Shown in pieces: positions 1 through 64,000 of a DNA stretch of 64,000 nucleotides. Numbering within the stretch: the first letter of the stretch is position 1; every line of letters begins with the position of its first letter. The translations under genes were made by a program, and so were the position numbers. This DNA is from Streptomyces sp. AM 4-1-1 (GTDB lineage: Bacteria; Actinomycetota; Actinomycetes; Streptomycetales; Streptomycetaceae): assembly GCF_029167625.1 (NCBI RefSeq), contig NZ_CP119145.1, positions 5,766,001-5,830,000 of the forward strand, in the 5' to 3' direction. Under the pieces are notes generated by a model, which worked only from the letters and a program-made list of their open reading frames with translations, was not told where the DNA came from and did not search any database.

Positions 1-256
1 GACCACCGGTGCCACCCGTACCGCCGACGCCCCCGCTGCCGCCCTCGTCCTTGTGGGACAGCCGCTCCATGGCGTCCTTGGCCTTCTGGGTGCCGGACTC
101 GATCTTGTCGCTGTACTTGCCCTTGGTCCTCTGGTCGACCGTCCGTGCCGCCTTGTCGAGACCTTGGTCGATCTTGTCCCCGTGCTGCTGCGCGAGGTCA
201 CCGACCTTGTCCTTCGCCGGGCCGAGTTTGGCCTTCAGTGTGTCGAGGAAACCCAT
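1..256 (-). CDS. MT0933/Rv0909-type antitoxin-like small protein (3' end cut)
   Basis: The frame opens with an ATG at 256 read leftwards and stays open to position 1, so the C-terminus lies outside the window. The visible 85 residues start MGFLDTLKAKLGPAKDKVGD and are rich in Lys, Asp and Gln. They form an amphipathic, probably helical segment, followed by a Gly-rich tail (GGSGGVGGTGG). Short Lys-rich proteins of this shape in actinomycetes belong to the MT0933 antitoxin family (Rv0909-like). No toxin partner can be seen because the window ends here. It is divergent from miaA, with about 300 bp between them. The family call is from memory of the N-terminal pattern; the antitoxin function is inference. 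Confidence 0.65.
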   Translation of the reverse strand, partial: MGFLDTLKAKLGPAKDKVGDLAQQHGDKIDQGLDKAARTVDQRTKGKYSDKIESGTQKAKDAMERLSHKDEGGSGGVGGTGGTGG

Positions 257-560
257 GGGGCACCTTCCCTGCGGTCGAACTGCGTGCGGGCGATCCGTCC
301 TGCCCCATTGTCCGCCTTCCCGCCTCTCCGACCGCCCGACCGGACGCCGGCCCGGGCCCGCCGCGGGGGCGGCGGGCACGGGCCGGCTGGTCGAACGGTC
401 GGAGAGGCGGGGCGCGCGACGGCCGGACCGTGGAAGAAACGCCCATGTCCCTCCCGAATCTACTCACACCGGCACCATCCCGTCCCGCCCGAACCACCCG
501 GCTTGCCCCGCGCCACCCGCAGCGTCGGGAAGGGGGCCCGGGGTTTGCGAGACTGGCGCG
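257..560. other. Intergenic region between the antitoxin-like gene and miaA
   Basis: About 300 bp between divergent genes. It is very GC-rich, lacks any frame with consistent coding bias, and shows no clear palindrome or repeat. It should carry the promoters of both neighbours, but I cannot place a convincing -10/-35 pair. Confidence 0.4.
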
Positions 561-1499
561 GTGAGAAGCTCAGCTCCCGCTCCGCGGGTCATCGCCGTCG
601 TCGGTCCCACGGCGGCCGGAAAGTCCGATCTCGGGGTCCACCTCGCCCGGCAACTGGGGGGAGAGGTCATCAACGCCGACTCCATGCAGCTCTACCGGGG
701 GATGGACATCGGCACCGCGAAGTTGACGTACGCCGAGCGCGGAGCCGTTCCGCACCATCTGCTCGACATCTGGGACGTCACCGAGACCGCCAGTGTCGCC
801 GAGTACCAGCGGCTGGCCCGTGCCGAGATCGACCGGCTGCTCGCCGCCGGACGCGTCCCCGTGCTGGTCGGCGGTTCCGGTCTGTACGTGAAGGGGGCCA
901 TCGACGCCCTGGAGTTCCCCGGTACCGACCCGGAGGTGCGTGCCCGGCTGGAACGGGAACTCCTCGAACACGGCTCCGGCGTGCTGCACGATCGGCTTCA
1001 CGCGGCCGACCCCGAGGCCGCCCGCGCGATCCTGCCGAGCAACGGCCGCCGTATCGTCCGGGCCCTCGAAGTCATCGAGATCACCGGCAGACCGTTCACC
1101 GCCAACCTCCCCGGCGACGAATCCGTCTACGACGCCGTGCAGATCGGCGTCGACGTCCCACGCCCCGAACTCGACGAGCGCATCACCGTCCGGGTCGACC
1201 GGATGTGGGAGGCGGGACTCGTGGACGAGGTGCGCGCGCTGGAGGCGCGAGGACTGCGTGAGGGCCGCACGGCGTCCCGCGCGCTCGGCTACCAGCAGGT
1301 GCTCGCCGCGCTCGCCGACGAGTGCACCGAGGACGAGGCCCGCGTCGAAACGGTCCGCGCCACCAAACGGTTCGCACGCCGTCAGGACTCGTGGTTCCGC
1401 CGCGATCCCCGGGTGCACTGGCTGAGCGGAGCGGCCGAGGACAGCGGGGAACTTCCGCACCGGGCCCTGACGTTGGTCGAACGGGCGGTCACAGCCTGA
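561..1499 (+). CDS. miaA: tRNA dimethylallyltransferase MiaA
   Basis: MiaA transfers a dimethylallyl group to N6 of A37 in tRNAs reading UNN codons. The protein is 312 residues, normal for the family. The P-loop GPTAAGKS lies at residues 15-22, followed by INADSMQLYRGMDIGTAK (about 37-54), the conserved substrate-binding block, and GGSGLYVKG near 110. The C-terminal half carries SRALGYQQV and the TKRFARRQ.SWFRRD signature. The GTG at 561 places the P-loop at the usual distance from the N-terminus. The frame is open much further upstream, but that extension is Pro/Arg-rich and does not resemble MiaA. In related Streptomyces miaA sits just before dapF, as here. Confidence 0.95.
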   Translation: MRSSAPAPRVIAVVGPTAAGKSDLGVHLARQLGGEVINADSMQLYRGMDIGTAKLTYAERGAVPHHLLDIWDVTETASVAEYQRLARAEIDRLLAAGRVPVLVGGSGLYVKGAIDALEFPGTDPEVRARLERELLEHGSGVLHDRLHAADPEAARAILPSNGRRIVRALEVIEITGRPFTANLPGDESVYDAVQIGVDVPRPELDERITVRVDRMWEAGLVDEVRALEARGLREGRTASRALGYQQVLAALADECTEDEARVETVRATKRFARRQDSWFRRDPRVHWLSGAAEDSGELPHRALTLVERAVTA

Positions 1500-1599
1500 T
1501 CACGTGATGGCATCGGGAAGCTCAGCCCGTCATTCCGGCACCCCGGAGCGTGCCATCATCGAGCGACGATCGACCGGTGAGTCCGAGTGGGGAGGGCGC

Positions 1600-2043
1600 G
1601 TGGCGATGGAGGCCGGCCCTCGCGACACGGAGCGGGACGCGGCGGACGCGGGGCACGAGGCGGGACGCCTCAGCCCTGACGGCCCGGACGAACTCGCGGT
1701 CACCCCCGAGGTCGAGGTCGAGCTGCGGCCCGCGCGCCGACTGCGGATCTGGCAGCTCGCACCGATCGTGATCCTCGCCGCCGTCGGCTCCCTGATGTTC
1801 GCCTTCCCGCTCGCCTTCGAGGTCGGTGAGGGTGGCGCGGTCGTCGCCATGCTGGGACTGCTGATCAGCGGCTGCGCCGCAGGCTGGGGCATGATGGCCG
1901 CCCGCCGGGTGGGCCACACCTGGCCCGGACTGCCGCCCCGGGAGGCCGGCGAGCGCCCCGACTGGCGGGTGGTCGCGCTGTACGTGGTCGCGGGCGCGGC
2001 CCTGGTGGCGCTCGCCGTCTGGCGCGTCGACCGGCTCCGCTGA
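1600..2043 (+). CDS. Small integral membrane protein, unknown function
   Basis: A 147-residue protein between miaA and dapF. The N-terminal ~48 residues are acidic and disordered-looking (many Asp, Glu, Gly). Three hydrophobic segments follow at about 50-72, 79-101 and 123-142, so it is a likely three-pass membrane protein with a cytoplasmic or exposed acidic tail. Two starts are close: GTG 1600 and ATG 1606, with GGAGGG at 1591-1596 serving either. The frame extends upstream to 1504, but that part looks non-coding. I recognise no catalytic motif. It resembles the unnamed membrane protein that accompanies dapF in Streptomyces genomes; function is not known to me. Confidence 0.75.
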   Translation: MAMEAGPRDTERDAADAGHEAGRLSPDGPDELAVTPEVEVELRPARRLRIWQLAPIVILAAVGSLMFAFPLAFEVGEGGAVVAMLGLLISGCAAGWGMMAARRVGHTWPGLPPREAGERPDWRVVALYVVAGAALVALAVWRVDRLR

Positions 2044-2095
2044 CCGGCACCGGGCGGCGGAAGCCGGTGTCGGCGCCGCCTCGTACAGTTGACCT

Positions 2096-2968
2096 GTGAG
2101 CACTTCGCAGATCCCATTCCTCAAGGGGCACGGCACCGAGAACGACTTCGTGATCGTTCCCGACCCGGACAACGCCCTCGACCTGCCGGCGTCCACCGTC
2201 GCCCGGCTGTGCGACCGCCGGGCCGGCATCGGCGGCGACGGGCTGCTCCACGTGGTGCGGTCCGCCGCGCATCCCGACGCGCGGACCATGGCCGACGAGG
2301 CCGAGTGGTTCATGGACTACCGGAACGCCGACGGCTCGATCGCCGAGATGTGCGGCAACGGCGTACGGGTCTTCGCCCGCTACCTCCAGCGCGCCGGGCT
2401 CGCCGACGAGGGAGACCTCGCGGTCGCGACCCGTGGCGGCGTCAAGCGGACGCACATCGCCAAGGACGGCGGCGTCACCGTGACCATGGGCCGCGCCCGG
2501 CTTCCCGAAGAGGGCGTCACCGTCACGGTCGGCGGACGCAGTTGGGCCGCCCGCAACGTCAACATGGGCAATCCGCACGCCGTCGCGTTCGTCGACGACC
2601 TCGCGCACGCCGGCGATCTGCTCTCCGTACCGCCCGTCAACCCGGCCACCGTCTACCCCGACGGCGTCAACGTCGAGTTCGTGGTGGACCGCGGTCCGCG
2701 GCACGTCGCGATGCGGGTGCACGAGCGTGGTTCCGGAGAGACCCGCTCCTGCGGTACGGGGGCCTGCGCCGTGGCCGTCGCCGCGGCCCGCAGGGACGGC
2801 ACCGACCCCGCCGCCACCGGCGCGGCCGTCACCTACACGGTCGACCTGCCCGGCGGCACCCTGGTCATCACCGAGCGGCCGGACGGCGAGATCGAGATGA
2901 CGGGCCCCGCGGTGATCGTTGCCGAGGGCTTCGTGGACCCGGTTCTGCTCGAAACGGTGAACGTCTGA
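2096..2968 (+). CDS. dapF: Diaminopimelate epimerase DapF
   Basis: DapF converts LL-diaminopimelate to the meso form for lysine and peptidoglycan synthesis, without cofactor, using two cysteines. Both are present: Cys86 in NADGSIAEMCGNGVR and Cys219 in SGETRSCGTGACA. Other family marks are the N-terminal FLKGHGTENDFVIV and VNMGNPHAV near 155-163. Length is 290 residues, slightly longer than E. coli DapF as expected for actinomycetes. The start is GTG 2096. There is no Shine-Dalgarno, but TACAGT at 2084-2089 lies 6 nt before the GTG, which suggests a leaderless transcript. Streptomyces use LL-DAP in their walls, so the enzyme mainly serves lysine synthesis (established knowledge). Confidence 0.95.
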   Translation: MSTSQIPFLKGHGTENDFVIVPDPDNALDLPASTVARLCDRRAGIGGDGLLHVVRSAAHPDARTMADEAEWFMDYRNADGSIAEMCGNGVRVFARYLQRAGLADEGDLAVATRGGVKRTHIAKDGGVTVTMGRARLPEEGVTVTVGGRSWAARNVNMGNPHAVAFVDDLAHAGDLLSVPPVNPATVYPDGVNVEFVVDRGPRHVAMRVHERGSGETRSCGTGACAVAVAAARRDGTDPAATGAAVTYTVDLPGGTLVITERPDGEIEMTGPAVIVAEGFVDPVLLETVNV

Positions 2969-3109
2969 AGCTTCGCTCGAATGGGTGATCCGTTTCACGC
3001 TGGGCGAGAGGTGGACTGCGCCACGTGGTGGGCTCGGTAGCATCAAGCACCGGCCCGGAGGCGCGTCCGCTTCCTCCCCACCGCCGGTAGACGCTGCCGG
3101 AGGTGCCCC

Positions 3110-5377
3110 ATGAGCGCAGAGGCCACGAACCCTGGTGCCCCCATCCGCAGGCGAGGCCGCCCCCGGATCGACATCCGCAGACTCGGCAGGGTCGCACTGC
3201 TCGGCCCCGAACCCCGGGACCGGCTGCCCGCCGCGATCGGCCATGTCGCCGAGGCGCACCGCGCGCACCACCCGGACGCCGACCTCGCCATTCTCCACAA
3301 GGCGTACGTCCTCGCCGAGTCCTCGCACCGGGGGCAGATGCGCAAGAGCGGCGAACCGTACATCACCCACCCCCTCGCGGTGACCCTGATCCTCGCCGAA
3401 CTCGGCGCGGAGACCACCACGTTGACCGCCTCACTGCTCCACGACACGGTCGAGGACACCGAGGTGACGCTCGACCAGGTGGGCGAGGAGTTCGGCGAAG
3501 AGGTCCGCTACCTCGTCGACGGCGTCACCAAGCTCGAAAAGGTCGACTACGGCGCGGCGGCCGAACCCGAGACCTTCCGCAAGATGCTGGTCGCCACCGG
3601 GGACGACGTCCGCGTGATGTCGATCAAACTCGCCGACCGGCTGCACAACATGCGCACCCTCGGCGTGATGCGCCCCGAGAAGCAGGTCAGGATCGCCAAG
3701 GTCACCCGCGACGTGCTCATCCCGCTCGCGGAACGGCTCGGGGTGCAGGCCCTCAAGACGGAGCTGGAGGACCTGGTCTTCGCCATCCTCCACCCCGAGG
3801 AGTACGCGCACACCCGCACCCTGATCGCCGCCTCCGACCGGTCCGGCCGAACCGGCGGCCGGGCGGCCCCGGGCACGGCGGCGTCCGGCGCGGGCAGTGC
3901 CTCCGGCAGCTCCCGGGCGTCCGGTGCGTCCGGTGCGTCCGGTGCGTCCGGCGCCGACGATCCGCTCGGGACCATCGCCGAGAACGTCGGAGCGGTCCTG
4001 CGGGAAGCGGGCATCTCCGCCGAGGTCCTGATCAGACCCCGCCACTTCGTCTCCCTGCACCGGGTCCGGATCAAACGCGGTGAACTGCGCGGCACCGACT
4101 TCGGACGGCTGCTGGTCCTGGTCGGTGAGGACGCCGACTGCTACGCCGTCCTCGGCGAACTGCACACCTGTTTCACCCCGGTGATCTCCGAGTTCAAGGA
4201 CTTCATCGCGGCCCCCAAGTACAACCTCTACCAGTCACTGCACACGGCCCTCGCCGGCCGCGACGGCGCCGTGGTCGAAGTCCTCATCCGTACGCACCGC
4301 ATGCACAAGGTCGCCGAGGCGGGCGTCGTGGCGCTCGGCAACCCGTACACCCCGGACGGTTCCGCGGCCCAGCAGGCCGCGGAACCCTCGGACGGCGAAC
4401 GCGCCGACCCCACCCGCCCCGGCTGGCTGTCCCGGCTGCTCGACTGGCAGCGTTCGGTCACCGATCCGGAGACCTTCTGGACCACGCTCCGCGCCGATCT
4501 CGCCCAGGACCGGGAGATCACGGTCTTACACCCCGACGGCGGCGTCCTCGGCCTCCCCGCCGGGGCCAGCTGCGTCGACGCCGCGTACGCCCGGTACGGC
4601 GAAGGGGCGCACCGCTGTATCGGCGCCCGGGTCAACGGCCGTCTCGCCAGGCTGAGCACCGTGCTGAGCGACGGCGACACCGTGCAGCTGCTGCTCACCA
4701 AGGACCCCGCGTCCGGGCCCTCGCGCGACTGGCTCGACCACACCCGCACGGCCGCCGCCCGGATCGCCATCAACACCTGGCTGGACGCCCATCCCGAGGA
4801 CGCGCAGGGCGGCCACGGGGCCGTCGCGGGACCGGTCCCCGCCCCCGAGCGGCTCCTCGCGGCCGGTTCCGGGCCGCAGCAGCGCGCCGCGGAACCGGGA
4901 CCGGCCCCGGCAGCCGGACACCGGGCCGCCGGCGCCGTCGTGGACCGGCCCGACGCGGCCGTACGCCTCGCGGGCTGCTGCACACCCGTACCTCCCGACG
5001 CCGTCACCGGCTTCACCGTGCGCGGCGGCGCCGTCACCGTGCACCGGGAGGAGTGCTCCGCCGTGGCCAGGATGCGGGCCGTGGGCCGGGTACCGGTCGG
5101 GGTGCGCTGGGGCGACGAGCCCGGCTGCCGCGTCACCCTGGTCGCCGAGTCGTTCGGCCGGCCACGGCTGCTCGCCGACCTCACCGAGGCCATCGCGACG
5201 GCTGACGCGGCGATCGTCTCGGCCACCGTCGAACCGCCCAGCGAGCAGCGGGTCCGCCACACGTACACCTTGCGGCTCCCGGACGCGGCGGGACTGCCCG
5301 CGCTCATGCGGGCCATGCGGGACGTGCCCGGGGTGTACGACGTGAGCCGTGCCCAGCATCCGGCGGGTACGCGCTGA
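3110..5377 (+). CDS. rshA: RelA/SpoT-family protein (RshA-like), intact hydrolase, diverged synthetase
   Basis: A 755-residue RSH protein acting on the alarmone (p)ppGpp. Domains in order are: HD hydrolase, about 55-215, with HDTVEDT at 111-117, upstream SSHRGQ...GEPYITHP and KLADRLHNMRT; a Ser/Gly/Ala linker with ASG repeats near 265-283; a synthetase-like domain to about 400; TGS near 475-530; a Cys-Cys (RIS/zinc-finger-like) segment starting AGCCTPV; and a C-terminal ACT domain. Hydrolase metal ligands all appear intact. The synthetase keeps FKDFIAAPKYNLYQSLHT and EVLIRT. It has lost the usual RxKS.Y.KM block (here RHFVSLHRVRIKR) and the terminal AAHW. ATG 3110 has GGAGG at 3099-3103. Its position downstream of dapF matches rshA rather than relA of S. 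coelicolor (recalled). Confidence 0.88.
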   Translation: MSAEATNPGAPIRRRGRPRIDIRRLGRVALLGPEPRDRLPAAIGHVAEAHRAHHPDADLAILHKAYVLAESSHRGQMRKSGEPYITHPLAVTLILAELGAETTTLTASLLHDTVEDTEVTLDQVGEEFGEEVRYLVDGVTKLEKVDYGAAAEPETFRKMLVATGDDVRVMSIKLADRLHNMRTLGVMRPEKQVRIAKVTRDVLIPLAERLGVQALKTELEDLVFAILHPEEYAHTRTLIAASDRSGRTGGRAAPGTAASGAGSASGSSRASGASGASGASGADDPLGTIAENVGAVLREAGISAEVLIRPRHFVSLHRVRIKRGELRGTDFGRLLVLVGEDADCYAVLGELHTCFTPVISEFKDFIAAPKYNLYQSLHTALAGRDGAVVEVLIRTHRMHKVAEAGVVALGNPYTPDGSAAQQAAEPSDGERADPTRPGWLSRLLDWQRSVTDPETFWTTLRADLAQDREITVLHPDGGVLGLPAGASCVDAAYARYGEGAHRCIGARVNGRLARLSTVLSDGDTVQLLLTKDPASGPSRDWLDHTRTAAARIAINTWLDAHPEDAQGGHGAVAGPVPAPERLLAAGSGPQQRAAEPGPAPAAGHRAAGAVVDRPDAAVRLAGCCTPVPPDAVTGFTVRGGAVTVHREECSAVARMRAVGRVPVGVRWGDEPGCRVTLVAESFGRPRLLADLTEAIATADAAIVSATVEPPSEQRVRHTYTLRLPDAAGLPALMRAMRDVPGVYDVSRAQHPAGTR

Positions 5378-5478
5378 TCCGTGCCCAGCATCCGGCGGGT
5401 ACGCGCTGATCCGTGCCCAGCATCCGGCGGGTACGCGCTGATCCGCGCCCGGCACCCCGGCCGGTACGCGTCGTTGAG
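5347..5478. repeat. Three exact 32-bp tandem repeats plus a decayed fourth copy
   Basis: Three identical 32-bp units occupy 5347-5378, 5379-5410 and 5411-5442; each begins CCGTGCCCAGCATCCGGCGG and ends in GGTACGCGCTGAT. A fourth, diverged unit (CCGCGCCCGGCACCCC...) covers about 5443-5475. Further copies of the GGTACGC-type core can be traced to about 5570. The stop codon of the RSH gene (TGA 5375-5377) lies in unit 1, so the array starts inside the last codons and runs into the intergenic region. Thirty-two is not a multiple of three, so this is not a protein repeat. Origin is probably slippage or local duplication; no known repeat class is recognised. Confidence 0.9.
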
Positions 5479-5660
5479 CCATCTCCAGCCCCGGCCGTAC
5501 GCACCGAGTCACGCCCCGTCTCCCCAGCCGGTACGCGTCGAGTCACGGCCCCCGGCCGGCAGGCGCCGAGCCGCGGGGCGCCCGCCCCGCCCGCTCCTCG
5601 TTCGGGTGGCCCGGAGCGCGCCGCGCCCGTGCGGGCGGTCGTCGCTGATAGCCGTAGACC

Positions 5661-7112
5661 ATGCCGCTCACCTCCCGCCGACTGCGCGCCGCCCTGCTGG
5701 CCACCGCGTCGGTCACCCTCGTCGCCGCCACCCTCCCCGCGCCCGAACCACTGGGGATCGGGGACCCGCTCTTCCCGCACCTGGGCAATCCCGGGTACGA
5801 CGTCCGTTCGTACGACATCTCTTTCACCTATCGGGGCGACAACACCAGGCCGCTCGAAGCGGTCACCAAGATCGACGCCACGACCACCGCACCGCTGGAC
5901 CGGATCAACCTCGACTTCGCCCGTGGCACGGTACGGTCCGTCGAGGTCAACAGCGCCCCGGCCGAGTTCGCCGTCACGGACGAGGACCTGGTCGTGCGGG
6001 CACCCGGCACGCTTCCCGCCGGGGCCCCGCTGCGGATCACCGTCCGGCACACCAGCGACCCGAACGGCGACCGCGACAGCGGCGGCTGGCTGCGCACCGC
6101 CGACGGACTGGCCATGGCCAACCAGGCGGACGCCGCCCACCGGGTCTTCCCGGGCAACGACCATCCCTCCGACAAGGCGCTGTTCACCTTCCGGGTCACG
6201 GCGCCCAAGGCGCTCACGGTGGTGGCCAACGGACTGCCCGCCGGGAAGTCCTCGCACGGCTCCGACACCACCTGGACGTACCGGACCGAGCACCCCATGG
6301 CCACCGAGCTGGCCCAGGTCTCCATCGGCCGCTCCGCCGTCGTGCCCCGCACAGGGCCCCACGGACTGCCCGTGCGCGACGTCGTGCCGGTCGCCGACCG
6401 GGCGAAGCTGGAACCGCTGCTGAAGAAGACCCCGGGCCAGCTGGAATGGATGGAGCGGCAGGTCGGCCCGTACCCCTTCGAGACGTACGGCCTGCTGATC
6501 GCCGACACGGAGACCGGCTTCGAGCTGGAGACACAGACGCTGACGCTCTTCGAACGCTCGCTGTTCACCAACTCCTCCTACCCCGAGTGGTACCGCGACT
6601 CGGTCATGGTGCACGAGCTGTCCCACCACTGGTTCGGCAACAGCGTCTCGCCGCGCGCGTGGTCCGACGTCTGGCTGAACGAGGGCCACGCCACCTGGTA
6701 CGAGGCCCGCTACGCCGAGGAGTTCGGCAAGCAGCCGATGGAGCGCCGGATGCGGGCCGCGTACGACATGTCCGACAACTGGCGGGCCGACGGGGGGCCG
6801 CCGGCCCGTCCCGCGGCCCCGGCCAGGGGACAGAAGATCAGTCTGTTCCGGCCGGTGGTGTACGACGGCAGCGCCCTGATCCTCTACGCGCTGCGCCAGG
6901 AGATCGGCCCGGACGCCTTCGGCCGGCTGGAGCGGAGCTGGGTGCGCGAGTACCGCGACGAATCGGCCACCACGGCCGACTTCACCGCGCTGGCGTCGAA
7001 GACCGCCGGACGGGACCTGACCGCGTTCTTCAAGGGGTGGCTGTACGCGAAGAGGACCCCGCCGATGCCCGGACACCGTGACTGGCGCAGCGCGCGCCCG
7101 CAGACCCGGTGA
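5661..7112 (+). CDS. Secreted M1-family zinc metallopeptidase
   Basis: A 483-residue protein with an N-terminal Arg-rich start and hydrophobic core (LRAALLATASVTLVAATLPA), a likely signal peptide. The zinc site HELSHHWFGN lies near residues 317-326. The third ligand Glu is near 341 in WLNEGHATWYE, the gluzincin pattern of M1 aminopeptidases. A Tyr in the C-terminal part (VVYDGSALILYALR) fits the transition-state Tyr. The usual GAMEN exopeptidase motif is replaced by GFELETQTL, so the substrate end-specificity may differ from classical aminopeptidase N. The protein lacks the long helical C-terminal domain of PepN. It probably cleaves peptides outside the cell. It follows the 32-bp repeats and precedes hflX. 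Confidence 0.87.
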   Translation: MPLTSRRLRAALLATASVTLVAATLPAPEPLGIGDPLFPHLGNPGYDVRSYDISFTYRGDNTRPLEAVTKIDATTTAPLDRINLDFARGTVRSVEVNSAPAEFAVTDEDLVVRAPGTLPAGAPLRITVRHTSDPNGDRDSGGWLRTADGLAMANQADAAHRVFPGNDHPSDKALFTFRVTAPKALTVVANGLPAGKSSHGSDTTWTYRTEHPMATELAQVSIGRSAVVPRTGPHGLPVRDVVPVADRAKLEPLLKKTPGQLEWMERQVGPYPFETYGLLIADTETGFELETQTLTLFERSLFTNSSYPEWYRDSVMVHELSHHWFGNSVSPRAWSDVWLNEGHATWYEARYAEEFGKQPMERRMRAAYDMSDNWRADGGPPARPAAPARGQKISLFRPVVYDGSALILYALRQEIGPDAFGRLERSWVREYRDESATTADFTALASKTAGRDLTAFFKGWLYAKRTPPMPGHRDWRSARPQTR

Positions 7113-7348
7113 GCCGCGGACGCGGCGACCTGCGTACCCCGTCATCCGGTGACCTGTGAGGGGAGCGGTTCACGCCGTCCGTCGCGCACGGCGTAAACCG
7201 GAGTGACGGGCCGGGCGGGGGCATGTCACTATCGGCATGCCGGCTCGACAGCCGGACCGGCCGCCCCGGTGGCCTCCGCCCGCGGGAATCATCCGGGGAC
7301 GTCACGCGTTGTGACAGATACAGCGGAACCCATCGACTTAAGGATGCA

Positions 7349-8872
7349 ATGACCTCCTCTTCTTCCCTTCCCCAGGACGCGCGGAACGCGCGGAGCGCCA
7401 CGGAGAACACCACCGAGAGCCTCAACGAAAGCCTTCGGGCGGACGCCCTGATGGAAGAGGACGTCGCCTGGAGCCACGACATCGACGGGGAGCGCGACGG
7501 CGAGCAGCTGGACCGCTCCGAGCGAGCGGCGCTGCGACGGGTCGCGGGGCTCTCCACCGAACTCGAGGACGTCACCGAGGTCGAGTACCGACAGCTGCGC
7601 CTGGAGCGCGTCGTGCTGGTCGGTGTCTGGACCTCCGGGACCGTGCTCGACGCGGAGAACTCCCTCGCGGAGCTGGCGGCACTCGCCGAGACGGCCGGTG
7701 CCGTGGTCCTCGACGCGGTGTTCCAGCGCCGTGACAAGCCCGACCCGGCCACCTACATCGGTTCGGGCAAGGCACTGGAGCTGCGCGACATCGTGCTGGA
7801 GACCGGGGCGGACACCGTCGTCTGCGACGGTGAGCTCAGCCCGGGACAGCTGATCCACCTGGAGGACGTCGTCAAGGTCAAGGTCGTCGACCGCACGGCC
7901 CTGATCCTCGACATCTTCGCGCAGCACGCCAAGTCCCGTGAGGGCAAGGCGCAGGTCTCGCTGGCCCAGATGCAGTACATGCTGCCCAGGCTCCGTGGCT
8001 GGGGTCAGTCGCTGTCCCGTCAGATGGGTGGTGGCGGTTCCAGCGGTGGCGGTGGCGGGATGGCCACGCGTGGCCCCGGTGAGACCAAGATCGAGACGGA
8101 CCGGCGCCGTATCCGCGAGAAGATGGCGAAGATGCGCCGGGAGATCGCGGAGATGAAGACCGGCCGCGATCTCAAGCGGCAGGAGCGCAAGCGCCACAAG
8201 GTGCCCTCGGTGGCGATCGCCGGGTACACCAACGCGGGCAAGTCCTCGCTCCTCAACCGGCTGACCGGCGCGGGTGTGCTGGTGGAGAACGCGCTGTTCG
8301 CCACTCTCGACCCGACCGTCCGCCGGGCCGAGACGCCGAGCGGCCGGGGGTACACCCTGGCCGACACCGTCGGGTTCGTACGGCATCTGCCGCACCACCT
8401 CGTCGAGGCGTTCCGGTCCACGATGGAGGAGGTCGGCGAGTCCGACCTGATCCTGCACGTGGTGGACGGTTCCCATCCGGTGCCGGAGGAGCAGCTGGCG
8501 GCGGTCCGTGAGGTCATCCGTGACGTGGGCGCGCTGGACGTGCCCGAGATCGTGGTGATCAACAAGGCCGACGCGGCGGACCCGGTCGTGCTCCAGCGGC
8601 TGCTGCGGATCGAGAAGCACGCGATCGCCGTCTCGGCGCGTACCGGCGAGGGCATCGACGAACTGCTGGCGCTCATCGACGCCCAACTGCCGCACCCGTC
8701 CGTCGAGATCGAGGTCCTGGTGCCCTACATCCAGGGCGCACTGGTCTCCCGGGTGCACGCCGAGGGCGAGTTGATCTCCGAGGAACACACCCCGGAGGGC
8801 ACACTGATCAAGGCCAGGGTGCACGAGGAACTGGCCGCGGAACTCGGCTCGTTCGTCCCCGTGGCCCACTGA
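7349..8872 (+). CDS. hflX: Ribosome-associated GTPase HflX
   Basis: HflX is a GTPase that binds and splits stalled or stressed 70S ribosomes. The 507-residue protein has an N-terminal HflX domain with TYIGSGKALELRD near 135 and the coiled, basic stretch GPGETKIETDRRRIREK near 240-257. The G domain carries P-loop GYTNAGKSSLLN near 291, switch region ADTVGFVRHLPHHLVEAF and NKAD. A Gly-rich segment (GGGGSSGGGGG) precedes GPGETK, as in other actinobacterial homologues. ATG 7349 is chosen because an upstream in-frame extension is not conserved-looking. AAGGA lies at 7340-7344. A strong inverted repeat follows the stop codon. Confidence 0.95.
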   Translation: MTSSSSLPQDARNARSATENTTESLNESLRADALMEEDVAWSHDIDGERDGEQLDRSERAALRRVAGLSTELEDVTEVEYRQLRLERVVLVGVWTSGTVLDAENSLAELAALAETAGAVVLDAVFQRRDKPDPATYIGSGKALELRDIVLETGADTVVCDGELSPGQLIHLEDVVKVKVVDRTALILDIFAQHAKSREGKAQVSLAQMQYMLPRLRGWGQSLSRQMGGGGSSGGGGGMATRGPGETKIETDRRRIREKMAKMRREIAEMKTGRDLKRQERKRHKVPSVAIAGYTNAGKSSLLNRLTGAGVLVENALFATLDPTVRRAETPSGRGYTLADTVGFVRHLPHHLVEAFRSTMEEVGESDLILHVVDGSHPVPEEQLAAVREVIRDVGALDVPEIVVINKADAADPVVLQRLLRIEKHAIAVSARTGEGIDELLALIDAQLPHPSVEIEVLVPYIQGALVSRVHAEGELISEEHTPEGTLIKARVHEELAAELGSFVPVAH

Positions 8873-8945
8873 CGTCCGTACGGACGGCGGGCCGTCGGCC
8901 CACCACGTGGGAACGGCCGCGCACGACGCCGGCCACACGGAAGAA

Positions 8946-8985
8946 CGAAGGCCCGCTCCCTCGGTATCGAGGGAGCGGGCCTTCG
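8946..8985. terminator. Bidirectional terminator between hflX and the convergent protease gene
   Basis: A perfect 17-bp inverted repeat (8946-8962 with 8969-8985; arm CGAAGGCCCGCTCCCTC) with a 6-nt loop GGTATC. It sits between two convergent genes. It lacks a U-tract, as is common for Streptomyces terminators. Confidence 0.85.
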
Positions 8986-9091
8986 GGCGTTGCCGGGGGC
9001 CGGCCGGGCGGCGCCGTGCCGCTGGTGCCGGAGCACCGCTCGGGCCGGGGGACCGGGCCCACGGGCCCGAGTCACGGACCGCCCGTACTGG

Positions 9092-10318
9092 TCACCGCCC
9101 GGCGTACTTCTCGCTCACCGAGTCGTAGACGCTCCTGGCCTCCGGACCGAGCCGCGGTCCTGCCAGCCAACCGGCGTTCACCGGGCCGATGGAGGTGTTG
9201 GAGACCAGCGCCGGCTTGCCGTCCCGGCCCTTCGCCACCCAGCCGCCACCGGACGAACCACCGGTCATGGTGCACCCGATGCGGTACATCGTCGGGTCGT
9301 CCTTCACGACCGAGAGGCGGCCGGGAGCGTCCTCGCACCGGAACTGCCTCTGCCCGTCGAACGGCGGAGCCGCCGGGAAACCGGTCGCCTTCAGGTTCCC
9401 GATCCCGGACACGGCCGGCGCGTCGAAGTCGACCGGCAACGCCGCGCCGACCGTCTCCTCCAGGGACTTGTCCGTCGACCCCTTCTCCGGGGTGACGTGC
9501 AGCACCGCGAAGTCGTACGGAGCGCCCTGGCCGCCGACCGAGGCGCCCTCGCCGATCCACTGGTCGGACGTCTGCGCCCAGTCGCCCCACCAGATGCCGT
9601 AGGGGGCGACCTTCTCCTTCGCCGCGCCCCGCAGACCAGCCATCGACAGACCGTCGTTGTTGTACGACGGGACGAAGGCGATGTTGCGGTACCAGCCGCC
9701 CTTCTTGCCCGCGTGCACGCAGTGTCCGGCGGTCCACACCATGTTGGACCTGCCCGGGTGCGCCGGGTCCTGGACCACGGTCGCGGAGCAGACCATCGAT
9801 CCCTGGGGCCCGTCGAAGAAGAGCTTTCCGAACTCGGGAGCGCTGTCGTGGTACGGCGTCGGCACGGACACGGCCGGTACGGGCGCCGGCGTCGGGTCCG
9901 TCACGCCCTTGTCGCCGGAGATGTCGTTGTCGACGGGCTTCTCCGGGGACTTGTCGGCGTCGCGCATCCGGTCCGGGTCCCAGAGGTCCTCGATGACCGG
10001 GTTCACGAAGTCCTTGGCCTCACGCAGCCACTTGTCCTTGTCCCAGTTCTTCCACTCGCCGTTCTTCCACTTGCCGAGATCGATCCCGTGCTGCTTGAGC
10101 CGGTCCTTCAGATCGTCCGGAACAGTGATCCTGCCGTGCGACTGACCGGCGGAACCGCTCGGCTTGTCCCCGGCGTCCCCACCGTCCTCGTCCGGACCGC
10201 ACGCGGTGGCGGTCAGGGCGAGAAGGGCGGCCACGGCCGCGGCGGCGAACACGGGGGAGGGCCCGCGGCGGGCGCCGCTCCCACGGCGTGCGGTGGAACC
10301 TGGGCGTATCGGTCGCAT
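9092..10318 (-). CDS. Secreted trypsin-like serine protease, probable lipoprotein
   Basis: Translated from ATG 10318 this gives 408 residues. The N-terminus has a basic stretch, a hydrophobic core and a lipobox-like LTATAC with Cys40, so it is probably a membrane-anchored lipoprotein. A charged segment with Trp/Lys repeats (KWKNGEWKNWDKDKW) follows. The catalytic triad is visible: His in WTAGHCVHAG, Asp in APYDFAVLHV and Ser in TMTGGSSGGGW. This is the chymotrypsin-fold pattern seen in V8/glutamyl endopeptidase-like secreted proteases. Reading frame is open upstream of 10318 for a long way, but only this start gives a signal sequence. It is divergent from the siderophore-type operon and convergent with hflX. 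Confidence 0.88.
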   Translation of the reverse strand: MRPIRPGSTARRGSGARRGPSPVFAAAAVAALLALTATACGPDEDGGDAGDKPSGSAGQSHGRITVPDDLKDRLKQHGIDLGKWKNGEWKNWDKDKWLREAKDFVNPVIEDLWDPDRMRDADKSPEKPVDNDISGDKGVTDPTPAPVPAVSVPTPYHDSAPEFGKLFFDGPQGSMVCSATVVQDPAHPGRSNMVWTAGHCVHAGKKGGWYRNIAFVPSYNNDGLSMAGLRGAAKEKVAPYGIWWGDWAQTSDQWIGEGASVGGQGAPYDFAVLHVTPEKGSTDKSLEETVGAALPVDFDAPAVSGIGNLKATGFPAAPPFDGQRQFRCEDAPGRLSVVKDDPTMYRIGCTMTGGSSGGGWVAKGRDGKPALVSNTSIGPVNAGWLAGPRLGPEARSVYDSVSEKYAGR

Positions 10319-10636
10319 CTTCGGAGATCCCCCTGGGACTTCGTCACTCGTCACTTCTGTACCGCACGGCAACCGGGCTGCCGGCCGCACACGGCGGACT
10401 CCGGCGGTGCCGCCCGATGCCGGAGTCCGGCCCCCACTATGCCGTTGCCGATGGGGACGGCGGTCGGCAGGGCCACGGTTCCCCTCCGCAAGGATCTTCC
10501 GATTTACCCGTGATCCTTCGTGCCCCGCGTCGTTGGTACGTAAGGGGGACACGAGGGAAGAGTTCATCCGGGCACCCCTCTGTTCAGGCAACGTACCGTC
10601 GTGCAACACAACTGCAACCGCGGGAGGATCGACACC
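10319..10636. other. Divergent intergenic region before the siderophore-type operon
   Basis: About 320 bp holding the promoters of the serine protease gene (-) and the aminotransferase gene (+). I looked for an IdeR/DmdR-type iron box (TTAGGTTAGGCTAACCTAA-like) on both strands and found no good match. No terminator-like hairpin or repeat is obvious. Confidence 0.4.
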
Positions 10637-12037
10637 GTGGCCCTGACCGAACCAGCTCCGGTGGCGTCGGCCGCTGCCCACGAGGGGATTCTGCGCCGCC
10701 AGTCGTCGCGCGAGTCGGCGGCCCGCACCTACGCGCGGTCGCTGCCGATCGTGCCGGTACGGGCCCGGGGGATGACCATCGAGGGTGCCGACGGTCGGCG
10801 CTACCTCGACTGTCTCTCCGGCGCGGGCACGCTGGCGCTCGGCCACAACCACCCGGTGGTGCTGGAAGCGATCAAGAAGGTCATCGACTCCGGAGCGCCG
10901 CTGCACGTCCTCGATCTCGCGACCCCGGTCAAGGACGCCTTCACCACGGAGCTCTTCAGCACGCTGCCGCGGGGATTGGCCGACAACGCGCGCATCCAGT
11001 TCTGCGGACCGGCCGGCACGGACGCCGTCGAAGCGGCGTTCAAACTGGTCCGCAACGCGACCGGACGCGGCGGGCTCCTGGCCTTCACCGGCGCGTACCA
11101 CGGGATGACGGCCGGAGCGCTCGGGGCCTCCGGCGGCGCCACCGACATCCAGGTGACCCGTCTCCCGTTCCCGCTCGACTACCGCTGCCCGTTCGGGATC
11201 GGTGGCGAGCGGGGCGCCACGATCGCCGCCCGCTGGACGCGGAACCTCCTGGACGACCCCAAGGGCGGGGTGCCCACGCCCGCCGGAATGATCGTGGAAC
11301 CGGTGCAGGGCGAGGGCGGGGTCAACCCGGCCCCCGACGCGTGGATGCGCCGGATGCGACAGATCACCGCCGACCGCTCCATCCCGCTGATCGCCGACGA
11401 GGTGCAGACCGGCGTCGGCCGGACCGGCGCGTTCTGGGCGGTCGAGCACAGCGGCATCGTGCCCGACGTCATGGTGCTCTCCAAGGCGATCGGCGGCTCC
11501 CTCCCCCTCGCCGTGATCGTCTACCGCTCGGAGCTCGACACCTGGCGGCCGGGAGCGCACGCCGGTACGTTCCGTGGCAACCAACTCGCCATGGCGGCCG
11601 GCGCGGCCACCCTCGCCCACGTACGGGAGAACGGGCTCGCCGCGCGCGCGGCGACCCTCGGCGCCCGCATGACGGCCCGGCTCCAGGGGCTCGCCACGGC
11701 TCATCCGTCGATCGGGGACGTCCGGGGCCGCGGCCTCATGATCGGGATGGAACTCGTCGACCCCGAGGCCGCACCGCGCGCCGACGCCTCCGGCGACGGC
11801 ATCGAGGACACCGCCCCGCCACCCGCACCTGACTTCGCGGCGGCCGTTCAGCAGGAGTGTCTGCGTCGCGGACTCATCGTGGAACTCGGCGGACGCCACT
11901 GCGCGGTCGTCCGCCTGCTCCCACCCCTCACGCTGACCGACGAACAGGCGACCGCGGTCGTCGACCGTCTCGCCGACGCCCTGGCAGCCGCCGAACGCTC
12001 TCCGTACCGCCGGACCGCGACCGGGTCGGACCACTGA
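10637..12037 (+). CDS. PLP-dependent class III aminotransferase, diaminobutyrate-type
   Basis: A 466-residue class III aminotransferase. It shows LSGAGTLALGHNHP near the N-terminus, the cofactor-binding FCGPAGTDAVEAA, TGAYHGMT, EPVQGEGGVN, IADEVQTGVGRTG, and VLSKAIGG with the PLP lysine near residue 283. The LDLATPVKDAFTTELFSTLP block is typical of diaminobutyrate:2-oxoglutarate aminotransferases (EctB, RhbA, AcsF). Such an enzyme would make 2,4-diaminobutyrate from aspartate semialdehyde and glutamate. GTG 10637 has GGGAGGA at 10622-10628, 8 nt upstream. It is first in a four-gene operon with two IucA/IucC synthetases and an acyltransferase, so it probably supplies the amine for a siderophore-like product. 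No ectoine genes are adjacent. Confidence 0.88.
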   Translation: MALTEPAPVASAAAHEGILRRQSSRESAARTYARSLPIVPVRARGMTIEGADGRRYLDCLSGAGTLALGHNHPVVLEAIKKVIDSGAPLHVLDLATPVKDAFTTELFSTLPRGLADNARIQFCGPAGTDAVEAAFKLVRNATGRGGLLAFTGAYHGMTAGALGASGGATDIQVTRLPFPLDYRCPFGIGGERGATIAARWTRNLLDDPKGGVPTPAGMIVEPVQGEGGVNPAPDAWMRRMRQITADRSIPLIADEVQTGVGRTGAFWAVEHSGIVPDVMVLSKAIGGSLPLAVIVYRSELDTWRPGAHAGTFRGNQLAMAAGAATLAHVRENGLAARAATLGARMTARLQGLATAHPSIGDVRGRGLMIGMELVDPEAAPRADASGDGIEDTAPPPAPDFAAAVQQECLRRGLIVELGGRHCAVVRLLPPLTLTDEQATAVVDRLADALAAAERSPYRRTATGSDH

Positions 12038-12063
12038 CCCGGACCCTCACAAGGAAGACCGCC

Positions 12064-13965
12064 GTGAACCCCACCCCCGCTCCCGACGCGCCCGAGGCCG
12101 ACGGCCCTTCCTCCGGCCCGTACCGGGACCCGGACGGGCCCGCCGGCCCGCTCGCGGTCGAGGTGACGACCGTGCCGCGCCAGAAGGAAGGGCCCAGCGG
12201 AGACCGGCGCGCCCAGCACGCGGCCCTGGCCGGTCCGCCGCCGGACGACGACCTACTCGACCACCCCGACCCGGCCAGGGCCGCCGACACCGCGGGCGTC
12301 GAGAACCTGCTCCGCTGCTGGGTCCGGGAGAACGGCCTTTCCGCGCCCGACCGGAAGATTCTCCGGCTTCCCCTGCCCGCCAGCGGCACCGCGCTGCTCG
12401 TTCCCGTCCTCTACTGGTCCCCGACCGGCTGGCACCGCTTCGGCCGCCCCGTCCTGGAAGGCGTTCCCGACGGCGCCCCGACCGTCGACGCCGTCACCGT
12501 CGCGGCGCTCATCAGCCGCGAATCCGGGCACGGCGAGGGCTCCGACCTGGTGGGCCGGGTGGCCGACTCGGTCCGGCGCACGGCCTGCTTCATCGCCGAA
12601 CGGCGCAGCTCACCCGGCGACCCCGCCGACACGGACCTCTTCCTCAGCGCCGAGCAGTCACTCGTGCTCGGACACCCGATGCACCCCACCCCGAAGAGCC
12701 GCGAGGGACTGTCCGACGCCGAATCGCGCCTCTACGCACCCGAGTCGCACGGCTCCTTCCCGCTGCACTGGATGGCGGTCGACCGGTCCGTACTGGCCGG
12801 GGAGTCGTCGTGGCGGGACGGCGACCGCCCCGTACCGGCCACGGAACTCATCGCCCCGCACGCCGAAGGGCTGCGGCTGCCCGCCGGCACCGTCCCCCTG
12901 CCGCTGCACCCCTGGCAGGCCCGGGACCTGGGCCACCGCCCCGAGGTCACCGCCCTCCTCGACGCCGGCCTTCTGCACGACCTCGGACCGCACGGTGAAC
13001 GTTGGCACCCCACCTCCTCGGTCCGTACCGTTCACCGCCCCGGTGCGAACGTCATGCTCAAGCTCTCCTTCGGCGTACGCATCACCAACTCACGGCGCGA
13101 GAACCTCCGCAAGGAACTCCACCGTGGGGTCGAGGTCCACCGGCTCCTCGACGCGGGGCTCGCCGCGCAGTGGCACGCCGTCCACCCGGGCTTCGACATC
13201 ATCCGGGACCCCGCCTGGCTGGCCGTCGACACCCGGGACGGTGAGCCCGTGCACGGCCTCGACGTGATGGTGCGCCAGAATCCGTTCGGTCCCGAGGACG
13301 ACGCCGTCTGTGTCGCCGGGCTCACCGCACCGCGCCCCTGGCCGAACCGGGCCGGTATGCGCTCGCGGCTCACGGAGATCGTCCGAGGGCTCGCCGTACG
13401 CACCGGCAGGACGACCGGCGCCGTGGCCGCCGAGTGGTTCCTGCGCTACCTCGACCACGTCGTACGGCCGGTGCTCTGGCTCGACGGCGCGGCGGGGGTG
13501 GCGCTCGAAGCCCACCAGCAGAACACCCTGGTGCTGCTCGACCCCGACGGCTGGCCCATCGGCGGTCGCTACCGTGACAATCAGGGCTACTACTTCCGGG
13601 AGTCCCACCGAACCGCGCTCGAACACAGTCTGCCCGGCATCGGATCGGTGAGCGACACCTTCGTCTCCGACGCCGTCACCGACGAACGCTTCGCCTACTA
13701 CCTCGGCATCAACAACGTCCTCGGTCTGATCGGGGCGTTCGGTGCCCAGCAGCTCGCCGACGAACACATGCTCATCGCCGCGTTCCGCCGCTTCCTGACC
13801 GGGGCGACGGAACTCGGCTCCCCGCTCCCCGCCCATCTGCTGGAGGCCGCACAACTGCGGTGCAAGGCCAACCTGCTGACCCGGTTGCACGGCCTCGACG
13901 AACTCGTCGGTCCCGTCGACACCCAGTCCGTCTACGTCACCATCGCCAACCCCCTGCACGCATGA
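12064..13965 (+). CDS. IucA/IucC-family siderophore synthetase (first copy)
   Basis: A 633-residue NRPS-independent siderophore synthetase. These enzymes adenylate a carboxylate such as citrate and couple it to an amine or alcohol. Family marks include HPMHPTPKSREGL, LPLHPWQ, KLSFGVRITNSRREN, the ATP-binding/catalytic EAHQQNTLVLL and GRYRDNQGYY, and a C-terminal FhuF-like/helical region. A variable Pro/Asp-rich N-terminus of about 70 residues precedes the fold. GTG 12064 has AAGGA at 12051-12055. It starts 26 nt after the aminotransferase stop, so the genes are almost certainly cotranscribed. The exact acyl and amine substrates cannot be read from sequence. Confidence 0.9.
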   Translation: MNPTPAPDAPEADGPSSGPYRDPDGPAGPLAVEVTTVPRQKEGPSGDRRAQHAALAGPPPDDDLLDHPDPARAADTAGVENLLRCWVRENGLSAPDRKILRLPLPASGTALLVPVLYWSPTGWHRFGRPVLEGVPDGAPTVDAVTVAALISRESGHGEGSDLVGRVADSVRRTACFIAERRSSPGDPADTDLFLSAEQSLVLGHPMHPTPKSREGLSDAESRLYAPESHGSFPLHWMAVDRSVLAGESSWRDGDRPVPATELIAPHAEGLRLPAGTVPLPLHPWQARDLGHRPEVTALLDAGLLHDLGPHGERWHPTSSVRTVHRPGANVMLKLSFGVRITNSRRENLRKELHRGVEVHRLLDAGLAAQWHAVHPGFDIIRDPAWLAVDTRDGEPVHGLDVMVRQNPFGPEDDAVCVAGLTAPRPWPNRAGMRSRLTEIVRGLAVRTGRTTGAVAAEWFLRYLDHVVRPVLWLDGAAGVALEAHQQNTLVLLDPDGWPIGGRYRDNQGYYFRESHRTALEHSLPGIGSVSDTFVSDAVTDERFAYYLGINNVLGLIGAFGAQQLADEHMLIAAFRRFLTGATELGSPLPAHLLEAAQLRCKANLLTRLHGLDELVGPVDTQSVYVTIANPLHA

Positions 13966-14035
13966 GGAACACGACCGCCCCCTCCGCACGCACAAGGAAC
14001 CCGACCACCTGACACCACGAGAGGAGAGCGGCACC

Positions 14036-14827
14036 GTGCCTCCCGCCGACGCGCACCCCGACACCGGAACCGGCCCTGCCCCACAGGCCGGCACGGGCAC
14101 CGAGGACACCCTGGACCTACAGCTCTCCGAAGAACTCCTCGCCCTGTTCGCGGACGGCGCGCCGCGACCCGCCACGCCTGGCCCGCCGCCCCCCGTCCGG
14201 CCCGCGACACTCCCTCAAGCGCCCGGCGCCGGAGCGGAGTTACGGCCGGGCGGCGCCGGACTCCTCGACGGCCCCGCCCAATGGCGGCCGGTGACGACCC
14301 CGGCAGGCGTGTTCCAGCTCGTCCCCGTACGACCGCGACGCGATGTGGCGGCCATCAGCCGCTGGATGAACGATCCGGCCGTGGCCGCCTTCTGGGAACT
14401 CGCCGGACCCGAATCCGTCACGGCCGCCCATCTGCGGTCCCAGCTCGACGGCGACGGACGCAGCGTCCCCTGCCTCGGCGTGCTGGACGGTACCCCCATG
14501 AGCTACTGGGAGATCTACCGCGCCGATCTCGACCCCCTCGCGCGCCACTACCCCGCCCGCCCCCACGACACGGGCATCCACCTCCTCATCGGCGGTGTGA
14601 GCGACCGCGGCCGGGGCGTCGGCACCACCCTGCTCCGGGCCGTCGCCGATCTCGTGCTCGACAACCGGCCCCGGTGCGCGCGCGTGGTCGCGGAACCCGA
14701 CCTCCGCAACACCCCTTCCGTCTCCGCCTTCCTGAGCGCCGGCTTCCGCTTCTCCGCGGAGGTCGAACTACCCGACAAGCGAGCCGCCCTGATGATCCGC
14801 GACCGAGCCCACCGGGCCCTGTTGTGA
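14036..14827 (+). CDS. GNAT acyltransferase of the IucB/RhbD siderophore type
   Basis: A 263-residue protein. Residues 1-80 are Pro/Ala-rich and probably disordered. The GNAT fold follows, with the IucB/AlcB-like pattern WMNDPAVAAFWELAGP, GVLDGTPMSYWEIY, GIHLLIGG, the acyl-CoA-binding RGRGVGTTLLRA, and VVAEPDLRN near the C-terminus. Proteins of this group acylate hydroxylamines or amines in siderophore precursors. GTG 14036 has GAGGAG at 14021-14026. It sits between the two IucA/IucC genes. In rhizobactin and aerobactin pathways the acyltransferase follows an N-hydroxylase, but no hydroxylase is present in this operon. Confidence 0.88.
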   Translation: MPPADAHPDTGTGPAPQAGTGTEDTLDLQLSEELLALFADGAPRPATPGPPPPVRPATLPQAPGAGAELRPGGAGLLDGPAQWRPVTTPAGVFQLVPVRPRRDVAAISRWMNDPAVAAFWELAGPESVTAAHLRSQLDGDGRSVPCLGVLDGTPMSYWEIYRADLDPLARHYPARPHDTGIHLLIGGVSDRGRGVGTTLLRAVADLVLDNRPRCARVVAEPDLRNTPSVSAFLSAGFRFSAEVELPDKRAALMIRDRAHRALL

Positions 14828-14887
14828 ACGAGACGACGCACGCACCACACCGCTCGAACCCCATCGGTTCCACCCCGAGGAGTCCCC

Positions 14888-16897
14888 GTGCCGAAATATC
14901 CCGCCGGCCGTGACGCGGCGGAGCCCGCCGCTCCACTCGCCACCCCGGAACTGAACCGGTCCGTCTGGGACCGGACCGCGGCCCGCCTGCTGGCGAAGAT
15001 GCTCGGCGAATTCGCGTACGAGGAGATCATCGAGCCGATCCCGTGGACCGACGCCGCAGGGCGGACCGAACGGGAGGAGCCGGGACGGGAAGTGCGGAGA
15101 CGCCCGGCCGCCCCGGAGGGCGGGACGGCTCCGGGCGCCCGGACCGGCATCCACACGCTCCGGCTGGACGACGGCGCACTCCTGAGCTTCCGCGCCCGGC
15201 GCGGGGTGTACGACAGCTGGCAGGTCGCGCCGGACTCGATCCGGGTCGGGGAGCCCGCCGCACCGCCCGGCGCACCCCGCCCCCCGGCCGAGGAGCAGGC
15301 GCCCCTCGATGATCGCGCCACCGGATACGCGGCCGTCAGTGACCCGGCCACCCCCTTCCGCGATCCCCTCCAGTTCCTGGCCCGCGCCCGCGCTCTCCTC
15401 GGGCTCGACGGAGCCACCCTCGGGCACCTCATCCGGGAGATCACCGCCACACTCGCCGCTGACGCCCGGCTCGCGCACACGGCGCTCCCCGCCGCCCGGC
15501 TCGCCGACCTCGACTACGCCGAGCTGGAGGGGCACCAGACCGGGCACCCCTGGCTCGTCGCCAACAAGGGGCGCCTCGGCTTCTCCGCCACCGACGCCGC
15601 CCGCTACGCCCCCGAAGCACGCCACCCGGTCCGGCTGCCGTGGATCGCCGTCAGCACCCGCATGGCCGGCTACCGAGGGGTGCCCGGCCTCGCCGACCCC
15701 GAAGACCTCTACCGGCGGGAACTCGATCCCTCGGTCCGCGCGTCCTTCGACGCGGTCCTGCGCGGCCGGGGCCGGGACCCCCGTACCTTCCTCTGCTTCC
15801 CCGTGCACCCCTGGCAGTGGGACGAGTGGATCGTTCCGCTGTTCGCCCCGGCCATCGCCGCGGGCGACATCGTCCCGCTGCACGCCGACGACGACCTCCG
15901 GCTGCCCCAGCAGTCCATCCGCACGTTCGCCAATGTGGGACGGCCCGACCGGCACACCGTCAAGCTTCCGCTGTCCATCCTCAACACCCTTGTCTGGCGC
16001 GGGCTGCCGACCGAGCGCACGCTCGCCGCGCCCGCCGTCACCGGGTGGATGCAGGGTCTCTGCGAGACGGACCCGTTCCTGCGGGACACCTGCGGGGCGA
16101 TCCTCCTCGGCGAGGTCGCGTCCGTGGCCGTCGAGCACCCGCTGTACGACCACCTCCCGGAGACGCCGTACCAGTTCAAGGAGATCCTCGGCGCCATCTG
16201 GCGCGAACCCCTTCAGCCCCGGCTTGCCCCCGGCGAACGCGCGCGCACCCTCGCCTCGCTGCTCCACACCGACCCCGACGGCCGGGCCTTCACCGCCGAA
16301 CTCGTCGAGCGCTCGGGCCTGACGCCCACCGTCTGGCTGACACGTCTCTTCACGGCGCTGCTGCCGCCGTTACTGCACTTCCTGTACCGGTACGGCACGG
16401 TGTTCTCCCCGCACGGCGAGAACGCCATCGTCGTCTTCGACGAACGGGACGTCCCGGTACGCCTGGCGATCAAGGACTTCGTCGACGACGTCAACGTCAG
16501 CGCGCGTCCGCTTCCCGAACACGCCTCGATGCCCGAGGACGTCCGCCGGGTGCTCCTCACCGAGGAACCGTCCTTCCTCACCCAGTTCATCCATTCCGGG
16601 CTCTTCGTGGGCGTCTTCCGCTACCTGTCGCCCCTGTGCGAGGAACAGCTCGGCGTGTCCGAGGCCGATTTCTGGTCACTCGTCCGAGGGGAGATCCACC
16701 GGCACCACGCCCGCTTTCCCGAGCTCAAGGAACGCTTCGAGATGTTCGACATGCTGACGCCACGCATCGAGCGCCTCTGTCTCAACCGCAACCGGCTGCA
16801 TCTCGACGGGTACCGGGACCGGCCGACGCGTCCGCACGCCGCCGTCCACGGCACGGTCCCCAACCCGCTGCACGCAGCCGGGGAAGTCCGGGAGTGA
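14888..16897 (+). CDS. IucA/IucC-family siderophore synthetase (second copy)
   Basis: A 669-residue synthetase paralogous to the one two genes upstream. It is closer to the DesD/IucC/RhbF branch: EGHQTGHPWLVANKGRLGF, FPVHPWQWDEW, QQSIRTFANVGRPDRHTVKL, SPHGENAIVVF and AIKDFVDDVNVS are the family's ATP- and substrate-binding blocks. A charged linker near residues 55-85 (TEREEPGREVRRR) is variable. GTG 14888 has GAGGA at 14877-14881. Two synthetases in one operon fit sequential coupling of two amine units to citrate, as in aerobactin (IucA then IucC). It ends the operon; dinG starts 39 nt later, probably from its own promoter. Confidence 0.9.
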   Translation: MPKYPAGRDAAEPAAPLATPELNRSVWDRTAARLLAKMLGEFAYEEIIEPIPWTDAAGRTEREEPGREVRRRPAAPEGGTAPGARTGIHTLRLDDGALLSFRARRGVYDSWQVAPDSIRVGEPAAPPGAPRPPAEEQAPLDDRATGYAAVSDPATPFRDPLQFLARARALLGLDGATLGHLIREITATLAADARLAHTALPAARLADLDYAELEGHQTGHPWLVANKGRLGFSATDAARYAPEARHPVRLPWIAVSTRMAGYRGVPGLADPEDLYRRELDPSVRASFDAVLRGRGRDPRTFLCFPVHPWQWDEWIVPLFAPAIAAGDIVPLHADDDLRLPQQSIRTFANVGRPDRHTVKLPLSILNTLVWRGLPTERTLAAPAVTGWMQGLCETDPFLRDTCGAILLGEVASVAVEHPLYDHLPETPYQFKEILGAIWREPLQPRLAPGERARTLASLLHTDPDGRAFTAELVERSGLTPTVWLTRLFTALLPPLLHFLYRYGTVFSPHGENAIVVFDERDVPVRLAIKDFVDDVNVSARPLPEHASMPEDVRRVLLTEEPSFLTQFIHSGLFVGVFRYLSPLCEEQLGVSEADFWSLVRGEIHRHHARFPELKERFEMFDMLTPRIERLCLNRNRLHLDGYRDRPTRPHAAVHGTVPNPLHAAGEVRE

Positions 16898-16935
16898 TCG
16901 CCGTTGTCGGTGGAGCCCCGTAGGGTGGTCGGGCT

Positions 16936-18906
16936 ATGACGAAGCCATCCCTCCCCGAGCTCCTGCACGCCGCCGTCACCGCCGTCGGCGGTACGGAGCG
17001 GCCCGGCCAGGTCACCATGGCCGAGGCCGTTGCCGAAGCGGTCGACGACAACGCCCATCTGCTCGTCCAGGCCGGCACCGGCACGGGCAAGTCCCTCGGC
17101 TATCTGGTGCCCGCCCTGGCGCACGGGGAACGCGTCGTGGTGGCCACGGCGACCCTGGCGTTGCAACGCCAGCTGGTGGAGCGCGACCTTCCGCGCACCG
17201 TCGAGGCCCTGCAGCCGCTGCTGCGCCGCCGTCCGCAGTTCGCGATGCTCAAGGGGCGGTCGAACTACCTCTGTCTGCACCGCCTCCACGAGGGCGCTCC
17301 GCAGGACGAGGAGGAGGGGCTTTTCGACCAGTTCGAGGCGGCGGCGCCGACGAGCAAGCTCGGCCAGGACCTGCTGAGGATGCGGGACTGGTCGGACGAG
17401 ACGGAGACCGGGGACCGCGACGACCTCACGCCCGGGGTGTCCGACCGCGCCTGGGCACAGGTGTCCGTATCGTCCAGGGAATGCCTGGGCGCGAGCAAAT
17501 GCGCGTACGGCGCGGAGTGTTTCGCCGAACGGGCCCGTGAGCAGGCCAAGCTGGCCGACGTGGTCGTCACCAACCACGCCCTTCTCGCCATCGACGCCAT
17601 CGAAGGCGCGCCGGTGCTTCCGCAGCACGAGGTGCTCATCGTCGACGAGGCCCACGAACTGGTCTCCCGGGTCACCGGTGTGGCCACCGGCGAGCTGACT
17701 CCGGGACAGGTCAACCGGGCGGTGCGCCGCTCGGCGAAGCTGGTCAACGAGAAGGCCGCCGACGCGCTCCAGACGGCGGCCGAGAGCTTCGAGCGGGTGA
17801 TGGAGCTGGCCCTCCCCGGCCGCCTCGAAGAGGTTCCGGAGGACCTCGGCTACGCCCTGATGGCGCTTCGCGACGCGGCGCGTACGGTGATCTCCGCGAT
17901 GGGCGCCACCCGCGACAAGTCGGTCCAGGACGAGGACGCGGTCCGTAAGCAGGCCCTGGCCTCCGTCGAGTCCATCCACTCGGTGGCCGAGCGCATCACG
18001 CAGGGCTCCGAGTACGACGTCGTGTGGTACGAGCGGCACGACCGGTTCGGGGCCTCGGTGCGGGTCGCTCCGCTCTCCGTGTCCGGGCTGCTCCGGGAGA
18101 AGCTGTTCGCCGAGCGCTCCGTCGTCCTCACCTCCGCCACCCTCAAGCTCGGTGGGGACTTCAACGGGGTGGGTGCCTCGCTGGGCCTCGCCCCCGAGGG
18201 CACCGCCGGTGACGACGTCCCGCAGTGGAAGGGGCTCGACGTCGGGTCGCCCTTCGACTACCCGAAGCAGGGAATCCTGTACGTCGCCAGACACCTGGCC
18301 AACCCCGGCCGTGAGGGGTCGCGCGGCGACATGATGGACGAGCTGGCCGAACTGGTCGAGGCCGCAGGCGGACGGACGCTCGGACTCTTCTCCTCCATGC
18401 GGGCGGCCCAGGCCGCCGCGGAGGAGCTGCGAGGACGGCTCGACAAGCCCATCCTGCTCCAGGGCGAGGAAACCCTGGGCGAGTTGATCAAGAACTTCGC
18501 CGCGGACCCCGAGACCTGTCTCTTCGGCACGCTGTCGCTCTGGCAGGGCGTCGATGTCCCGGGTCCGAGTTGTCAGCTCGTGATCATGGACCGGATTCCG
18601 TTCCCGCGTCCGGACGATCCGCTGATGAGCGCACGGCAGAAGGCGGTGGAGGAGGCCGGGGGCAATGGATTCATGGCCGTCGCGGCGACCCATGCGGCGC
18701 TGCTGATGGCCCAGGGTGCGGGGCGTCTGGTACGGGCGACGGGGGACCGGGGAGTGGTGGCGGTCCTCGATCCCCGACTGGCCAACGCGCGGTACGGAAG
18801 CTATCTGCGTGCCTCGCTGCCGGACTTCTGGTTCACCACGGATCGCAACCAGGTGCGTCGCTCGCTGGCGGCGATCGACGCGACCGCCAAGGCCGACAAC
18901 CGGTAG
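16936..18906 (+). CDS. dinG: ATP-dependent DNA helicase, DinG/XPD-like
   Basis: A superfamily 2 helicase of 656 residues. Walker A QAGTGTGKS is at 45-53 and the DEAH box in IVDEAHE. The XPD-type iron-sulfur cluster ligands appear to be Cys113, Cys183, Cys189 and Cys195. Motif VI lies in MAQGAGRLVRATGDRG. DinG-type enzymes unwind 5'-to-3' and clear R-loops and G-quadruplexes. TAGGGT at 16921-16926 lies 9 nt before ATG 16936 and no ribosome binding site is evident, which suggests a leaderless message. In E. coli dinG belongs to the SOS regulon; here lexA is the convergent neighbour, but I see no SOS box before dinG. Confidence 0.92.
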   Translation: MTKPSLPELLHAAVTAVGGTERPGQVTMAEAVAEAVDDNAHLLVQAGTGTGKSLGYLVPALAHGERVVVATATLALQRQLVERDLPRTVEALQPLLRRRPQFAMLKGRSNYLCLHRLHEGAPQDEEEGLFDQFEAAAPTSKLGQDLLRMRDWSDETETGDRDDLTPGVSDRAWAQVSVSSRECLGASKCAYGAECFAERAREQAKLADVVVTNHALLAIDAIEGAPVLPQHEVLIVDEAHELVSRVTGVATGELTPGQVNRAVRRSAKLVNEKAADALQTAAESFERVMELALPGRLEEVPEDLGYALMALRDAARTVISAMGATRDKSVQDEDAVRKQALASVESIHSVAERITQGSEYDVVWYERHDRFGASVRVAPLSVSGLLREKLFAERSVVLTSATLKLGGDFNGVGASLGLAPEGTAGDDVPQWKGLDVGSPFDYPKQGILYVARHLANPGREGSRGDMMDELAELVEAAGGRTLGLFSSMRAAQAAAEELRGRLDKPILLQGEETLGELIKNFAADPETCLFGTLSLWQGVDVPGPSCQLVIMDRIPFPRPDDPLMSARQKAVEEAGGNGFMAVAATHAALLMAQGAGRLVRATGDRGVVAVLDPRLANARYGSYLRASLPDFWFTTDRNQVRRSLAAIDATAKADNR

Positions 18907-18909
18907 TGG

Positions 18910-18936
18910 CGCTTCCGGCGGTGTGCGCCGGAAGCG
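18910..18936. terminator. Terminator after dinG
   Basis: A perfect 11-bp inverted repeat (CGCTTCCGGCG, 18910-18920, with 18926-18936) and a 5-nt loop, starting 4 nt after the dinG stop codon. Confidence 0.8.
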
Positions 18937-19061
18937 GCACCCAGGGCTGTCACCGACATGTGCCGGTCGGCGCGTGTGGGTGCGGGAGAGGGCGTACCGA
19001 TCCAATCCGGCTGAGAGACTCCTTGAACAGTCCCCGTACACAGTGGTCCCCGGACACAGGT

Positions 19062-19096
19062 GGACCCCGGGACCGGCGCAGCGGGTCCCGGGGTCC
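19062..19096 (-). terminator. Terminator after lexA
   Basis: A 13-bp inverted repeat (GGACCCCGGGACC at 19062-19074, partner 19084-19096) located just past the lexA stop codon on the minus strand. Confidence 0.75.
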
Positions 19097-19116
19097 GGTC
19101 CAGAGTCGGCGGGCCT

Positions 19117-19911
19117 TCACACCCGCCGCAGCACCGCCACGACCTTGCCGAGGATGGTCGCCTCGTCGCCGGGGATCGGCTGGTACGCGGAGTTGTGGGG
19201 AAGCAGCCAGACATGGCCGTCCTCCCGCTTGAAGCGCTTGACCGTGGCCTCGCCGTCCAGCATCGCGGCCACGATGTCGCCGTTCTCCGCGACCGGCTGT
19301 CGACGCACGGTGACCCAGTCACCGTCGCAGATCGCCGCCTCGATCATCGAGTCACCGACGACCTTCAGGACGAACAGCTCGCCGTCGCCGACCAGCTGGC
19401 GGGGGAGCGGGAAGACGTCCTCGACTGATTCCTCGGCGAGGATCGGCCCGCCGGCCGCGATCCGGCCGACCAGGGGAACGTACGAAGCGGCCGGCTTCCC
19501 GGTGGTGTCGGTCGGCTGCGGGCTGGGCTGGTCCGAGCCGCGTACCTCGTACGCCCGGGGGCGGTGGGGGTCGCGGCGGAGGAAGCCCTTGCGTTCCAGA
19601 GCCATCAGCTGATGGGCGACGGAGGACGTGCTGGACAGGCCCACCGCCTGACCGATCTCCCGCATGGAAGGCGGATATCCCCGACGCTGCACGGAATCCC
19701 GGATGACCTCGATCACTCGGCGCTGCCGGTCCGTGAGTCCTGAGCTGTCCGCCCGGATTCCCGGAGGTCGGCCGGGGAGCGAGCGCGCTGGTCGCGCGGG
19801 CTCCTGTCCGTCCGTATGTGTGACTGAGTCATTCATGGCATGCACCGGCTCGAGTCGGCTCTGGGAGCGGTCCTGGGCAGTGATGGTGGCACTGTCTGCG
19901 GTGGTGGTCAC
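19117..19911 (-). CDS. lexA: SOS repressor LexA
   Basis: LexA represses SOS genes and self-cleaves when activated by RecA. Residues 1-55 are a Thr/Ala/Pro-rich extension usual in Streptomyces. A winged-helix DNA-binding domain follows, with [28 protein letters not shown] and [14 protein letters not shown]. The cleavage site Ala153-Gly154 lies in VGRIAAGGP. The peptidase dyad is Ser188 (VVGDSM) and Lys225 (EATVKRF). The start is GTG 19911; an internal Met at residue 26 is possible but the extension matches known Streptomyces LexA as I recall it. A LexA-like box overlaps the probable promoter. The gene is convergent with dinG and divergent from nrdR. Confidence 0.96.
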
Positions 19912-19973
19912 GTCGGCCCCTCTCGAATGGTCTCCCTAGCTGGACAACGGTAGTAGCTTTCGAAAGGTTGCGC

Positions 19974-19987
19974 CAAACACACGTTCG
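19974..19987 (-). promoter_or_regulatory. LexA (SOS) box upstream of lexA
   Basis: On the minus strand 19987-19974 reads CGAACGTGTGTTTG. This matches the Gram-positive SOS box GAAC-N4-GTTC with one mismatch (GTTT). It overlaps a possible -35 TTGGCG that lies 18 bp from TACCGT, upstream of lexA, so binding would block lexA transcription. Autoregulation is established for LexA; this site is assigned by pattern. Confidence 0.65.
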
Positions 19988-20239
19988 AGTGAAAAACGAA
20001 TGAAAGGCTGTTGCCGGTGCTCTGATGGGTGTATGCGAGAGGGCCGGAGCGGTCGGCGACCGTGTCTCCGAGGCTAGCCTCGGGCGGTGCCGCACCGGTG
20101 CGGGGGGTGCGTGTGGCGGCTCCGGCAGCCCCCGGTGGAGTCGGCGGTCGAACATTTCCCGTAATCTCTTGCCCGGCCGCTCGCGACCCGCCGACCGTCC
20201 GGCGGGCGCGACACGCGCCGGGGCCGGTTGGGCGGCAAA

Positions 20240-20255
20240 ACCCTAGATCTAGTGG
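20240..20255 (+). promoter_or_regulatory. NrdR box 1
   Basis: ACCCTAGATCTAGTGG. It carries the palindromic core CTAGATCTAG and fits the NrdR-box pattern (acaCwAtATaTwGtgt) at the conserved positions. It lies upstream of nrdR. Confidence 0.75.
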
Positions 20256-20270
20256 TTGGATTGTTCCGGC

Positions 20271-20286
20271 CGCCCAGAAGTAGTGG
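20271..20286 (+). promoter_or_regulatory. NrdR box 2
   Basis: CGCCCAGAAGTAGTGG. It aligns with box 1 at CAGA..TAGTGG and starts exactly 31 bp downstream of it, about three helical turns. Paired boxes with this phasing are the known arrangement for NrdR autoregulation of nrdRJ in Streptomyces. A possible -10 TATGCT lies at 20318-20323. Confidence 0.72.
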
Positions 20287-20397
20287 TCCCGGGTCAGTCG
20301 GACTCGTGGTCATCGCCTATGCTGGTGCCAGCTTCGAAGGTCCCCGACAGGACCGGAAGAGGCCATTCAGTCGCGCTGTGAAGGAGGGTTGGGAGCC

Positions 20398-20910
20398 ATG
20401 CACTGCCCCTTCTGCAGGCACCCCGACAGCCGGGTCGTGGACAGTCGCACCACCGACGACGGCACCTCGATCCGACGACGTCGGCAGTGCCCCGACTGCT
20501 CCCGCCGTTTCACCACGGTGGAGACCTGCTCGCTGATGGTCGTGAAGCGCAGCGGCGTGACCGAACCCTTCAGCCGTACCAAGGTCATCTCCGGTGTGCG
20601 CAAGGCGTGCCAGGGGCGGCCGGTCACCGAGGACGCCCTCGCCAAGCTCGGCCAACGGGTCGAGGAAGCGGTGCGCGCCACCGGCAGTGCCGAGCTGACC
20701 ACCCACGACGTGGGTCTGGCCATACTCGGCCCGCTGCAGGAACTCGACCTCGTCGCGTACCTGCGTTTCGCGTCCGTCTACCGGGCGTTCGACACACTTG
20801 AGGACTTCGAGGCCGCCATCGCGGAGCTGCGCGAGCAGCGGCCTCCCGCAGGACAACACGGGCAGGGCGAGATCCTTGAGGTCCCCGCGCCCGCCGTCGC
20901 CGCCGACTGA
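20398..20910 (+). CDS. nrdR: Ribonucleotide reductase repressor NrdR
   Basis: NrdR senses ATP/dATP and represses ribonucleotide reductase genes. The 170-residue protein starts [17 protein letters not shown]. The zinc ribbon ligands are Cys3, Cys6, Cys31 and Cys34 (QCPDCSRRF). The ATP-cone domain occupies about residues 49-139 ([20 protein letters not shown] onward). ATG 20398 has AAGGAGGG at 20381-20388; a TTG three codons earlier is less likely. Two NrdR boxes upstream imply autoregulation. nrdJ follows on the same strand 168 nt downstream, so both probably share this control. An acidic C-terminal tail is present. Confidence 0.96.
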
Positions 20911-21021
20911 GCGACGCGGACGGACCGGCCAGGGGCCGAGCGATCGCTCCTGGCCGGGGTCCGACGGCACACATACCTGTTCCGGGCACCGTGGGCGGCG
21001 TGCGGATCATCGATACACACT

Positions 21022-21058
21022 GTGCCCCGGGAAGTTCTGGGCACTTCAGGGCGTTTTT
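21022..21058 (+). other. Possible attenuator-like hairpins in the nrdR-nrdJ spacer
   Basis: GTGCCC at 21022-21027 pairs with GGGCAC at 21039-21044. GAAGT at 21031-21035 can instead pair with ACTTC at 21043-21047. The two structures share bases and exclude each other. A run of five T follows at 21054-21058. This resembles a terminator or attenuator, but the stems are short and no regulator is identified. Confidence 0.35.
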
Positions 21059-21059
21059 G

Positions 21060-21071
21060 CCCATATATGGG
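21060..21071. promoter_or_regulatory. Perfect palindrome overlapping the nrdJ ribosome binding site
   Basis: CCCATATATGGG is a perfect 12-bp palindrome. Its last three bases are part of the GGGAGG ribosome binding site (21069-21074) in front of nrdJ. It could be a repressor operator or an mRNA hairpin that occludes the site; neither is demonstrated. Confidence 0.5.
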
Positions 21072-21078
21072 AGGCGGC

Positions 21079-23973
21079 ATGACAGAGACGGCGAGCGGCC
21101 CGGCACGAGGTTCCCGCACCAAGGGATCCAAGGCCGGCAAGGGTCTGCGCATCGAGCGAATCCACACCACCCCCGGCGTGCATCCGTACGACGAGGTGGC
21201 ATGGGAGCGCCGTGACGTCGTCATGACCAATTGGCGCGACGGCTCGGTCAATTTCGAGCAGCGTGGCGTCGAGTTCCCCGACTTCTGGTCGGTGAACGCG
21301 GTCAACATCGTCACCAGCAAGTACTTCCGTGGGGCGGTCGGCACTCCGCAGCGCGAGACCGGTCTCCGGCAGCTCATCGACCGGATCGTGAAGACGTACC
21401 GGAAGGCCGGCGAGGAGCACGGCTACTTCGCCTCTCCCGCGGACGCCGAGATCTTCGAGCACGAGCTGGCGTACGCCCTCCTGCACCAGATCTTCAGCTT
21501 CAACTCGCCGGTGTGGTTCAACGTGGGCACGCCCCAGCCCCAGCAGGTCTCCGCCTGCTTCATCCTGGCCGTCGACGACTCCATGGAGTCGATCCTCGAC
21601 TGGTACAAGGAGGAGGGCATGATCTTCAAGGGCGGCTCCGGAGCCGGCCTGAACCTCTCCCGCATCCGCTCCTCCAAGGAACTGCTCTCCTCCGGCGGCA
21701 ACGCCTCCGGTCCGGTCTCCTTCATGCGCGGCGCCGACGCCTCCGCCGGAACGATCAAGTCCGGTGGGGCCACCCGACGCGCGGCCAAGATGGTCATCCT
21801 CGACGTCGACCACCCGGACATCGAGAACTTCATCGAGACCAAGGTCAAGGAGGAGGAGAAGATCCGCGCCCTCCGTGACGCGGGCTTCGACATGGACCTG
21901 GGCGGCGACGACATCACGTCCGTCCAGTACCAGAACGCCAACAACTCGGTCCGGGTGAACGACGAGTTCATGAAGGCCGTCGAGTCCGGCGGCAAGTTCG
22001 GGCTGCGCGCCCGGATGACCGGTGACGTCATCGAAGAGGTCGAGGCCAAGTCCCTCTTCCGCAAGATGGCCGAGGCCGCGTGGGCCTGCGCCGACCCCGG
22101 TATCCAGTACGACGACACCATCAACGCCTGGCACACCTGCCCGGAGTCGGGCCGCATCAACGGCTCGAACCCGTGCAGCGAGTACATGCACCTGGACAAC
22201 ACCTCGTGCAACCTGGCCTCGCTGAACCTGATGAAGTTCCTCAAGGACGACGGGGAGGGCAACCAGTCCTTCGAGGTCGAGCGCTTCGCCAAGGTCGTCG
22301 AACTCGTCATCACCGCGATGGACGTCTCCATCTGCTTCGCCGACTTCCCGACCCGGAAGATCGCCGAGAACACCCGCGCCTACCGCCAGCTGGGCATCGG
22401 TTACGCGAACCTCGGCGCCCTGCTGATGGCGACCGGTCACGCCTACGACAGCGATGGCGGTCGCGCGCTCGCCGGCGCCATCACCTCGCTGATGACCGGC
22501 ACGTCGTACCGGCGCTCGGCGGAGCTCGCGGCGGTCGTCGGCCCGTACGACGGCTACGCCCGCAACGCCGAGCCGCACCAGCGCGTCATGAAGCAGCACT
22601 CCGACGCGAACGCCAAGGCCGTCTTCGTGGACGACCTGGACTCGCCGGTCTGGGCGGCCGCCACGGAGGCCTGGCAGGACGTCCTGCGCCTCGGAGCGAA
22701 GAACGGTTTCCGCAACGCGCAGGCGTCGGTCATCGCGCCCACCGGCACCATCGGTCTCGCGATGTCCTGCGACACCACCGGTCTGGAGCCCGACCTCGCG
22801 CTGGTCAAGTTCAAGAAGCTGGTCGGCGGCGGCTCGATGCAGATCGTCAACGGTACGGTTCCGCAGGCGCTGCGCCGCCTCGGGTACCGGCCGGACCAGA
22901 TCGAGGCGATCGTCGCCCACATCGCCGAGAACGGCAACGTGGTCGACGCTCCGGGTCTGAAGGAGGACCACTACAGCGTCTTCGACTGCGCGATGGGTGA
23001 GCGTTCCATCTCCGCGATGGGTCACGTCCGGATGATGGCGGCCATCCAGCCGTGGATCTCCGGCGCTCTCTCCAAGACCGTGAACCTGCCGGAGACGGCC
23101 ACCGTCGAGGACGTCGAAGAGGTCTACTTCGAGGCGTGGAAGATGGGCGTCAAGGCGCTCGCGATCTACCGCGACAACTGCAAGGTGGGCCAGCCGCTCT
23201 CGGCCAAGACCAAGTCCAAGGAGAAGGCCGAGGTCACCGAGAAGGCCGAGGAGACCATCCGGGCCGCGGTCGAGAAGGTCGTCGAGTACCGACCGGTCCG
23301 CAAGCGTCTCCCCAAGGGCCGCCCCGGCATCACGACCTCCTTCACGGTCGGTGGCGCCGAGGGCTACATGACCGCCAACTCCTACCCGGACGACGGTCTG
23401 GGCGAGGTCTTCCTCAAGATGTCCAAGCAGGGCTCCACCCTGGCGGGCATGATGGACGCCTTCTCGATCGCCGTCTCGGTCGGGCTCCAGTACGGCGTCC
23501 CGCTGGAGACGTACGTCTCGAAGTTCACCAACATGCGTTTCGAGCCGGCCGGCATGACGGACGACCCGGACGTGCGGATGGCGCAGTCGATCGTCGACTA
23601 CATCTTCCGCCGCCTGGCGCTCGACTTCCTGCCGTTCGAGACGCGTTCGGCGCTGGGCATCCACTCGGCGGAGGAGCGTCAGCGTCATCTGGACACCGGC
23701 TCGTACGAGCAGTCCATGAGCGACGACGAGATGGACGTCGAGGGCCTGTCCCAGTCGGCACCGCTCCAGGCGGAGCCGCTGAAGGCGGTCGTCGACCCCG
23801 AGGTGGCCGAGCAGCCCGCCCCGAAGACCGTGCACACCTCGGCGGAACTCGTCGAGATGCAGCTCGGGATCAGCGCGGACGCACCGCTCTGCTTCTCCTG
23901 CGGTACGAAGATGCAGCGGGCGGGTTCCTGCTACATCTGCGAGGGATGCGGTTCCACCAGCGGGTGCAGCTGA
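21079..23973 (+). CDS. nrdJ: Vitamin B12-dependent (class II) ribonucleotide reductase NrdJ
   Basis: NrdJ reduces ribonucleotides to deoxyribonucleotides using adenosylcobalamin to generate the thiyl radical, so it works with or without oxygen. The product is 964 residues. Visible family motifs are FNSPVWFNVG, VSACFILAVDDS (substrate-reducing Cys), GGSGAGLNLSRIRS, the NGSNPCSEYM block with the radical Cys and conserved Asn/Glu, PTGTIGL, and AIYRDNCK. The C-terminus carries CFSCGTKMQRAGSCYICEGC, a Cys-rich tail for redox relay or zinc. A Lys/Glu-rich stretch (KTKSKEKAEVTEKAEE) precedes the C-terminal part. ATG 21079 follows GGGAGG at 21069-21074. No cobalamin riboswitch precedes it, as expected for the B12-using enzyme. 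Confidence 0.96.
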   Translation: MTETASGPARGSRTKGSKAGKGLRIERIHTTPGVHPYDEVAWERRDVVMTNWRDGSVNFEQRGVEFPDFWSVNAVNIVTSKYFRGAVGTPQRETGLRQLIDRIVKTYRKAGEEHGYFASPADAEIFEHELAYALLHQIFSFNSPVWFNVGTPQPQQVSACFILAVDDSMESILDWYKEEGMIFKGGSGAGLNLSRIRSSKELLSSGGNASGPVSFMRGADASAGTIKSGGATRRAAKMVILDVDHPDIENFIETKVKEEEKIRALRDAGFDMDLGGDDITSVQYQNANNSVRVNDEFMKAVESGGKFGLRARMTGDVIEEVEAKSLFRKMAEAAWACADPGIQYDDTINAWHTCPESGRINGSNPCSEYMHLDNTSCNLASLNLMKFLKDDGEGNQSFEVERFAKVVELVITAMDVSICFADFPTRKIAENTRAYRQLGIGYANLGALLMATGHAYDSDGGRALAGAITSLMTGTSYRRSAELAAVVGPYDGYARNAEPHQRVMKQHSDANAKAVFVDDLDSPVWAAATEAWQDVLRLGAKNGFRNAQASVIAPTGTIGLAMSCDTTGLEPDLALVKFKKLVGGGSMQIVNGTVPQALRRLGYRPDQIEAIVAHIAENGNVVDAPGLKEDHYSVFDCAMGERSISAMGHVRMMAAIQPWISGALSKTVNLPETATVEDVEEVYFEAWKMGVKALAIYRDNCKVGQPLSAKTKSKEKAEVTEKAEETIRAAVEKVVEYRPVRKRLPKGRPGITTSFTVGGAEGYMTANSYPDDGLGEVFLKMSKQGSTLAGMMDAFSIAVSVGLQYGVPLETYVSKFTNMRFEPAGMTDDPDVRMAQSIVDYIFRRLALDFLPFETRSALGIHSAEERQRHLDTGSYEQSMSDDEMDVEGLSQSAPLQAEPLKAVVDPEVAEQPAPKTVHTSAELVEMQLGISADAPLCFSCGTKMQRAGSCYICEGCGSTSGCS

Positions 23974-24074
23974 ACCGCGCCGGCCGGCGACGACCGTCCC
24001 CGCCGTCCCTCGTCCTCAGTGGCAGGGTGAGACGGGAGCGGTCCGTCCGCTGACGCCCGAGTGACCGAACGGCC

Positions 24075-24107
24075 TGTCCCCCCGGAGCACCGCGCTCCGG
24101 GGGGACA
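24075..24107. terminator. Terminator after nrdJ
   Basis: A perfect 14-bp inverted repeat (TGTCCCCCCGGAGC at 24075-24088, partner 24094-24107) with loop ACCGC, between convergent nrdJ and the TerD-family gene. Confidence 0.85.
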
Positions 24108-24147
24108 CCGCTTCGCCCGTCCGGCGGCCGCTCCGGAGCGGGACGTC

Positions 24148-24684
24148 TCACACGTCCGTGGCGCGGTTCCCCATGCGTGCCGCGAACGATTCGGGATCGC
24201 CGTCGAAACCGCGCACCGCGCTGTGGAACTCCCAGACACCGGAGGCGTCCCGGACGAACTCCGCGACGACCGCCGCCGAGGCGTCGGCGACCCCGGAGAG
24301 GTCGTCCTCCGACAGCTTGGTGTAGCCCTCGCGGATCAGGACGCCGGTGTTCTCTATCTCGCCGAAGGTCTTGCGGCCTTCGCGTTGCTGGATGGCGACC
24401 CCGACGACGACCCGGCCGTACGACGTGGCCAACCGGTCCAGTTCCAGCGTCATGACCTCGTCGTACCCGAATCCCTGTCCGGTGCGGCTGTCCCGGTTCA
24501 GGGTGATGGTGCCGTCCGGTGAACGGCTGTCGAAGTGCACGAGGTACGCGGGGCTGCCGTAGGGCTCGTCCGCCGGGTACGTCGCCGCGATGATGTCGAG
24601 GTCGTTGGGCGGCTCGCCGTGGGGACTGGGGTCCCATTTGACGCTCACCTCGACCTTTTCGAGGTCCTTGTTGGGGGTGCTCAT
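24148..24684 (-). CDS. TerD-family protein
   Basis: A 178-residue TerD-domain protein. The fold's recognisable parts are VEVSVKWDPSP, DLDIIAATY, AYLVHFDSRSPDGTITLNRDS, GYDEVMTLELDRL, VVVGVAIQQREG and TFGEIENTGVLIREG. TerD domains bind calcium through an Asp-rich loop, usually GDNLTGEGDGDDE. Here the loop is RDSRTGQGFGYDE and so has lost several acidic ligands. Streptomyces carry many TerD paralogues linked to tellurite/stress response and development; the role of this one is unknown. ATG 24684 follows AAGGAAGGAA on the minus strand. It is convergent with nrdJ. Confidence 0.85.
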   Translation of the reverse strand: MSTPNKDLEKVEVSVKWDPSPHGEPPNDLDIIAATYPADEPYGSPAYLVHFDSRSPDGTITLNRDSRTGQGFGYDEVMTLELDRLATSYGRVVVGVAIQQREGRKTFGEIENTGVLIREGYTKLSEDDLSGVADASAAVVAEFVRDASGVWEFHSAVRGFDGDPESFAARMGNRATDV

Positions 24685-25136
24685 CGGACTTCCTTCCTTG
24701 CCGCTGGGCCGACGGAACGGCCGCACCGTCCGATCATGTCCGTAACCGACCGTGGAACCAACCGGCTCGACCCGGGGAAGCGGGACGGGACGGCGTAATC
24801 GGGCCAAGTCGACGGAGGCCACGACCGGCGGGGTGGTACGAGGGCCGGTGAGGAGCGCGCGGTGGCGGTCGTCGGCGTACGAACCACGGGCACCGGGACG
24901 GAGACGCCCGCGCCGCCTCACCGATGAGCTGCACCGAGCGCGGCGCGCGGCCGGGCGTGGCTGTTCGCGTCCTCGGTCCGTCGAAAGGCGCGCGGGGTGA
25001 GGAGGGGACCGTTCGGATCAAGCCATTGTGCGCGTACACATCCCGGAGGGCGCGCCTGGCGGCGGGCGGATGACCGATTCGCGTGTACTCCGTCAGAGCG
25101 TGACCCGCGCCACGTCCGGCACCGTACGATGGCTCG
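24685..25136. other. Intergenic region between TerD and DUF4937 genes
   Basis: About 450 bp between divergent genes. Open frames exist in it but none shows consistent third-position bias or a recognisable product. The right end carries TACGAT at 25125-25130, 6 nt before the GTG of the next gene. Nothing else could be identified. Confidence 0.4.
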
Positions 25137-25742
25137 GTGCTGGTCAAGTGGATTCGCTGCACCGCGGTGGACCGCCGTGGTTTCGAGCGGGGGCAGCGAA
25201 AGTGGGCGGGGCTGCTCGGTGAGCCGGGATTCAGGGGACAGGGCGGGGGGTGGAGCCGGGAACGACCGGACGTGGCGCATGTGTTCGCGTTCTGGGAGAA
25301 CCGTGTCTTCTACGACTCGTTCATGGCGCGGGGACATGAGCAGTTGGCCGCCGCCCAGTCCGGGACGTACAAGGACGCCCAGGTCAAGCTCTTCGAGTAC
25401 CGCTTCGATGTGAAGACCGGCTTCGAGCCCGTGTTCACCGATGTGGACGTGGTGCGGGTGGCGCACAGCCGCGTGCACGAGGACCGGGTCGAGCACTTCT
25501 CACTGATGCAGCGCCAGGTGTGGAATCCGGCGATGGCGGGATCGCCCGGCATGGTGCGGGGGGCGTTCGGGGAGGCGCCGGGCCATGAGTTCCTGGTGCT
25601 GTCGATGTGGCAGTCGAGCGCGGAGCGCGGCAAGTACCGGCCGAACAGCGTCGAACGGCTCTCCCTGCGCGCGGGGATCGAGGAGGACGTCGTCGCTCTG
25701 GCCGGGGACGTCGTGCAGCTCGAACCGTCCTGGACCGTCTGA
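25137..25742 (+). CDS. DUF4937-type protein, unknown function
   Basis: A 201-residue protein starting (GTG) MLVKWIRCTAVDRRGFERGQ. It contains WIRC near the N-terminus, FAFWENRVFYDSFMARGHEQ near residues 50-70 and, after about residue 100, a second copy of a similar ferredoxin-like pattern with the block FLVLSMWQSSAERGKY. The layout suggests two dimeric alpha-beta-barrel-like (antibiotic monooxygenase-type) halves; such YdbC/DUF4937 proteins lack a defined activity. No catalytic residue can be named. TACGAT lies 6 nt before the GTG and there is no ribosome binding site, so a leaderless message is likely. It stands between a TerD gene and a phosphatase gene. Confidence 0.75.
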   Translation: MLVKWIRCTAVDRRGFERGQRKWAGLLGEPGFRGQGGGWSRERPDVAHVFAFWENRVFYDSFMARGHEQLAAAQSGTYKDAQVKLFEYRFDVKTGFEPVFTDVDVVRVAHSRVHEDRVEHFSLMQRQVWNPAMAGSPGMVRGAFGEAPGHEFLVLSMWQSSAERGKYRPNSVERLSLRAGIEEDVVALAGDVVQLEPSWTV

Positions 25743-25887
25743 TCGGTCCGCCCTGCCCCGGGCGGCGGTCCGGGCGCGGGGGCCGCAAGGCTTCGGGGAC
25801 GGCTTCGGGGAGAAGGCCGCCCGTGCGCCGCACCCGGCGCCGCGCGCTGTTCCACAGGGACCACGGGACAGCCCGTAGGGTCGATGC

Positions 25888-26547
25888 ATGGCACGACCGC
25901 AACGCATAGTCCTCGTCCGGCACGGAGAATCCGAGGGCAATGCCGACGACACGGTGTACGAACGAGAACCCGATCACGCGCTGGGGCTCACCCCGGCGGG
26001 GCTGCGACAGGCGAGAGAGACGGGCGAGGGACTGCGCGAGCTGTTCGGCGGCGAACGCGTCAGCGTGTACGTCTCGCCCTACCGGCGCACGCACGAGACG
26101 TTCGGGTCACTGGGTCTCGACCTCGGCCGGGTCCGGGTACGGGAGGAGCCCCGGCTGCGCGAGCAGGACTGGGGGAACTGGCAGGACCGCGAGGACGTAC
26201 GACTGCAGAAGGCGTACCGGGACGCCTACGGCCATTTCTTCTACCGCTTCGCGCAGGGCGAGTCGGGGGCCGACGTGTACGACCGGGTCGGCGCGTTCCT
26301 GGAGAGCCTGCACCGCAGCTTCGAGGACCCCGATCATCCTCCGAACGTGCTGCTGGTCACCCACGGGCTGACGATGAGGCTGTTCTGCATGCGCTGGTTC
26401 CACTGGTCGGTGGCGGAGTTCGAGTCGCTGTCCAATCCGGGCAACGCCGAGACACGCACCCTGTTGCTCGGGGACGACGGCCGGTACACGCTTGACCGGC
26501 CGTTCGAGCGGTGGCGGGTCCCCGAGCCGTACGGCATCACCGGATAG
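25888..26547 (+). CDS. Histidine phosphatase (phosphoglycerate mutase-like)
   Basis: A 219-residue branch-1 histidine phosphatase. The catalytic RHGESEGN motif is at residues 12-19. Other parts are LTPAGLRQA, the second Arg in SPYRRTHET, and the catalytic His in LVTHGLTMRLF. REQDWGNWQD contains the conserved acid region. The family includes phosphoglycerate mutases and many broad phosphatases. The short length and the RxEN-like tail favour a phosphatase rather than glycolytic mutase. TAGGGT at 25876-25881 is 6 nt before ATG 25888, fitting leaderless transcription. The next gene, an ADP-ribosylglycohydrolase, begins 12 nt after the stop. Confidence 0.88.
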   Translation: MARPQRIVLVRHGESEGNADDTVYEREPDHALGLTPAGLRQARETGEGLRELFGGERVSVYVSPYRRTHETFGSLGLDLGRVRVREEPRLREQDWGNWQDREDVRLQKAYRDAYGHFFYRFAQGESGADVYDRVGAFLESLHRSFEDPDHPPNVLLVTHGLTMRLFCMRWFHWSVAEFESLSNPGNAETRTLLLGDDGRYTLDRPFERWRVPEPYGITG

Positions 26548-26559
26548 GGTTGCGGAGCG

Positions 26560-27468
26560 ATGACCGCTGATCACACTCCCGGCCGGCGCTTCGAACGCGC
26601 CCTGGCCAGCCTGCGCGGGCTCTCCCTCGGAGACGCTCTGGGCTCCCAGTTCTCCCTCCCCGTCAACTATCCCTCACTGAAACGGCGCGAGCTGCCGCCA
26701 GGCCCCTGGCGATGGACCGACGACACGGAAATGGCCTGCTCGGTCCTGGCCGTCCTCCTGGCACACGACCGCATCGACCAGGACGCGCTCGCCCACTCCT
26801 TCGCCCGCCACCACGACCCGGACCGGGACTACGGCCCCGCCGTGAACCGGCTGCTCGGACTGGTCCGGGAGGGTGGCGACTGGCGCGGTCTCGCATCGGG
26901 ACTCTTCAAGGGCCAGGGATCGTGGGGGAACGGCTCCGCCATGCGGATCGGGCCGCTCGGCGCCTGGTACGCGGACGACCCGGAGCAGGCCACGCACCAG
27001 GCCGAGATCTCCTCGTACACCACACATCAGCACCGCGAGGCGGTCGTGGGAGCGATGGCCGTGGCCGCTGCGGCCTCGCTCGCCGCCGCACCGGACGGGC
27101 CGCCCACACCGACGGGCCTGCTCGACAGGGTCATCGCGCTTCTGCCGCGCAGCGCGGTCGAAGCCGGCCTGCGCAGGGCGCGCGACCTCCTCGACTACCG
27201 CGATCCGGCCACGGTCGCGGCCGTTCTCGGCAACGGCCGCCGCACGAGCGCGCACGACACCGTGCCGTTCGCGCTCTGGTCGGCGGCCAGGAGCCTCAGT
27301 GATTTCGAAGAGGCGTTCTGGGTGACCGCGCAGGCCGGCGGCGACATCGACACGACCTGCGCCATCGTGGGCGGGATCACCGCCTCGGGCGCGGTCGGTG
27401 CGCCGCCCGCGCGGTGGCTGGCGCGGACGGAAGAGCTGCCGGACTGGCTCACCGGACCGGCCGTCTGA
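26560..27468 (+). CDS. ADP-ribosylglycohydrolase (DraG-like)
   Basis: A 302-residue protein of the DraG/ARH fold, which removes ADP-ribose from proteins or nucleotides using a dinuclear metal site. Metal-binding motifs are WTDDTEM (near residue 50), NGSAMRIGPLG (about 128-138) and the C-terminal GGDIDTTCAIVGG. The ligand Asp in SLGDALGSQF near residue 25 is also present. ATG 26560 starts 12 nt after the phosphatase stop; TAGGGT at 26545-26550 overlaps that stop codon. The target is unknown; ADP-ribosylation in Streptomyces is linked to morphological control (established, not specific to this gene). Confidence 0.88.
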   Translation: MTADHTPGRRFERALASLRGLSLGDALGSQFSLPVNYPSLKRRELPPGPWRWTDDTEMACSVLAVLLAHDRIDQDALAHSFARHHDPDRDYGPAVNRLLGLVREGGDWRGLASGLFKGQGSWGNGSAMRIGPLGAWYADDPEQATHQAEISSYTTHQHREAVVGAMAVAAAASLAAAPDGPPTPTGLLDRVIALLPRSAVEAGLRRARDLLDYRDPATVAAVLGNGRRTSAHDTVPFALWSAARSLSDFEEAFWVTAQAGGDIDTTCAIVGGITASGAVGAPPARWLARTEELPDWLTGPAV

Positions 27469-27662
27469 CCGCCTCCGCTCAGCGCGCGCCCGGTGTCTCA
27501 CGCGGCTGGGGTGAACGACGCGTGGGGCGGAACGGCTCCCGGCGCCGTCCCGGGCGGGACACCCGGACCGGCCACCGGCGGCGCGGCGGCGGCCGGCCGT
27601 GACAGCGACCTGGTGCCCCGGGGTGTCGCCCGCGTTCCCATCGGCGTACGCTGACTGGCGCC

Positions 27663-28373
27663 ATGCCGTACGAACCTCCCACGCACACTGTCGAGCGCTC
27701 GCTGCGCGCCACCACCGGTGCCAAGACCGTCGCCGGTGTTGACGAAGTCGGGCGTGGCGCGTGGGCCGGACCTGTCACCGTCTGCGCGGCTGTCACCGGT
27801 CTCCGCAAACCCCCCGCCGGGCTCACGGACTCCAAGCTGCTCACCCTCAAGCGCCGCACGGAGCTGGCACCGCTTCTGCGGGGCTGGGTCACCGCCTACG
27901 GCCTCGGCCACGCCTCGCCTCAGGAGATCGACGAACTCGGGATGACTGCCGCGCTCAGGCTCGCCGCGGTCCGCGCCCTGGACGTGCTCCCCGTACGTCC
28001 GGACGCGGTCATCCTCGACGGCAAGCACGACTACCTCGGAGCCCCCTGGAAGGTCCGCACGGTCATCAAGGGGGACCAGTCCTGTGTCGCGGTGGCGGCG
28101 GCCTCGGTGATCGCCAAGGTGCACAGGGATCTGATGATGGCCGAACTGGGCGCGGATTCCGGTGAGTACGCGGATTTCGCGTTCGATGCCAACGCCGGCT
28201 ACCCGTCGCCCGTGCACCGTGCCGCGCTGGAGGAGCGGGGGCCCACACCTCACCACCGCCTCTCCTGGTCCTATCTCGACGCGCTGCCCAGGTGGCAGCA
28301 CCTGAAGAAGGTCCGTTTCTCCGCCGAGGCGGCCGCACTGGAAAGCGGGGGCCAGCTCGGCTTCGACTTCTGA
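27663..28373 (+). CDS. rnhB: Ribonuclease HII
   Basis: RNase HII cuts RNA in RNA/DNA hybrids and starts removal of single ribonucleotides from DNA. The 236-residue protein has the catalytic [13 protein letters not shown] near residues 25-37, [12 protein letters not shown], the Asp in ILDGKHDYL, and [22 protein letters not shown] is the conserved GYgt..H segment. ATG 27663 has no clear ribosome binding site; TACGCT at 27647-27652 lies 10 nt upstream. It follows a 194-bp gap that holds nothing else recognisable. Confidence 0.95.
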
Positions 28374-28642
28374 CCGCGCACACGCACCAGACATCCGCCG
28401 ATGCCATCCGATCGGCGTGCGACAGACAACCATTCACGCCTCTCACCCCCGAGGAGCCTCAGATTCACGAGAGCGCCCAGGGTCCCCGCGTCACTCCGGC
28501 CGCCGGCCGTACCGCGCCGACCCCCCGTCCCGTACCCGGTCCGCGAACCGCGGCCACGCCGCGCCCCGGACGCCCCGGGCCCGGTCCCGCGCGGCCCGCG
28601 CCCCCGGCGCAGCGCGCGCAGTCCACGTCCACCGCCGCCCCC

Positions 28643-29080
28643 GTGCCGACCCCTGGCCGACCCCGGACGGCCCAGAAGGAGAATCGTTCCACTCCGGAGA
28701 TCCAACTGGTCCCGGCCCCGATGAACGGCGCACTCGAAGCGGCCGACGAGGCCGTGGACCTGCTGCTCGACTCCGGGCGGGCACCGGGCGACATCCTGGT
28801 GCTGACCACCGGCGAGCGGCACCCGTGGGCGGCTCACGAGCTCACCTTCGGTGAGGCCGCCTACTGGGCCCTGCACGACGCCGCCGACGACGTCTTCTTC
28901 GCCGACGCCACGGCGGCGCGGCGTGCGAAGTCCCGTCCCGTGGTGGTGGTCGCGGTCAACGGCGACACCGACGGCAGCGCCGCCCGTGCCCTGCCGCTGG
29001 CGCGGGAGCGCGCCGGTGCGCTGCTGATCGTGTGCGGTGAGCCGCAGCGGATCAACGCCGCGCTTGGCGCCGGCGTCTGA
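28643..29080 (+). CDS. Conserved actinobacterial protein of unknown function; true start uncertain
   Basis: From about 28700 the protein reads VPAPMNGALEAADEAVDLLL, then ILVLTTGERHPWAAHEL and RPVVVVAVNGDTDGSAARA, ending ALLIVCGEPQRINAALG. It looks like a compact alpha/beta domain, similar in feel to the C-terminal domain of UvrD/Rep-type helicases, but no Walker or other catalytic motif is present. In the same frame a Pro/Arg-rich stretch with coding-like third positions runs back to about 28430. That stretch has no ATG, GTG or TTG except GTG 28643 and one at 28292 inside rnhB. I give GTG 28643; ATG 28721 is the minimal core. It may be cotranscribed with rnhB. Confidence 0.6.
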   Translation: MPTPGRPRTAQKENRSTPEIQLVPAPMNGALEAADEAVDLLLDSGRAPGDILVLTTGERHPWAAHELTFGEAAYWALHDAADDVFFADATAARRAKSRPVVVVAVNGDTDGSAARALPLARERAGALLIVCGEPQRINAALGAGV

Positions 29081-29094
29081 GCCGTACGAGTGCG

Positions 29095-29127
29095 GGACCC
29101 GGCTGCCCGTGAGGGGTGGCCGGGTCC
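29095..29127. terminator. Terminator between convergent genes
   Basis: GGACCCGGC (29095-29103) pairs with GCCGGGTCC (29119-29127), with an inner CCC/GGG pairing. It sits just after one stop codon and directly next to the convergent stop at 29129. Confidence 0.7.
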
Positions 29128-29128
29128 T

Positions 29129-29770
29129 TCACCGGGCGGCGGCGTGCCGAAGCGCCTCGGCGGCGCCACCACCCGAGCGCGACGGACCGGGAGCGGGGCC
29201 GAGGGAACTGTCGGCGAGGGAGACGGGCCGCGACACGGAACTGGGCCGGCGTCCGCCGCGTCCGTCGCCCAGCACCTGCCAGCCGCCGCGGGTCAGTGTG
29301 ATGTACGCGCCGCACCGCAGGCCGTGGAGCGTGCAGGCGTCCCGCAGCCCCCACATCCACGCCCCGTCCTCCTCCGTCCAGCGTTCGTCCCCTTCCCGGC
29401 AGTACAGAAGCACGCCGGTACGGACAGGGGTGCGCCGGCGGAGATCGTGCGGTACGACGCGGCGCAGGTGAGCCAGCAACGCGTTGCGGAACTCCCAGCC
29501 GTCCACCGCGCCGGCCGGGTGGCGGACGAAGGACGCGCTCGCCGTGAGCCGTTCCTCGTGGTCGAGCACGGCGACGACGGCGGTCGCCGGGGTCGGCCGG
29601 TGCCGGGCGTGCAGGCCGTTGACGACTTCGCGCGGGCTGCGCAGCAACGGTATGCCCGCGGCTGCCCATTCGGCCGGTTCGAGCATTCTGGAGAGATGGC
29701 CGGCGGAGCCGGCGGACGCCGTGGCGGACGGCACCGGGGTGGCTGCGGACGGAGCGAATCCGAAGGTCAC
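29129..29770 (-). CDS. Conserved protein of unknown function
   Basis: A 213-residue protein from GTG 29770, with GGGAGGA as ribosome binding site on the minus strand. The N-terminus is Ala/Ser/Pro-rich. The core contains LLRSPREVVNGLHARH, ATAVVAVLDHEERLTASASF, GVLLYCREGDERWTEEDGAW and a C-terminal GAYITLTRGGWQVL. The pattern of short strands and an acidic loop resembles small RadC-like or reverse-gyrase-independent hydrolase folds only vaguely, and I do not assign a family. The start is chosen for its ribosome binding site; the frame continues upstream without coding bias. It is convergent with the previous gene. Confidence 0.65.
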   Translation of the reverse strand: MTFGFAPSAATPVPSATASAGSAGHLSRMLEPAEWAAAGIPLLRSPREVVNGLHARHRPTPATAVVAVLDHEERLTASASFVRHPAGAVDGWEFRNALLAHLRRVVPHDLRRRTPVRTGVLLYCREGDERWTEEDGAWMWGLRDACTLHGLRCGAYITLTRGGWQVLGDGRGGRRPSSVSRPVSLADSSLGPAPGPSRSGGGAAEALRHAAAR

Positions 29771-30298
29771 GGTCCTCCCTTCGCATACGCGCCCACGGTG
29801 CGGGCAGGGTCGGGTGAGGGCGCGCCGTGGCACAGCTCTTCCGGGCCGCGAAAGACTGTGCGGGGAGCGGGTCCGATTCTTCCTGGCGTACCGGCGGGCG
29901 GCAACGAGCAATATGGCGCGGCTGACGGGTATCAGCCGGAATGACACTGATATCCCTGCCCAAGAAGGGCACCACTGACGCCACTCGTCCCGCCTGAACG
30001 CCGAGGACCAGCGGAAACACGCCTTCACGTCCCGGCCCGGCGCAGCGGTCGTGTCGCCACGGTGGGTGTCCGGCCGGTGTCGGCACATCGTTCACGAGCG
30101 ATACGGTTCCGCCCAGTTCACGAGCGGTACGGTTCCGCTCACCGGCGCCGGCGTCCCGGTCCGCTCGGTGCCGACGACGGGCCTCGTGCGGTGGGCGCAC
30201 CCGCTGAGCGCCGTGGTCCGTGAGCCGGACCGTTCATGAGTCGGTTGTCACGTGGGGTGAATTGGTCGATTGTGCCTGCCATCGGGTTGCATGGGGGC
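29771..30298. other. Long intergenic region before the RecQ-like gene
   Basis: About 530 bp between divergent genes, with lower GC than its surroundings around 29880-29960. It contains the direct repeat pair listed separately. No frame in it has convincing coding bias. Promoters for both neighbours must lie here. Confidence 0.4.
30090..30138. repeat. Pair of 23-bp direct repeats upstream of the RecQ-like gene
   Basis: GTTCACGAGCGATACGGTTC plus CGC (30090-30112) is repeated at 30116-30138 with a single A-to-G change; the spacing is 26 bp. A weaker partial copy (CGTTCATGAGTCGG) occurs near 30231 next to the helicase start. The repeats may be regulator binding sites. Confidence 0.8.
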
Positions 30299-32458
30299 AT
30301 GGACAACCTGGAGCTCCGCACCGAAGCCGATGCCATCCTCGCCGAGCTCGTCGGCGCCCCGGGCGGCGCGGCGCGGCTGCGGGAGGACCAGTGGCAGGCG
30401 GTGGCGGCTCTGGTGGAGGAGCGCCGACGGGCGCTGGTGGTGCAGCGCACCGGCTGGGGCAAGTCGGCGGTGTACTTCGTGGCCACCGCTCTGCTGCGCC
30501 GGCGTGGCGCGGGCCCGACGGTGATCATCTCGCCGCTGCTGGCGCTGATGCGCAACCAGGTCGAGTCGGCGGCGCGGGCCGGTATCCGGGCGCGCACCAT
30601 CAACTCGGCCAACCCGGAGGAGTGGGACACGATCTACGGGGAGGTGGAGCGCGGCGAGACCGACGTTCTCCTGGTAAGTCCCGAACGTCTTAATTCGGTG
30701 GATTTCCGCGATCAGGTGCTGCCCAAGCTCGCGGCCACGACCGGCCTGCTGGTGGTCGACGAGGCGCACTGCATCTCCGACTGGGGCCACGACTTCCGCC
30801 CCGACTACCGCAGGCTGCGGGCGATGCTGGCCGAGCTGCCGGCGGGTGTGCCGGTGCTGGCCACCACCGCGACCGCCAACGCGCGGGTCACCGCGGACGT
30901 GGCCGAGCAGTTGGGTACCGGCGCGGGCGAGGCCCTGGTGCTGCGCGGCCCGCTGGAGAGGGAGAGCCTTCGGCTCGGTGTGGTCCGGCTGCCGGATGCC
31001 GCGCACCGCCTGGCCTGGCTCGCCGAGCACCTGGACGAGCTGCAGGGCTCCGGAATCATCTACACGCTGACCGTGGCCGCGGCCGAGGAGGCCACGGCAT
31101 TCCTGCGACTGCGCGGCTTCCGCGTGGCCTCGTACACCGGCAAGACGGAGAACGCCGACCGGCTGCAGGCCGAGGTCGACCTGCAGGAGAACCGGGTCAA
31201 GGCACTGGTCGCGACATCGGCGCTGGGCATGGGCTACGACAAGCCGGACCTGGGTTTCGTGGTGCATCTGGGTTCGCCGTCCTCGCCGATCGCCTACTAC
31301 CAGCAGGTGGGGCGCGCGGGCCGTGGCGTGGCCCACGCCGATGTGCTGCTGCTGCCGGGCAAGGAGGACGAGGCCATCTGGCGCTACTTCGCCGACACCG
31401 CCTTTCCGCCGGAGGCGCAGGTGCGCCAGACCCTCTCGGCCCTCGCCGGTGCGGGGCGGCCGCTGTCGGTGCCTGCCCTGGAGGCGGCGGTGGAACTGCG
31501 GCGCAGCCGGCTGGAGTCGATGCTGAAGGTGCTGGATGTCGACGGCGCCGTCAAGCGGGTGAAGGGCGGCTGGACGGCCACCGGAGCCGAGTGGGTGTAC
31601 GAGGCCGAACGCTACGCGTGGGTGGCGCGGCAGCGGGCGGCGGAGCAGCAGGCCATGCGTGATTACGTGAGCACGTCCCGGTGCCGGATGGAGTTCCTGC
31701 GCCGGCAGCTGGACGACGAGGGGGCGGCCCCGTGCGGCCGTTGCGACAACTGCGCGGGAGCCTGGGCCGAATCCTCCGTCTCGGCGGAGACGCTGACGGG
31801 GGCGACGAAGGAGCTGGACCGCCCGGGGGTGGAGATCGAGCCGCGCCGTATGTGGCCGACGGGGATGCCCGCGCTGGGCGTCGACCTCAAGGGGCGCATC
31901 CCCGCCAAGGAGCAGTGCTCCGCCGGACGTGCCCTGGGGCGGCTGTCGGACATCGGCTGGGGGAACCGGCTGCGCCCGCTGCTTGCCGAGAACGCGCCGG
32001 ACGGGCCGGTCCCCGACGACGTCCTGCGGGCCGCGGTGGCGGTCCTCGCCGACTGGGCGCGCTCCCCGGGCGGCTGGGCGGCGAATGTCCCGGACGTCTC
32101 CGCCCGGCCGGTGGGGGTCGTCGCCGTACCATCCCTGACCCGTCCGCAACTGGTCGGCTCCCTCGCCCAGGGAATCGCGACCATCGGCCGCCTTCCCTTC
32201 CTGGGCGCCCTGACGTACACCGGCCCGAACGGCGCGCACGCGGCACGCCGCAGCAACTCCGCCCAACGCCTCAAGGCGCTCTCCGGCGCCTTCGCCGTCC
32301 CCGAGGAGCTGGCCGGTGCCCTGGCGAGTTCTCCGGGCCCCGTCCTGCTCGTGGACGACTGCACCGACTCGGGCTGGACGCTCGCAGTCGCTGCCCGACT
32401 GCTGCGCCGGGCGGGCAGCGAACAGGTCCTTCCGCTGGTGCTCGCCGCGGCGGGCTGA
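30299..32458 (+). CDS. RecQ-family DNA helicase with C-terminal phosphoribosyltransferase-like domain
   Basis: A 719-residue protein. The SF2 helicase core has Walker A QRTGWGKSAV, IISPLLALMRNQ, LVSPERLNS, the DEAH box VVDEAHCISDWGHDFRPDYR, ATTATANARV, ALGMGYDKPD and YYQQVGRAGRG. The RecQ zinc site is visible as CRMEFLRRQL followed by APCGRCDNCAG. The last ~180 residues are not RecQ-like: they end with PGPVLLVDDCTDSGWTLAVA, the PRPP-binding loop pattern of type I phosphoribosyltransferases. Such RecQ-PRTase fusions occur in actinomycetes. ATG 30299 is preferred; an upstream ATG at 30236 is also in frame. Neither has a strong ribosome binding site. Confidence 0.87.
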   Translation: MDNLELRTEADAILAELVGAPGGAARLREDQWQAVAALVEERRRALVVQRTGWGKSAVYFVATALLRRRGAGPTVIISPLLALMRNQVESAARAGIRARTINSANPEEWDTIYGEVERGETDVLLVSPERLNSVDFRDQVLPKLAATTGLLVVDEAHCISDWGHDFRPDYRRLRAMLAELPAGVPVLATTATANARVTADVAEQLGTGAGEALVLRGPLERESLRLGVVRLPDAAHRLAWLAEHLDELQGSGIIYTLTVAAAEEATAFLRLRGFRVASYTGKTENADRLQAEVDLQENRVKALVATSALGMGYDKPDLGFVVHLGSPSSPIAYYQQVGRAGRGVAHADVLLLPGKEDEAIWRYFADTAFPPEAQVRQTLSALAGAGRPLSVPALEAAVELRRSRLESMLKVLDVDGAVKRVKGGWTATGAEWVYEAERYAWVARQRAAEQQAMRDYVSTSRCRMEFLRRQLDDEGAAPCGRCDNCAGAWAESSVSAETLTGATKELDRPGVEIEPRRMWPTGMPALGVDLKGRIPAKEQCSAGRALGRLSDIGWGNRLRPLLAENAPDGPVPDDVLRAAVAVLADWARSPGGWAANVPDVSARPVGVVAVPSLTRPQLVGSLAQGIATIGRLPFLGALTYTGPNGAHAARRSNSAQRLKALSGAFAVPEELAGALASSPGPVLLVDDCTDSGWTLAVAARLLRRAGSEQVLPLVLAAAG

Positions 32459-32629
32459 GCCTCTGCGTTCTGCCCGCGCCGATGGAAGACGCAGTCTCTG
32501 TCCCATGGCTCCCTCCCGAGGGTCCATGCAACCCGATGTCTCCGGCGGGCCGCGAACGGACCGATGAGGCTGTGGACAAGTTATCCACAGGGGGTCGCGG
32601 GATCTCGCCGAACGCGGGACGGTCGTGCC

Positions 32630-33931
32630 ATGAACCAGCACCACGAATCCACCAGTCCTGCGGACGAGCAGGAGATCACCCTGCGCGGTCCCTCCGAACT
32701 GGCCGACGCCCTTCCGTACCTCATGGGGTTCCACCCGAACGACAGCGTGGTCATGGTCGCCCTGCACGGAGGCCGAGGCCGTTTCGGCGGCCGGCTCCGG
32801 CTGGGCATTCCGCGGGCACCACAGGAATGGCCGCACGTCGCCGATCAGCTCGCCGAATGCCTGATCAAGGGGAGTGAGAGGCGCGGGGACCGTCCCGACG
32901 CCGTCGTGATCTTCCTCTGTCAGGATTCCGCCGAAGGTGACACCGGCAGCCGCACCATGGAACGGCTGCGCCCCTTCGCCCAGCGTCTGCGTACCTCCTG
33001 CGGAGCCCTTGACGTACCGGTGTTGGAGGCACTGTGCATTTCCGACGGGCGCTACTGGTCGTACTGCTGCCCCGACGCCCGCTGCTGCCCGCCCGAGGGC
33101 AGGCCGCTGTCCATGCCGGGCACCTCCGTGATGGCGGCGGCCGCCACCTACGCGGGCATTCAAGTACGCGGATCGCTGCGGGAGATGGAAGCGCGGCTCA
33201 CGCCGTGGCAGACCTCGGCGGTGGCGGAACAGCGCAAGGCCCTGGACACGGCGGGCGCCGCGCTGGTGCCCAGGATTCTCGACGCGACGGGCCGGGCGGA
33301 GGTCGGCGGGGAGACGCTGCGGCTGGCCCACCGGCTCATGAGGCGTCTGCGGCGGGCTCCGCAGGGCGCTCCTGCCGCCGCGGACACCCGGGACGACCGG
33401 CTGATCAGCCACGAAGAGGCCGCCGCGGTCATTCTCGGCCTCCAGGACAGGGAGACCCGGGACAAGGCCGCGGAACGGATGGAAGGCCCGGAGGCGGAGT
33501 CCGCGCTACGGCTGTGGCGGGCGCTCTCCCGCCGATGTGTCGGGCCGTACGTCGAGCACGCAGCAGCCCCCCTCGCACTCGCCGGATGGGTGTCCTGGTC
33601 GACCGGTGACGAGCCGGGCGCCCGTGTCGCCCTGGGGCTCGCCCTGCGGGCCGATCCTGAGTACACCTTCGCCCTGCTCCTCCATCAAGCCTGCAACCAG
33701 GGACTCGATCCGGAGACCCTGCGCAGCTGTCTGCGCGGTGAGCGCAGCGGACGGGCCGTGCGCGGCACCCGCCGTACGAGTCCCCGGCCGCGGCCCTGCC
33801 GGGTGAGCACGCGGAAGGTCCCTGCCCCGAGGAGGCCGCCCGGCTCCGCGCGCACCGAGTCCGGACCGGCACGACGACGTGTCCGGGACGCCCGCCGCCA
33901 GGGACCGAGCGGAACCAGGAGCGGACGATGA
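32630..33931 (+). CDS. DUF4192 family protein
   Basis: A 433-residue protein. The N-terminal half matches DUF4192: LRGPSELADALPYLMGFHPN, DSVVMVALHGGRGRFGGRLR, VVIFLCQD, ALCISDGRYWSYCCPD and the Cys-rich CCPDARCCPPEG. The middle has Arg/Ala helices (RLAHRLMRRLRRAP), and a segment ALRLWRALSRRC...GWVSWSTGDEPGARVALG resembles the DUF4192 C-terminal helical repeat. The last ~50 residues are Arg/Pro-rich and disordered. The Cys cluster may bind zinc. Function of the family is unknown. ATG 32630 is used; an upstream ATG at 32564 would add 22 residues with no family similarity. Confidence 0.82.
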   Translation: MNQHHESTSPADEQEITLRGPSELADALPYLMGFHPNDSVVMVALHGGRGRFGGRLRLGIPRAPQEWPHVADQLAECLIKGSERRGDRPDAVVIFLCQDSAEGDTGSRTMERLRPFAQRLRTSCGALDVPVLEALCISDGRYWSYCCPDARCCPPEGRPLSMPGTSVMAAAATYAGIQVRGSLREMEARLTPWQTSAVAEQRKALDTAGAALVPRILDATGRAEVGGETLRLAHRLMRRLRRAPQGAPAAADTRDDRLISHEEAAAVILGLQDRETRDKAAERMEGPEAESALRLWRALSRRCVGPYVEHAAAPLALAGWVSWSTGDEPGARVALGLALRADPEYTFALLLHQACNQGLDPETLRSCLRGERSGRAVRGTRRTSPRPRPCRVSTRKVPAPRRPPGSARTESGPARRRVRDARRQGPSGTRSGR

Positions 33932-34029
33932 CGGCCATATCCCGATCCCACGGGGCTACGGCGGTACAGGGACGGCGGGCCGGAACAACGCTCGGGCGGG
34001 CCGGAACGCCGCCGTTCGGCCTTCGGCCG

Positions 34030-34066
34030 CCGAACTCCAACGCCACCGCTCAGCGCTGGAGTTCGG
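34030..34066 (+). terminator. Probable terminator downstream of the DUF4192 gene
   Basis: CCGAACTCCA (34030-34039) pairs with TGGAGTTCGG (34057-34066); a further CGC/GCG pairing lies inside the loop. It is about 100 nt after the stop codon. Confidence 0.5.
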
Positions 34067-34318
34067 GGAGCGGAGGGAGCGGACGTCCAGCAGGCTCAGG
34101 GGGGGGCGCGGTGGTCGTGGTCCGTGGGAAGACGCAGCGGGAGACGGGGCGTGCGCGATCCGGGACATCGCCGCCCGCGCACCGGCGGACCGCTCACCGC
34201 GTCCCGTACCCGCCTTGGGGCGGTCACCGTGCCGTGGGAGGGGGTTCCGTGGTGGAGCCCGCTGTCAGCGGGCTCGGTGGTGGGCTCCGGCAGCGGGCTC
34301 CGGTCCTCACGAAAGGAG

Positions 34319-34346
34319 TGTTTATCGTCAGGCAGACGACTATGAT
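34319..34346 (+). promoter_or_regulatory. Promoter with overlapping inverted repeat for the Nudix regulator gene
   Basis: TATGAT at 34341-34346 is a near-perfect -10 hexamer only 6 nt before ATG 34353, so the transcript is probably leaderless. Directly upstream, ATCGTC (34324-34329) and GACGAC (34335-34340) form an imperfect inverted repeat around AGGCA, in the spacer where a repressor would block polymerase. An AAAGGAG at 34312-34318 is too far away (34 nt) to serve this start. Confidence 0.6.
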
Positions 34347-34352
34347 CACGGC

Positions 34353-35117
34353 ATGCCGCCCTACGACCCGTCGAGCTTCCCGCCCTTCGCCGTCACCGTC
34401 GACCTGGTCGTGCTGACGGTACGCCGCCACGCGCTCTGCGCCCTGGTCGTGCGGCGCGGTGAGCCGCCGTACCAGGGCCGGTGGGCGCTGCCGGGCGGCT
34501 TCGTCAAGGCGGACGAGGACCTGGGCGCCGCGGCGGCGCGTGAACTCGTCGAGGAGACCGGACTGTGCGCGCACGACGCGGCGTCCCCGGCGACCGGTAA
34601 CGGCGCGCACCTCGAACAGCTCGCGACCTACGGCGCACCCGAGCGGGACCCGAGGATGCGGGTCGTCAGCGTCGCCCATCTCGCTCTGGCCCCCGATCTG
34701 CCGGCGCCCCGCGCGGGCGGTGACGCGAACAGCGCGCGGTGGTCACCCGTCGACGACCTGCTGGGCCCGGAAGGTGGCTTCGGGCACGAGGACGGACAAG
34801 CGTCAGCGCTGGCGTTCGACCATGCCCGTATTCTCGCCGACGGGGTCGAAAGGGCCCGCTCCAAGATCGAGTACTCCTCGCTGGCGACCGCGTTCTGCCC
34901 GCCCGCCTTCACGGTCGGCGAACTGCGCAGGGTGTACGAGGCCGTCTGGGGAGTGGTCCTCGATCCCCGTAACTTCCATCGCAAGGTCACCGGAACCCCG
35001 GGCTTCCTGGTGCCGGCCGGAGGGACGACCACGCGCCAGGGAGGGCGGCCCGCCCAGCTCTTCCGGGCGGGGGCGGCCACGGTGCTCAATCCTCCGATGC
35101 TGAGGCCCGAGGTCTGA
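34353..35117 (+). CDS. Nudix-domain protein with winged-helix tail (NrtR-like regulator)
   Basis: A 254-residue protein. Residues 1-150 are a Nudix domain. It carries LPGGFVKADEDLGAAAAREL followed by VEETGL, a complete Nudix box with catalytic Glu residues. Residues ~165-254 (RSKIEYSSLATAFCPPAFTV, then GELRRVYEAVWG and DPRNFHRKVTGTPGFLVP) match the winged-helix domain of NrtR regulators. NrtR proteins sense ADP-ribose or related nucleotides and repress NAD or sugar genes. Here the intact Nudix box also permits hydrolysis. The upstream inverted repeat suggests autoregulation. No NAD-biosynthesis gene is adjacent, so the targets are unknown. Confidence 0.85.
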   Translation: MPPYDPSSFPPFAVTVDLVVLTVRRHALCALVVRRGEPPYQGRWALPGGFVKADEDLGAAAARELVEETGLCAHDAASPATGNGAHLEQLATYGAPERDPRMRVVSVAHLALAPDLPAPRAGGDANSARWSPVDDLLGPEGGFGHEDGQASALAFDHARILADGVERARSKIEYSSLATAFCPPAFTVGELRRVYEAVWGVVLDPRNFHRKVTGTPGFLVPAGGTTTRQGGRPAQLFRAGAATVLNPPMLRPEV

Positions 35118-35227
35118 GCCGACGGAGCGCCCACCGTGACGACGCTGCAACAAAAGTCTGAAATGTCGCGTTATCGTGCTGCGGTACCCACTGCCGTCGA
35201 GCGGTCTCATCTTCCGCGGGAGAAGCG

Positions 35228-36997
35228 ATGCTCCAGGCCTTCGGACTCACCAGCGCCCCCCGTCGTGACCGACCGCCCGCCCTGGACGACCTGACGTTCG
35301 AAGCCCGCCCCGGGCAGGTCACCGCGCTCCTCGGCGCTCCGGGGTCGGGCAGGACCACGGCCCTCAGGCTGATGCTCGAACTCGAACCCGGACGGGGCAT
35401 CACCTACTTCCGGGGCCGGCCGCTGCACCGGGTCGCGCACCCCGCCCGAGAGGTGGGGGTGCTCCTCGGGGACGTACCGGGCCACCCGGCCCGGACCGCC
35501 CGGGGCCAACTCCGCATGCTCGCCGCCGCCGCGGGTGTCTCCGTCGGGCGGGCCGACGACGTGCTCGAAGCCGTGGGACTGGCCGGCCTGGGGGACCAGC
35601 GCATCGGCACGCTCTCGGCCGGCATGGACCGACGGCTCGGACTCGCGTCCGCGATCCTGGGCGACCCGCACGCCCTGCTGCTCGACGGGCCCGCCGAAGG
35701 ACTCTCTCCGCGCGAGAAGGCATGGTTGTACGGGATGCTGCGGACCCATGCGGCCCGGGGAGGCACGGTTCTCTACACCACCGGCGACCCCAAGGAGGCC
35801 GCGCGCGCGGCCGACCGGGTGGTCACCCTCGCCCACGGGCGGCTCGTCGCCGATCAGGACGCCGCGGACTTCGCCCGTACCCGGCTCCGCCCCCGCGTCG
35901 CCGTCCGGACCCCGCACGCGGCCAGACTCGCCGCGGTGGTCAGCCGTGAGGCGCGCACCGCACGCCGCTCCATGGAAGTCGTCACCGAGGAGAACGGCCG
36001 CCTCTCGGTGTACGGCAGCAGCTGCGCGGAGATCGGCGACGCGGCCTTCCGGCACGGCATTCCCGTGCACCGACTCGCCGACGAGACCGGCGTCGGTGCT
36101 CCCGTCCCCGACGCCGCCACAGCCGCCACAGCCGATCGGTCCGGGTCCTTCCGGGCGCCCCCCGGCTCCCCGTTTCCCGGTGGCGCCAGTCCCGGACGCG
36201 CGCCCCTCATCCCGGTGCGTGCCGCTCGCGGCCCGCTCCAGCCGCTGCGCTACGAACTGCGCCGTCTGTTCGGGGTCAGGACAACCGCCTTGATCGTGGC
36301 CTCGGTCGTGGTCGTCTCCGCCCTGCTCTCCGTTCTGCTCGCCCGTACCGGCCGCGCGCCCGAGCCTGACCGGTTGGCGGCCTGGCCCGCCCTGCTGCCG
36401 CTGCCCCCGGCCGCGCTCGGAGCCGGACTGCTCGGCGCGCTCTCCTTCGGCGACGAGTTCCGCTATCCCGCGCTCGCGGCCGGCCGTGGGACCGTTCCCC
36501 GGCGCCTCGGCCTGCTGTTGGCGAAACTGATCGTGTCGGCGGCCACCGCCCTGTCGCTCGCTCTGCTCGTCGTCCTGGTCGACGCGGAGGTCCTCCACCT
36601 CCTGTACGGCGGTGCCTTGACCGCGATGCCTCGGAACGCGGCCACGCTCGCGGCGAGTTGGGCGGGTCTCACCGTCGGCTGCGCCTGGGCCGGTCTGCTG
36701 GCCGCGGGCGTCTTCCGGGTGACGGGGGCCGGGGTGGCCGCCGTCCTCGCCGTCCCCGTGCTCGTGGTGCCGCTCGTCAAGAAGGTACTGGCGGACCCGG
36801 CCGCGCGTTCGGCCATCGGGTTTCCGTCCAGGGTGCGGGGTCTGGCCTGGGTTCAGTGGCCGCACGAAATCGATCGATGGGTGCTGGCTGCTGTCCGAGT
36901 GGTGGCGCAACCTGTCGGGGCGGCACTGTCGTTGTCGCTTTCCGCCCTGATCTGTGCATATTTGTTCACCAGCCTTCGGGGCAGAGTTCGTTGGTGA
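35228..36997 (+). CDS. ABC transporter ATPase-permease fusion with degenerate ATPase motifs
   Basis: A 589-residue protein. The N-terminal ~290 residues have an ABC ATPase fold: Walker A position GAPGSGRTT (36-44) where the invariant Lys is Arg42; signature LSAGM near 128-132; Walker B ALLLDGPAEG, where the catalytic Glu after Asp is Gly; and YTTGDP where the H-loop His should be. A Pro/Ser/Gly linker (about 305-335) leads to a membrane domain with about five or six hydrophobic segments from ~352 onward. Three eroded ATPase motifs in one protein suggest weak or no ATP hydrolysis. ATG 35228 follows CGGGAGAAG. It lies upstream of the GntR gene and hrdB; function is unknown. Confidence 0.83.
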   Translation: MLQAFGLTSAPRRDRPPALDDLTFEARPGQVTALLGAPGSGRTTALRLMLELEPGRGITYFRGRPLHRVAHPAREVGVLLGDVPGHPARTARGQLRMLAAAAGVSVGRADDVLEAVGLAGLGDQRIGTLSAGMDRRLGLASAILGDPHALLLDGPAEGLSPREKAWLYGMLRTHAARGGTVLYTTGDPKEAARAADRVVTLAHGRLVADQDAADFARTRLRPRVAVRTPHAARLAAVVSREARTARRSMEVVTEENGRLSVYGSSCAEIGDAAFRHGIPVHRLADETGVGAPVPDAATAATADRSGSFRAPPGSPFPGGASPGRAPLIPVRAARGPLQPLRYELRRLFGVRTTALIVASVVVVSALLSVLLARTGRAPEPDRLAAWPALLPLPPAALGAGLLGALSFGDEFRYPALAAGRGTVPRRLGLLLAKLIVSAATALSLALLVVLVDAEVLHLLYGGALTAMPRNAATLAASWAGLTVGCAWAGLLAAGVFRVTGAGVAAVLAVPVLVVPLVKKVLADPAARSAIGFPSRVRGLAWVQWPHEIDRWVLAAVRVVAQPVGAALSLSLSALICAYLFTSLRGRVRW

Positions 36998-37156
36998 TCA
37001 TCCGGGACCGTTGAATCGGTGTGAGCGCGCAACTCCCCGCGAAATGCACGCTTTGACCCGCTAAGGCGTCAATTGGGAGGCGGGCGCCGATCACCCTTTC
37101 GTGTGCTTTTCACCAAAGACCTCAAGAGGCGACGAACGGACGCCGACAAAGGATGC

Positions 37157-38044
37157 GTGAGTACCCTTGCGCACACCATGATGACCGCCGCCCGTTCCGC
37201 CGACTCCGGCCTCGCCGGCTCGGGTGATCTCGACCGCTACCCGTACACGGAGGCGCCGGCCGGCGAGCGCGCCGCCATCCGCCCGTGGGACGGCGCCGAC
37301 GCCGAGCTGGGCCGGGTGAGCCGACGCGGTTCGGCCAGCCGGGGCCGTGGCCTGCACGGCCAACTCGTTCAGCAGCTGGGACAGATGATCGTCTCCGGCG
37401 ACCTCGGCGCCGACCGGCCGCTCGTCCCCGAAGAGATCGGCCAGCGCTTCGAGGTCTCCCGGACCGTCGTACGCGAGTCGCTGCGCGTACTTGAGGCGAA
37501 GGGGCTGGTCAGCGCCCGTCCGAACGTGGGCACCCGGGTCCGCCCGGTCAGCGACTGGAACCTCCTGGACCCCGACATCATCGAGTGGCGGGCCTTCGGG
37601 CCGCAGCGCGACGACCAGCGCCGGGAGCTCAGCGAGCTCCGCTGGACGATCGAGCCGCTGGCCGCGCGGCTGGCCGCGGGGCACGGTCGCGAGGACATCC
37701 AGCAGCGTCTCGGGGACATGGTCGAGATCATGAGCCACGCGCTCGCCCAGAGCGACGGGATCACCTTCTCCCGGGCGGACGCCGAGTTCCACGCCCTGCT
37801 CATCCAGGCCGCCGGCAACCGCATGCTCGAACACCTCTCGGGCATCGTCTCCTCGGCCCTCCAGGTCTCCGGAGGCCCCGTCGCCGGCTGTGACCGCCCC
37901 ACGGAGACGTCCCTCGCCCACCACGCCCGGATCGCCGGTGCCCTCGCCTCGGGCGACTCCGTCGGCGCCGAGACGGCCATGCGCCAACTGCTCGTCGCTC
38001 ACCCGGACGTGGAACGGGTGGTGCCCGCGCCGCGCGAGCACTGA
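37157..38044 (+). CDS. GntR-family transcriptional regulator, FadR/FCD subfamily
   Basis: A 295-residue regulator. After a flexible N-terminus (~70 residues), the winged helix carries LHGQLVQQLGQMIVSGDL and IGQRFEVSRTVVRESLRVLE, then AKGLVSARPNVGTRV. The C-terminal FCD ligand domain has LRWTIEPLAARLAA, DAEFHALLIQAAGNRML and HARIAGALASGD, containing the Asp/His positions usually used for metal and carboxylate binding. The ligand is unknown. GTG 37157 is used with AAAGGA just upstream; ATG 37178 or 37181 are alternatives. It sits directly upstream of hrdB. A strong hairpin and a CACAATTGTG palindrome follow its stop codon. Confidence 0.88.
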   Translation: MSTLAHTMMTAARSADSGLAGSGDLDRYPYTEAPAGERAAIRPWDGADAELGRVSRRGSASRGRGLHGQLVQQLGQMIVSGDLGADRPLVPEEIGQRFEVSRTVVRESLRVLEAKGLVSARPNVGTRVRPVSDWNLLDPDIIEWRAFGPQRDDQRRELSELRWTIEPLAARLAAGHGREDIQQRLGDMVEIMSHALAQSDGITFSRADAEFHALLIQAAGNRMLEHLSGIVSSALQVSGGPVAGCDRPTETSLAHHARIAGALASGDSVGAETAMRQLLVAHPDVERVVPAPREH

Positions 38045-38072
38045 ACGCGGCGCGACCGGGGTGTACGAACCA

Positions 38073-38102
38073 GTGTCGCCGGACCGCACGGTCCGGCGAC
38101 AC
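38073..38102. terminator. Terminator after the GntR gene
   Basis: A perfect 14-bp inverted repeat (GTGTCGCCGGACCG, 38073-38086, with 38089-38102) with only CA between the arms. Confidence 0.8.
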
Positions 38103-38109
38103 AATTGTG
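38100..38109. promoter_or_regulatory. CACAATTGTG palindrome in the hrdB upstream region
   Basis: A perfect 10-bp palindrome at the end of the terminator hairpin and about 65 nt upstream of the hrdB -35 region. It could be an operator, for example for the adjacent FadR-type regulator, whose family binds short palindromes; this is inference. Confidence 0.35.
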
Positions 38110-38173
38110 GAGTCTTGTCACCTTGCGCACCGTTCATCGCAAATGGGGTGTGACTCGGGCCACGTGGATTGGG

Positions 38174-38201
38174 CGTAACACTCCTCGAAACAGTGCGATG
38201 A
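38174..38201 (+). promoter_or_regulatory. ShbA-type ECF sigma promoter of hrdB
   Basis: CGTAAC (38174-38179) and CGATGA (38196-38201) are separated by 16 bp. This is the arrangement reported for the main hrdB promoter recognised by the ECF sigma factor ShbA in Streptomyces (recalled). The AAC of the -35 is typical of ECF promoters. The implied 5' untranslated leader is about 155 nt. Confidence 0.75.
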
Positions 38202-38363
38202 CTTAAGAGGTGACCGTCGCAGAAGGAATACAGCAACCCCAGGGTGCGCTGTGCAGTTCTGAGGCCAAACCCGCGCCGTCGGCACATTCCCGGCCGACGG
38301 TCGTCGGTTCCAGCCCTCCAGGGCCGGACCGGAAGCCGTTTCCATCGTTCCGAGAGGTTGTTC

Positions 38364-39914
38364 GTGTCGGCCAGCACATCCCGTACGCTCCCGCCGGAGA
38401 TCGCCGAGTCCGAGTCTGTGATGGCGCTCATCGAGCGGGGAAAGGCTGATGGGCAGATCGCCGGCGATGACGTGCGTCGGGCCTTCGAGGCCGACCAGAT
38501 TCCGCCAACCCAGTGGAAGAATGTTCTGCGCAGCCTCAACCAGATCCTCGAGGAAGAGGGTGTGACGCTGATGGTCAGTGCCGCGGAATCGCCGAAGCGC
38601 ACCCGCAAGAGCGTCGCAGCGAAGAGCCCGGTCAAGCGCACCGCCACCAAGACCGTCGCCGCCAAGACGGCGGTGACGAGGACCGTCGCGGCCACCGCGA
38701 GGCCGACGGCCGAGACCGTGGACGCGGCGGCCGACGACGCCACCGCCTCCGCTCCCGCCAAGAAGGCGGCAGCGAAGAAGACGGCTGCCAAGAAGACCAC
38801 GGCGAAGAAGACCGCGGCCAAGAAGACCACGGCGAAGAAGGCCGGCAAGAAGGACGCCGACGAGCTGCTCGACGGTGACGAGGCGACCGAGGAAGTCCAG
38901 GCCGGCAAGGGCGAGGAGGAGGAGGGCGAGGGCGAGAACAAGGGCTTCGTCCTCTCCGACGACGACGAGGACGACGCGCCCGCGCAGCAGGTCGCTGTCG
39001 CCGGCGCCACGGCCGACCCGGTCAAGGACTACCTGAAGCAGATCGGCAAGGTTCCCCTCCTCAACGCCGAGCAGGAGGTCGAACTCGCCAAGCGCATCGA
39101 GGCCGGTCTGTTCGCCGAGGACAAGCTGGCCAACGCCGACAAGCTCGCGCCGAAGCTCAAGCGTGAGCTGGAGATCATCGCTGAGGACGGCCGCCGCGCC
39201 AAGAACCACCTGCTGGAGGCCAACCTCCGTCTGGTGGTCTCGCTGGCCAAGCGCTACACCGGTCGCGGCATGCTCTTCCTGGACCTCATCCAGGAGGGCA
39301 ACCTCGGTCTGATCCGCGCGGTCGAGAAGTTCGACTACACCAAGGGCTACAAGTTCTCCACGTACGCCACCTGGTGGATCCGTCAGGCGATCACCCGCGC
39401 CATGGCCGACCAGGCCCGTACCATCCGCATCCCGGTGCACATGGTCGAGGTCATCAACAAGCTCGCGCGCGTGCAGCGTCAGATGCTCCAGGACCTGGGC
39501 CGCGAGCCCACCCCGGAGGAGCTGGCCAAGGAGCTCGACATGACCCCTGAGAAGGTCATCGAGGTCCAGAAGTACGGCCGCGAGCCGATCTCCCTCCACA
39601 CCCCGCTGGGTGAGGACGGGGACAGCGAGTTCGGTGACCTCATCGAGGACTCCGAGGCGGTCGTCCCGGCCGACGCGGTCAGCTTCACGCTCCTCCAGGA
39701 GCAGCTCCACTCGGTGCTCGACACCCTGTCGGAGCGCGAGGCGGGTGTGGTCTCGATGCGCTTCGGCCTCACCGACGGTCAGCCGAAGACCCTGGACGAG
39801 ATCGGCAAGGTGTACGGCGTGACGCGCGAGCGCATCCGCCAGATCGAGTCCAAGACGATGTCGAAGCTGCGCCACCCGTCCCGTTCCCAGGTGCTCCGGG
39901 ACTACCTCGACTAG
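38364..39914 (+). CDS. hrdB: Principal RNA polymerase sigma factor HrdB
   Basis: The 516-residue group 1 sigma factor that drives housekeeping transcription. The N-terminus ([15 protein letters not shown]) matches known HrdB. A long Ala/Lys-rich, histone-H1-like stretch ([12 protein letters not shown] repeats, about 130-172) and an acidic segment (DDDEDDAP) follow. Region 1.2 is [16 protein letters not shown], region 2 carries [20 protein letters not shown] and [15 protein letters not shown], region 3 [13 protein letters not shown] and region 4 [11 protein letters not shown] plus [23 protein letters not shown] 38364 has GAGAGG at 38352-38357. It is preceded by a ShbA-type promoter and followed by a strong terminator. 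Confidence 0.98.
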
Positions 39915-39974
39915 AGCCGTGAGCGGTACCGGCCGACGCGGCGGCATGCCGTGGCGGTAGGGGTGCGTCTACGC

Positions 39975-40016
39975 AGGCCGAGGGCCCGGACTCCAGGGGA
40001 GCCGGGCCCTCGGCCT
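39975..40016. terminator. Terminator after hrdB
   Basis: A perfect 15-bp inverted repeat (AGGCCGAGGGCCCGG, 39975-39989, with 40002-40016) about 60 nt after the hrdB stop codon. Confidence 0.85.
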
Positions 40017-40089
40017 ATCCGGGCATGCGGTGATCGTCCGTGGGGATGACTCTGGGTGGACATCGTTCACCACAGCGTCAGGAGTTCCC

Positions 40090-40914
40090 ATGCCCCGCAC
40101 CGCCGTCCGCACCGCCCTTTCGGTGTTCGCGCTGACCGCAGCGGCAACCGTGCCGCTCGCTCCGTCGCGGGCAGTGGCCGACAGCATCGTCATCGGTGGC
40201 CAGCCCGCCCATGTCAGGGACGCTCCGTGGGTCGTGGCCCTGTCCAGCCGTGACCGTTTCGGTGAAGGCCGGGCGGGGCAGTTCTGCGGGGCGGTCGTGG
40301 TGGCCCCGACGAAGGTGCTGACCGCGGCGCACTGCCTCAGCGCGGACGTGCTCGGCATCGACGTCGGCAGGGTGCGCGATCTCGGGGTCATCACCGGGCG
40401 CGACGAGTTGAACGCGGGCGGTGGCCGGGAGATCCCGGTGAGCCGGACGTGGGTCAATCCGGGGTACGACCCGACCACCAACGCCGGTGATCTGGCGGTG
40501 CTCACCCTGACCGAAGCGCTCCCGGCCGGGAGCGCGATCCCGGTGGCGGAGGCCGGGGACGCGGCGTACGAGCCGGGGACCGGTGCGGTGGTCTACGGCT
40601 GGGGCGATACGAGTGGCGGCGGCAGCTACGCATCGGCCCTGCGCTCCACACGCGTGCGCGTCCTGCCCGACAGTACCTGCCAGAAGGCGTACCCGGGGGG
40701 CCAGGAGGGGGCGTACGACGCGTCCTCGATGCTCTGTGCGGGCGACCCTCAGGGCGGGCACGACGCCTGCCAGGGAGACAGCGGGGGGCCGCTGGTGGCC
40801 CGGGGCAGGCTCATCGGCCTGGTCTCCTGGGGCAGTGGATGCGGCCAGGCGGCCAGTCCGGGTGTCTACACGCGTCTCTCGGCCGCCGCCCGGTGGATGG
40901 CCGGCCGGGTCTGA
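40090..40914 (+). CDS. Secreted trypsin-family serine protease
   Basis: A 274-residue secreted protease. The N-terminus has a signal peptide (MPRTAVRTALSVFALTAAAT) with a probable cleavage after AVA or nearby, and a zymogen-like IVIGGQPAHVRDAPWVVAL. The triad is His in VLTAAHCL, Asp in NAGDLAVLTL and Ser in CQGDSGGPL. The S1 pocket residue before the triad Ser is Asp (HDACQGDSGG), predicting trypsin-like cleavage after Lys/Arg. Cys pairs needed for disulfides are present (FCGA..AAHC, CQK..LCAG, GCGQ). ATG 40090 has AGGAG at 40080-40084. It resembles Streptomyces trypsin (SprT type). Confidence 0.93.
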   Translation: MPRTAVRTALSVFALTAAATVPLAPSRAVADSIVIGGQPAHVRDAPWVVALSSRDRFGEGRAGQFCGAVVVAPTKVLTAAHCLSADVLGIDVGRVRDLGVITGRDELNAGGGREIPVSRTWVNPGYDPTTNAGDLAVLTLTEALPAGSAIPVAEAGDAAYEPGTGAVVYGWGDTSGGGSYASALRSTRVRVLPDSTCQKAYPGGQEGAYDASSMLCAGDPQGGHDACQGDSGGPLVARGRLIGLVSWGSGCGQAASPGVYTRLSAAARWMAGRV

Positions 40915-40950
40915 GCGGGGCGGTCTCCCCGCGTACGAGCGCGCACGAGA

Positions 40951-40988
40951 ACGGGCGGCCTGCCCCCACGCGGGGGGAGGCCGCCCGT
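40951..40988. terminator. Bidirectional terminator between protease and small zinc protein
   Basis: ACGGGCGGCCT (40951-40961) pairs perfectly with 40978-40988; an inner CCCCC/GGGGG stem strengthens it. It lies between convergent genes. Confidence 0.85.
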
Positions 40989-41035
40989 CGGCCGGTCCGG
41001 GAAACCGACCCTTGGCTCGTCGTGGACGCGAGGTG

Positions 41036-41269
41036 TCAGTGTTGTTCCTCTTGGGCGGCGTGGGCCTGTGCGGCCGTCAGCCGGTCCGTCTCATCCTGTA
41101 TTTCCGCGGCGATCTTCTTGAGTTCCGGCTCGAACTTGCGACCGTGGTGGGCGCAGAAGAGCAGTTCACCGCCGCTGGTCAGGACGACGCGCAGATATGC
41201 CTGGGCGCCGCAGCGGTCGCAGCGGTCTGCTGCGGTCAGCGGGCTCGCGGGGGTCAGAACAGTAGTCAC
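41036..41269 (-). CDS. Small zinc-ribbon-like protein (DUF7455 type)
   Basis: A 77-residue protein from GTG 41269 with AGAAGAGG upstream on the minus strand. It has CDRCGAQAYLRVVLTSGGEL and LLFCAHHGRKF, giving a probable zinc site CxxC...CxHH. A C-terminal helix rich in Glu, Gln and Ala (LKKIAAEIQDETDRL) follows. Proteins like this are widespread and conserved in actinomycetes beside hrdB/parE, but I know no function. It may bind nucleic acid or another protein through the ribbon. Confidence 0.82.
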   Translation of the reverse strand: MTTVLTPASPLTAADRCDRCGAQAYLRVVLTSGGELLFCAHHGRKFEPELKKIAAEIQDETDRLTAAQAHAAQEEQH

Positions 41270-41706
41270 GTCGCCTCTTCTCTAGCTCGACGAGCTGTCG
41301 TACCAGGGTCAACATCCAACCAGGCCGAAAACGTTCCCGCTCGTGGCTTTTCTTCGAAACTTCTTCTCAAGATGGCTGTCTGTTGCCGGTTGGCGGCGAA
41401 TGTGCCGTATCGCGTAGCTCTACGGTTTCGCTTTGCTTGTCTTCGGTCGGTCCCTCCGGCTGGCTTGCCGGCTTGTTCATGAGGACGTGCCCGGAGCCTA
41501 AATGGTTCATGCCTCCGAAGGGAACGTGATGTGCATGTCACTCTCACCCTGGGATCGAACGTGCATGCGAGGCTGGACTAGTGTGAGGGTTCTCCGAGGG
41601 TGGCGTTGCACCCGCTCCACCAGGCATCGGTACCCTCTCAGCGGCAACCGAAGCCGAGCCCGCTACCCACTGGGCCCCAAATGAAATTCAGCGAGGAGCG
41701 AACCGC
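41270..41706. other. Intergenic region upstream of parE
   Basis: About 440 bp with lower GC on its left side (41340-41460). No coding frame is convincing. TACCCT (41631-41636) preceded by TTGCAC (41606-41611) is a weak promoter candidate for parE with a 19-bp spacer. GAACGTG occurs twice near 41521 and 41556. Nothing else could be named. Confidence 0.35.
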
Positions 41707-43839
41707 GTGACCGCCGATACGTCCGTGCCGTCCACTGCGCTGCTGACCGGAGCAGGGGGCGTCGTAGACAAGGACAGCTCCAACTACACCGCGCGGCACC
41801 TGCTCGTCCTGGAGGGGCTGGAGGCGGTGCGCAAGCGCCCCGGGATGTACATCGGGTCCACGGACAGCCGGGGCCTGATGCACTGCCTCTGGGAGATCAT
41901 CGACAACTCCGTCGACGAGGCCCTCGGTGGCTACTGCGACCACATCGAGGTCATCCTGTACGAGGACGGCTCCGTCGAGGTGCGGGACAACGGCCGGGGC
42001 ATCCCGGTCGACGTCGAACCGAAGACCGGGCTCTCCGGCATCGAGGTCGTGATGACCAAGCTGCACGCGGGAGGCAAGTTCGGCGGCGGGTCGTACGCGG
42101 CCTCCGGCGGTCTGCACGGGGTCGGTGCCTCCGTCGTGAACGCCCTGTCGGCACGCCTCGACGTCGAGGTCGACCGGAACAGCGCCACCCACTCGATCAG
42201 CTTCCGCCGTGGCGTTCCGGGCTTCTTCACCGAGCAGGGGCCGGACAGTCCGTTCGACCCGGCCAACGGGCTGCACAAGGGCAAGCGGGTGCCGAAGAAC
42301 CGGACCGGCACCCGGGTGCGCTACTGGGCCGACCGGCAGATCTTCCTCAAGGACGCCAAGCTCAACCTGGAGAACCTGTACCAACGGGCCCGCCAGACGG
42401 CGTTCCTCGTCCCCGGCCTCACCATCGTCGTGCGCGACGAGCGGGAGGCCGACGGCGAGGGCAGGACGGTGGAGACGTTCCGTTTCGACGGCGGGATCAG
42501 CGAGTTCTGCGAGTACCTGGCCCAGGACAAGGCGGTCTGCGACGTCCTGCGGCTGACCGGACAGGGGGTCTTCAAGGAGACGGTGCCGGTCCTGGACGAG
42601 CGCGGCCACATGACGGCCACCGAGGTGACCCGTGAGCTCGGGGTCGACATCGCGATGCGCTGGGGCACCGGGTACGAGACCAACGTCAAGTCGTTCGTCA
42701 ACATCATCGCCACCCCCAAGGGCGGCACACATGTGAGCGGTTTCGAACGCTCCGTGACCAGGACGGTCAACGAGGTCCTGCGCTCCGCCAAGCTGCTGCG
42801 GGTCGCCGAGGACGACATCGTCAAGGACGACGCCCTGGAAGGGCTCACCGCCGTCGTCACCGTCCGGCTGGCCGAGCCCCAGTTCGAGGGGCAGACCAAG
42901 GAAGTGCTCGGCACCTCCGCGGCCAACCGGATCGTCGCCCATGTGGTCGCCAAGGAACTCAAGGCGTTCCTGACCTCCACCAAGCGGGACGCGAAGGCGC
43001 AGGCCAGGTCGGTGCTGGAGAAGGCGGTCGCCGCCGCCCGTACCCGGATCGCGGCCCGTCAGCACAAGGACGCGCAGCGACGCAAGACCGCGCTGGAGTC
43101 CTCCTCGCTCCCGGCCAAGCTGGCCGACTGCCGCAGCGACGACGTGGACCGCAGCGAGCTCTTCATCGTCGAGGGGGACTCCGCGCTCGGCACGGCGAAG
43201 CTCGCCCGCAACAGCGAGTTCCAGGCGTTGCTGCCCATCCGGGGCAAGATCCTCAACGTCCAGAAGTCGTCCGTCTCGGACATGCTCAAGAACGCCGAGT
43301 GCGGCGCCATCATCCAGGTGATAGGAGCGGGTTCCGGCCGGACGTTCGACATCGACGCGGCTCGCTACGGCAAGATCGTCCTGCTCGTGGACGCCGATGT
43401 GGACGGCGCCCACATCCGCTGTCTGCTGCTGACGCTGTTCCAGCGCTACATGCGGCCCATGGTCGAGGCCGGCCGGGTCTTCGCCGCGGTGCCGCCGCTG
43501 CACCGGATCGAGCTGGTCCAGCCCAAGAAGGGCCAGGACAAGTACATCTACACCTACTCGGACAACGAGCTGCGCCAGCGGCTGCTCGGCCTCCAGCGCA
43601 AGAACATCCGGTACAAGGACTCGATCCAGCGCTACAAGGGTCTCGGTGAGATGGACGCCGACCAGTTGGCGGAGACCACGATGGATCCGAGGCACCGGAC
43701 GCTGCGCCGGATCAACATCGGCGACCTGGAGTCCTCCGAGCAGATCTTCGATCTCCTGATGGGTAACGAGGTCGCTCCTCGCAAGGAGTTCATCACCAGC
43801 TCGGCGGCCACACTGGACCGCTCGCGCATCGACGCCTGA
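41707..43839 (+). CDS. parE: DNA topoisomerase IV subunit B (ParE)
   Basis: The 710-residue ATPase subunit of topoisomerase IV, which unlinks replicated chromosomes. The GHKL ATPase has IIDNSVDEALGG, VRDNGRGIPVD, and ASGGLHGVGASVVNALS. The TOPRIM domain carries the acidic residues of EGDSALG and LLVDADVDGAHIR. The C-terminal YKGLGEMDADQL is conserved. The lack of the long gyrase B insertions and the split arrangement with parC further right favour ParE over GyrB. A second GyrB is expected elsewhere in the genome. GTG 41707 has GAGGAGCG at 41693-41700. A terminator follows the stop codon. Confidence 0.92.
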   Translation: MTADTSVPSTALLTGAGGVVDKDSSNYTARHLLVLEGLEAVRKRPGMYIGSTDSRGLMHCLWEIIDNSVDEALGGYCDHIEVILYEDGSVEVRDNGRGIPVDVEPKTGLSGIEVVMTKLHAGGKFGGGSYAASGGLHGVGASVVNALSARLDVEVDRNSATHSISFRRGVPGFFTEQGPDSPFDPANGLHKGKRVPKNRTGTRVRYWADRQIFLKDAKLNLENLYQRARQTAFLVPGLTIVVRDEREADGEGRTVETFRFDGGISEFCEYLAQDKAVCDVLRLTGQGVFKETVPVLDERGHMTATEVTRELGVDIAMRWGTGYETNVKSFVNIIATPKGGTHVSGFERSVTRTVNEVLRSAKLLRVAEDDIVKDDALEGLTAVVTVRLAEPQFEGQTKEVLGTSAANRIVAHVVAKELKAFLTSTKRDAKAQARSVLEKAVAAARTRIAARQHKDAQRRKTALESSSLPAKLADCRSDDVDRSELFIVEGDSALGTAKLARNSEFQALLPIRGKILNVQKSSVSDMLKNAECGAIIQVIGAGSGRTFDIDAARYGKIVLLVDADVDGAHIRCLLLTLFQRYMRPMVEAGRVFAAVPPLHRIELVQPKKGQDKYIYTYSDNELRQRLLGLQRKNIRYKDSIQRYKGLGEMDADQLAETTMDPRHRTLRRINIGDLESSEQIFDLLMGNEVAPRKEFITSSAATLDRSRIDA

Positions 43840-43848
43840 GTCGTCCAC

Positions 43849-43879
43849 CCGTGGGTGGGGACGCGTTCTCCACCCACGG
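43849..43879. terminator. Terminator after parE
   Basis: CCGTGGGTGG (43849-43858) pairs with CCACCCACGG (43870-43879) plus weaker inner pairing, 10 nt after the parE stop. Confidence 0.75.
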
Positions 43880-44028
43880 CCGGCCCGGAGCCGATGCCCG
43901 TCGGCACGCGGCGGCCCCGGTGCGTGTGAGCAGGTCGGCGGAGCGGTGGGACCGCCGACGGTCGCGGAGCCGGCGGGGGAGCGGTGGCAGGGTGAGCGCC
44001 GTCGACGGGGCGCGCCGAAGAGAGGCGG

Positions 44029-45333
44029 TCACGGAGCGGGTCCGGGCAGCGGCTGGGGCGGCCGGGGCCCCTCGTAACGGCCACTGGGGCGCATGCGCAG
44101 CGGCCGTTCCGCGTACTCCTCCAGTGCGTGTGCGATCCAGCCCGCCGTACGGGCCACCGCGAACACCGTTTCCCCCGCCTCCGCGGGCATGCGGGCGGAC
44201 ACCGAGAGTACGGCGAGCGCGAGATCGACATTGGCGTGCAGCGGGACGTGGCGGGCGGTCGTGGTGACCACGTCACGGGCGGCCTCCAGGGCGGACGCGG
44301 CCCACGGCACCCGCGCGAGCAGGTCGAACAGTGTCCGGGCGCGCGGGTCCTCACCCGTGTAGAGACGGTGGCCGAGTCCGGGCACCCCGCGTCCCGCGCG
44401 CAGATGGTCCGACACCACGGGAGCGGCGCCGCCCCGTTCCAGCACCTCGGCCAGCATCCGGTGCGCCAGGCCGCTCGCCGCGCCGTGCAGCGGCCCCTCC
44501 AGCACTCCGAGGCCCGCCGAGACCACGGCGTACGGATGGGCGCGGGCGGACGCGGCGAACCGGGCGGCCAGGGTCGACGCGGCCAGATCGTGGTCGATCA
44601 GCAGGGCAAGTGCCGTGTCCAGCACGGCGAGCGAGGCGTCGTCGGCCGGACGCGCGGTGAGGCTCGACCAGAGCCGACGGGCGGACCCGCCACCGCCGTC
44701 CCCACCGCCGCGGTCCCCGTCGTCGTCCGGGCCCCCGCCCGGCCCCTCGGCCGACAGGGCGCCGACCAGCGTCGGGATCAGGTTCCGCGCGCCCGCGAGC
44801 ACCGCGCCGGGCGAGAGGTCGAAGCGCAGCGGATCGGCTGCCGCCGCAGCGACGACCGCCACCCGCAGCCGGTCCGTGGAGCCGCTGTGCGCGGGCAGCG
44901 CGCCGACCGCTCGCCGTGCGGCGTCCAGTGCCTCGGCCGGCGCGGTGAAGCGGATGCCCGGCCGCAGTTCGCCGGTCCACAGCCACTCGGCGACCTCCTC
45001 GTAGCTGTGCCGGCGGGCCAGTTCGGTGGCGTCGACGCCCCGGAAGTAGTAGCGGTCGCCTTCGACGAGTGTGATCGCGGTACGGAAGACCAGGTCACCG
45101 GCGGCCGGGGAGGGCTCTCTGCGCCCCGTACGCCTGGCCAGCGCGTCCACCTCGGCGGCGTCGAACGTGCTGCCGCGCCCCCCTGGCGCCCGCTCACTGC
45201 TCAACTGGCCACGGCTGACGTACGCGTAGACCGTTTCCGGTTTCACCCCCAACCGCTCGGCCGTCTCCCGGGTGGTGAGCCGACGGGCCACCGGTGGGCC
45301 GCTGTCGCCGCCACTTCTCTCTTGATCCGTCAC
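44029..45333 (-). CDS. Helix-turn-helix/citrate synthase fusion protein
   Basis: A 434-residue protein from GTG 45333. Residues ~16-68 form a MerR/excisionase-like helix-turn-helix: RLTTRETAERLGVKPETVYA, then YVSRGQLSSERAPGGRGSTF. The rest is a citrate synthase fold. Active-site positions are His283 in GPLHGAAS, His322 in GLGHRLYTGEDPR and Asp370 in ANVDLAL, all retained. A Gly/Asp-rich insertion (DDDGDRGGGDGGGG) sits near residues 195-215. It is divergent from a second citrate synthase gene across a perfect palindrome. A role as a DNA-binding regulator sensing a citrate synthase substrate is inference; it may also be an enzyme. Confidence 0.87.
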   Translation of the reverse strand: MTDQERSGGDSGPPVARRLTTRETAERLGVKPETVYAYVSRGQLSSERAPGGRGSTFDAAEVDALARRTGRREPSPAAGDLVFRTAITLVEGDRYYFRGVDATELARRHSYEEVAEWLWTGELRPGIRFTAPAEALDAARRAVGALPAHSGSTDRLRVAVVAAAAADPLRFDLSPGAVLAGARNLIPTLVGALSAEGPGGGPDDDGDRGGGDGGGGSARRLWSSLTARPADDASLAVLDTALALLIDHDLAASTLAARFAASARAHPYAVVSAGLGVLEGPLHGAASGLAHRMLAEVLERGGAAPVVSDHLRAGRGVPGLGHRLYTGEDPRARTLFDLLARVPWAASALEAARDVVTTTARHVPLHANVDLALAVLSVSARMPAEAGETVFAVARTAGWIAHALEEYAERPLRMRPSGRYEGPRPPQPLPGPAP

Positions 45334-45350
45334 GCTGCCTCACAGTACAC

Positions 45351-45369
45351 ATATTGATTCAATCAATAT
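45351..45369. promoter_or_regulatory. Perfect 19-bp palindrome between the divergent citrate synthase genes
   Basis: ATATTGATT C AATCAATAT: two perfect 9-bp arms around one base, AT-rich in a very GC-rich region. A consensus -35 TTGACA (45369-45374) for the rightward gene starts at its last base. It lies 18 bp before the start of the HTH-citrate synthase gene. It is a likely operator for both genes. Confidence 0.75.
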
Positions 45370-45375
45370 TGACAA

Positions 45376-45389
45376 GGTTGGAGTCAACC
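45376..45389 (+). promoter_or_regulatory. Second short inverted repeat in the citrate synthase promoter region
   Basis: GGTTG GAGT CAACC: 5-bp arms within the spacer downstream of the TTGACA hexamer. It may be a second half of the control region or chance. Confidence 0.35.
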
Positions 45390-45455
45390 ATGGATGGTCG
45401 AATCAAGTTACGGATGAACCGCGAACGATCCTCGGAACGACCCCTGGAGGGCGAC

Positions 45456-46634
45456 ATGGCCACCATCGGCGACACCGGAGCCACCGGCGTCAGGAACCCG
45501 CTCGACGTACCTCGCGGCCTGGCCGGGGTGGTCGTCACCGACACCGCTCTCGGAGACGTCCGGGGGCGCGAAGGGTTCTACCACTACCGGCAGTTCTCGG
45601 CCCTCGAGCTCGCGCGGACCCGCTCCTTCGAGGACGTCTGGTACCTGATGTTCCACGGTGAGCTGCCCGACCGGGGCGCCCGCGACGGGTTCGCCGCCCG
45701 CGTCGCGCCCCTGCGTCACCTGCCCGAGGAAGTGCGGGAGGCGCTGCCCGCGATAGCGCGGTCAGGCTCCGTCTCCGGCCCGCTCGCCGGACTGCGTACC
45801 ACCCTCTCGCTGCTCGGGGCCACGGCCGGCCTCCGGCCCGTCTACGACATCGACGCCGGACAGCGCCGGGAGGACGCCCTCGCCCTCTGCGCGGCCGTAC
45901 CCACCGCGCTCACCGCACTGCACCGGCTGAGCCAGGGGCTGGAGCCCGTCGAACCGCGTGACGACCTTCCGTACGCGGCCAACTACCTCCACATGCTGAC
46001 CGGAAGCGCGCCGGACGCCGAGCGGACCCGGGCCGTCGAGCGCTATCTCGTGTCCACGATCGACCACGGCTTCAACGCCTCCACGTTCACCGCCCGCGTC
46101 GTGGCCTCCACCGGCGCCGATGTCGCCGCCTGCCTGGTCGCCGCGATCGGCGCGCTCTCCGGGCCGCTGCACGGCGGAGCGCCGAGCCGGGCCCTGGACA
46201 CCCTGGACGCGATCGGGACCCCGGACCGGATCGACGGCTGGATTCGTGACCGGGTGCTCGCCGGGGAGCGGATCATGGGCTTCGGACACCCTGTCTACCG
46301 CACCGAGGACCCTCGCTCCCGGATGCTGCGGGACATCGCGCGGGGCTTCGGCGGCCCGCTCGTCGACCTCGCGGTCGAGGTCGAGCGACAGGTGGAGACG
46401 ATCCTCGCCGAGCTGAAACCCGGCCGCGAACTGCACACCAACGTCGAGTTCTACGCGGGCGTCGTCATGGAGCTGTGCGGGCTGCCGCGCACCATGTTCA
46501 CGCCGACCTTCTGCGCGGCGCGGGTGGTCGGCTGGAGCGCCAATATCCTGGAGCAGGCGGAGGACTCGAAGATCATCCGTCCGGCGGCGCGCTATGTCGG
46601 CGCACCCCCGCCGCAGCCCGTCCCGGCGCTCTGA
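45456..46634 (+). CDS. Citrate synthase family protein
   Basis: A 392-residue citrate synthase-fold protein, which condenses oxaloacetate with acetyl-CoA or a relative such as propionyl-CoA. The two catalytic His are His239 (GPLHGGAP) and His278 (GFGHPVYRTEDPR). The residue corresponding to the catalytic Asp of the classical enzyme is Glu331 (TNVEFYAGVV). Oxaloacetate-binding Arg candidates are present in the C-terminal part. ATG 45456 has GGAGG at 45446-45450. The COG0523 gene starts 21 nt after the stop, so the two are probably one operon. Methylcitrate or other specificity cannot be excluded. Confidence 0.88.
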   Translation: MATIGDTGATGVRNPLDVPRGLAGVVVTDTALGDVRGREGFYHYRQFSALELARTRSFEDVWYLMFHGELPDRGARDGFAARVAPLRHLPEEVREALPAIARSGSVSGPLAGLRTTLSLLGATAGLRPVYDIDAGQRREDALALCAAVPTALTALHRLSQGLEPVEPRDDLPYAANYLHMLTGSAPDAERTRAVERYLVSTIDHGFNASTFTARVVASTGADVAACLVAAIGALSGPLHGGAPSRALDTLDAIGTPDRIDGWIRDRVLAGERIMGFGHPVYRTEDPRSRMLRDIARGFGGPLVDLAVEVERQVETILAELKPGRELHTNVEFYAGVVMELCGLPRTMFTPTFCAARVVGWSANILEQAEDSKIIRPAARYVGAPPPQPVPAL

Positions 46635-46655
46635 CCCCTCGGAGAAAGGCCCCCG

Positions 46656-47819
46656 TTGTCCTCGTCGATCACGCCGCCCCGCAAGCAGATCCCGGTCATC
46701 GTCCTCGCGGGCTTCCTGGGCTCCGGGAAGACCACGCTGCTCAACCACCTGCTGAGGCACCGGGCGGGCAACCGGATCGGTGTGATCGTCAATGACTTCG
46801 GGGCCATCAAGATCGACGCGATGACGGTCTCCGGACAGGTCGGCTCGACCGTGTCGCTCGGCAACGGCTGTCTGTGCTGCGCCGTCGACGCGAGCGAACT
46901 CGACACCTTCCTGGGGAAACTGACCGGCCCGGCCGCTCGCCTCGACGTGATCGTCATCGAGGCGAGCGGCCTCGCCGAGCCCCAGGAACTCGTGCGCATG
47001 CTCCTGGCCAGCGACGATCCGCACATCGTGTACGGGGGACTGGTGGAAGTCGTCGACGCGGCGGAGTTCGGGCGCACCCGGCGGCGCCACCCCGAGATCG
47101 ACCGCCATCTCGCCGTCGCCGACCTCGTGGTGCTCAACAAGACGGACCGGATCGACGAGGCGGAGGAGGACCGGCTACGGTCCCTCGTCGAGGCGATGGG
47201 CAGCGGGGCGGCCGTCATCTCCGCGACCCACGGCCGGATCGATCCGGAACTCCTCTTCGATCCCGCCCACCGGCCGGATGCCGACGAGAAGGTCCGTCAG
47301 CTCACCTTCGAGGATCTGCTCCAGGCGGAGCGCGAGCACGAGCGGGAGCGCGAGCGGGAGCGGGCGAGCGACGGGCAGTCGGGTGGCGGGCACGGGCACC
47401 ATCCGCACGCGGCGTACGAGAGCGTCGCGTTCACCGCCGACGTACCGATGAGTCCCCGCCGTTTCATGGCCTTCCTGGACTCCCGGCCCGAGGGTCTGTA
47501 CCGGATCAAGGGATTCGTGGACTTCGGCCCCGGCGATCCCCGGCACAGCTACGCCCTGCACGCGGTCGGCAGATTCCTCCGGTTCGTCCCGCAGCCGTGG
47601 GCACGGGACGAACCCCGCCTCACCCAGCTGGTGCTGATCGGTACCGGCCTGGACGCGCCCGCGCTCTCCGCGCGGCTCGCCGACTGCCGGGAGAGCGGTA
47701 CGTCCTCGTCGGGCGCCCCTCGGAGCATCCCGCAGGACATCCCGCAGGACGCCGACGCTCTGGAACAGAGCATGTGGGGCGTCCTGCGGTACGTACAACA
47801 GCCTGACGACGAGGCGTAG
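46656..47819 (+). CDS. CobW/COG0523 family GTPase, putative metal chaperone
   Basis: A 387-residue G3E GTPase. The P-loop is GFLGSGKTTLLN near the N-terminus; the metal-binding CLCC motif follows in GNGCLCCAVD. EASGLAEP, NKTDRID and the C-terminal CobW_C domain (ESVAFTADVPMSPRRFMAFL onward) complete it. An insertion rich in Glu/Arg (EREHERERERERER) and His (GGGHGHHPHAAYE) lies near 227-252, typical of zinc chaperones. The start is TTG 46656 with GGAGAAAGG upstream. Members deliver zinc or cobalt to client proteins. Coupling with a citrate synthase gene is unusual; the client is unknown. Confidence 0.87.
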   Translation: MSSSITPPRKQIPVIVLAGFLGSGKTTLLNHLLRHRAGNRIGVIVNDFGAIKIDAMTVSGQVGSTVSLGNGCLCCAVDASELDTFLGKLTGPAARLDVIVIEASGLAEPQELVRMLLASDDPHIVYGGLVEVVDAAEFGRTRRRHPEIDRHLAVADLVVLNKTDRIDEAEEDRLRSLVEAMGSGAAVISATHGRIDPELLFDPAHRPDADEKVRQLTFEDLLQAEREHERERERERASDGQSGGGHGHHPHAAYESVAFTADVPMSPRRFMAFLDSRPEGLYRIKGFVDFGPGDPRHSYALHAVGRFLRFVPQPWARDEPRLTQLVLIGTGLDAPALSARLADCRESGTSSSGAPRSIPQDIPQDADALEQSMWGVLRYVQQPDDEA

Positions 47820-47833
47820 CGCACGCGCAACGC

Positions 47834-47970
47834 AGGCACGCACGACGCGTAGGCACGCACGTCAGGTCCGCGCCGCCTTCGGCCGGCCATGCGTCTCCTC
47901 CCGCACGACAGGACCGGCGGCCGTGCGCGTACGACGGCCGGACGTGTACGACGACCGTGCGCGTACGACG
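47834..47970. repeat. Short direct repeats between cobW-like gene and parC
   Basis: AGGCACGCACG occurs at 47834-47844 and 47851-47861. CCGTGCGCGTACGACG occurs at 47921-47936 and 47955-47970. The area between these convergent genes contains no clear terminator; the repeats are GC-rich and short, possibly simple slippage products. Confidence 0.55.
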
Positions 47971-48014
47971 CCGGGCGTCGGCGGCGGTCTCGGCGCGGTG
48001 CGTGGCGCCCTCGG

Positions 48015-50465
48015 CTACACCGGTCCCGCGATCACCGCGACCGGCTTCGCCAGCGGTACGCCCGAGCCGTCGCGCCTCGGGTCCAGCTCGGGCAGATCCG
48101 TCGGCGTGCCGTTCTTCTGCGCGGCCCGTGCCGGCGTCTCACCCGCCCAGGCGAACACCAGGACGTCCTCGCCCTTCAGGAAGCGCTGGCAGCGCACACC
48201 CCCCGTGGCCCGGCCCTTGCGCGGATACTGGTCGAACGGCGTCAGCTTCGCCGTCACGGCGGAGTCGTCCAGGGTGCCGTGCGACCCCGCGACCGTGAAC
48301 ACCAGCGCGTCGGCGGCCGGGTCCACCGCGGTGAACGCCAGCACCTCGGCCCCGGCCGTGAGCTTGACCCCCGCCATGCCGCCCGCGGGACGGCCCTGCG
48401 GACGCACCTGCGCCGCCGGGTAACGCAGCAACTGCGCGTCGGAGGTGATGAAGACCAGATCCTCCTCGCCCGTGCGCAGTTCGACGGCGCCCACGATCCG
48501 GTCACCGTCCTTCAGGCCGATGACCTCCAGCTCCTCCTTGTTCGCCGGGTAGTCGGGCACCACCCGCTTGACGACGCCCTGGAGAGTGCCGATCGCCAGT
48601 CCCGGTGACGCCTCGTCGAGCGTGGTGAGGCAGATCAGCTCCTCGTCGGGCTCCAGCGTGAGGAATTCACCGATCGGAGCGCCACCGGAGAGGTTCGGCG
48701 CCGCGTGGGTGTCCGGCAGCTGGGGCAGATCGATCACCGAGATCCGCAGCAGCCGGCCGGTGGAGGTCACCGCGCCGACATCGCCGCGGGCCGTCGCCGG
48801 GACGGCCGAGACGATCACATCGTGCTTGGCGCGCTTCGCGTCCTCCCCGGAGACGACCGGGTCGGCGTTGGCCGTGCGCGCCAGCAGACCCGTCGAGGAG
48901 AGCAGCACCCGGCACGGGTCGTCCGCGACCTCCAGCGGCACCGAGGCGACCTGCGAACCCGCCGACTCCAGCAGCACCGTGCGCCGTTCGGTGCCGAACT
49001 TCTTCGCGACCGCGGCCAGTTCGGCGGAGACCAGCTTGCGCAGCTCGGAGTCCGACTCCAGGATGCCGGTCAGCTCGTCGATCTCCCCGTTGAGCCGGTC
49101 CCGCTCGCTCTCCAGCTCGATCCGGTCGAACCGGGTGAGCCGCCGCAGCGGTGTGTCCAGGATGTACTGGGTCTGGACCTCGCTCAGCGAGAAGTGCTCG
49201 ATCAGCCGCTCCTTCGCCTGCGCCGAGTTGTCACTGGACCGGATGAGCCGGATGACCTCGTCGATGTCGATCAGCGCGACGAGCAGACCCTCGACCAGGT
49301 GCAGCCGGTCCCGGCGCTTGGTACGGCGGAACTCGCTGCGCCGCCGCACCACTTCGAAGCGGTGGTCGAGGTAGACCTCCAGCAGCTCCTTCAGACCCAG
49401 CGTGAGCGGCTGTCCGTCGACCAGCGCCACGTTGTTGATGCCGAAGGACTCCTCCATCGGCGTCAGTTTGTAGAGCTGTTCCAGCACGGCCTCGGGCACG
49501 AAGCCGTTCTTGACCTCGACGACCAGACGCAGACCGTGCGCGCGGTCGGTGAGGTCCTTGACGTCCGCGATGCCCTGGAGCTTCTTCGCCGAGACCAGAT
49601 CCTTGATCTTGGCGATCACCTTCTCCGGGCCGACCGTGAACGGCAGTTCGGTGACGACCAGGCCCTTGCGGCGCGGAGTGACGTTCTCCACGGCGACGGT
49701 CGCGCGGATCTTGAACGTCCCGCGGCCCTTCGCGTACGCGTCCTTGATGCCGGTGAGTCCCACGATCCGGCCGCCGGTCGGCAGGTCCGGACCGGGGACG
49801 TAACGCATCAGCGTCTCCAGGTCCGCGCCCGGATGCCTGATCAGGTGGCGGGCCGCGGCGACGACCTCGCCCAGGTTGTGCGGCGGCATGTTGGTCGCCA
49901 TGCCGACCGCGATCCCGGACGCGCCGTTGACCAGGAGGTTCGGGTACGCCGCCGGAAGGACGAGCGGTTCCCGCTCCTGGCCGTCGTAGTTCGACTGGAA
50001 CCCGACGGTGTCCTCGTCGATCGACTCCGTCATCAGCGAGGTGGCGTCGGCCATGCGGCACTCGGTGTACCGCATGGCGGCGGGCGGGTCGTCGTTGCCG
50101 AGCGAGCCGAAGTTCCCGTGTCCGTCGACGAGGGGGAGCCGCATGGAGAACGGCTGCGCCATCCGCACCAGGGCGTCGTAGATCGACGCGTCGCCGTGCG
50201 GGTGCAGCTTGCCCATCACCTCGCCGACCACACGGGCGCACTTCACATAGCCGCGGTCGGGGCGCAGGCCCATCTCGTTCATCTGGTACACGATGCGGCG
50301 ATGCACCGGCTTCATGCCGTCGCGCGCGTCGGGCAGGGCCCGTGAGTAGATCACCGAGTACGCGTACTCGAGGAAGGAGCCCTGCATTTCGTCGACGACG
50401 TCGATGTCGAGGATCTTCTCCTCGAAGTCGTCCGGCGGCGGGGTCTTCGTGCTGCGGCGGGCCAT
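48015..50465 (-). CDS. parC: DNA topoisomerase IV subunit A (ParC)
   Basis: The 816-residue DNA-cleaving subunit partnering ParE. The catalytic Tyr133 lies in [44 protein letters not shown] and HNLGEVV.A are conserved. No GyrA-box (QRRGGKG) is visible at the start of the C-terminal beta-pinwheel, which supports ParC rather than GyrA. The quinolone-contact position equivalent to GyrA Ser83 is Ala93, with Asp97 retained. ATG 50465 has AAGGAG upstream on the minus strand. parE lies about 4.2 kb away on the other strand, separated by the citrate synthase and cobW genes. Confidence 0.92.
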
Positions 50466-50680
50466 CGCTGCTGCGACTCCTTCACAGATTCTGTTCGGGC
50501 AACCTCTGGTTCTGACGCCGACCATTGTGGACCGCCGCACTGACAACGCCGACCTCGACCCGTCCCAAGCGCTCTTTCCCGCGAACTTCCACGGGTACGG
50601 GAACTTCGCCAGGCCCCGGTGCGCTTGCTTACAGTGGCAGGTCTCGCATCACATCCAGTATCGCGATCGAAGGGACGTAC

Positions 50681-52093
50681 ATGCCCATGGGTCACACGGC
50701 CACCGCTCAGGCCGGTTCCGGCGGCTTGACAGCGACCGAGCACCGCCTGGCCAACGGCCTGCGCGTGGTGCTCTCCGAGGACCATCTGACCCCGGTCGCC
50801 GCGGTCTGCCTCTGGTACGACGTCGGTTCCCGACACGAGGTCAAGGGACGCACCGGCCTGGCTCACCTTTTCGAGCACCTGATGTTCCAGGGCTCGGGCC
50901 AGGTCAAGGGGAACGGCCACTTCGAGCTGGTACAGGGGGCCGGCGGTTCACTCAACGGGACCACCAGCTTCGAGCGCACCAACTACTTCGAGACCATGCC
51001 CACGCACCAGCTGGAGCTGGCCCTGTGGCTCGAGGCCGACCGGATGGGCTCGCTGCTCGCCGCGCTCGACGAGGAGTCCATGGAGAACCAGCGTGACGTC
51101 GTCAAGAACGAGCGCCGTCAGCGCTACGACAACGTCCCCTACGGCACGGCGTTCGAGAGGCTGACTGCCCTCGCGTACCCGGAGGGCCACCCGTACCACC
51201 ACACCCCGATCGGCTCCATGGCCGATCTGGACGCGGCGACCCTCGACGACGCGCGGACCTTCTTCCGCACGTACTACGCGCCGAACAACGCCGTGCTCTC
51301 CGTCGTCGGCGACATCGATCCCGAGCAGACGCTCGTCTGGATCGAGAAGTACTTCGGCTCGATCCCGTCCCACGACGGCAAGCAGCCGCCGCGCGGCGGC
51401 GAGCTGCCCGGGACCATGGGCGGGCAGCTGCGCGAGGAGGTGCGCGAGGAGGTCCCGGCGCGTGCGCTGATGGCCGCGTACCGGCTGCCGCACGACGGCA
51501 CCCGGGAGTGCGACGCCGCCGACCTGGCGCTGACCGTGCTGGGCGGCGGGGAGTCCTCCCGGCTGCACAACCGGCTGGTCCGCCGTGACCGTACGGCGGT
51601 CGCGGCCGGATTCGGACTGCTCAGGCTCTCCGGAGCGCCCTCGCTCGGCTGGCTGGACGTCAAGACGTCCGGCGGCGTCGAGGTGGAGCGGATCGAGGCG
51701 GCGGTCGACGAAGAGCTGGCCAGGTTCGCCGCCGAGGGGCCCACGCCGGAGGAAATGGAACGGGCCCAGGCGCAGTTGGAGCGCGAGTGGCTGGACCGGC
51801 TCGGTACGGTCGCGGGCCGCGCCGACGAACTCTGCCGGTACGCCGTGCTGTTCGGGGACCCGCAGCTGGCGCTGACCGCCGTGGCACGGGTGCTCGACGT
51901 CACGGCGGACGAGGTGAAGGCGGCCGCGGCGGCCCAGCTGCGGCCCGACAACCGCGCGGTCCTCGTGTACGAGCCCGTCGAAGGCGCTGACAGCGCCGAG
52001 GACACCGGCAGCGCCGAAGGCGCGGAGACCGCCGAATCCACCGACGGCGCCTCCGCCGAGGGCACCGACACGCACGAAGGGGCGGACAAGTGA
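50681..52093 (+). CDS. M16-family zinc peptidase, catalytic partner
   Basis: A 470-residue M16B-type peptidase. The inverted zinc motif HLFEHLMF lies near residues 65-72. The usual distal Glu lies in the following helix (ENQRDVVKNERRQRYDNVPY). These proteins often work as heterodimers with a partner that lacks the zinc site; that partner is encoded next. The C-terminus is an acidic Glu/Asp/Gly/Thr tail of about 45 residues. ATG 50681 has GAAGGGA upstream. The stop overlaps the next start in GTGA, so the two genes are translationally coupled. It is divergent from parC. Confidence 0.88.
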   Translation: MPMGHTATAQAGSGGLTATEHRLANGLRVVLSEDHLTPVAAVCLWYDVGSRHEVKGRTGLAHLFEHLMFQGSGQVKGNGHFELVQGAGGSLNGTTSFERTNYFETMPTHQLELALWLEADRMGSLLAALDEESMENQRDVVKNERRQRYDNVPYGTAFERLTALAYPEGHPYHHTPIGSMADLDAATLDDARTFFRTYYAPNNAVLSVVGDIDPEQTLVWIEKYFGSIPSHDGKQPPRGGELPGTMGGQLREEVREEVPARALMAAYRLPHDGTRECDAADLALTVLGGGESSRLHNRLVRRDRTAVAAGFGLLRLSGAPSLGWLDVKTSGGVEVERIEAAVDEELARFAAEGPTPEEMERAQAQLEREWLDRLGTVAGRADELCRYAVLFGDPQLALTAVARVLDVTADEVKAAAAAQLRPDNRAVLVYEPVEGADSAEDTGSAEGAETAESTDGASAEGTDTHEGADK

Positions 52094-53502
52094 CCGACGC
52101 CGCCGTGACTGGAGTAGCGATGGAGTTCCACCCGCAGCCGACCGCCGGGGCGCCCAGGCCCTGGGCCTTTCCCGCGCCCGAGCGCGGCGCACTGTCCAAC
52201 GGTCTGACGGTGCTGCGCTGCCACCGTCCCGGCCAGCAGGTGGTGGCCGTCGAGATCCATCTGGACGCCCCGCTGGACGCGGAGCCGGAAGGACTCGACG
52301 GGATCGCCACGATCATGGCGCGGGCCCTGTCGGAGGGCACCGACAAGCGCGGCGCCGAGGACTTCGCCGCCGAGCTGGAGCGCTGCGGCGCCACGCTCGA
52401 CGCGCACGCCGACCACCCCGGGGTGCGGGTCTCCCTGGAGGTTCCCGCCTCCCGGCTGGCCAAGGCGCTCGGGCTGGTCGCCGAGGCGCTGCGGGCTCCG
52501 GCCTTCGCCGACAGCGAGGTCGAGCGGCTGGTGCGCAACCGGCTCGACGAGATCCCGCACGAGCAGGCCAACCCGGCCAGGCGGGCCGCCAAGCAGCTCT
52601 CCAAGGAGCTCTTCCCGGCCACGGCACGGATGTCGCGCCCGCGCCAGGGCACCGAGAAGACCGTGGAGCGGATCGACTCGGCGGCCGTACGGGCCTTCTA
52701 CAGCGCCCATGTCCGCCCGTCCACGACGACCGCCGTGGTCGTCGGTGACCTCACCGGGATCGACCTGGACGCGCTGCTCGCCGACACCATCGGCGACTGG
52801 ACCGGGAACGCCGCCGAGCCCCGGCCGATGCAGCCGATCACGGCCGACGACACCGGCCGGGTGGTGATCGTCGACCGCCCCGGGGCGGTGCAGACGCAGC
52901 TGCTGATCGGCCGGATCGGGCCCGACCGGCACGACCGGGTGTGGCCGGCCCAGGTGCTCGGCACGTACTGCCTGGGCGGCACGCTCACCTCCCGGCTGGA
53001 CCGGGTGCTGCGCGAGGAGAAGGGCTACACGTACGGCGTACGGGCCTTCGGCCAGGTGCTGCGCTCGTCCGCGGCCGGCTCACCCTCCGGGGCGACCGGC
53101 GCGGCGATGCTCGCGATCAGCGGCTCGGTGGACACGGAGTCCACCGGACCGGCGCTGAGCGACCTCTGGACGGTCCTGCGGACGCTGGCGGCCGAGGGGC
53201 TGACGGACGCGGAGCGGGAGACGGCCGTGCAGAATCTGGTGGGGGTCGCGCCGCTGAAGTTCGAGACGGCGGCATCCGTCGCGGCCACCCTGGCGGACCA
53301 GGTCGAGCAGGACCTCCCCGACGACTACCAGGCGCAGTTGTACGCGCGTCTCGCCGAGACCGGCACGGTCGAGGCGACCGCCGCCGTGGTGAGCGCCTTC
53401 CCGGTGGACCGGCTGGTCACGGTGCTGGTCGGGGACGCTTCGCAGATCGCGGAGCCGGTCAGGGCGCTGGGCATCGGCGAGGTGTCGGTGGTCGCGGGCT
53501 GA
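52090..53502 (+). CDS. M16-family protein, non-catalytic partner
   Basis: A 470-residue M16 protein starting at GTG 52090 inside the GTGA overlap with the upstream gene. The zinc motif is absent: the segment corresponding to HxxEH reads GLDGIATIMA. The Arg-Tyr pair that binds substrate C-termini in the M16 partner is kept in VLREEKGYTYGVRA. This is the classical active/inactive heterodimer pattern (like alpha/beta mitochondrial processing peptidase and bacterial M16B pairs). Substrates are unknown; bacterial M16 enzymes cut small peptides. Confidence 0.87.
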   Translation: MTDAAVTGVAMEFHPQPTAGAPRPWAFPAPERGALSNGLTVLRCHRPGQQVVAVEIHLDAPLDAEPEGLDGIATIMARALSEGTDKRGAEDFAAELERCGATLDAHADHPGVRVSLEVPASRLAKALGLVAEALRAPAFADSEVERLVRNRLDEIPHEQANPARRAAKQLSKELFPATARMSRPRQGTEKTVERIDSAAVRAFYSAHVRPSTTTAVVVGDLTGIDLDALLADTIGDWTGNAAEPRPMQPITADDTGRVVIVDRPGAVQTQLLIGRIGPDRHDRVWPAQVLGTYCLGGTLTSRLDRVLREEKGYTYGVRAFGQVLRSSAAGSPSGATGAAMLAISGSVDTESTGPALSDLWTVLRTLAAEGLTDAERETAVQNLVGVAPLKFETAASVAATLADQVEQDLPDDYQAQLYARLAETGTVEATAAVVSAFPVDRLVTVLVGDASQIAEPVRALGIGEVSVVAG

Positions 53503-53546
53503 CGGACGGACGCGTGGGGCCGGCCGTACACCCGGCCGCTGAAGGC

Positions 53547-53697
53547 GTGACGCGCGGGAGGGCGACGCGCGGGACGTGAGGTGCGGGAGGGTGACGTGCG
53601 GGAAGGCGACGCCGGACGCGTACCGGCCACCGGATTCCCGCGCACGCGACCGGCGGGAAGACTCCCGCGCCCGCGTCGGCGGGAAGACTCCCGCGCC
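53547..53697. repeat. Short GC-rich tandem repeats between the M16 pair and ptsH
   Basis: Four 13-bp copies of a motif G[CT]GACG[CT]GCGGGA-like occur at 53547-53559, 53562-53574, 53576-53588 and 53591-53603. Two copies of CGGCGGGAAGACTCCCGCGC (53651 and 53677, 26-bp period) follow, each able to form a GCGGGA/TCCCGC hairpin. The cluster ends in the ptsH terminator. No coding frame is convincing here. Confidence 0.7.
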
Positions 53698-53707
53698 GGC
53701 GAACGAA

Positions 53708-53743
53708 GAGGCCGCGGCATCCTGGTCAGGATGCCGCGGCCTC
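53708..53743. terminator. Bidirectional terminator between the M16 pair and ptsH
   Basis: A perfect 17-bp inverted repeat (arm GAGGCCGCGGCATCCTG, 53708-53724, with 53727-53743) with a 2-nt loop, between convergent genes. Confidence 0.85.
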
Positions 53744-53776
53744 GACGCGGAAAGGGGGCTGCCGGAGCGGCCGGAC

Positions 53777-54058
53777 TCAGACGGTCTCGGGAAGCTCGTC
53801 GAGGCCCTCGGCCACCAGCTTCGCCAGGCGGTCCAGGGCGGCGTCCGCGTTGTCCGCCTCCGACGAGAGCACGATCTCCTCGCCACCCTGCGCGCCCAGA
53901 CCGAGCACCGCGAGCATGGAAGCGGCGTTCACCGGGTTGCCGTCGGCCTTGGCGATCGTCACGGGAACACCGGACGCCGTGGCGGCACGGACGAAGATGG
54001 AAGCGGGGCGGGCGTGCAGGCCCTCGGCCCAACCGACGTTTACGCGGCGCTCAGCCAT
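53777..54058 (-). CDS. ptsH: Phosphocarrier protein HPr
   Basis: HPr passes phosphate from enzyme I to IIA proteins in the PTS. The 93-residue protein begins MAERRVNVGWAEGLHARPAS, with the phosphorylated His15 in GLHARPAS. The regulatory Ser position lies in VNAASMLAVLGLGA (Ser47). Sequence is nearly identical to what I recall of S. coelicolor HPr. ATG 54058 has AAGGG upstream; an in-frame ATG five codons earlier is unlikely. A DasR-like dre site lies 23 nt upstream, so N-acetylglucosamine control is expected. It is divergent from the GNAT/acyl-CoA synthetase gene. Confidence 0.96.
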   Translation of the reverse strand: MAERRVNVGWAEGLHARPASIFVRAATASGVPVTIAKADGNPVNAASMLAVLGLGAQGGEEIVLSSEADNADAALDRLAKLVAEGLDELPETV

Positions 54059-54080
54059 GGTTCTGCCCTTCACGATTCAG

Positions 54081-54096
54081 TATTGTCTAGACCAGT
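54081..54096. promoter_or_regulatory. DasR-binding (dre-like) site between ptsH and the divergent acetyltransferase gene
   Basis: The plus strand reads TATTGTCTAGACCAGT, whose complement is ACTGGTCTAGACAATA. This matches the dre consensus (ACTGGTCTAGACCANT-like) around the TCTAGA core. DasR control of pts genes by such sites is established in Streptomyces. The site is close to ptsH and about 135 nt from the divergent gene. Confidence 0.8.
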
Positions 54097-54231
54097 CTCT
54101 CATGCAGTGCGCAATGCCTCGGGACGGCCCGAAACCCGTCCGCAGCCCCTGCCATCAGGCGGATCGGCCTTCCCAGACTGCCCCGGGCCCGGCCCCCACG
54201 CGACCGCTGACAGGGTCGTAGGCTTTGGAAC

Positions 54232-57200
54232 ATGCACCCTTCGCCGGAGCAGAGTCCGCATCACGCGTACCCCGACCACTGGGAAGCGGACGTGGTGCTG
54301 CGCGACGGTGGCACCGCCCGTATCAGGCCGATCACCACGGACGACGCCGAGCGGCTGGTCAGCTTCTACGAGCAGGTCTCCGACGAGTCGAAGTACTACC
54401 GCTTCTTCGCGCCCTACCCGCGCCTCTCCGACAGGGACGTGCACCGCTTCACCCACCACGACTACGTCGACCGGGTGGGGCTCGCCGTCACGGTCGGCGG
54501 CGAATTCATCGCCACGGTCCGCTACGACCGGATCGACGAGCGGGGCAGGCCCGCGTCCGCCCCCGCCGACGAGGCGGAGGTCGCGTTCCTCGTACAGGAC
54601 GCGCACCAGGGCAGGGGAGTGGCGTCGGCGCTCCTCGAACACATCGCGGCGGTCGCCCGGGAACGCGGCATCCGGCGCTTCGCCGCCGAGGTGCTGCCCG
54701 CCAACAACAAGATGATCAAGGTGTTCCGGGACGCCGGGTACACCCAGCAGCGCAGCTTCGAGGACGGCTCCGTCCATCTCACCCTCGATCTCGAACCCAC
54801 CGCGGAGTCCCTGGCCGTCCAGCGCGGCCGTGAACAGCGCGCCGAGGCCCGTTCCGTGCAGCGCCTCCTCGCCCCCGGCACGGTCGCCGTCATCGGCGTC
54901 GGCCGGAAACCCGGCGGGGTGGGACGCACGGTCCTGCGCAACCTCCTCGACGCCGGTTTCACCGGACGCACGTACGCGGTGAACCGGGCCTGGCCGGCCG
55001 ACCGGCGCACGATCGACGGCGTCCCAGCCCGCCGCTCCGTCGGCGAGATCGACGAACCGGTCGACCTCGCGGTCGTCGCCGTCCCCGCCGACCGGGTGCC
55101 GGAGGCCGTCGCGGACTGCGGCGAGCACGGCGTACAGGGAGTGGTCGTGCTCTCCGCGGGTTACGCCGAGCAGGGCGCCGAAGGCCGGGAGCGCCAGCGC
55201 GAACTGGTCCGCCAGGCCCGCTCGTACGGCATGCGCGTCATCGGCCCGAACGCCTTCGGGATCATCAACACCTCCGACGCCGTCCGGCTGAACGCCTCCC
55301 TCGCCCCCGAGCCGCCCACCGCCGGGCGCATCGGCCTGTTCACCCAGTCCGGCGCCATCGGCATCGCGCTGCTCTCCGGGCTGTACCGGCGCGGCGCCGG
55401 GCTCTCGTCCTTCATCTCCGCGGGCAACAGGGCCGACGTCTCGGGCAACGACTTCCTCCAGTACTGGTACGAGGACCCGGACACCGATGTCGTCCTGCTG
55501 TACCTCGAATCGCTGGGCAACCCCCGAAAGTTCACGCGGCTCGCCCGGCGCACCGCCGCCGTGAAGCCCGTGGTCGTCGTGAAGGGCGCCCGGCACAGCG
55601 GCTCCACCCCGCCCGGCCACGCGGTGCCGGTCAGCCGCATCCCGGACGCGACGGTCTCCGCGCTGATGCGCCAGGCCGGGGTGATCCGCGTCGACACCGT
55701 CACGGAGATGGTCGACGCGGGAGTGCTGCTCGCCGGGCAGCCGCTACCGGCCGGTCCGCGCGTCGCCATCCTCGGCAACTCGGAGTCGCTGGGCCTGCTC
55801 ACGTACGACGCCTGCCTGACCGAGGGGCTGCGGCCCCGCCCGCCCCGCGACCTGACCACGGGCGCGACACCGAGGGACTTCCGGGACGCGCTCGCCGAGG
55901 CCCTGAACGATCCGACGTGCGACGCGGTGGTCGTGACGGCGATTCCCTGGGTGGGGGACGACGGGGAGGCGCGGTCGGGCGACGGCGAGGAACTGGCCGC
56001 GGCCCTGCGCGAGGCGGCGGCCACCGGACCGGCCAAGCCGGTGGCCGTGGTCCATGTGGAGATCGGCGGCCTGGCGGAGGCCCTGGCGGCAGCCGCGAGC
56101 ACAGCCGTCGGCCACCCGGGCCGGGCGGCCGGCCCGGACCGTGCCACGCCCGTTCCGGAGGGCACGGTCCCGGCGCCGGAGGACGCCCCCCTCGTGCCGG
56201 ACGGGACCGCTCTCGCCCCGGACACCGCTGCCCCGGCGCCGGACGGCACCACTCCCGCATCACGCGCTGGGGACACGGGCGGCAACGCCGGGGCCCCGAG
56301 CACCCACTCCGTCCCGAGTACCCACTCCGTCCCGAGCGCGACCCCCGGCCCGCCCACCGACTCCACCCCGACCATGTCCCCCGGCCCCTCCACCGACCCG
56401 GCGCCCGCCCGCACCACCCCCTCCACCGAACGGGCACCCGCCCGCCCGGCCCGCCCCACCCACGCGGCGCCCGCCCGCCCCGCCGTCCCGCCCAGTGCCC
56501 ACGGGGGCACCTTCGAGGCCGCCGACATTCCCGCCCGCGTACTCCAGGGCCGTATCCCCGCCTACCCCGCCGCCGAACGCGCCGTGCGCTCCCTCGCCGA
56601 GGCGGTGAGGTACGCGCAGTGGCGGCGGCAGGCGGCGGCCCCGGGCAAGGTGCCCGAATTCCTCGACGACACCATCGACGAGTCCGGCGCCGCCGGTCTG
56701 ATCGACGCGTTGCTCGGTCCCGACCCCGACCCGAGGGGTGGGCCGGTCCGCCCCGAAGAGGCCCGCGAACTCCTCGGGCGCTACGGCGTCGCCGTACGGC
56801 CGACGCTCCCGGCCCCCAACCCGGAGGCCGCCGTCGAGGCGGCGGCCCGGCTCGGCTATCCGGTGGCCCTCAAGACCACCGCACCGCATCTGCGGCACCG
56901 CGCCGACCTCGGCGGTGTCCGGCTGGACCTGGCGAGCGAGAAGGCGCTGCGCCGCGCGTACGGAGAGCTGACCGACCTGCTCGGCGAGCCCGCCGAACTC
57001 CGGCCGGTCGTCCAGTCCATGGCACCGCGCGGCGTCGACACCGTCGTACGGGCCACCGTCGACGCGGGCGCGGGCGCCGTCCTCTCCTTCGGCCTGGCGG
57101 GGGCACCCTCCGAGCTGCTGGGGGACACCTCGCACCGGCTCGTCCCGGTCACCGACCGGGACGCCGCGGAGCTGATCCGGTCCATCCGGGCGGCCCCGGT

Positions 57201-57423
57201 CCTGTTCGGCTGGCGCGGCTCGGCGCCGGTCGACACCACCGCCCTCGAAGAGCTGCTGCTCCGGGTGTCCCGCCTGGTGGACGACCACCCCGAGGTGGTC
57301 TCGATCACGCTGGAACCCGTCGTGGTCGCCACCCACGGGCTGACCGTGCTCGGCGCCGACGTCCGGCTGGCGCCGCCGCCCGCCCGCACCGACCTCGGCC
57401 CGCGCCGCCTCCCGAACTACTGA
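54232..57423 (+). CDS. GNAT acetyltransferase/acyl-CoA synthetase (ADP-forming-type) fusion
   Basis: A 1063-residue protein. Residues ~20-195 are a GNAT domain (RIRPITTDDAERLVSFYEQV; acyl-CoA loop QGRGVASALL; EVLPANNKM). The CoA-binding/ligase part follows (TVAVIGVGRKPGGVG, VVLSAGYAEQG, GPNAFGIINT, TQSGAIGIALL). Residues ~640-765 are a Pro/Thr/Ala-rich linker with repeats. A C-terminal ATP-grasp-type domain ends the protein. The HTG-like segment PPGHAV keeps a possible phospho-His. Related Pat-type fusions acetylate lysines of other proteins, with GNAT at the other end in E. coli Pat. TAGGCT at 54219-54224 lies 7 nt before ATG 54232. Confidence 0.88.
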   Translation: MHPSPEQSPHHAYPDHWEADVVLRDGGTARIRPITTDDAERLVSFYEQVSDESKYYRFFAPYPRLSDRDVHRFTHHDYVDRVGLAVTVGGEFIATVRYDRIDERGRPASAPADEAEVAFLVQDAHQGRGVASALLEHIAAVARERGIRRFAAEVLPANNKMIKVFRDAGYTQQRSFEDGSVHLTLDLEPTAESLAVQRGREQRAEARSVQRLLAPGTVAVIGVGRKPGGVGRTVLRNLLDAGFTGRTYAVNRAWPADRRTIDGVPARRSVGEIDEPVDLAVVAVPADRVPEAVADCGEHGVQGVVVLSAGYAEQGAEGRERQRELVRQARSYGMRVIGPNAFGIINTSDAVRLNASLAPEPPTAGRIGLFTQSGAIGIALLSGLYRRGAGLSSFISAGNRADVSGNDFLQYWYEDPDTDVVLLYLESLGNPRKFTRLARRTAAVKPVVVVKGARHSGSTPPGHAVPVSRIPDATVSALMRQAGVIRVDTVTEMVDAGVLLAGQPLPAGPRVAILGNSESLGLLTYDACLTEGLRPRPPRDLTTGATPRDFRDALAEALNDPTCDAVVVTAIPWVGDDGEARSGDGEELAAALREAAATGPAKPVAVVHVEIGGLAEALAAAASTAVGHPGRAAGPDRATPVPEGTVPAPEDAPLVPDGTALAPDTAAPAPDGTTPASRAGDTGGNAGAPSTHSVPSTHSVPSATPGPPTDSTPTMSPGPSTDPAPARTTPSTERAPARPARPTHAAPARPAVPPSAHGGTFEAADIPARVLQGRIPAYPAAERAVRSLAEAVRYAQWRRQAAAPGKVPEFLDDTIDESGAAGLIDALLGPDPDPRGGPVRPEEARELLGRYGVAVRPTLPAPNPEAAVEAAARLGYPVALKTTAPHLRHRADLGGVRLDLASEKALRRAYGELTDLLGEPAELRPVVQSMAPRGVDTVVRATVDAGAGAVLSFGLAGAPSELLGDTSHRLVPVTDRDAAELIRSIRAAPVLFGWRGSAPVDTTALEELLLRVSRLVDDHPEVVSITLEPVVVATHGLTVLGADVRLAPPPARTDLGPRRLPNY

Positions 57424-57495
57424 CCTCCGGGCCGGGTCCCCGCCCCGCCCGCACGGCGTCCCCGGCAGTCATCGGGCCCCCGTAGGATGGTCCGC

Positions 57496-58092
57496 ATGGC
57501 GAAGACCGGTACGACGACCCAGGGGCTGCGCGCGGCGATCGAGCGCAGCGGCTACTACCCGGCCCTTGTGGCCGAGGCGGTGGAGGCCGCCGTCGGTGGA
57601 GAACCGGTCGCCTCGTACCTGGTGCACCAGGAGACCACCTTCGACTCCAACGAGGTGCGCCGTCACGTCACGGTCCTCGTCCTGACCGACAACCGCTTCA
57701 TCGTCAGCCACACCGACGAGCAGGCCGCCGACACCAGCTCGCCGACGCCCTACGCCACCACGTCCACCGAGTCCGTGAAGCTCGACCGGATCTCGTCCGT
57801 CGTGGTCAGCCGGGTCGTCGCCAACCCGGAGAAGTACGTCCCCGGGACACTGCCCCGCGAGGTCGTCCTCACCATCGGCTGGGGCGCCGTCTCCCGGATC
57901 GACCTGGAGCCCGCCGCCTGCGGCGACCCCAACTGCGAGGCCGACCACGGCTACACCGGCAGCTCCACCGCCGACGACCTGAGCCTGCGGGTCAGCGAGG
58001 CGGGCGACGGACCGGACACCGTGCGCCAGACCCTCGTCTTCGCGCAGTCGCTCTCCGAGGCGACGGCCGCGACCGCGACGACCGGCCGCTGA
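57496..58092 (+). CDS. DUF5998 family protein
   Basis: A 198-residue protein beginning AKTGTTTQGLRAAIERSGYY and YPALVAEAVEAAVGGEPVAS, then YLVHQETTFDSNEVRRHVTV and LVLTDNRFIVSHTDEQ. Later blocks are KLDRISSVVVSRVVANPEKY and CGDPNCEADHGYTGS with a Cys-rich turn. It looks like a PH-like or lipocalin-type beta fold; I recognise it as the conserved actinobacterial DUF5998 but know no function. ATG 57496 has TAGGAT at 57483-57488, usable as a -10 for a leaderless message, and no separate ribosome binding site. The next gene overlaps its stop codon in TGATG. Confidence 0.8.
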   Translation: MAKTGTTTQGLRAAIERSGYYPALVAEAVEAAVGGEPVASYLVHQETTFDSNEVRRHVTVLVLTDNRFIVSHTDEQAADTSSPTPYATTSTESVKLDRISSVVVSRVVANPEKYVPGTLPREVVLTIGWGAVSRIDLEPAACGDPNCEADHGYTGSSTADDLSLRVSEAGDGPDTVRQTLVFAQSLSEATAATATTGR

Positions 58093-59279
58093 TGGCGGGG
58101 TCGCCCTGGCCGGACCCCGTCCCGCTGGCCCTCGACACGGCCCCCGTCCCGGCGTACGGCGGCGGTTCGCTCGCCGACCTGCTGCCGACGCTCGCCGCCG
58201 GACAGGGCGTGCCCGGCTTCGAGCCGCTGATCGCGGAACTCACCCCGGCCGACCGCAACTGCGTGTTCCTGATCGACGGGCTCGGCTGGGAGCAGATCAG
58301 GGCCCACCCCGACGAGGCCCCGTACCTGTACGGGCTGCTCGCGACCTCGCGCGGCGGCACCGGCCGCCCGATCACCGCGGGTTTCCCCGCCACCACCGCG
58401 ACCTCGCTCGCCTCGGTCGGCACGGGCCTGCCTCCGGGCGAGCACGGGCTCCCCGGCTACACCGTCCGCGACCCCGCGGCCGGCCTGCTGATGAACCAGC
58501 TCCGCTGGAAGCCCTGGACCGATCCGCACGTCTGGCAGCCGCACCCGACCGTCTTCCAGCTCGCCGACCGGGCCGGAGTGCACACGGCACAGGTCTCCGC
58601 CCCGGCGTTCCAGCACACCCCGCTCACCAAGGTCGCGCTCAGCGGCGGCACGTTCCACGGCAGGCTCTCGGGCGAGGAGCGGATGGACCTCGCCGCCGCC
58701 GAACTCGCCGCCGGGGACCGGTCGCTGGTCTACACGTACTACAGCGAGGTCGACGGCAAGGGCCATCGCTTCGGCATGGACTCCGACGCCTGGCGCGGGC
58801 AGTTGATGTACGTCGACGGTCTGGTACGTCGCCTCGCCGAGCAACTGCCGCCGCGTACCGCCCTGTACGTCACCGCTGACCACGGCATGATCGACATCCC
58901 GTTCGACGAGCGGTCCCGGATCGACTTCGACGAGGACTGGGAGCTGGGCGCGGGCGTGGCCCTCCTCGGCGGCGAGGGCCGGGCCCGTCATGTGTACGCG
59001 GTCCCCGGCGCCGAGGCCGACGTGCTCGCCGTCTGGCGCGAGGTGCTCGGCGAGCAGTTCTGGGTGGCGAGCCGGGAAGAGGCGATCGGAGCGGGCTGGT
59101 TCGGACCGCGGATCGACGCACGCGTGCGCGGCAGGATCGGCGACGTGGTCGCGGCGGCCCACGACGACGTGGTGATCACCGCGTCCGTCAAGGAGCCGCA
59201 TGAATCCGCGATGGTCGGCATGCACGGCTCGATGACCCCCGCCGAGCAGTTCGTGCCGCTCCTCGAAGTACGCTCATAA
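58092..59279 (+). CDS. Alkaline phosphatase-superfamily phosphodiesterase/nucleotide pyrophosphatase
   Basis: A 395-residue protein of the alkaline phosphatase fold. The metal/catalytic blocks are VFLIDGLGWEQI near the N-terminus, the Thr nucleophile region PATTATSLASVGTG, YYSEVDGKGHRFG and VTADHGMID, followed by HGSMTPAEQFVPLL at the C-terminus. Type I phosphodiesterases/NPPs hydrolyse nucleotide or phosphodiester substrates; the substrate here is unknown. No signal peptide is seen, so it is probably cytoplasmic. The start ATG overlaps the DUF5998 stop (TGATG), indicating coupling. Thymidine kinase follows downstream. Confidence 0.87.
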   Translation: MAGSPWPDPVPLALDTAPVPAYGGGSLADLLPTLAAGQGVPGFEPLIAELTPADRNCVFLIDGLGWEQIRAHPDEAPYLYGLLATSRGGTGRPITAGFPATTATSLASVGTGLPPGEHGLPGYTVRDPAAGLLMNQLRWKPWTDPHVWQPHPTVFQLADRAGVHTAQVSAPAFQHTPLTKVALSGGTFHGRLSGEERMDLAAAELAAGDRSLVYTYYSEVDGKGHRFGMDSDAWRGQLMYVDGLVRRLAEQLPPRTALYVTADHGMIDIPFDERSRIDFDEDWELGAGVALLGGEGRARHVYAVPGAEADVLAVWREVLGEQFWVASREEAIGAGWFGPRIDARVRGRIGDVVAAAHDDVVITASVKEPHESAMVGMHGSMTPAEQFVPLLEVRS

Positions 59280-59349
59280 CGCCGCGGAGCGCCCCGCGCC
59301 CCCGTACGAGCACCGCTGCCCACTCACCTCGAAAGGCCCCCGACCCCTC

Positions 59350-60000
59350 ATGTCCGAGCTGGTGTTCTTCTCCGGGACGATGGACTGCGGAAAGAGCACG
59401 CTGGCCCTCCAGATCGGGCACAACCGGTCGGCCCGCGGCCTCCAGGGCGTGATCTTCACCCGGGACGACCGGGCGGGCCAGGGCAAGCTCTCGTCCCGGC
59501 TGGGGCTGGTCACGGACGCGGTCGAGGCGGCCGAGGGCATGGACCTGTACGCGTACCTCGTCGATCACATAAGCCGGGGCGGCCGTGCCGACTACGTGAT
59601 CGTGGACGAGGCCCAGTTCCTGGCGCCCGCCCAGATCGACCAGCTCGCCCGGGTCGTCGACGACCTGGGGCTGGACGTCTTCGCCTTCGGCATCACCACC
59701 GACTTCCGGACGAAGCTCTTCCCGGGCTCGCAGCGGCTGATCGAGCTGGCCGACCGACTGGAGGCCCTTCAGGTCGAGGCGCTGTGCTGGTGCGGCGCCC
59801 GCGCCACGCACAACGCCAGGACGGTCGGCGGCGAGATGGTGGTCGAGGGCGCGCAGGTGGTGGTCGGCGACGTCAACCGGCCGGCCGCCGAGATCGGCTA
59901 CGAGGTGCTGTGCCGGCGCCACCACCAGCGCAGGGCCACCAGTGCGACGGCGCGGGCCGGGGTGCTGTCCCCGGACGTGCTGCCGATGGGCCCCGGCTGA
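59350..60000 (+). CDS. tdk: Thymidine kinase
   Basis: A 216-residue type II thymidine kinase, which salvages thymidine to dTMP. The P-loop is SGTMDCGKST at residues 8-17. Walker B is VIVDEAQFL. FGITTDFRTKLFPGS is the lid/TMP-site region. The zinc site is CWCGAR...VLCRRHH. ATG 59350 follows CGAAAGG upstream. The gene sits behind the phosphodiesterase gene and converges on the ferritin-like gene. In Streptomyces it is a core nucleotide-salvage gene. Confidence 0.95.
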   Translation: MSELVFFSGTMDCGKSTLALQIGHNRSARGLQGVIFTRDDRAGQGKLSSRLGLVTDAVEAAEGMDLYAYLVDHISRGGRADYVIVDEAQFLAPAQIDQLARVVDDLGLDVFAFGITTDFRTKLFPGSQRLIELADRLEALQVEALCWCGARATHNARTVGGEMVVEGAQVVVGDVNRPAAEIGYEVLCRRHHQRRATSATARAGVLSPDVLPMGPG

Positions 60001-60004
60001 CGGC

Positions 60005-60047
60005 CCGCCCGCCCGACACGTGGCGACGCGTCGTACCGGGCGGGCGG
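60005..60047. terminator. Possible terminator after tdk
   Basis: CCGCCCGCCCG (60005-60015) pairs with CGGGCGGGCGG (60037-60047) with a 21-nt loop; low-complexity arms make this weaker than the other terminators. Confidence 0.45.
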
Positions 60048-60099
60048 CGGCCGGGACACCCGCGCCCCGGCGACGGTGCCGCGCCGGGCCGCACGGACG

Positions 60100-60633
60100 T
60101 CAGCCGCCGAGCAGGTCCAGCAGATCGTCGGCGTGTTCCTCCTCCTCTTCGAGGATGGTCTCCAGGACCCGCCGGCTGGTCGGGTCCTTGTCCCCGAGCC
60201 AGCGGATGATCTCCTGGTAGGTGGAGATCACGATGCGCTCGGCCAGCAGGTTGTCCCGCAGCATCTGCTTCAGGTCGTGGTCGGCGGGCGTCGTGTAGTC
60301 GGTGTGCGCGCGCTGCTGGACCGTCGCCGGATCGAAGTCCGGGTCGCCGCCGAGCTGGGAGATCCGCTCCGCGGCCATGATGGCGTGCTGCATCTCCTCC
60401 TTGGCGTGCTCGGTGAACTCCGCCGACACCTGGGCGCGGTCGATGCCGGTGGCCGAGATGGCGTGGCGCGTGTAGCGCATCCAGCAGACCACCTCCGTCG
60501 CGACCACCTCGTTGAGCACCGCGATGACACGTTCCTTGTCACTGCCGTACGTCTCGGTGACCGGGCCCTCATCCATCTTCTTGCGGGCCTCGTCACGAAT
60601 TCTGCTCACGTCGAGGACGAAATCGGTGCTCAT
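60100..60633 (-). CDS. Ferritin-like/bacterioferritin-type protein
   Basis: A 177-residue four-helix protein. Probable diiron ligands are the Glu of TEVVCWMRYTRHA, the EHAKEEMQHA helix (ExxH), and NLLAERIVISTYQEI with the final LEEEEEHADDLLD (ExxH). The order fits bacterioferritin/Dps-like fold; the haem Met of classical Bfr cannot be assigned. Iron storage or peroxide detoxification is likely. ATG 60633 has AAGGAG upstream on the minus strand. It precedes, on the same strand, no other gene within the window; the VOC gene upstream ends 226 bp before it. Confidence 0.85.
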   Translation of the reverse strand: MSTDFVLDVSRIRDEARKKMDEGPVTETYGSDKERVIAVLNEVVATEVVCWMRYTRHAISATGIDRAQVSAEFTEHAKEEMQHAIMAAERISQLGGDPDFDPATVQQRAHTDYTTPADHDLKQMLRDNLLAERIVISTYQEIIRWLGDKDPTSRRVLETILEEEEEHADDLLDLLGG

Positions 60634-60799
60634 GGCTGCGTGCTCCTTGTGGTCGTGCCCATCTCCGGGTACACCACCCCTTCCACCCCGTGGCCCGGTT
60701 CTCGCGCGTGGCGGGGCAGTACCACCGGTTTGCCGGACCGACGGGAGCGCCGGACCCGGCGAGCGGTCCGGACGGACACCGGGACGGGCCCGGCAACGG

Positions 60800-60830
60800 G
60801 CGGCGCGTCCGGGCGACCCGGACGCGCCGC
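60800..60830 (-). terminator. Terminator after the VOC gene
   Basis: A 14-bp inverted repeat (GCGGCGCGTCCGGG, 60800-60813, with 60817-60830) with loop CGA, about 30 nt past the VOC gene stop on the minus strand. Confidence 0.8.
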
Positions 60831-60858
60831 CCGGCGGGCGATCGGGCCGGGGCCGCGG

Positions 60859-61641
60859 TCAGCGGGCCTTCGACCGTACGAGCGTGAACACCGCGCCCTC
60901 CGGGTCCGCGACCGTCACCGCGCGTCCACCCGGACCGTCCTCGGGCGGTCTGACGACAAGCCCGCCCAGCTCCACGACCCGGACGGCGGCCTCGTCGGCG
61001 TCCGCCACCTCGAAGTAGGTCATCCAGTGCGGCCCCCGGTCGCGCGGCATGGCACGGCCGACGCCGCGCAGCGACGCCACCGGTCTGCCGTCCAGGAACA
61101 GGGTCCGGTGGTCGGACCCGGCCGGGTCCTCGGTTCTCGTCCCGTAGCCGAAGACCGCCTCGTAGAACTTGACGACCGCCGACGTCTCCCGGGTCACCAG
61201 CTCGTTCCAGGTCGGGGTGCCGGGGGCCGCCTCCACCGCCGTACCGGGGTGGGCGGCCGCCTGCCAGATGCCGAAGACGGCTCCGCCCGGGTCGGAGGCG
61301 ATGGCCATCCGGCCCGCCTCGCCCGCCTGGAGCGGCCCGACCGCCACCGTGCCTCCGCAGGCCCGGATCGTCTCCGCGGTGAGATCGGCGTCGTCGGTGG
61401 CGAGATAGGTGGTCCAGGCGATCGGCAGATGGCGCTCGGGCGGCAGCTGCCCGATCCCCGCCACCTCCTCGCCGTCGAGCAAGGCCCGTACGTAGGGGCC
61501 CAGTTGGTCAGGGCCGGGACGGAACTCCCAGCCGAACAGGGCAGCGTAGAAATCCTGGGTCGCGGTCAGACCGTGCACGATCAGACTGACCCAGCAAGGT
61601 GTTCCGGGCGTGCGCCGAGCGGCAGCCTCGGTCATCGTCAT
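60859..61641 (-). CDS. VOC-superfamily protein (glyoxalase/bleomycin-resistance fold), two domains
   Basis: A 260-residue protein made of two VOC domains. The first covers about 15-125 (PCWVSLIVHGLTATQDFYAA then LFGWEF, ending SDPGGAVFGIWQ). The second covers about 140-260 (PTWNELVTRETSAVVKFYEA then VFGYG, ending DPEGAVFTLVRSK). The metal-binding positions usual in glyoxalase are only partly present (no clear His/Glu set), so a ligand-binding or resistance role is as likely as an enzyme. ATG 61641 has GAGGAG just upstream on the minus strand; ATG 61635 is an alternative. It is divergent from the sulfurtransferase gene. Confidence 0.82.
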   Translation of the reverse strand: MTMTEAAARRTPGTPCWVSLIVHGLTATQDFYAALFGWEFRPGPDQLGPYVRALLDGEEVAGIGQLPPERHLPIAWTTYLATDDADLTAETIRACGGTVAVGPLQAGEAGRMAIASDPGGAVFGIWQAAAHPGTAVEAAPGTPTWNELVTRETSAVVKFYEAVFGYGTRTEDPAGSDHRTLFLDGRPVASLRGVGRAMPRDRGPHWMTYFEVADADEAAVRVVELGGLVVRPPEDGPGGRAVTVADPEGAVFTLVRSKAR

Positions 61642-61864
61642 TCTCTCCTCGGACCATTGTGGTGGCCGTACGGGGGAACGGGGCGGACATTGCGCCCGGT
61701 TGTACGGGTACGCGCCCCGCGCGAATGTCCGCACCCCCTGGGGCGCGACGCGCCCCGGTCGCACCGCATTTTCCGGGTTCCCGGTCATGGAAGCCCGCTT
61801 CGACGCGGCACGTTCGTTTCGGAGTCGTCCCGGCCGGGCCGGCCTCTGCGCGAGGATGGCGGAC

Positions 61865-62692
61865 ATGAAACCCATCATTTCCGCATCCGAGTGCGCGAGC
61901 GAGTCGGCCGGGCCACGTCCGCCGGTGCTCCTGGACATCCGCTACCGGCTGGGCGGCCCGCACGGCCGACCCGAGTACGACGCCGGACACATCCCCGGCG
62001 CGGTCTTCCTCGACCTGGAGGCCGAACTGGCAGGCCCGGCGGGCGCCGGTGGCCGGCACCCGCTGCCCGACCCCGAATCCTTCGGAGCGGTGATGCGCCG
62101 GGCCGGGGTCTCCCAGGACACGCCGGTCGTCGTCTACGACGGGGGACAGGGCTGGGCGGCGGCCCGGTGCTGGTGGATGCTCCGCTGGACCGGTCACCAG
62201 GACGTCCGGGTGCTGGACGGCGGTCTCGCGGCCTGGACGGGGGAGCTGTCGACCGAGCCACCGCGCCCGGCCGAGGGCGACTTCGTGCCCGTGCCCGGAG
62301 CCGTCCCCCTGCTGGACGCGGACGGCGCCGCCGCGCTGGCCCGCTCGGGGCTGCTGCTCGACGCGCGGGCGGCGGAGCGGTACCGGGGCGAGGTGGAGCC
62401 GATCGACCGGGTGGCCGGACACATCCCGGGCGCGGTCTCGGCGCCGACCTCGGAGAACGTGGAGGAGGACGGCCGTCTGCGCCCCGAGGAGGCGCTGGCC
62501 GACCGTTTCAAGGGGCTCGGCGCGGGCGACGGCCGTGAGGTCGGTGTGTACTGCGGCTCCGGTGTCTCCGCCGCGCACGAAGTGCTCGCGCTGGCCGTCG
62601 CCGGTATTCCGGCCGCCCTGTACGCGGGTTCCTGGTCGGAGTGGTCGGCCGACGCGTCCCGCCCGGTCGCCACCGGCCCCGACCCGAGCTGA
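61865..62692 (+). CDS. Sulfurtransferase (thiosulfate/3-mercaptopyruvate type)
   Basis: A 275-residue two-domain rhodanese. The first (inactive) domain has LLDIRYRLGG and GRPEYDAGHIPGAVFLDLE. The second has LLDARAAERYRGEVEPIDRV and the active-site loop YCGSGVSAAHE with the catalytic Cys. The loop CGSGVS is closer to mercaptopyruvate/thiosulfate sulfurtransferases of the two-domain type. It transfers sulfur to cyanide or thiols. ATG 61865 is used, with CGAGGA 8 nt upstream; ATG 61856 overlaps that sequence. It may serve sulfur trafficking; substrate preference is unknown. Confidence 0.88.
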   Translation: MKPIISASECASESAGPRPPVLLDIRYRLGGPHGRPEYDAGHIPGAVFLDLEAELAGPAGAGGRHPLPDPESFGAVMRRAGVSQDTPVVVYDGGQGWAAARCWWMLRWTGHQDVRVLDGGLAAWTGELSTEPPRPAEGDFVPVPGAVPLLDADGAAALARSGLLLDARAAERYRGEVEPIDRVAGHIPGAVSAPTSENVEEDGRLRPEEALADRFKGLGAGDGREVGVYCGSGVSAAHEVLALAVAGIPAALYAGSWSEWSADASRPVATGPDPS

Positions 62693-62713
62693 CACCACCG
62701 GACCCGGAACGGC

Positions 62714-62749
62714 ACGCGGGCCCGTACGCGACGGCGTACGGGCCCACGT
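62714..62749. terminator. Terminator between the sulfurtransferase gene and sepH
   Basis: GGGCCCGTACGC (62718-62729) pairs perfectly with GCGTACGGGCCC (62734-62745), extended after one mismatch by three more pairs. It lies between convergent genes. Confidence 0.8.
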
Positions 62750-62768
62750 CATGCCACGGTCACCCGGG

Positions 62769-63824
62769 TCAGTCCTGCTTCTTCCGGCGGGTGCCGAAGA
62801 CGATCTCGTCCCAGCTCGGCACCGCGGCCCGGCGACCGGGACGGACCCCGTCCGCCTCGGCCTGACGGTCCGTAGTCCCGGTCAGCCGGTCGCGATGACC
62901 GGCGACCGCCCGGGGCATCAGCACGTCCGCGTAGGCGGACCCCGCGCCCGCGGAGGCGGCGGGCGGCTCCTCGGCCTCCGGCTCCAGCACGCCGGGCTCG
63001 TCCGTCGGCGGTTCGGGCGGTGCGGGCCGCTCCGGGACGACCATGTCGCCCCGGAAGCTCGGCACCGCCTCCAACAGACTGGTCAGCGAATCGCGTTCGT
63101 TGGCCGAGACCCCGCCGATGTACTCCTCCGGTTCGGGAGCGGGCGGCGCCGGACGCTCCATCTGCCGGTCCAGGGCGCGGTCGAGCGGCCGGTCGCGCGG
63201 CAGCCGGGCGATCCTCGGCACGAACGGGAAGCTCGGCTCGGGCGCGGCGACGTCGTCGGTCTCGCCGATCAGCGAGCGGGCCTCGTCGTCCACGGCCTGG
63301 ACCAGCCGGCGCGGCGCGTCGTAGGTCCAGCTCGCCGAGTGCGGTTCGCCCGCCACCCGGTAGACGAGCAGGACTTCCCAGGTGCCGTCGTCGCGGCGCC
63401 AGGAGTCCCACAGAACGGTTTCCCTGTCGGCGCCGCGCAGCAGGAGTCTCTCCTGCACCGCCTCGCCGAGCTGGGGTCCGGTGTTCTCGCCGGGACGGCG
63501 CACGGGAGTCTTCCGGGCCCGCTCGGCCATGAAGGCGCGCTCCGCGAGCACAGGGCCCTCGAAGCGGCGTACACGGTCGACCGGAATCCCGGCGAACTGA
63601 GCGACCTCCTCCGCGGAGGCACCGGCACGTATCCGTGCCTGGATGTCGCGGGGGCGGAGGTGACTCTCCACTTCGATCTCGATCTGGCCGAGCCGCGCGC
63701 GGTCGTTGCGCACGGCGGCGCGCAGCCGCTCGTCGATCGGAAGCGTGTACTCCGTGCTGTCCGCAGCCTTGAGCACCAGTCGTGTGCCGTCGTTGGAGAC
63801 GGCCACGACACGCAGTTCGGGCAT
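62769..63824 (-). CDS. sepH: SepH-type cell division protein (DUF3071)
   Basis: A 351-residue protein starting MPELRVVAVSNDGTRLVLKA. The N-terminal DUF3071 domain includes a helix-turn-helix motif (RPRDIQARIRAGASAEEVAQ then FAGIPVDRVRRFEG) near residues 60-95. The middle is VLLVYRVAGEPHSASWTYDA. The C-terminal half is Pro/Glu/Asp-rich and disordered, ending in a conserved short tail (VPSWDEIVFGTRRKK). SepH binds FtsZ and promotes Z-ring assembly in Streptomyces and relatives (recalled). ATG 63824 is chosen because it gives the conserved N-terminus; longer upstream frames are not family-like. It converges with the sulfurtransferase gene. Confidence 0.93.
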   Translation of the reverse strand: MPELRVVAVSNDGTRLVLKAADSTEYTLPIDERLRAAVRNDRARLGQIEIEVESHLRPRDIQARIRAGASAEEVAQFAGIPVDRVRRFEGPVLAERAFMAERARKTPVRRPGENTGPQLGEAVQERLLLRGADRETVLWDSWRRDDGTWEVLLVYRVAGEPHSASWTYDAPRRLVQAVDDEARSLIGETDDVAAPEPSFPFVPRIARLPRDRPLDRALDRQMERPAPPAPEPEEYIGGVSANERDSLTSLLEAVPSFRGDMVVPERPAPPEPPTDEPGVLEPEAEEPPAASAGAGSAYADVLMPRAVAGHRDRLTGTTDRQAEADGVRPGRRAAVPSWDEIVFGTRRKKQD

Positions 63825-64000
63825 GGGGACCTCCCGGGTGGTGCCTGCCGACGTCACGTGCGTCGCTGCTTCCGCTGGTCGAGTGTGGCCTGCCCGGGTG
63901 CAGCCTGCCACAACATTGCCGTGTTGCCCGGCGTGTCGGGCACTTGTCCTGGAGCGCCATGGTGGCACGGTTGCCTGTCGCGACTCAAAGTGACCAGGGT
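63825..64000. other. Upstream region of sepH at the window edge
   Basis: About 180 bp before the sepH start, containing GTGCCTGCC-like and GCCTGCC copies but no convincing operator or coding region. It should contain the sepH promoter on the minus strand. Confidence 0.35.

Follow-up and report, generated by a model that had tools for sequence, protein, structure and literature searches.

A gene that joins a DNA-binding head to a citrate synthase diverges from the gene for a second citrate synthase-like enzyme (the partner) in the window, a stretch of 64,000 nucleotides (64 kb) from Streptomyces sp. AM 4-1-1. Judging by sequence comparison, we consider it likely, at a probability of about 0.77, that the fusion protein is a one-component regulator with a citrate synthase fold as its sensor, which most likely represses the divergent enzyme and itself through a site in the intergenic region. 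We infer direct DNA binding, repression and the ligand of the fusion. Many soil bacteria possess such a head-bearing citrate synthase, and it very probably controls the gene of a neighbouring metabolic enzyme by way of a conserved DNA site. If this is true, many proteins annotated as citrate synthases are transcription factors. Actinobacteria, antibiotic producers included, would then own a dedicated sensor where the TCA cycle begins, a point at which acetyl-CoA and oxaloacetate fluxes matter for growth and for polyketides. A sensor would have been made from a central enzyme whose active site is still intact, and the transition from enzyme to regulator would be directly testable. Among 7,997 candidates in each case, 5,179 (E ≤1e-10) and 5,511 (E ≤1e-20) were relatives, totals that probably include ordinary citrate synthases; most of the 120 relatives listed each time carry an HTH_17 or MerR Pfam domain.

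The fusion protein and its partner

The original prediction had described the leftward gene product as a MerR/excisionase-like helix-turn-helix (HTH) joined to a citrate synthase, and the Pfam matches agree. Residues 19-68 match HTH_17 with 31.4 bits (cut-off 27) and residues 81-416 match Citrate_synt (PF00285) with 187.7 bits over profile positions 6-356 of 357, while the head barely reached the cut-off for MerR_1 (21.9 against 21.6) and stayed below that for MerR PF00376 (24.4 vs. 28.2). In the PDB, the folds that match best belong to citrate and methylcitrate synthases (TM about 0.65, scaled by query length). DNA-binding head and enzyme domain reside in a single chain, as in one-component regulators with an enzyme-fold sensor such as BzdR and MocR. 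The head is kept from Streptomyces to Egicoccus; in a 52-row alignment, residues L28, G29, T34, Y36, Y38, S40, R41 and G42 as well as the recognition stretch TxYxYxSRG are invariant. The fusion gene and the partner gene are probably the orthologues of Streptomyces coelicolor SCO5831 (citA3) and SCO5832 (citA4), respectively.

His283, His322 and Asp370 stand where they had been placed before, and together with H248, R331, R395 and R415 they form the complete usual active site. These residues were equated with those of pig-heart citrate synthase by way of alignments. Because the checked catalytic and substrate-binding positions are conserved, the fusion may still be an active enzyme. H248, H283, R331, D370, R395 and R415 were each found in 180 of 180 aligned sequences and H322 in 177, a count in which near-copies were retained; L141 and L142, at the least, are probably rows without the HTH head. 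Intact catalytic residues are equally compatible with a plain enzyme and with a sensor.

The rightward genes are, as predicted, a second citrate synthase-like gene followed by one for a metal chaperone (Table 1). The altered catalytic residue sits in the partner and not in the fusion (Glu331 vs. Asp370), and this difference recurs in 158 of 160 readable partners; in the alignment, Bacillus subtilis CitA (2c6x) also carries Glu at that position. The CobW gene is present at 74 of 80 named Streptomyces loci and at only one of 69 further loci, L180, itself a member of the genus. Fusion domains and partner domains formed one tree group each (98/95); the two rows intended as the genome's other citrate synthases were ignored (branches >5, probably wrong frames).

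Table 1 Features of the fusion-partner locus (positions in the window).
Feature	Position	Strand	Basis or remark
Fusion gene, HTH_17/MerR-like head and citrate synthase domain	44029..45333	-	Open reading frame, 434 aa, GTG start
Citrate synthase domain of fusion, codons 81-416	44086..45093	-	Pfam match; H248, H283, H322, R331, D370, R395, R415
HTH domain of fusion, codons 17-70	45124..45285	-	Pfam match and alignment
Perfect palindrome ATATTGATT-C-AATCAATAT	45351..45369		Palindrome search of the window
Conserved candidate operator TTGATTNAATCAAYRTTGACA (plus-strand reading)	45354..45374		Cross-genome conservation
TTGACA, predicted -35 box of partner promoter and putative third operator half-site	45369..45374	+	
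Second conserved block AGTCAAGCATGGACAGTCGAATCAA (Streptomyces consensus)	45382..45406	+	Non-coding; overlaps predicted -10
GATGGT, predicted -10, 18 bp spacer	45393..45398	+	Prediction; Streptomyces consensus GACAGT
Partner, citrate synthase-like enzyme, Glu331 at catalytic Asp position	45456..46634	+	ATG start; Citrate_synt 362 bits
CobW-type GTPase gene (metal chaperone family), 3' of partner	46656..47819	+	PF02492, PF07683

The intergenic site and its conservation

Between the two divergent genes lies ATATTGATTCAATCAATAT, sharing one base with TTGACA; the perfect palindrome adjoining this hexamer had been noted before and is confirmed. It is one of 24 perfect palindromes with arms of at least 8 in the window and the sole AT-rich one among the 12 listed. 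The exact 21-base site, which contains most of the palindrome, occurs once in this genome.

The palindrome was expected beside orthologous gene pairs. Among 150 Streptomyces genomes, TGTCAAYRTTGATTNAATCAA was found with at most two mismatches in 90 of the 93 genomes carrying both genes and in none of the 57 others, counts that are not independent because the genomes are related. In 96 of 98 cases such a match was upstream of a fusion orthologue and no more than 200 bp away. The exact 21-mer yielded 63 matches, one per genome, every one of them 21-133 bp upstream of the start of homology to the fusion orthologue, against zero for the reversed control pattern; it occurred in 63 of the 93 genomes with both genes and in none of those with the fusion alone (four), the partner alone (one) or neither (52). 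Fusion and partner are jointly kept or lost (93 genomes with both, five with a single gene, 52 with neither; E ≤1e-60 for the fusion and ≤1e-100 for the partner, with the G102 locus broken in a draft and the G137 reading frame split). Partner and site were both cleanly lost in G013, G107 and G110, and fusion and site in G027, the sole genome missing the fusion alone. The site is kept in G012 and G095 despite a split partner, which may reflect autoregulation or a recent event. G060, G105 and G136 showed more than two mismatches, with a variant still visible by eye in the first two, and in G032, after a duplication, each gene retains a perfect ATATTGATTGGATCAATAT. For the site alignment, 110 Streptomyces loci were used, the best 30 of one search and the best 80 of another, which favours close relatives and includes the window's own locus. 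Five were left out at 4 mismatches, L040 with a one-base insertion and L033, L082, L090 and L094 with a differently arranged site; 18 of the remaining 105 were dropped as more than 85% alike.

A check of co-conservation across actinobacterial genomes had been proposed, and it extends the result beyond the genus. The pattern TTGAT-Nx-ATCAA-NN-TTGA scored at least 13/14 in 55 of 69 further loci, mostly from other genera and families, and below 13 in 14, whereas none of 690 Markov shuffles exceeded 12 and none of 69 downstream controls exceeded 11. These loci comprised 20 of 24 non-genus matches of one search, 20 matches of a second, one of them from within the genus and the others being 19 of its 46 non-genus matches, and 29 of the 36 non-genus matches of a third. 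Family f86 (L198-L204) has an altered site with scores of 10-12. The palindrome alone was rejected as the conserved element, as the spacing from TTGAT to ATCAA varies in other lineages, being mostly 3, 4, 6 or 7. ATCAANNTTGA fits there at a fixed spacing, although the scoring itself fixes that spacing and its constancy was judged by eye. The element seen phylum-wide consists of ATCAAYRTTGA and a spaced TTGAT arm; the palindrome is its Streptomyces form. The candidate site is retained across much of the phylum.

At the 54 loci scoring at least 13 in partner orientation, NANNNT follows the TTGANN of the site after 17 or 18 bp in 53, so the final TTGA of the site matches the position of the divergent gene's -35 box. 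In the direction of the fusion itself, NANNNT was found at 17 or 18 in only 15 of 54 loci, which makes autoregulation less clear. At L154, where an unrelated gene separates fusion and partner, the site lies at the partner and away from the fusion (by eye). The divergent gene itself changes: among the 69 loci it encodes an HMGL-type (homocitrate-synthase-type) enzyme in five and a DUF2332 protein in five, and the site scores at least 13/14 in four and all five of these, respectively. A site at the own or adjacent promoter, conserved with the regulator gene, is characteristic of one-component regulators with an enzyme-fold sensor and is found here.

The second conserved block resembles a reported MtrA-bound site of S. 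coelicolor (by eye). Its interpretation as coding sequence was discarded, since the frame relative to the partner scattered 33/30/21 over 84 loci and ATG occurred there in 60 of the 84.

Possible mode of action and alternative explanations

Citrate synthases are dimers, and a dimer of the fusion would therefore present two HTH heads side by side that could bind the site between the genes. Three half-sites, RTTGAT, ATCAAY and RTTGAY, would be available, the last of which is also the -35 box of the promoter for the divergent enzyme. By occupying the -35 region, the regulator would repress the divergent enzyme and also itself; binding of oxaloacetate and/or acyl-CoA (or the product) would cause an open-to-closed movement, change DNA binding and end repression. 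The original prediction spoke of an enzyme turned sensor that controls its neighbour. The control half holds up well, given the site in nearly all Streptomyces pair genomes, whereas "turned" needs care with the catalytic positions conserved. We tentatively suggest, at somewhat less than even odds, a phylum-wide, so far unrecognised group of citrate synthases with two functions, active enzyme and DNA-binding repressor: their own working active site would sense the substrates and adjust how much of another acyl-CoA condensing enzyme is made, with targets exchangeable between unrelated folds (citrate synthase or HMGL/homocitrate-synthase fold) and constant sensor and operator.

The same regulator and site could also activate the partner, an explanation that overlaps with repression but has the opposite sign and that we regard as possible, though unlikely. 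The site is centred about 38-45 bp upstream of the inferred transcript start, as for class II activators, the Streptomyces -10 (GACAGT) is poor, and a site overlapping the -35 box suits an activator too. Against this, family f18 and some others have near-consensus target promoters (TTGATA-17-TACGAT, TTGACA-17-TAATCT), where an activator would be unneeded, and the site covers the -35 box itself.

That the site belongs to MtrA, GlnR or an unknown protein instead, and that the fusion is an enzyme whose HTH head has another role or none, appears improbable. According to the available part of PMC12323332, MtrA binds between SCO5831 and SCO5832 and lowers both: it shifted a probe from this region, and an mtrA mutant showed both genes at higher levels at late times. 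Another regulator thus acts there, and in Saccharopolyspora erythraea GlnR controls the citrate synthase genes citA and citA4, the latter matched by name only. However, the reported MtrA sequence, reverse-complemented, agrees with the second block at 13 of 16 bases, as judged by eye, and not with the operator. MtrA and GlnR are global regulators, whereas the operator has about one copy per genome and is restricted to genomes with the fusion, and it is gone from the single genome that lost the fusion alone. Conservation of the HTH head from Streptomyces to Egicoccus also speaks against this explanation.

Slightly less probable again is a mixed oligomer of fusion and partner, with the partner as enzyme and co-regulator. 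It would agree with the joint retention and loss of the two genes in Streptomyces and with the partner's Glu opposite the fusion's Asp; yet fusion and site persist beside HMGL-type or DUF2332 neighbours where no partner is adjacent, and the same Glu in B. subtilis CitA indicates that the change extends beyond this pair. That the locus consists of two plain enzyme genes with a chance or structural palindrome, in keeping with the name "citrate synthase" that databases mostly give the fusion, is very improbable, being contradicted by conservation far beyond chance, the -35 fit and the co-loss.

Comparison with known systems

SCO5831/SCO5832 (citA3/citA4) are very probably the orthologous pair with a common intergenic region, on both of which MtrA acts in the same sense; PMC12323332, in its available part, treats them as two putative citrate synthases and mentions no HTH of SCO5831, operator or regulatory role. 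Published S. coelicolor work, as far as available, likewise names them solely as citrate synthases. Among the literature matches listed, none describes the fusion as a regulator or contains a binding or expression experiment on it as such.

The likeness of the fusion to the MerR family is confined to the head, with its clear HTH_17 match, its marginal MerR_1 match and its score under the PF00376 cut-off. MerR-type activators use operators between -35 and -10 with a spacer of 19-20 bp. Such spacer remodelling does not fit the site described here, which ends on the predicted -35 box and is followed by a spacer of 17 or 18 bp in all but one of 54 loci. In B. subtilis, citA encodes a minor CitA-type citrate synthase with an NVE motif and is under the control of the divergent LysR-type repressor gene citR. 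This arrangement resembles our locus in that a minor citrate synthase is subject to a divergently encoded regulator, but CitR is a LysR protein and no citrate synthase fusion.

Similar in architecture are the MocR/GabR regulators, which, like the fusion, combine an HTH of about 60 residues with an enzyme-like domain of about 350 (PMC4944035, available part); the group studied in that paper is found in Actinobacteria as well. In contrast to the fusion, they possess a GntR-type winged HTH and the aminotransferase fold of PLP enzymes. BzdR shares with the fusion an N-terminal DNA-binding head, a linker and an enzyme fold, there shikimate kinase-like, as effector-binding domain. While loss of enzyme activity is described as essential for BzdR in the available part of PMC3602430, the fusion has a different enzyme fold and keeps the checked catalytic residues.

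The fusion protein, its partner and their setting

The gene pair lies in a 64-kb stretch (G000:C1:5766001-5830000) of a Streptomyces chromosome, and the domains ascribed to both proteins in the original prediction are present: in the fusion protein an HTH_17/MerR-like head precedes a full citrate synthase domain, and the divergent second citrate synthase gene (the partner) is followed by the supposed metal chaperone gene, which encodes a CobW-type GTPase. In an AlphaFold2 model built from a 52-row alignment (mean pLDDT 90.8), the head and the enzyme domain are each well folded, while the linker near residues 70-80 is of low confidence and a second weak loop is seen around residues 203-211. Citrate and methylcitrate synthases give the best fold matches in the PDB. 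The genome contains four near-full-length citrate synthase-family matches and a short one; the latter (G000:C1:4470526-4470687, profile positions 304-357) lies away from the pair, inside a 234-aa frame. The pair is flanked by type II topoisomerase subunit-like genes (41707-43839 and 48015-50546; parE/parC-like, translations judged by eye).

Features of the divergent gene pair and its intergenic region
Feature	Position	Orientation	Remarks
Fusion gene	44029-45333	leftward	434 residues
HTH_17/MerR-like head of fusion	residues 19-68		
Citrate synthase domain of fusion	residues 81-416		full
Second block	45382-45406		consensus AGTCAAGCATGGACAGTCGAATCAA (Streptomyces); non-coding, overlaps predicted -10
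Partner gene	ATG 45456	divergent from fusion	
CobW-type GTPase gene	downstream of partner		

The catalytic set His283, His322 and Asp370 claimed for the fusion holds up in its relatives: among 180 fusion-type sequences, which take in near-copies and at least two rows (loci L141 and L142) probably without the HTH head, H248, H283, R331, D370, R395 and R415 are invariant and H322 is conserved in 177. In 162 partner sequences, again counting near-copies, the catalytic-Asp position holds Glu in 158, Asp in two and a gap in two. Because of these residue patterns, the regulator-like fusion looks catalytically complete, whereas the plain partner enzyme carries an Asp-to-Glu change. In an alignment, the NVE motif of the partner was also found in Bacillus subtilis citrate synthase 1 (2c6x).

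A conserved site in Streptomyces

The predicted operator was compared across 110 Streptomyces loci, the best 30 of one relative search and the best 80 of another. Upstream of the fusion gene, the best match to ATTGATTNAATCAAT had no mismatch in 53 loci, one in 41, two in 11 and four in 5; of 2,200 Markov-shuffled upstream regions, two reached two mismatches and none fewer. When 87 non-redundant loci were aligned on the site, at least 1 bit was retained throughout from -7 to +14 of its centre and, in the second block (+22 to +46), at all positions except +28.

A search of 150 Streptomyces genomes for exact TGTCAAYRTTGATTNAATCAA gave 63 matches, one in each of 63 genomes; every match is on the fusion strand, 21-133 bp ahead of the point where fusion homology begins. 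A control pattern returned none. The exact site is present in 63 of the 93 genomes with both genes and in none of the four with the fusion only, the one with the partner only or the 52 with neither. Co-conservation in other genomes, which the original prediction had named as a check, is borne out: with up to two mismatches (98 matches; control pattern, one) the site occurs in 90 of the 93 genomes with both genes and in none of the 57 others. It is missing at this threshold from G060, G105 and G136, and in the first two of these a variant site is still visible by eye. Of the 98 matches, 96 fall in the 200 bp that precede fusion homology, some being the same palindrome read in reverse. The remaining two are a second copy in G032 and a site in G146. 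The latter (locus L194 on G146:C19, 2547-2567, two mismatches) is the sole operator-like site away from the gene pair in the 150 genomes. A CoA-transferase family III gene follows it closely and may be a further target and a clue to the ligand.

Natural deletions and rearrangements show the site to depend on both genes. Where the partner is lost and the fusion faces the CobW gene (G013, G107 and G110), the site is absent (best score 11.9 of 19.2). There is likewise no site in G027, which retains the partner and lacks the fusion, or in G144, which has only remnants of both. In G012 and G095 the partner is split by rearrangement and the site is retained at the fusion; the partner pieces (L186/L187 and L188/L189, respectively) are far apart, the front piece still beside the fusion. 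In G032, about 100 bp are duplicated (copies 79% identical), with perfect ATATTGATTGGATCAATAT at both fusion and partner; in the fusion-side copy the partner -35 box is altered (TTAACA) and the second block has decayed.

The second block contains two further TCAA elements. According to PMC12323332, MtrA binds between citA3 and citA4 (SCO5831 and SCO5832 of S. coelicolor), and late expression of both is higher in an mtrA mutant. The MtrA site predicted there, reverse-complemented, fits the second block by eye at 13 of 16 bases and does not fit the operator. The second block may be an MtrA site or consist of further half-sites.

Promoter fit and divergent genes beyond Streptomyces

At E ≤1e-33, a fusion match was found in 63 of the 121 family genomes and 31 of the 296 phylum genomes sampled; at E ≤1e-40, 53 of the 296 genomes sampled from the class had one. 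The samples overlap, and three of the weakest phylum matches begin past the HTH head and are probably ordinary citrate synthases. The form TTGAT-N(0-10)-ATCAA-NN-TTGA was scored inside 260 bp upstream of the fusion in 69 loci (L143-L182 and L198-L226, all except L180 non-Streptomyces). Scores were 14 in 36 loci, 13 in 19, 12 in 6, 11 in 5, 10 in 2 and 9 in 1; 690 shuffles reached 12 five times and 13 never, and 69 downstream controls reached 11 once. In the 54 loci that scored at least 13 in partner orientation, NANNNT follows the TTGANN hexamer after 17 bases in 28 loci and after 18 in 25, with 0-7 loci at each other spacer from 12 to 23. From this spacing, the third half-site very probably serves as the target promoter's -35 box. 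The corresponding test on the fusion side was positive in 15 of 54, chiefly families f18 and f85.

Recognition-helix residue 39 is Ala (YAYASRG) in 12 loci (L163, L205, L206, L208-L212 and L223-L226), all with four bases between TTGAT and ATCAA. Val39 loci mostly have other spacings; family f86 (L198-L204) also has four, with Val. The HTH head possibly co-varies with site spacing, a relationship confounded by relatedness. Family f86 has an ATCAAYATATC variant in place of ATCAAYRTTGA, and its promoter geometry appears different.

The divergent neighbour changes. It is the partner in 55 of the 69 loci, an HMGL-like enzyme of the nifV-homocitrate-synthase type in five (L143, L144, L217, L218 and L219), a DUF2332 gene in five (L167-L170 and L173) and none of these in four (L154, L162, L221 and L222, the last cut off by a contig end); the family assignments come from scans of L144 and L167, to which the remaining HMGL-like and DUF2332 loci were matched. 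Fusion and partner are not adjacent in L154: an unrelated gene lies between them, and the site (GTTGAC-GACGTC-ATCAACGTTGAC, by eye) is at the partner. This locus encodes a protein with 100% identity to one from Egicoccus sp. AB-alg2. Since the HMGL-type enzymes of homocitrate and isopropylmalate synthesis likewise catalyse condensation of a 2-oxoacid with an acyl-CoA, the replacement hints that the circuit concerns such chemistry and not a single gene family. The CobW gene, found in 74 of 80 named Streptomyces loci versus 1 of the 69 further loci, is part of the Streptomyces arrangement. At the DUF2332 genes that stand in for the partner, the operator lies over the predicted -35 box, which provides a functional lead for DUF2332.

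Proposed mechanism and known systems

We regard this as a real, conserved and testable regulatory circuit with an unusual sensor; its architecture, intact active site, conserved site with -35 fit and dependence on both genes, and changing divergent gene are established. The fusion would bind the site, dimerisation of the citrate synthase domains pairing the HTH heads, and would then block RNA polymerase at the target promoter and probably also at its own. Binding of oxaloacetate and/or acyl-CoA would alter its grip on the DNA. Since several of the target promoters come close to consensus, repression is the preferred reading; activation of the target is a less likely but serious alternative.

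Published work reports SCO5831, the inferred fusion orthologue, as more abundant under phosphate proficiency (PMC9739823, PMC8981147), includes it in an RNA-seq table (PMC7324645), and places citA and citA4 of Saccharopolyspora, which may or may not correspond to the present pair, under GlnR control (PMC10704036, PMC6880422). The claim of an undescribed regulator type stands in part. Among the matches listed from the open-licence literature, no citrate synthase with a DNA-binding head was described as a regulator, nor was a version with intact active site, widely kept operator and exchangeable neighbours. The kind as such is already known: BzdR and MocR/GabR are precedents for an enzyme fold serving as the sensor of a one-component regulator.
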